This document shows, in pieces, positions 1 through 12,694 of a stretch of 12,694 bases of DNA. Below the pieces are notes generated by a model. It did not search any database. It saw nothing but the letters and a program-made list of their open reading frames with translations, and had not been told where the DNA came from. This DNA comes from an uncultured Eggerthellaceae bacterium (GTDB taxonomy: Bacteria > Actinomycetota > Coriobacteriia > Coriobacteriales > Eggerthellaceae), in the NCBI GenBank assembly GCA_902497215.1, contig CABVEH010000014.1, positions 1-12,694 on the forward strand. Direction: 5' to 3'. Position numbers and translations under genes: made by a program. How positions within the stretch are numbered: position 1 is the stretch's first letter; every line of letters starts with the position of its first letter.

Positions 1-865
1 CCGCACAGCTGCTCCGCTCGAGAAGCTGCGCATGGCTCTCCGTCCAGGTCGACCCAGTGTTCACCAGCACCAGCGAGAACTCCGCCGACAACAGGTCGAG
101 CACCTCCGCCAGGTGCGAGCACAGCTCTTCCGACCTTTCCAGGCGCTTGGGCGCCGAAACCAGCGAAGGAACCCCGTCCTGCGCCGCCGCAGAAAGGCTG
201 GCCACGTTAGACGGGTCCTCAAGTGCGTCGTCTATGCTTATCGAAGGAACCTTCCCTAGAGCGTGGCCCATGTCGCCGAACTGAAGGTCGCAGTCGACCA
301 CCACCGTCTTGAAGTCACGTCGGCTGCACATGAACGCAGCGATGGCGACGACCGCGCTCTTGCCCACGCCGCCGCTTCCGCTCATCACCGACAGCACGAA
401 CGCCGCCGGGTCCTTCTTCGGAACTATGGGCGGCACCAGCCTGAGCGCTTCGAGCCGTGTGGGGTCCTTCGCTGCAGACCGCTTGCGCTTTTCGGAATGG
501 AACCTCTCGCAGAACTCGGGCAGCGACAGCGTGCCCGTCAGGGCCGCTTGGGATGCCCGGCTGATGTCCGACCCGCTGGGAGACGCGGCAACCAGGTACA
601 CGGGTAGCATGCCGTTGTCGGCCCGCAAGGCCGCGGCCAGGTTTATGGCCGAAACGTCGTCGCTCGACGCGATCCACGCCTCGTCTATCCGGCCGGATTC
701 CATTGCGCCGTCGTTCCTTGCGGCCTCCCTGGCGCATTCCCTCGCCTTCGAGGCGTCAGCCACGGGAACGAGCCAGTCCATCGAATCAAGCTGCACGTCG
801 TCCAGCCCGATAAGGCCCGGATGCAGGATGCTCTCCCTGTCCGCGCCCAGAAGTATCTTTCCCAT
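1..865 (-). CDS. TadZ/CpaE-type pilus assembly ATPase (C-terminus cut by window edge)
   Basis: This frame is open from an ATG at 865-863 to the left edge, showing 288 residues with no stop. Residues 163-170 read GSGGVGKS, a ParA/MinD-type deviant Walker A. Residues 188-200 (VVVDCDLQFGDMG) match the second aspartate motif, whose DLQFGD form is typical of CpaE/TadZ. LVLVNTGS near 265-272 fits the Walker B strand. Residues 1-150 form a separate N-terminal domain, probably the degenerate receiver-like domain of this family. TadZ/CpaE proteins localise the Tad (Flp) pilus machine at the inner membrane. The start follows an AGGGGG ribosome site and lies 9 nt after the cpaB stop, so the two are co-transcribed. 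The family call is firm; which of the names TadZ or CpaE applies is not. Confidence 0.85.
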   Translation of the reverse strand, partial: MGKILLGADRESILHPGLIGLDDVQLDSMDWLVPVADASKARECAREAARNDGAMESGRIDEAWIASSDDVSAINLAAALRADNGMLPVYLVAASPSGSDISRASQAALTGTLSLPEFCERFHSEKRKRSAAKDPTRLEALRLVPPIVPKKDPAAFVLSVMSGSGGVGKSAVVAIAAFMCSRRDFKTVVVDCDLQFGDMGHALGKVPSISIDDALEDPSNVASLSAAAQDGVPSLVSAPKRLERSEELCSHLAEVLDLLSAEFSLVLVNTGSTWTESHAQLLERSSCA

Positions 866-874
866 AACCGCCCC

Positions 875-1540
875 CTATTCCTGCGCCGAGTCCGAAGACG
901 GCAGCGCGAAGTAGACCTGCAGGTTCTCGGACGCCGCCACAAGCTCCTCCACGGCGTCAGGTTTCACGGCCAAGGTCACCCAGGCGCTCGCCGACCCCAA
1001 GGAGGTGTCGGCAGCCATGCTTGTGGCCAGCACCTGCGCGCCGGTTGCCAGGCGCGTCGTCGAGCTGGGGCCGACCGCGTATACGTCGGCGAACATCCCC
1101 GCCGACAAGGCACCGCCCACGGCTTGCACGTCGCGGGCCGGCACGCTTACGGCGACCATGCCAGACGGCACGTCTATCTCTGACGCGTCGAAGCCGAAGC
1201 GGGACGAGGAGACCACTTCGCCGGCCAGTATCGTGGACCCGGCCTGCTTCCCCACCGCTTCCTTCTTGTCGGTGACGGCGTTGACGGGAAGCAGCGTGGC
1301 GACCCACGTGCGCGTCTCCACGTCGCCGTCGAGTATCGTCTCACCGGCCGGAATGTCGCGCTTGGCTACGCATACGTCCACCTGGTCTCCCCCGTATTTG
1401 GCCAACATGTCGGCCTGGGCCGCCTGGGCCTGATCGTTCACTTGCACGACGTACGCCCCTACGCACAGGGCGCACATCGCGCCGCACGCCAGCCCCACGG
1501 CGACGGACCGGTTTCTTCTGGACAGCTTGAACTTCGGCAT
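875..1540 (-). CDS. cpaB: Flp pilus assembly protein CpaB/RcpC (SAF domain)
   Basis: Translation gives 221 aa. A short basic N-terminus (residues 1-11) is followed by one membrane helix at about 13-33. A SAF-type domain spans about 55-112, with AKRDIPAGETI at 59-69 and a buried LAGEVV at 105-110. A second module has VPSGMVAVSVPARDVQAVGG at 124-143 followed by GMFADVYAV, the usual RcpC/CpaB core. The family sits on the outer face of the inner membrane and supports the Tad secretin or pilus channel. I chose the ATG at 1540 because it carries an AGGCGAGGTG ribosome site; the same frame stays open upstream, but that extension is Arg-rich and unlike the family. The tadZ/cpaE gene follows after 9 nt. 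The protein is somewhat short for CpaB, as is common in Actinobacteria. Confidence 0.88.
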   Translation of the reverse strand: MPKFKLSRRNRSVAVGLACGAMCALCVGAYVVQVNDQAQAAQADMLAKYGGDQVDVCVAKRDIPAGETILDGDVETRTWVATLLPVNAVTDKKEAVGKQAGSTILAGEVVSSSRFGFDASEIDVPSGMVAVSVPARDVQAVGGALSAGMFADVYAVGPSSTTRLATGAQVLATSMAADTSLGSASAWVTLAVKPDAVEELVAASENLQVYFALPSSDSAQE

Positions 1541-1832
1541 CTGCACCTCGCCTTTCTCGCTGCGCCCAGTATGACCACGCGGTTCGAAACCGCGGTTACA
1601 GAAAGCCGACATGCAGCAAGGCGCGAATCCGCCTGCAGGCAATGGCGCCGCCTTGGCCCCGACGGCCCTGAAGCTTTCCTGGCGCCGAGCCGTGGCTTGG
1701 CGCCAACGCGCATAGGACTTCTCCCGAACTAAACCGTTCCGTCTCGAAACAGTGCAGCACGAGCCGCGGCGACGCTTCGCCACGGGAAGGCGCTTATCAT
1801 GTACAGGAACGAAGAAGCGAAAAGGAGTGCCT
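1541..1832. other. Divergent spacer between cpaB and ppx/gppA
   Basis: About 290 nt with no convincing gene. It must hold the promoters of the Tad genes (minus) and the phosphatase (plus), but I see no clear -35/-10 pair on either strand. It is rich in inverted repeats: CGCGGTT at 1578-1584 pairs with AACCGCG at 1588-1594 across a 3-nt loop, 38 nt before the cpaB start, and a 24-nt hairpin with GGCGCC ends lies at 1681-1704. No known riboswitch consensus could be matched. Confidence 0.5.
1578..1594. promoter_or_regulatory. 7-bp perfect hairpin in cpaB leader
   Basis: CGCGGTT (1578-1584) and AACCGCG (1588-1594) are perfectly complementary around a CGA loop. It lies 38 nt upstream of the cpaB ATG, beyond the ribosome site. 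It could be a leader-RNA hairpin or a protein operator. No function is shown by the sequence. Confidence 0.35.
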
Positions 1833-2804
1833 ATGCGGCGCATCGGGATAATCGACCTGGGCTCGAACACGATAAGGCTCGTCGTGTACGAGCCAAGGCG
1901 GCACCTGCGGTCGAAGCGGCCTACCGACGGTGAATTGTCGTTCGATGACAGGTGGGACGACGGTGGAAAACGGCCGTTCCGCGAACTGATGGACAAGAAG
2001 AAGGTGGCGGGCCTTTCCGCCTACGTCGTCGACGGAAGCCTGACTTCCGAGGGAATAGACCGCGCAATCGACGTGCTCAAGGGGCTGGAAAGGGCTGCCG
2101 AGGGCATCGGATGCGACAAGATCCACGTGTTTGCGACGGCAGTCGTCCGCAACTGCAAGAACTCGAAGCAGGCCGCGGCGCATATAAGCGACGGCGCCAG
2201 GGTGAAGCTGGACGTCCTGAGCGCTGAAGACGAGGCGCATCTGGGGTTCGTGGGGGCCACATGCGACCGCAGGATATCCGACGGGACGCTTATCGACATC
2301 GGCGGCGGGTCCACCGAGCTGACGGCCATCCGCAACGGGCGCGACGTCCACGACCTCAGCATCCCCCAGGGGAGCGTGTCGTCGTACGCCGAGTTCGTCA
2401 GCCTCATACTTCCCAAGCCGGACGAGGCCGACGCGATCCGCAAGGCGTTCGCAGCGAAGCTGGACGGAATAAAGGGCCTCGGCGACTTCGAGTCGGCGAA
2501 GCTCTACGGAATCGGAGGAAGCGTTCGCGCCGTGGACAAGCTTTACGCCACCGCCTACATGGACGGCAAGCGTCCCGAGACCCTAAGCCTGGACCAGGTC
2601 GAATCGCTGCGGAAGCTTCTGCGCAAAGACCCGTCAAGGTTCGCCCATGCGGCCACCAAGGCTGTCCCCGAGCGCATGCATACCGTCACCACCGGCATGA
2701 TCATCGTCCATTCGCTGATGAAGCGGCTTGGCGCACAGACGCTGGAAGTATGCAAGTACGGCGTCCGCGAAGGCTACCTGCTCGAACGCGTCCTGAAGAT
2801 GTAG
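1833..2804 (+). CDS. Ppx/GppA-family phosphatase (short form)
   Basis: The protein has 323 aa and belongs to the actin-fold exopolyphosphatase / guanosine pentaphosphate phosphohydrolase family. Motifs in order: GIIDLGSNTIRLVVYE (5-20), the first phosphate loop; ATAVVRNCKNS (101-111); SAEDEAHLGFVGA (130-142), containing the catalytic acidic residue region; LIDIGGGSTEL (153-163), the second phosphate loop; and YGIGGSVRAVDKLY (225-238). The length fits the short form without the C-terminal HD domains of E. coli Ppx/GppA, as in mycobacterial and corynebacterial homologues. A charged insert (about 21-50) sits between the first phosphate loop and the following helix. The ATG at 1833 was chosen because AAAGGAG lies just upstream at 1821-1827; an in-frame start at 1752 is open but unsupported. 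Whether it acts on polyphosphate or pppGpp cannot be told. Confidence 0.9.
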   Translation: MRRIGIIDLGSNTIRLVVYEPRRHLRSKRPTDGELSFDDRWDDGGKRPFRELMDKKKVAGLSAYVVDGSLTSEGIDRAIDVLKGLERAAEGIGCDKIHVFATAVVRNCKNSKQAAAHISDGARVKLDVLSAEDEAHLGFVGATCDRRISDGTLIDIGGGSTELTAIRNGRDVHDLSIPQGSVSSYAEFVSLILPKPDEADAIRKAFAAKLDGIKGLGDFESAKLYGIGGSVRAVDKLYATAYMDGKRPETLSLDQVESLRKLLRKDPSRFAHAATKAVPERMHTVTTGMIIVHSLMKRLGAQTLEVCKYGVREGYLLERVLKM

Positions 2805-2823
2805 GGCGTTCGCGCAGCGCCGT

Positions 2824-2850
2824 GCTTTATTTCGCGAAACGAAATAAAGC
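2824..2850. terminator. Bidirectional terminator-like hairpin between convergent genes
   Basis: An 11-bp perfect stem, GCTTTATTTCG (2824-2834) with CGAAATAAAGC (2840-2850), closes a CGAAA loop. The stem is A/T-rich in its arms, so each strand carries its own T stretch. It begins 20 nt after the ppx/gppA stop, and its last base is also the last base of the TAG stop of the minus-strand gene, so it can serve both. Confidence 0.7.
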
Positions 2851-3530
2851 TATTGAATGGGGCCTCTGTAATGACTCTGCGGATGGTCCACGGGGCGTCC
2901 TTGGGGCTTGTAGATGCGCGTATGCGGAGAGTCAAGCGCGATCAGGCTCTGAATCTCGTCGTAGGTGTAGCCCTTGTTCTCGAAGATGCGGCCCTTCAAG
3001 CGCTCAAGAAGGTTCGCGGACTCCCATTCCTCGCCTTCCGACAGGCCTTTCCACTCCTCCTTGATGCCAATGGCCACAACGCTGGCCACGGCGATGCGCA
3101 GCTTGGTCAGCTCGGGCACGTGGATCTCGTAGCAAAGGCCCTTGTCCTTGAACTCCACCAGCTTCACGTGCACTGCCTTGTGGTCGTAGCTGGTAAGGGT
3201 TTCCTCCACGATGTTGAACGGCGGCTCGTTGAAGCTTCCGTAAAGGTCCCACACCATGCCTTCGACGTAGTAGTGCTTCTCGATCACGTAGGTGTGCAGG
3301 ATGTACTCGTAGCGCTCGTAGCGGATGTAGTAGTTCAGCACGCGGTTGTCAGGCTTGATAAGCCCCACTTCACCGCCCATGCGGCCCCAGATCTGCACGG
3401 GGTCCTTTTCGGACTTCCAACCCTTCTTGCATTTGAACTGCAGGAATATCTCGCCGTCCTCGTACCAGGTGTCGAAGTCCTCGTGCTTGGCGATGGCATC
3501 CTTCTGCATGTATACCTTGTTGAACTTCAC
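2850..3530 (-). CDS. Conserved-looking protein of unknown function, 226 aa
   Basis: I do not recognise this protein with confidence. The frame has a clean ribosome site (GAGGGG, 8 nt before a GTG start at 3530) and normal G/C-ending codons, so it is real. There is no signal peptide, membrane helix or metal motif. Residues about 60-110 are rich in Tyr and short beta-like stretches, and a single hydrophobic helix (LRIAVASVVAIGIKEEW) follows at about 145-161. This strands-then-buried-helix plan loosely recalls tubby C2/LURP-one-like proteins, but that is a guess only. The C-terminal tail (about 205-226) is Pro- and His-rich and probably disordered. It lies 88 nt downstream of the YkgJ-type gene and has its own candidate promoter. 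Confidence 0.75.
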   Translation of the reverse strand: MKFNKVYMQKDAIAKHEDFDTWYEDGEIFLQFKCKKGWKSEKDPVQIWGRMGGEVGLIKPDNRVLNYYIRYERYEYILHTYVIEKHYYVEGMVWDLYGSFNEPPFNIVEETLTSYDHKAVHVKLVEFKDKGLCYEIHVPELTKLRIAVASVVAIGIKEEWKGLSEGEEWESANLLERLKGRIFENKGYTYDEIQSLIALDSPHTRIYKPQGRPVDHPQSHYRGPIQ

Positions 3531-3561
3531 GCGCGCCCCTCACTGTTCGGGTGTTTCATAC

Positions 3562-3567
3562 ATTCTA
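3562..3567 (-). promoter_or_regulatory. Candidate -10 (TAGAAT) for the 226-aa gene
   Basis: TAGAAT on the minus strand, 31 nt upstream of the GTG start. The same hexamer stands in front of the amidohydrolase and mscL. I see no good -35 at 16-18 nt, so the call rests on the hexamer and its position. Confidence 0.45.
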
Positions 3568-3618
3568 CCGTGAATGAAAGCGCATGACGGAAGTTGCGCG
3601 TGTCAGGGGACGTACGCC

Positions 3619-4059
3619 TCACAAAGAGTCTATGTACTTCTGCATCTCGTCGTCGATGAGGCCTTCGCCGAAATAGTCTATCTCGCGGGCGTCGCGGAAG
3701 TCGCCATGAAGCCATGCGCCACGCATGTCGAGCCAATGGCGGTCGGACTCGCGTTCCACTTCGGGATGCTCGGCAAGTATGGCGTTGCGGGTACGCTCAC
3801 AGCTGTGAAGCCGGCATGTCTGCGAACGCACGGGCCACACCATGCAACGCTTGTCCTCGTCGAGCAACGGGCAGGTGAACGGGCCGTTGTCGCGAGCCAC
3901 CACGCCATTCTCGTCAATGTATTCGCGGATTCGCTCCACCTCTTCAAGCGTGATGGCAACGATGCGTATGTTGCAGCAGTTCCCGCACTGCCTGCATCCC
4001 TCATACCCGTTGAGTTCGGTTGCTGTATTCCTGCTTTCCATGCCCATAGGATAACCCAT
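3619..4059 (-). CDS. YkgJ-type cysteine-cluster (Zn/Fe-binding) protein
   Basis: A 146-aa protein with eight cysteines in the spacing of the YkgJ/Fe-S cluster-type family: C22xxC25xxC28C29 near the N-terminus, then C63 (TCPLL), C72, C82 and C87. Members bind zinc or an iron-sulfur centre; their biochemical role is mostly unknown. The C-terminal third is acidic and helical. The start is uncertain: ATG codons at 4059, 4047 and 4041 all lack a ribosome site, and all keep the full cysteine set. A TATCCT sequence (4048-4053, minus) is placed so that transcription could begin at the 4041 ATG, giving a leaderless message. The first ATG lies only 9 nt from an inverted-repeat element, which supplies whatever lies upstream. 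Confidence 0.85.
   Translation of the reverse strand: MGYPMGMESRNTATELNGYEGCRQCGNCCNIRIVAITLEEVERIREYIDENGVVARDNGPFTCPLLDEDKRCMVWPVRSQTCRLHSCERTRNAILAEHPEVERESDRHWLDMRGAWLHGDFRDAREIDYFGEGLIDDEMQKYIDSL
4048..4053 (-). promoter_or_regulatory. Possible -10 (TATCCT) giving a leaderless YkgJ-type mRNA
   Basis: TATCCT on the minus strand with exactly 6 nt between it and the ATG at 4041-4039. No ribosome site precedes any of the three candidate starts, which favours a leaderless transcript. The -35 region would fall inside the neighbouring inverted repeat and is weak. Confidence 0.3.
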
Positions 4060-4067
4060 TGCGCGTG

Positions 4068-4169
4068 CGTGACAGTGGTCGGGTCATTTGTCACATTGCG
4101 GAGAGTGGCAAACCGACAAGTATGGTTTCTTTCGCAATGACCCGACCACTGTCACGGACCACTGTCACG
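4068..4169. repeat. REP/MITE-like element: 21-bp inverted repeat plus 13-bp tandem repeat
   Basis: Positions 4068-4088 are the exact reverse complement of 4136-4156 (21 bp, no mismatch), with 47 nt between. Pairing resumes as GCG (4098-4100) with CGC (4133-4135) after a 9-nt one-sided bulge, and an inner AAACC/GGTTT stem can form. The outermost 13 bases of the right arm, GACCACTGTCACG, occur twice in tandem (4144-4156 and 4157-4169). There is no open reading frame inside. Such palindromic units resemble REP sequences moved by RAYT transposases or small MITEs, but no transposase is in the window. Confidence 0.75.
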
Positions 4170-4172
4170 CAT

Positions 4173-4194
4173 TTCGTCCGGCAGGACGAAGTAT
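4173..4194. repeat. Recurring 22-nt hairpin, copy 1
   Basis: TTCGTCC (4173-4179), loop GGCA, GGACGAA (4184-4190), followed by GTAT. On the minus strand this 22-nt string is the same as 6648-6669 on the plus strand except for one loop base. It lies directly beyond the terminator of the MFS gene. Confidence 0.7.
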
Positions 4195-4227
4195 AAAAAA
4201 GAAGGGGCCCCCGCTTGGGGCCCCTTC
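4191..4227 (-). terminator. Rho-independent terminator of the MFS gene
   Basis: On the minus strand, GAAGGGGCCCC pairs with GGGGCCCCTTC (11 bp, arms 4217-4227 and 4201-4211, 5-nt loop) and is followed by TTTTTTATAC. It lies 34 nt after the MFS stop codon. This is the clearest intrinsic terminator in the window. Confidence 0.92.
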
Positions 4228-4261
4228 CAGGTCGGATGAAACCGACTGGTGCGACTTGACT

Positions 4262-6028
4262 CTACTTGTAGAGCTTGTCGACGCCAGCAGCCTTCTCCTT
4301 GCCAAGGCCCATTCCGCCAAACACGAAGAAGTAGATGAACGGAAGGAGCATGGCGATGAGCATGATCGGGAGAGCCATGTCGGTCTTGGAGAAGCCGGGG
4401 ATGGCCAGCGGGCAAACGATGCAACCGATGAAGTTGATGATCACCACGCCGATCATGATGTAGAAGCGACCGTTGCCGTCCGTCTCGGAGAGCGGATTCT
4501 CCTCGGTCATCTTCTGGAGCTGGTCCATGGTCTTGCCGCCGGTGTTCTTGACGAACAGCAGGGGCTGCTGGAGGCCGAGCACGAACGGGATGAGCAGGAC
4601 GAGAACGACCATCGACCAGTTGTTGGACATGGTGCCGTTGACGTCATGCTGGAACATTGCCAGACCGGCAGCAGCGCCGAGAACGATGGACGAGCCGGAG
4701 CCACCGAAGCGGGCGAACGCCTGGCACCAGGAAGTGCCGGTGTTGCGCAGCGTGGTGGGATAGGACTCGGGCATCAGCGGCTGAACGGCGGTGATGGCGT
4801 AGTTCAGGCAGAAGCCGAAGAGCAGCATCAGGAAGATGCAGGGAACGAAGTTGCCAGCAGCAGCGCCAGCCAGCGGAGCGCCGTTCACAGGAGCCTCGCC
4901 GGGGAACATAGGCACGAACACGGAGCAGGCGATGATGGCGATGATGCAGGCCACCCAGCCGATCCACAGTGCGCGCTTACGTCCGATGGCGTCGGAGATG
5001 AAGCCGACGACGATGTTGGATGCGATAGCAGCAACGTTGTTCCAAGTCTGCAGAGTAACGGACTCAGCAGGGGTGAAGCCATTGCCCTGGAACCAGGTGG
5101 GGATCCAGGCGTTCATGCCATAGACGCAGAACTGGCCGACGAAGTAAGCGGACCAGATGGCGCAGGTGGCAACGATGAACTTGCTGGAGAACAGAACCGC
5201 CGGGCCAGACTTCGCAGGCTTCGGAGGAACGATCAGCAGGTTGGGATCGAACTCGACGTCAACGTGACGGGTGGCCTTGACGATCTGGGTAAGGCGAGCG
5301 CACGCCTTCTCCTTCTGGCCATGGTTGGCGTACCAGTGCGGGGTCTCATGCATGCAGAAGAACAGGATGATTCCGTAAACCACAGGCAGAGCGCCGATCA
5401 GGTAGCAAAGACGCCAGTTCTGGCAGAGCTCTTCGCCCTTGACCATGATGGTGCCGTCGGTGAGGCCAGGGATGATCGGGTTCGGGTTGGAGCAGATGGG
5501 AGCAGCAACCAGACCAGCGATAACCCAGCCCATGACCATGAAGGCCATGCCGAAGGTAACGAAGATGCCGCGCTGCTTGGAGGGCATGCTCTCGGAGAAC
5601 ACCGTGGTGACGACCGGGATGCAGGAGCCCACGCCGAAGCCAGCGATCAGGCGGAACGCGCAGAAGAACGCGTAGTCAGGCGCGAAGGCCTGGGGCAGCG
5701 TGAACAGACCATAGAAGATAACCGCGATGGTGAGCATCTTCTTACGGCCGATGGCGTCGGACATGATGCCTCCGACGGCGCCGCCGAGAACCATGCCGAG
5801 CAGGCCCCAAGTGGTCAGCGAGCCGGTAAGTGCGGCGATGGGCTGGCCAGCAGCGATCTGCTCTGCAAAGAACGTAGGTGCAACGTAAGTGTTGGTGGAA
5901 TTAACGATCATGAAGTCATAGCCGTCGAAGATCATGGCGAATGCCAGGAGGACGAACACGACCCAGGTGTGGCTGGAAATGCCAGCGCGGTCGATGACCT
6001 CAGATACTGTGAACTCTTTACCGTCCAT
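4262..6028 (-). CDS. MFS transporter, aromatic-acid:H+ symporter-like, C-terminally extended
   Basis: A 588-aa membrane protein. TM1 contains DGYD (35-38), the charged motif of the aromatic acid:H+ symporter (AAHS) family. The loop between TM2 and TM3 has GGIMSDAIGRKKML (86-99), MFS motif A, and the second half repeats it as GFISDAIGRKRAL. Arg126 in FRLIAGFGVG matches motif B. A long extracytoplasmic loop follows TM5. After the usual 12 helices come a hydrophilic linker and two more strongly hydrophobic segments, so about 14 helices are likely. The substrate is not readable; a small organic acid is plausible from the family. The start is the ATG at 6028, 5 nt after AGGGGG; a TTG one codon upstream is less likely. 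No enzyme or regulator gene is adjacent, and the gene has its own terminator, so it is transcribed alone. Confidence 0.9.
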   Translation of the reverse strand: MDGKEFTVSEVIDRAGISSHTWVVFVLLAFAMIFDGYDFMIVNSTNTYVAPTFFAEQIAAGQPIAALTGSLTTWGLLGMVLGGAVGGIMSDAIGRKKMLTIAVIFYGLFTLPQAFAPDYAFFCAFRLIAGFGVGSCIPVVTTVFSESMPSKQRGIFVTFGMAFMVMGWVIAGLVAAPICSNPNPIIPGLTDGTIMVKGEELCQNWRLCYLIGALPVVYGIILFFCMHETPHWYANHGQKEKACARLTQIVKATRHVDVEFDPNLLIVPPKPAKSGPAVLFSSKFIVATCAIWSAYFVGQFCVYGMNAWIPTWFQGNGFTPAESVTLQTWNNVAAIASNIVVGFISDAIGRKRALWIGWVACIIAIIACSVFVPMFPGEAPVNGAPLAGAAAGNFVPCIFLMLLFGFCLNYAITAVQPLMPESYPTTLRNTGTSWCQAFARFGGSGSSIVLGAAAGLAMFQHDVNGTMSNNWSMVVLVLLIPFVLGLQQPLLFVKNTGGKTMDQLQKMTEENPLSETDGNGRFYIMIGVVIINFIGCIVCPLAIPGFSKTDMALPIMLIAMLLPFIYFFVFGGMGLGKEKAAGVDKLYK

Positions 6029-6440
6029 CAATACCCCCTAGATAAGGATAGTTTCACGATTCCGCCGCTTGATGGAAAGCAGACGGAACGCCTTGGAAGT
6101 TTCGACCCACGCGGTAGCAAGACTGGCTTTGCGACGAGAATTAAGGGTATTGCGAACATCTCAATCATCTAGGGCTGCTGAGGTGTGCGTAATAGCTAGA
6201 GAAAACCCCTGCTTGGACAAGGATTGCTCGACCCCTTCGAGACTACGCCGCAGTCAGAAGAAACGACCGCGCGTAATCCTCCTTTCAGTCTTCTCTTCCC
6301 ATGTTGATGATTTGTCTATTAAAGAACTCAGCCAAGATTTCCTTTATAGGCAAATCACACCGTTCGCGCTTGTTTTGCAGCCACTTACGGCGCAAAAAAC
6401 GCGTTGTATGTAGGATATGTGATGAAGGTAGCAAGGTCAA

Positions 6441-6480
6441 TACAAAACTTCAGGGCCGAAGAATGTTTTCCTCGACCCTG
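6441..6480 (-). terminator. Weak terminator-like hairpin
   Basis: CAGGG-C-CGA (6451-6459) pairs with TCG-A-CCCTG (6472-6480) around a 12-nt loop. On the minus strand it is followed by AAGTTTTGTATT. It could stop minus-strand transcripts that read past the FKBP gene and antisense to the tRNA. The U-tract is poor, so the call is tentative. Confidence 0.3.
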
Positions 6481-6540
6481 AAAAAACGCCCTGCCCAGAC
6501 GCAAATGTTTCCGGCTTGCACGCGCTGGGAAACCCGCGAT

Positions 6541-6549
6541 TGTGCTAAT
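6541..6549 (+). promoter_or_regulatory. Extended -10 of tRNA-Val
   Basis: TGTGCTAAT: a TG motif one base before GCTAAT, ending 17 nt before the tRNA. No good -35 lies at 16-18 nt; a TTGCAC at 6516-6521 is too far, consistent with an extended -10 promoter. Confidence 0.45.
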
Positions 6550-6566
6550 ATTTGCGTTTCGAACGT

Positions 6567-6641
6567 GGTCGCGTGGCGCAGCGGGAGCGCAGGTCCCTTA
6601 CAAGGACAAGGTCGCAGGTTCAAATCCTGCCGCGACCACCA
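6567..6641 (+). tRNA. tRNA-Val (anticodon UAC), CCA encoded
   Basis: The acceptor stem GGTCGCG (6567-6573) pairs with CGCGACC (6631-6637), followed by discriminator A and an encoded CCA (6639-6641). The D stem is GCGC/GCGC, the anticodon loop is CTTACAA giving UAC, and the T arm is GCAGG-TTCAAAT-CCTGC. UAC reads GUA valine codons; A35, C36 and A73 fit valine identity. One oddity is that the anticodon stem GGTCC/GGACA has a G27-A43 mismatch at its top. Confidence 0.95.
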
Positions 6642-6647
6642 TTCTGG

Positions 6648-6669
6648 ATACTTCGTCCTACCGGACGAA
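6648..6669. repeat. Recurring 22-nt hairpin, copy 2 (possible terminator)
   Basis: TTCGTCC (6652-6658), loop TACC, GGACGAA (6663-6669), preceded by ATAC. It is the same as the minus strand of 4173-4194 apart from one loop base. It sits between the 3' end of tRNA-Val and the stop of the convergent FKBP gene and could end both transcripts; TTATTA follows on the plus strand. Confidence 0.65.
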
Positions 6670-6672
6670 TTA

Positions 6673-7191
6673 TTACCTATAATCGTCGCCTTGGTCGCCA
6701 CCCAGCAGCTTCGACTGCTGCTTCATGTGCTCCATCTTCTCCTTGTGGCTGACGAAGTTCTCGGGGGCGTCCTCGATGCCGAGTATTTCCACCTCGTAGG
6801 TGAGCTTCTGCCCCGCAAGCGGATGGTTCATGTCGAACGTGACGACGCCGTCCTCGATTCCGATGACGGTTGCAATGACCGGGTTCCCATCGTCGGAGTT
6901 ATGCATGGTTACGCGCTTGCCAGGCTTGATGCCCGACACGGGGATCTGGTCCAGCGGGATCTTCTGGGTGAAGTCCTCGAGGTATTCGCCGTACGCGTCG
7001 TACTCGCTTATGGTGAACGTCTTCTTCTCGCCCACCTCGTTCATCTTGAGGATCTCGTTCTCGAACCCGTCCACGACGAGGTCCATGCCGGTCTGGAACT
7101 CCATAGGATTGTCGGCGTCGGCAAATCCGAAGACGGTGCCATCTTCAAGGGTTCCCTTGAAAGCGAGCTTTACGGTGGATCCAAGTTCCAT
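6673..7191 (-). CDS. SlyD-like FKBP-type peptidyl-prolyl isomerase
   Basis: 172 aa. SlyD-type architecture: the FKBP core begins with GSTVKLAFKGTLEDGTVFGF (4-23), and the flap holds the inserted chaperone domain, marked by YGEYLEDFTQKIPLDQIP (67-84). The FKBP fold closes with FDMNHPLAGQKLTYEVEIL (119-137), the most conserved stretch of the family. The histidine- and cysteine-rich metal-binding tail of E. coli SlyD is absent; the tail is short and charged. The enzyme isomerises Xaa-Pro bonds and binds unfolded chains in the cytoplasm. The ATG at 7191 follows AGGAAGG with 7 nt spacing; the frame extends 8 codons further up without a better signal. It starts 16 nt after the trigger factor stop and is the last gene of the folding operon. 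Confidence 0.9.
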   Translation of the reverse strand: MELGSTVKLAFKGTLEDGTVFGFADADNPMEFQTGMDLVVDGFENEILKMNEVGEKKTFTISEYDAYGEYLEDFTQKIPLDQIPVSGIKPGKRVTMHNSDDGNPVIATVIGIEDGVVTFDMNHPLAGQKLTYEVEILGIEDAPENFVSHKEKMEHMKQQSKLLGGDQGDDYR

Positions 7192-7207
7192 TTCGATACC
7201 TTCCTGT

Positions 7208-8518
7208 CTATTCAACGATCGTGACGTCGGCGGTGTCCGTCAGCCATTCGGTGGCCTTCGTCTGGCGCGCCATCTTGCGCACGTCCGCCATGCGGTTGGC
7301 GTTCTCCCACTTCTCGCGGGACTCCTGGCCGCCTTCGCCCTCGAACATCGCCGCGATGTCCTCCTCGGTGACCTCGAGGCCCTTCTCGTTGAAGATGGCC
7401 TCGAGCGTGCAGTCTATCTTTGCACGGTGCACGGCCTCGGCCTCGATGTTCTCCCTCATCGCCTCGCCCTCGACCTGGTTCTGCAGCATCCACTGCTGCA
7501 GGTTCGTGCCGTCCTTTTCAAGGTTCTGCATGAACTCGCGGGCGACGTCCTGTCGGATGAAGTCGACGTAATAGTCGGGCACGTCGCCGTCCAGGCGCTG
7601 TATGGCCTGCTCGACCACGCGGTCGACCTTGATCTTGGGAAGCTCGCGCTGCTTCTGGATGCCGATGTTGCGGCGCATCTGGTCGCGCATGTCGGAGGCG
7701 TCGGTGCAGCCCACCTTCGCGGCCAGCTCGTCGTCGAGCGCGGGAAGGATCAGGCGGCGGAACCCCTTCACGTCGACGACCGCATGCAGATGTCCGTCAC
7801 CGAAGTCGGACGTGCCGTCCTCCTTGATGGCGTCGAAGTCGAACTCGAGCGTCTCGCCCACCTTGGATCCCACGACCTTCTCGTCGAAGGTGATGGGCAT
7901 CGTGCCGTTGCCCAGGCCCACCATGCGGCTTTGAGCAGCCAGGCCGCCCACCACCTTGTCGTTGGAGTCGGTGACCGTGATGCTTGCCTTCACATAGTCG
8001 CCCATCTCGGCCTCGTGGTCGGGGTCGTCGATGTCCTCGAAGGTGTGGTAGTAGTCCTGCAGCGCCTCAAGGTGGCGGTCGATCTCGGTCTCGGTGGGTT
8101 CCTCGGGAGGCATCTCGATGGACACGGGGCCGTAGTCGGTAAGCTTCATGACCGGGGCGACCGGGCCCGACACCGTGAATTTGAACGGCTTGCCCTCTTC
8201 CAGCATGTCGTCGACGTGGAAGTCGGGGTCTTCGATGAAGATGACGTCCTGGCCGTCGATCGCGGCCGGCGCAAGCTCGTTGATAAGGGTCTCGGCGACG
8301 CCGCCCATGGCGTTCGCATGGCCGCCGACGCTCTGCTCGAGCACTGCGCGCGGGGCCTTCCCCTTGCGGAAGCCCTTCAGCTCGCGCTTCTGTATGTCTG
8401 CGAAGAAACGCTTCGACGCGGCGTCCACGTCTTCGGGGGACGCCACGATGGTCATTACCAGTTCCTGCTTGCCGTCGTCGGCGTATTCGCGGTTGATTTC
8501 GGTGATTTCCACTTCCAC
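7208..8518 (-). CDS. tig: Trigger factor (ribosome-associated chaperone)
   Basis: 436 aa, the normal family length. The N-terminal domain has the ribosome-docking signature GFRKGKAP (49-56), which contacts protein L23 beside the exit tunnel. A FKBP-type isomerase domain follows at about 165-250 and the helical C-terminal chaperone domain at about 258-436. The protein cradles nascent chains as they leave the ribosome. The start is GTG at 8518, 7 nt after the upstream stop; AAGGCGG overlaps this junction. A second in-frame GTG two codons later is possible. The upstream neighbour resembles its own C-terminal domain, and a SlyD-like isomerase follows. Confidence 0.95.
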   Translation of the reverse strand: MEVEITEINREYADDGKQELVMTIVASPEDVDAASKRFFADIQKRELKGFRKGKAPRAVLEQSVGGHANAMGGVAETLINELAPAAIDGQDVIFIEDPDFHVDDMLEEGKPFKFTVSGPVAPVMKLTDYGPVSIEMPPEEPTETEIDRHLEALQDYYHTFEDIDDPDHEAEMGDYVKASITVTDSNDKVVGGLAAQSRMVGLGNGTMPITFDEKVVGSKVGETLEFDFDAIKEDGTSDFGDGHLHAVVDVKGFRRLILPALDDELAAKVGCTDASDMRDQMRRNIGIQKQRELPKIKVDRVVEQAIQRLDGDVPDYYVDFIRQDVAREFMQNLEKDGTNLQQWMLQNQVEGEAMRENIEAEAVHRAKIDCTLEAIFNEKGLEVTEEDIAAMFEGEGGQESREKWENANRMADVRKMARQTKATEWLTDTADVTIVE

Positions 8519-8525
8519 ACCCGCC

Positions 8526-9302
8526 TTACAGGGACACGAAAGCGTCGGGGAACTGCTTGTTGGCGTTCAACACGTCCTGGCTGGTGTCGCCGTAGCGCAG
8601 CCACTCGGTGTCGGTCTCGCGGCGCTTGATCATGGCGTTCTCCATGACGATCTTCAGCGCCTTCGTCTTCAGCGCGTAGTCCTCCATCTGCTCGAGGCGT
8701 CCGTCCATCTCGATCTGGCGGCGCTTGTACGCCTTGTCGTCGATGCTGTCGCCCGGGATGATGGCGTAGAAGTCCTCGGCGTCGAGGGTAAGCCCCTCGT
8801 GGTCGGCGTAGGCCGCAAGCGCGGAATCCTCCAGCAAGCCCTGTATGGCGCGCTGGCGGTTGTCGGCGTAAAGCTGCTCCTCGCTTATTCCGCGGCTGGC
8901 GCAGAACGTCTCGACGTCCATGCCCTGGCGGGTGATCATCTCCTCGAGGCGGTAGTTTGCCGCATAGACGGAATCTTCCACGAGGTCTTCGGGAAGGTCT
9001 TCCACCAGGCGCTTGGCCAGCTCGGCGCATACGACGGCCTGGTCGGCAAGTTCCTGCACCTCGCGGTTGTCGCGGTACATGTTGTAGCGGATGAAGATCA
9101 GCAGCTCTTCGACGTTCTTGAAGTCTTCGCAGTGGGCGTCGACCCACGCGTCGGTGAGCTTCGCCTCCTCGCCGTCCTTGGCAACGTTGTAGTTCAGCCA
9201 GTTGATGGCCTGCTGCCTTATTACTTCCTCGGGGATCCTGACCTCTTCGGCGACCACGTAAACGGGGTCGTACGAGGTCAATGTGAACTTGGGTTTCGCC
9301 AT
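8526..9302 (-). CDS. Free-standing trigger-factor C-domain-like protein
   Basis: 258 aa, no signal peptide or membrane helix, strongly helical and acidic. By eye, residues about 49-182 align with the C-terminal domain of the trigger factor encoded next to it (about 261-392) with few gaps. For example, LTDAWVDAHCEDFKNVEELL matches LDDELAAKVGCTDASDMRDQ, and SALAAYADHEGLTLDAEDFY matches CTLEAIFNEKGLEVTEEDIA. It has neither the GFRxGK ribosome-docking motif nor an isomerase domain. Residues about 185-258 are a different helical tail. The ATG at 9302 has AGAGGT upstream; an ATG 8 codons earlier lacks one. The stop lies 7 nt before the trigger factor start, so translation is probably coupled. A chaperone or trigger-factor-modulating role is inferred. 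Confidence 0.85.
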   Translation of the reverse strand: MAKPKFTLTSYDPVYVVAEEVRIPEEVIRQQAINWLNYNVAKDGEEAKLTDAWVDAHCEDFKNVEELLIFIRYNMYRDNREVQELADQAVVCAELAKRLVEDLPEDLVEDSVYAANYRLEEMITRQGMDVETFCASRGISEEQLYADNRQRAIQGLLEDSALAAYADHEGLTLDAEDFYAIIPGDSIDDKAYKRRQIEMDGRLEQMEDYALKTKALKIVMENAMIKRRETDTEWLRYGDTSQDVLNANKQFPDAFVSL

Positions 9303-9342
9303 CGGTAACCTCTCGACTCGATGCATGCAATTTCATCCAGCT

Positions 9343-9348
9343 ATTGTA
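9343..9348 (-). promoter_or_regulatory. -10 (TACAAT) of the folding operon
   Basis: TACAAT on the minus strand, 40 nt upstream of the first start codon of the three-gene operon. The -35 region is not clear. No other promoter-like sequence is seen between the three genes, so this probably drives all of them. Confidence 0.5.
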
Positions 9349-9399
9349 GCGGATATTGGTGTGCGGAATATGGCTCAAGAAACAGCAGGGGCGGCCATT

Positions 9400-9625
9400 C
9401 GCAGGGGTGGAGCGAGGTAAGCCAAAGGAGCCGAGAAATCCACTCGCGAGGAGCGGAAGCCTCCGTTGCGAGTTAATCATTTCCTAAAGCTGCATGATTG
9501 GCCAAAGTGAGCGAGCGGCGCCTCCGGTGGTTCTAGTTCGCGCGAAAGCCCGACGACGCGTACTTGGGTACGCGAGGAGGGCTTGGAGGGCGAAGGAGAA
9601 CCGTCGGGGCGTCCGCGCAGCGTCT
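9400..9625 (+). ncRNA. Candidate structured RNA or hairpin repeat cluster
   Basis: Several perfect helices can form in order. GTGGA (9407-9411) pairs with TCCAC (9439-9443). ACTCGC (9442-9447) pairs with GCGAGT (9468-9473), enclosing GGAG/CTCC. AATCAT (9475-9480) pairs with ATGATT (9494-9499). GCGCG (9540-9544) pairs with CGCGC (9614-9618), enclosing CCCGACG (9549-9555) with CGTCGGG (9602-9608), and within that CGCGTAC (9557-9563) with GTACGCG (9568-9574) on a TTGG loop. Seven GGA triplets lie on the plus strand, many in purine-rich single-stranded parts. No known RNA family (RNase P, SRP, tmRNA, 6S) could be matched. A degenerate intergenic repeat is the main alternative, and the strand is a guess. 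Confidence 0.3.
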
Positions 9626-9627
9626 GG

Positions 9628-9659
9628 TAATACTTCGGCCGTCTAAGGCCGAAGTATTA
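9628..9659. terminator. 13-bp hairpin overlapping the USP stop codon
   Basis: TAATACTTCGGCC (9628-9640) pairs perfectly with GGCCGAAGTATTA (9647-9659) around a 6-nt loop. The TAA stop of the USP gene is inside the stem. There is no U-tract on the minus strand, so it may act as an mRNA 3'-end stabiliser or a factor-dependent stop rather than a classical terminator. Its outer ATACTTCG matches the start of the recurring 22-nt hairpin. Confidence 0.55.
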
Positions 9660-10136
9660 TTTGACCGTAACAACGGGAATGCTGGTCTCGTGCAGCACCG
9701 CGTAGCTGACGCTGCCCAGCATGGCGCGAAGCGCGCCCAGTCCGCGGCGGCCCATCACGATCATGTCCACCTCGTGGTCTTCGGCGTAGTCGCAGATGCC
9801 GGCCGCGGGCTTCACGGCCACGGTGGCATCGAACGTCACGTTGCATTCCACCGAATCCACCAGGTTGGAGGCCGCCTCCCTCATCTGGTCGCAGGCGATC
9901 TTCTTGGCGTTGTCGATGGCTTCGTCGTAGGCCTTCATGTCGGGGAAGATCTGCTGCATGCCCGGCGTGGGCGAGTTCGCAAGGTCGCCGCTGAGGCCAA
10001 GCGACCCGATGGACACCACGGACACGATGTGCATGGTCGCCTGAGGGTCGTCGCCGATCAGGTTCTTCGCCACCACTAGCGCCTCCTTGGCGGGGTCGGA
10101 CCCGTCGAATGCCACCATGATGTTCTTGTACAGCAT
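9657..10136 (-). CDS. Universal stress protein (UspA family)
   Basis: 159 aa, one USP domain. The N-terminal strand and loop YKNIMVAFDGSDPAKEAL (3-20) is the usual start of the fold. The nucleotide-binding loop is GRRG (129-132) followed by GSVS (141-144), and the last strand is IPVVTV (153-158). In ATP-binding members the pattern is G-2x-G-9x-G(S/T); here only 8 residues separate the second and third glycines, so nucleotide binding is likely but not assured. USPs bind ATP or modulate stress survival in the cytoplasm. The ATG at 10136 has AAAGGGGAC upstream; the frame also extends 13 codons further up, with an unlike sequence. It is a single gene, divergent from the amidohydrolase. Confidence 0.92.
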   Translation of the reverse strand: MLYKNIMVAFDGSDPAKEALVVAKNLIGDDPQATMHIVSVVSIGSLGLSGDLANSPTPGMQQIFPDMKAYDEAIDNAKKIACDQMREAASNLVDSVECNVTFDATVAVKPAAGICDYAEDHEVDMIVMGRRGLGALRAMLGSVSYAVLHETSIPVVTVK

Positions 10137-10186
10137 GATTGTCCCCTTTCGCGCATGTCGCCATTTGCCTGGCATGCCTTGCCAGC

Positions 10187-10192
10187 ATCATA
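10187..10192 (-). promoter_or_regulatory. Candidate -10 (TATGAT) for USP gene
   Basis: TATGAT on the minus strand, 50 nt upstream of the USP ATG. The -35 is unclear. A GGCATGCC palindrome lies between it and the start codon (10171-10178). Confidence 0.35.
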
Positions 10193-10255
10193 CATTCGCC
10201 CTGCCACGCCATCCGCCGGAACGCCCCATGTGTAACCAGACAGTCGCATTGACGC

Positions 10256-10261
10256 TAGAAT
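10256..10261 (+). promoter_or_regulatory. Candidate -10 (TAGAAT) for amidohydrolase
   Basis: TAGAAT 28 nt upstream of the GTG start. The hexamer is identical to those before mscL and the 226-aa gene. No good -35 is seen at normal spacing. Confidence 0.45.
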
Positions 10262-10289
10262 AGGGCGCGACCGACAGAAAGAGAGCACC

Positions 10290-11087
10290 GTGGAAGTCAT
10301 CGATTGCCATTGCCATGTCTACCCGAAGAAGATAGCCGAAAAGGCCGTCGGAGCCGTCGGAGCGTTCTACAACATCCACATGGACGCCGAGGATGGAACC
10401 ACCGAGGGCCTGCTGGCCCTGTGCGAAGGGTCTCCTATCGGGCGTTTCGTGATCCACTCGGTGGCCACCCGCCCCGACCAGGTGCGCTCCATCAACGACT
10501 TCGTAGCCGACGAATGCAAGGCGCATCCCGAGTTCACCGGGTTCATGACCCTGCACCAGGACCTGACCGACGACGACCTGCAGTCCGAGGTTGACCACGC
10601 ATGCGAACGCGGCCTTCGCGGAATCAAGCTGCATCCCGACACGCAAAAGGTGGACATGGACGACCCGCGCCTGATGCGCGTGTACGAGATCGCGCAGTCG
10701 CGGAAGCTTCCGATGATCGTGCACACCGGCGACTACCGCTACGATTATTCGCACCCGCGCCGCATGAAGCGCATCCTGCACGAGTTCCCCGACCTGGTGG
10801 TGGACGCCGCCCACTTCGGGGGATGGTCGGTGTTCGACCTTGCCGTGGAATACCTTGAGAACGAGAACTGCTTCATGGACATGTCAAGCTCGATGGCGCT
10901 GATCGGGCGCCGTCGCACGCGCGAACTCACCCGCCTTCACGGCACCGACCGCATCATGTTCGGCAGCGACTTCCCCATGTGGAGCCCCACCGCCGAGCTT
11001 GACGAGTTCGTGGCGGCCGGCTTCACCGACGACGAGCTTGAGAATCTTCTTCGTAACAACGCGTTGCGCTTCCTTGGGGAGGCTTAA
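10290..11087 (+). CDS. Amidohydrolase family 2 (TIM-barrel metal-dependent hydrolase)
   Basis: 265 aa, the usual length. Metal and catalytic positions are all present: the first-strand HxH in DCHCHVYP (5-12), GIKLHP (the lysine strand, about 111-116), the histidine in IVHTG, the histidine in AAHFGGW, and the aspartate in FGSDFPMWSP near the C-terminus. This is the pattern of the ACMSD-like amidohydrolase-2 group, which act as hydrolases or nonoxidative decarboxylases of small organic acids. The exact substrate cannot be read from the sequence. It starts at GTG (10290) with a purine-rich AGAAAGAGAG upstream; there is no alternative ATG near. It is followed by mscL, which has its own promoter-like sequence, so it is probably transcribed alone. 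Confidence 0.9.
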   Translation: MEVIDCHCHVYPKKIAEKAVGAVGAFYNIHMDAEDGTTEGLLALCEGSPIGRFVIHSVATRPDQVRSINDFVADECKAHPEFTGFMTLHQDLTDDDLQSEVDHACERGLRGIKLHPDTQKVDMDDPRLMRVYEIAQSRKLPMIVHTGDYRYDYSHPRRMKRILHEFPDLVVDAAHFGGWSVFDLAVEYLENENCFMDMSSSMALIGRRRTRELTRLHGTDRIMFGSDFPMWSPTAELDEFVAAGFTDDELENLLRNNALRFLGEA

Positions 11088-11101
11088 GACTTCCCTAGAA
11101 T
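11074..11101 (+). promoter_or_regulatory. mscL promoter (TTGGGG - 16 nt - TAGAAT)
   Basis: TTGGGG at 11074-11079, inside the end of the amidohydrolase gene, and TAGAAT at 11096-11101, 39 nt before the mscL ATG. This is the best -35/-10 pair in the window, though the -35 matches only its first half. Confidence 0.5.
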
Positions 11102-11140
11102 GCCTTTATGACCGCAAACCGACGCAGGCATGGAGGCATC

Positions 11141-11617
11141 ATGAAAGGCAAAGGGCTAGTCACCGAATTCAAGGACTTCATCAACCAGGGCAACGTGATG
11201 GACATGGCCGTCGGCATCATCATCGGCGCCGCGTTCACGGCTATTGTCACGTCGCTGGTCGACAACATCATCACGCCGCTGATCATGCTGGTCACAGGCG
11301 GCAACGGAACCGAGATAAGCGGGCTTCAGATTCCCGTCGGAGGTGGCCAGTACCTGGACTTCGGGGCCTTCATCGGCGCGATCATCAACTTCCTGATCAT
11401 CGCGCTTTGCGTGTTCTTCATCGTGAAGGCCTTCAACAAGATGCGCGACCATTCCAAGAAGCTGGTGCGCCGCAACGCCGCCGGCGAGGAAGTAGCCGAA
11501 GTCGCACCGGTATGCCCTTACTGCAAGGAGGAAGTGAACGTGGGAGCCACGCGCTGCTACCACTGCGCCGCCGACCTTCCCGAGCCCGCCAAGCCCACCG
11601 AGCAAGTGGTTGCCTAA
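11141..11617 (+). CDS. mscL: Large-conductance mechanosensitive channel MscL with C-terminal zinc ribbon
   Basis: 158 aa. The N-terminal amphipathic helix and TM1 read LVTEFKDFINQGNVMDMAVG (6-25) and then IIIGAAFTAIVTSLVDNIITP, the near-invariant MscL pore segment. A periplasmic loop with GGGQY is followed by TM2 (FIGAIINFLIIALCVFFIV) and a cytoplasmic basic stretch. In place of only the short C-terminal bundle helix, residues about 128-148 carry CPYC and CYHC, two cysteine pairs of a zinc ribbon. MscL opens under membrane tension to release solutes on osmotic downshock. The ATG at 11141 has GGAGG 5 nt upstream; the frame is open 11 codons further up without support. Its TAA overlaps the TAG of the convergent pbpA-like gene. 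Confidence 0.95.
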   Translation: MKGKGLVTEFKDFINQGNVMDMAVGIIIGAAFTAIVTSLVDNIITPLIMLVTGGNGTEISGLQIPVGGGQYLDFGAFIGAIINFLIIALCVFFIVKAFNKMRDHSKKLVRRNAAGEEVAEVAPVCPYCKEEVNVGATRCYHCAADLPEPAKPTEQVVA

Positions 11618-12694
11618 AGAGTACCGTTTGCCTGCAGGGCGGCCTGCAGCACCGAGCGGGCCTGAGTGGGCGCATGGGCTGAGGTTCCCACCTCTTCAAG
11701 CATGAGCGCAACCACTACGTTGCGTCCGCCATCGGCGTCGGCGATTCCGACGAACCAGCTGTCATCGGCCTTGCCTTCGTGCTCGGCGGTGCCGGTCTTG
11801 CCCGCCACCTGCACGCCAGGAATGGCCGCCGCAGTGCCGGTTCCGTTGTCGACGACGCCCTTCATGACCTCGAGCACGCGATTTGCGACCTCGGTGCTGG
11901 TGGCCTGCCAAAGCTTGCTTGGCGACGCCGAATACCCGCGGGTTCCGTTCGAGTTGTAGACACCTTCCACGAGGTAGGGATTCAGAATGGTGCCGCCGTT
12001 GGCTATGCCGCAGCCAACCAGCGCCATCTCGAGCACGGTGGCCTGCGGGCCGGCAGGGCTTTCGTGTTCGCCGACGGGCTCGCCGGCGGCGGCCCAGGCG
12101 GTCTCCCACGTGGTCATCTCCTCGGGGTCGGGCATTAGCGACTCGGCCACGGGAAGGTCGAACTTCAGCTCGTCGTTGAAGCCGAACTTCTTGGCGGCGT
12201 CCACGAGCCTCTGCGACCCCAGCTCGACGCCCACCTGACCGAACACCGTGTTGGACGAAACCTCGAACGCGCGGGCCAGCGACACCTCGCCGTAGTCGCG
12301 GTCGTTGAAGTTGGTGACCGGCGCGTTGCCTATGTCCAGCTCGGAAGGCGCATCGTACACCGTGCTTTCGGTGGCCACGCCGTCCTCTAACGCTGCGGTC
12401 AGCGACACGATCTTGAAGGTGGAGCCCGGCGCGTACAGCGACTGGGTGGCGCGGTTCAGCAGCTCGGACGAGTCGGACGACCCCGAGCCGGACGAAACGC
12501 CCTTCAGCACCTCGTCGACGTTGGACGCGTCGTAGGTGGGCGACGACGCCATGGCCAGCACGGCGCCAGTCGTTGGGTCGATCACGACGCAGGCGCCCTT
12601 GTACCCGGCGATTGCGTCCTGCGCCGCCTGCTGTACCTTCGAGTTCAGCGTAAGCGTGACGTCGTTGCCAGGCTGGGACACCCCGGCCAGCGAG
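11614..12694 (-). CDS. pbpA: Class B penicillin-binding protein, PbpA-like (N-terminus cut by window edge)
   Basis: The frame is open to the right edge; 359 residues are visible, covering nearly the whole transpeptidase domain. Catalytic motifs are all present: STFK (nucleophile Ser and Lys, in YAPGSTFK), SSN (in EVSSNTVF) and KTGT (in AGKTGTAEH). The visible part begins SLAG and continues with a VTLTLNSKVQQAA segment like that before the catalytic domain of PbpA. AIPGVQVAGKTGTAEH closely recalls mycobacterial PbpA. The enzyme crosslinks peptidoglycan outside the membrane and is the target of beta-lactams. A Ser/Gly/Asp-rich insert lies about 20 residues before the catalytic serine. It is the last gene of its transcript: mscL meets it tail to tail, with no terminator between. 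Confidence 0.85.
   Translation of the reverse strand, partial: SLAGVSQPGNDVTLTLNSKVQQAAQDAIAGYKGACVVIDPTTGAVLAMASSPTYDASNVDEVLKGVSSGSGSSDSSELLNRATQSLYAPGSTFKIVSLTAALEDGVATESTVYDAPSELDIGNAPVTNFNDRDYGEVSLARAFEVSSNTVFGQVGVELGSQRLVDAAKKFGFNDELKFDLPVAESLMPDPEEMTTWETAWAAAGEPVGEHESPAGPQATVLEMALVGCGIANGGTILNPYLVEGVYNSNGTRGYSASPSKLWQATSTEVANRVLEVMKGVVDNGTGTAAAIPGVQVAGKTGTAEHEGKADDSWFVGIADADGGRNVVVALMLEEVGTSAHAPTQARSVLQAALQANGTL

Follow-up and report, generated by a model that had tools for sequence, protein, structure and literature searches.

Free-standing bodies of trigger factor (TF) are already known. In Mycoplasma, MG_377/MPN555 is an essential TF homologue consisting of the C-domain only, which coexists with a full TF in the genome, has a solved structure (PDB 1zxj) and has SecA as a predicted binding partner (PMC13047044). 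N-domain-less TF homologues, such as those of M. xanthus, are likewise extra copies minus the ribosome-binding part (PMC11559001), and chloroplast Tig2 is a naturally truncated TF (PMC11731035). Because extra ribosome-binding copies are harmful, TF is held to be single-copy (PMC11559001).

Here we describe TFCD from Coriobacteriia, which resembles MPN555 in being a free-standing body and Tig2 in being truncated. Tig2, however, is reportedly truncated in the opposite sense and retains the ribosome-binding domain. The full TFs of E. coli and Thermotoga maritima (1w26, 3gty) differ from TFCD by their ribosome-docking and isomerase domains, and while the M. xanthus copies retain the FKBP domain (PMC11559001), TFCD has lost this domain too. 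MPN555 comprises ∼190 residues in the crystal, whereas TFCD has 258 including a conserved tail and, unlike the Mycoplasma protein, is accompanied by an extra ribosome-binding TF. The initial annotation of the locus knew of no described function for such a protein, a statement which is qualified by the MG_377/MPN555 precedent. As far as our searches of the open-licence literature show, the Coriobacteriia family, the company of a second ribosome-binding TF and the conserved tail are new; judged by title, none of the open-licence papers listed for TF of these groups (Coriobacteria, Eggerthella, Coriobacteriia) dealt with this subject.

Architecture and predicted fold of TFCD

The window, i.e. the whole stretch of 12,694 nt analysed here, originates from an uncultured Eggerthellaceae bacterium (assembly GCA_902497215.1, contig CABVEH010000014.1). 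It carries the genes for TFCD, a trigger factor (TF-B) and a SlyD-like FKBP prolyl isomerase in this order (Table 1). Since the three genes share the minus strand, which the initial annotation had not specified for TFCD, and are separated by gaps of only 7 and 16 nt, they look like one transcription unit, and the motif AGAGG, resembling a ribosome site, is located just 5' of the TFCD start codon. Elsewhere in the window, an ORF for a 226-aa protein has relatives with 65-70% identity in loci L004, L007, L017 and L020 and more distant ones with 41-44% identity in L006, L018 and L025.

Table 1 Features of the window
Feature	Position	Strand	Details and basis
Free-standing TF body (TFCD)	8526..9302	minus	258 aa plus stop; ATG at 9302, stop 8526-8528
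TFCD codons 1-40, corresponding to the linker between TF domains (strand FTLTSYDPV and a helix)	9183..9302	minus	aligned with TF-B 119-158
TFCD codons 47-229, C-terminal client-binding body of TF	8616..9164	minus	profiles, alignment, model
TFCD codons 230-258 and stop, conserved tail	8526..8615	minus	alignment; without counterpart in the TF of the window
Trigger factor TF-B	7208..8518	minus	436 aa, GTG start; N and C domains, FKBP domain weak
GFRKGKAP ribosome-binding signature of TF-B	8351..8374	minus	sequence
SlyD-like FKBP prolyl isomerase	6673..7191	minus	172 aa; profile match, spacing to TF-B
tRNA beyond the FKBP gene	6567-6638	other strand than the three genes	
ORF, 226 aa	2850-3530	minus	no Pfam match at E<=1

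The relationship of TFCD to TF-B is distant. Direct BLASTP gave an insignificant E of 0.063, and for this reason the alignment made by eye in the initial annotation had to be supported by profiles. Pfam Trigger_C matches TFCD residues 64-178 narrowly above its cut-off (E 6.2e-5, 23.5 bits vs 22.7), TIGR00115 (tig) matches residues 42-183 (E 6.8e-11), and a comparison of the families of TFCD (47 sequences) and TF-B (16 sequences) by hhalign yielded a probability of 96.2 and an E of 2.5e-9. In a multiple alignment with paralogues, TFCD residues 1-40 fall on TF-B 119-158 and residues 47-229 on TF-B 259-436, with 43 identities in 224 columns (19%). Only six residues (41-46) are found where TF carries its FKBP domain, and residues 230-258 have no TF-B counterpart. 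The homology therefore extends beyond residues 49-182, to which it had been assigned before. The alignment of that stretch contains a small gap of two residues near its start, and a three-residue gap comes just past residue 182. The proposed LxDxx start and GL(E/T)(V/L)xxED(I/F) end read KLTDAW and GLTLDAEDF in TFCD versus ALDDEL and GLEVTEEDI in TF-B.

Neither Trigger_N nor FKBP profiles of Pfam match TFCD at E<=1, and a GFRxGxxP motif is absent from its 258-aa sequence. Thus, TFCD belongs to the TF family by its Trigger_C domain and is a body without N and FKBP domains, while it lacks three features of a full ribosome-associated TF, i.e. the N-domain motif, the FKBP domain and a sufficient tig score (41.7 bits, far below the equivalog cut-off of 180.2). 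The Pfam model captures the family only marginally: precomputed PF05698 was assigned to 28 of the 120 relatives listed, the orthologue in L003 remains below the Trigger_C cut-off (19.4 vs 22.7 bits), and a Trigger_C search missed TFCD in five of nine genomes having it (G002, G003, G008, G009, G010).

The best PDB matches of the AlphaFold model are TFs and Mycoplasma MPN555. Residues 1-230 of the model superpose on E. coli TF 110-422, and the MPN555 structure superposes over residues 2-232; across the final 18 residues the pLDDT drops to 47-55. At the sequence level, phmmer with TFCD against the PDB returned nothing at E<=1 and the family profile gave weak matches to TFs alone (best E 0.028), so that neither search found a match to MPN555. 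A plain SurA/PrsA-type protein that merely resembles the TF C-domain is extremely improbable. SurA-fold structures and PrsA scored lower than TF in the structural comparison, SurA_N and rotamase profiles had no match at E<=1, and neither a parvulin domain match nor an export signal was seen in TFCD. Profiles, alignment and the predicted fold agree with each other and confirm, at this level, TFCD as a TF reduced to linker and C-terminal body, without ribosome-binding and FKBP domains. This supports what the initial annotation had postulated, i.e. descent from TF, a C-domain standing by itself and the absence of the other two domains, and the comparison with TF structures it had suggested did not refute these points.

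Distribution and gene order

A protein search yielded 173 relatives of TFCD, and among the 120 listed most are 256-262 aa long. Four over-long homologues (299, 301, 326 and 442 aa) were inspected as candidates for body-FKBP or body-TF fusions, but their additional N-termini look, by eye, like over-extended starts. In the class Coriobacteriia, 14 of 296 genomes contain a TFCD orthologue at E<1e-100; the next matches, ordinary TFs among them, are 3e-24 or weaker. A further sample comprised 138 genomes of the Eggerthellaceae-type family of Ellagibacter isourolithinifaciens (G001, locus L006), a genus which we take to be a member of Eggerthellaceae. TFCD was detected in 21 of these, whereby an absence may also be due to an assembly gap. 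A search of viral contigs for TFCD relatives gave 47 stretches matching a pattern, none of which was confirmed.

TF-B was found at E<1e-100 in 20 of the 138 family genomes, all of them among the 21 with TFCD. The remaining one, G309 (locus L012), has a TF-B truncated at the end of its contig, the last 127 aa of which show 62% identity. In none of the 117 family genomes without TFCD was a TF of the window type found; five further matches of the TF-B search, at 31-32% identity, overlap places assigned to Trigger_N in the canonical TF (TF-A). Fisher's test for the co-occurrence gives a p of 3e-25, rising to 3e-23 when TF-B is scored as absent from G309, for genomes that are related and therefore not independent. 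Both genes are also present in one genome outside the family (G006, locus L022). A full TF exists besides the free body in each case: TF-A is present in 20 of the 21 TFCD genomes, the exception G305 has TF-B, and the window itself carries TF-B.

A TF-A tree of 60 genomes (20 with TFCD and 40 of the 117 without; G305, with no TF-A match, was left out) requires six changes for the presence pattern of TFCD, at least three of them forced by well-supported branches. This pattern suggests that the pair of TFCD and TF-B has been gained or lost jointly a few times or has moved horizontally. Linkage and shared ancestry partly explain the co-occurrence, and six changes are a small number derived from a single gene tree.

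The neighbourhood survey in Coriobacteriia supports the linkage of both genes, but not their order in the window. Both genes are complete in 20 genomes, of which 18 carry them on the same contig, at distances of 591-6622 bases, and two on different contigs. Twelve of the 20 show convergent orientation and six the same strand with TF-B first; TFCD comes first in none. The description of the body as encoded directly before TF holds for the window, but none of the 18 relatives with both genes complete on one contig shares this order. The window is an exception. Because gene order varies, co-translation is not conserved and a close coupling of translation is ruled out as a mechanism of general validity; the view that the position before TF is part of how TFCD works is not supported either. 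Apart from TF-B and FKBP, inspection of the Eggerthellaceae loci by eye revealed no prominent neighbour family, and several recurrent neighbour clusters are antisense frames.

In all 18 relatives the FKBP gene is situated between those of TFCD and TF-B, while in the window it follows TF-B. A conceivable reading is that TFCD and the SlyD-like FKBP together rebuild in trans the body-plus-isomerase half of a TF. The constant place of the isomerase gene speaks in favour of this, as does the presence of a close isomerase orthologue (E<1e-44) in all 21 TFCD genomes of the family and the FKBP_C match of TF-B (E 0.021), which is below the Pfam cut-off. However, the 38 family genomes with a close FKBP orthologue include 17 without TFCD, so that the outer genes can be missing together where the gene that separates them in other genomes is present, and in G006 (L022) no FKBP of the window type was found between TFCD and TF-B. 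SlyD proteins have a chaperone insert of their own and should therefore need no separate body. We give such a module a small chance only. Independent of TFCD, the weak FKBP domain of TF-B together with a separate FKBP gene 16 nt further on may mean that the isomerase job has moved there.

Paralogues, the two ribosome-binding TFs and selection

TF-B exists in addition to TF-A. Its GFRKGKAPR sequence is invariant across 16 aligned TF-B rows, and the ribosome-binding motif is kept in all 19 genomes in which it was read (of 21, excluding G301 and G309, in the latter of which the region lies beyond the contig end). Nine TFCD genomes (G001-G003, G006-G011) each contain two TFs with GFRxGKAP, TF-A and TF-B, the TF-B motif of G002 being taken from locus L014. 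Examples of both loci are L059 and L057 (G001), L074 and L075 (G006), L083 and L084 (G009), and L087 and L092 (G010); in G001, clpP and clpX follow TF-A. Of 390 multi-TF genomes, 367 have only one TF with a ribosome-binding site (RBS) and 23 have more (Wan et al. 2024, PMC11559001). Given only 23 such genomes in that data set, the TFCD-bearing Coriobacteriia, in which TF-A and TF-B both carry the motif, appear unusual against the single-copy rule.

A total of 46 Trigger_C places was found in 11 Coriobacteriia genomes, with two to seven per genome. Two of the matches (G003:C12, G010:C159) were PrsA/SurA-like lipoproteins by eye and were dropped before tree construction. The tree contains the groups TF-A, TF-B, TF-C (N-domain kept, signature lost), TFCD, E_short (a second body-only type), its companion E_long (TF-like without RBS), a form of 183 aa and a body-only group of the Atopobiaceae type. 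TF-B groups with TF-A (support 99), separate from TFCD. A tree uniting TFCD with TF-B, as expected for a recent tandem duplicate, was disfavoured (p-AU 0.024, a value to be read with the long branches and with groups named after the tree was seen), which speaks against the notion that TFCD was copied from its neighbour. A single origin of the short forms appears in the best tree, without the 183-aa form, at a support of 80, which does not establish it.

The paralogues show further losses of domains. In G003 (L068:3884-4978) and G008 (L081:3497-4606), both with loci titled Adlercreutzia, TF-A is 365 and 370 aa long and matches Trigger_N and Trigger_C without an FKBP match; like TFCD, it has lost the isomerase domain between linker and body. 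In G009 and G010 (L091:3872-6088; L085) a second body-only protein of 236-284 aa is encoded directly before a TF-like protein without RBS, and in G002 (L061, L062) the two are ∼9 kb apart. These E_short/E_long pairs are of the same kind as the pair of the window, but belong to another paralogue group. A body-only TF protein of their own also occurs in Atopobiaceae-type genomes (at E<1e-55, in 32 of the 296 genomes of the class). Recurrent genes in 28 of their loci (L026-L046, L049-L055) include those for release factor 1 (15), prmC (9), a tsaC-like protein (9) and ribosomal protein L31 (7), names based on one identified member per cluster. The shortest form, a TF C-domain-like protein of 183 aa, is encoded in Ellagibacter (G001, L058:3896-4444; Trigger_C E 5.3e-10).

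TFCD is under purifying selection, with a dN/dS of 0.15-0.39 in the five unsaturated of six chosen pairs. Across the window and 16 further loci that contain all three genes (17 in total; 136 pairwise comparisons), the mean pairwise identity is 70.4% for TFCD, 61.3% for TF-B and 69.3% for FKBP. TFCD is better conserved than TF-B in 130 of the 136 pairs and better than FKBP in just 76. The C-domain of TF-B alone reaches 57.8%, compared to 80.3% for TFCD residues 184-225 and 74% for residues 226-258, and many charged residues are invariant in the TFCD family. Judged by its sequences, TFCD is thus a working protein that appears more constrained than the TF-B whose body it resembles. Although its missing domains and the usual loss of TF duplicates (PMC11559001) would fit a decaying duplicate without function, the low dN/dS, the overall identity, the length of ∼258 aa held in most of the 120 relatives listed and the separate position in the tree already contradict this reading, which we consider scarcely credible.

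Possible role of the free body

The initial annotation had offered a non-ribosomal holdase, a dimer partner of TF or a regulator as roles. The co-occurrence of TFCD with TF-B favours a TF partner or regulator over an unrelated holdase, and we tentatively prefer, at somewhat less than even chances, an off-ribosome chaperone body that partners TF-B, likeliest by accepting the docking domain of TF-B in its cradle. TFCD would act away from the ribosome and ATP-free, as partner of the ribosome-binding TF-B encoded nearby. The contact can be modelled on the E. coli TF dimer, in which the cradle of one molecule holds the docking domain of its partner; if the docking domain of TF-B were placed in the free body, a heterodimer would result. 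Such a heterodimer could store TF-B off the ribosome and add a second client-binding cradle. For E. coli TF, binding has been observed between the client-binding and the ribosome-docking domain in isolated form, and one of the docked conformers hides the ribosome-binding site in the cavity; the contact is weak, as the dimer of an RBD-SBD construct has a KD of ∼63 uM (PMC5722895). As TFCD and TF-B stand apart in the tree, an interface need not have been inherited. The chaperone activity of TFCD, a physical contact between it and TF-B, and the geometry of docking in the cradle are inferred.

The strongest alternative is that TFCD functions as an independent off-ribosome holdase or secretion chaperone, maybe handing clients to SecA, with TF-B as a mere neighbour. 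A precedent is the role proposed for the essential MG_377/MPN555 with its predicted SecA contact (PMC13047044). It is a possible explanation, but one we rather doubt, because the joint presence and absence of TFCD and TF-B in 138 genomes is left unexplained, and the conservation of TFCD above the C-domain of TF-B, together with its invariant charged residues, suits a specific partner better. Furthermore, the three N-domain-less homologues of M. xanthus promoted the refolding of GAPDH without stopping it from aggregating (PMC11559001), and so a holding activity of a lone body is not to be assumed.

A more specific form of the preferred partnership with TF-B would be a dedicated cap. Surplus full TF is harmful, and removal of the N-domain cures this harm (PMC11559001). 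In analogy to the occluded ribosome-binding site of E. coli TF, the harm of excess TF suggests that a free body could cap the docking domain of TF-B and limit its access to the ribosome, making two ribosome-binding TFs tolerable despite the dosage constraint. While we regard a function as dedicated cap as unlikely, it would, if true, turn the pairs in L085 and L091 into an indication that body plus full TF form a general two-part chaperone system in Coriobacteriia.

These gut bacteria possess two RBS-bearing TFs, and among the genomes sampled TF-B was not found without the detached body. Two questions thereby become testable: how these bacteria cope with a second ribosome-binding TF, and whether the body of TF, which binds clients, is able to act in trans, be it as regulator or as co-chaperone. 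The natural separation of TF modules in this family helps to ask what each of them does alone.
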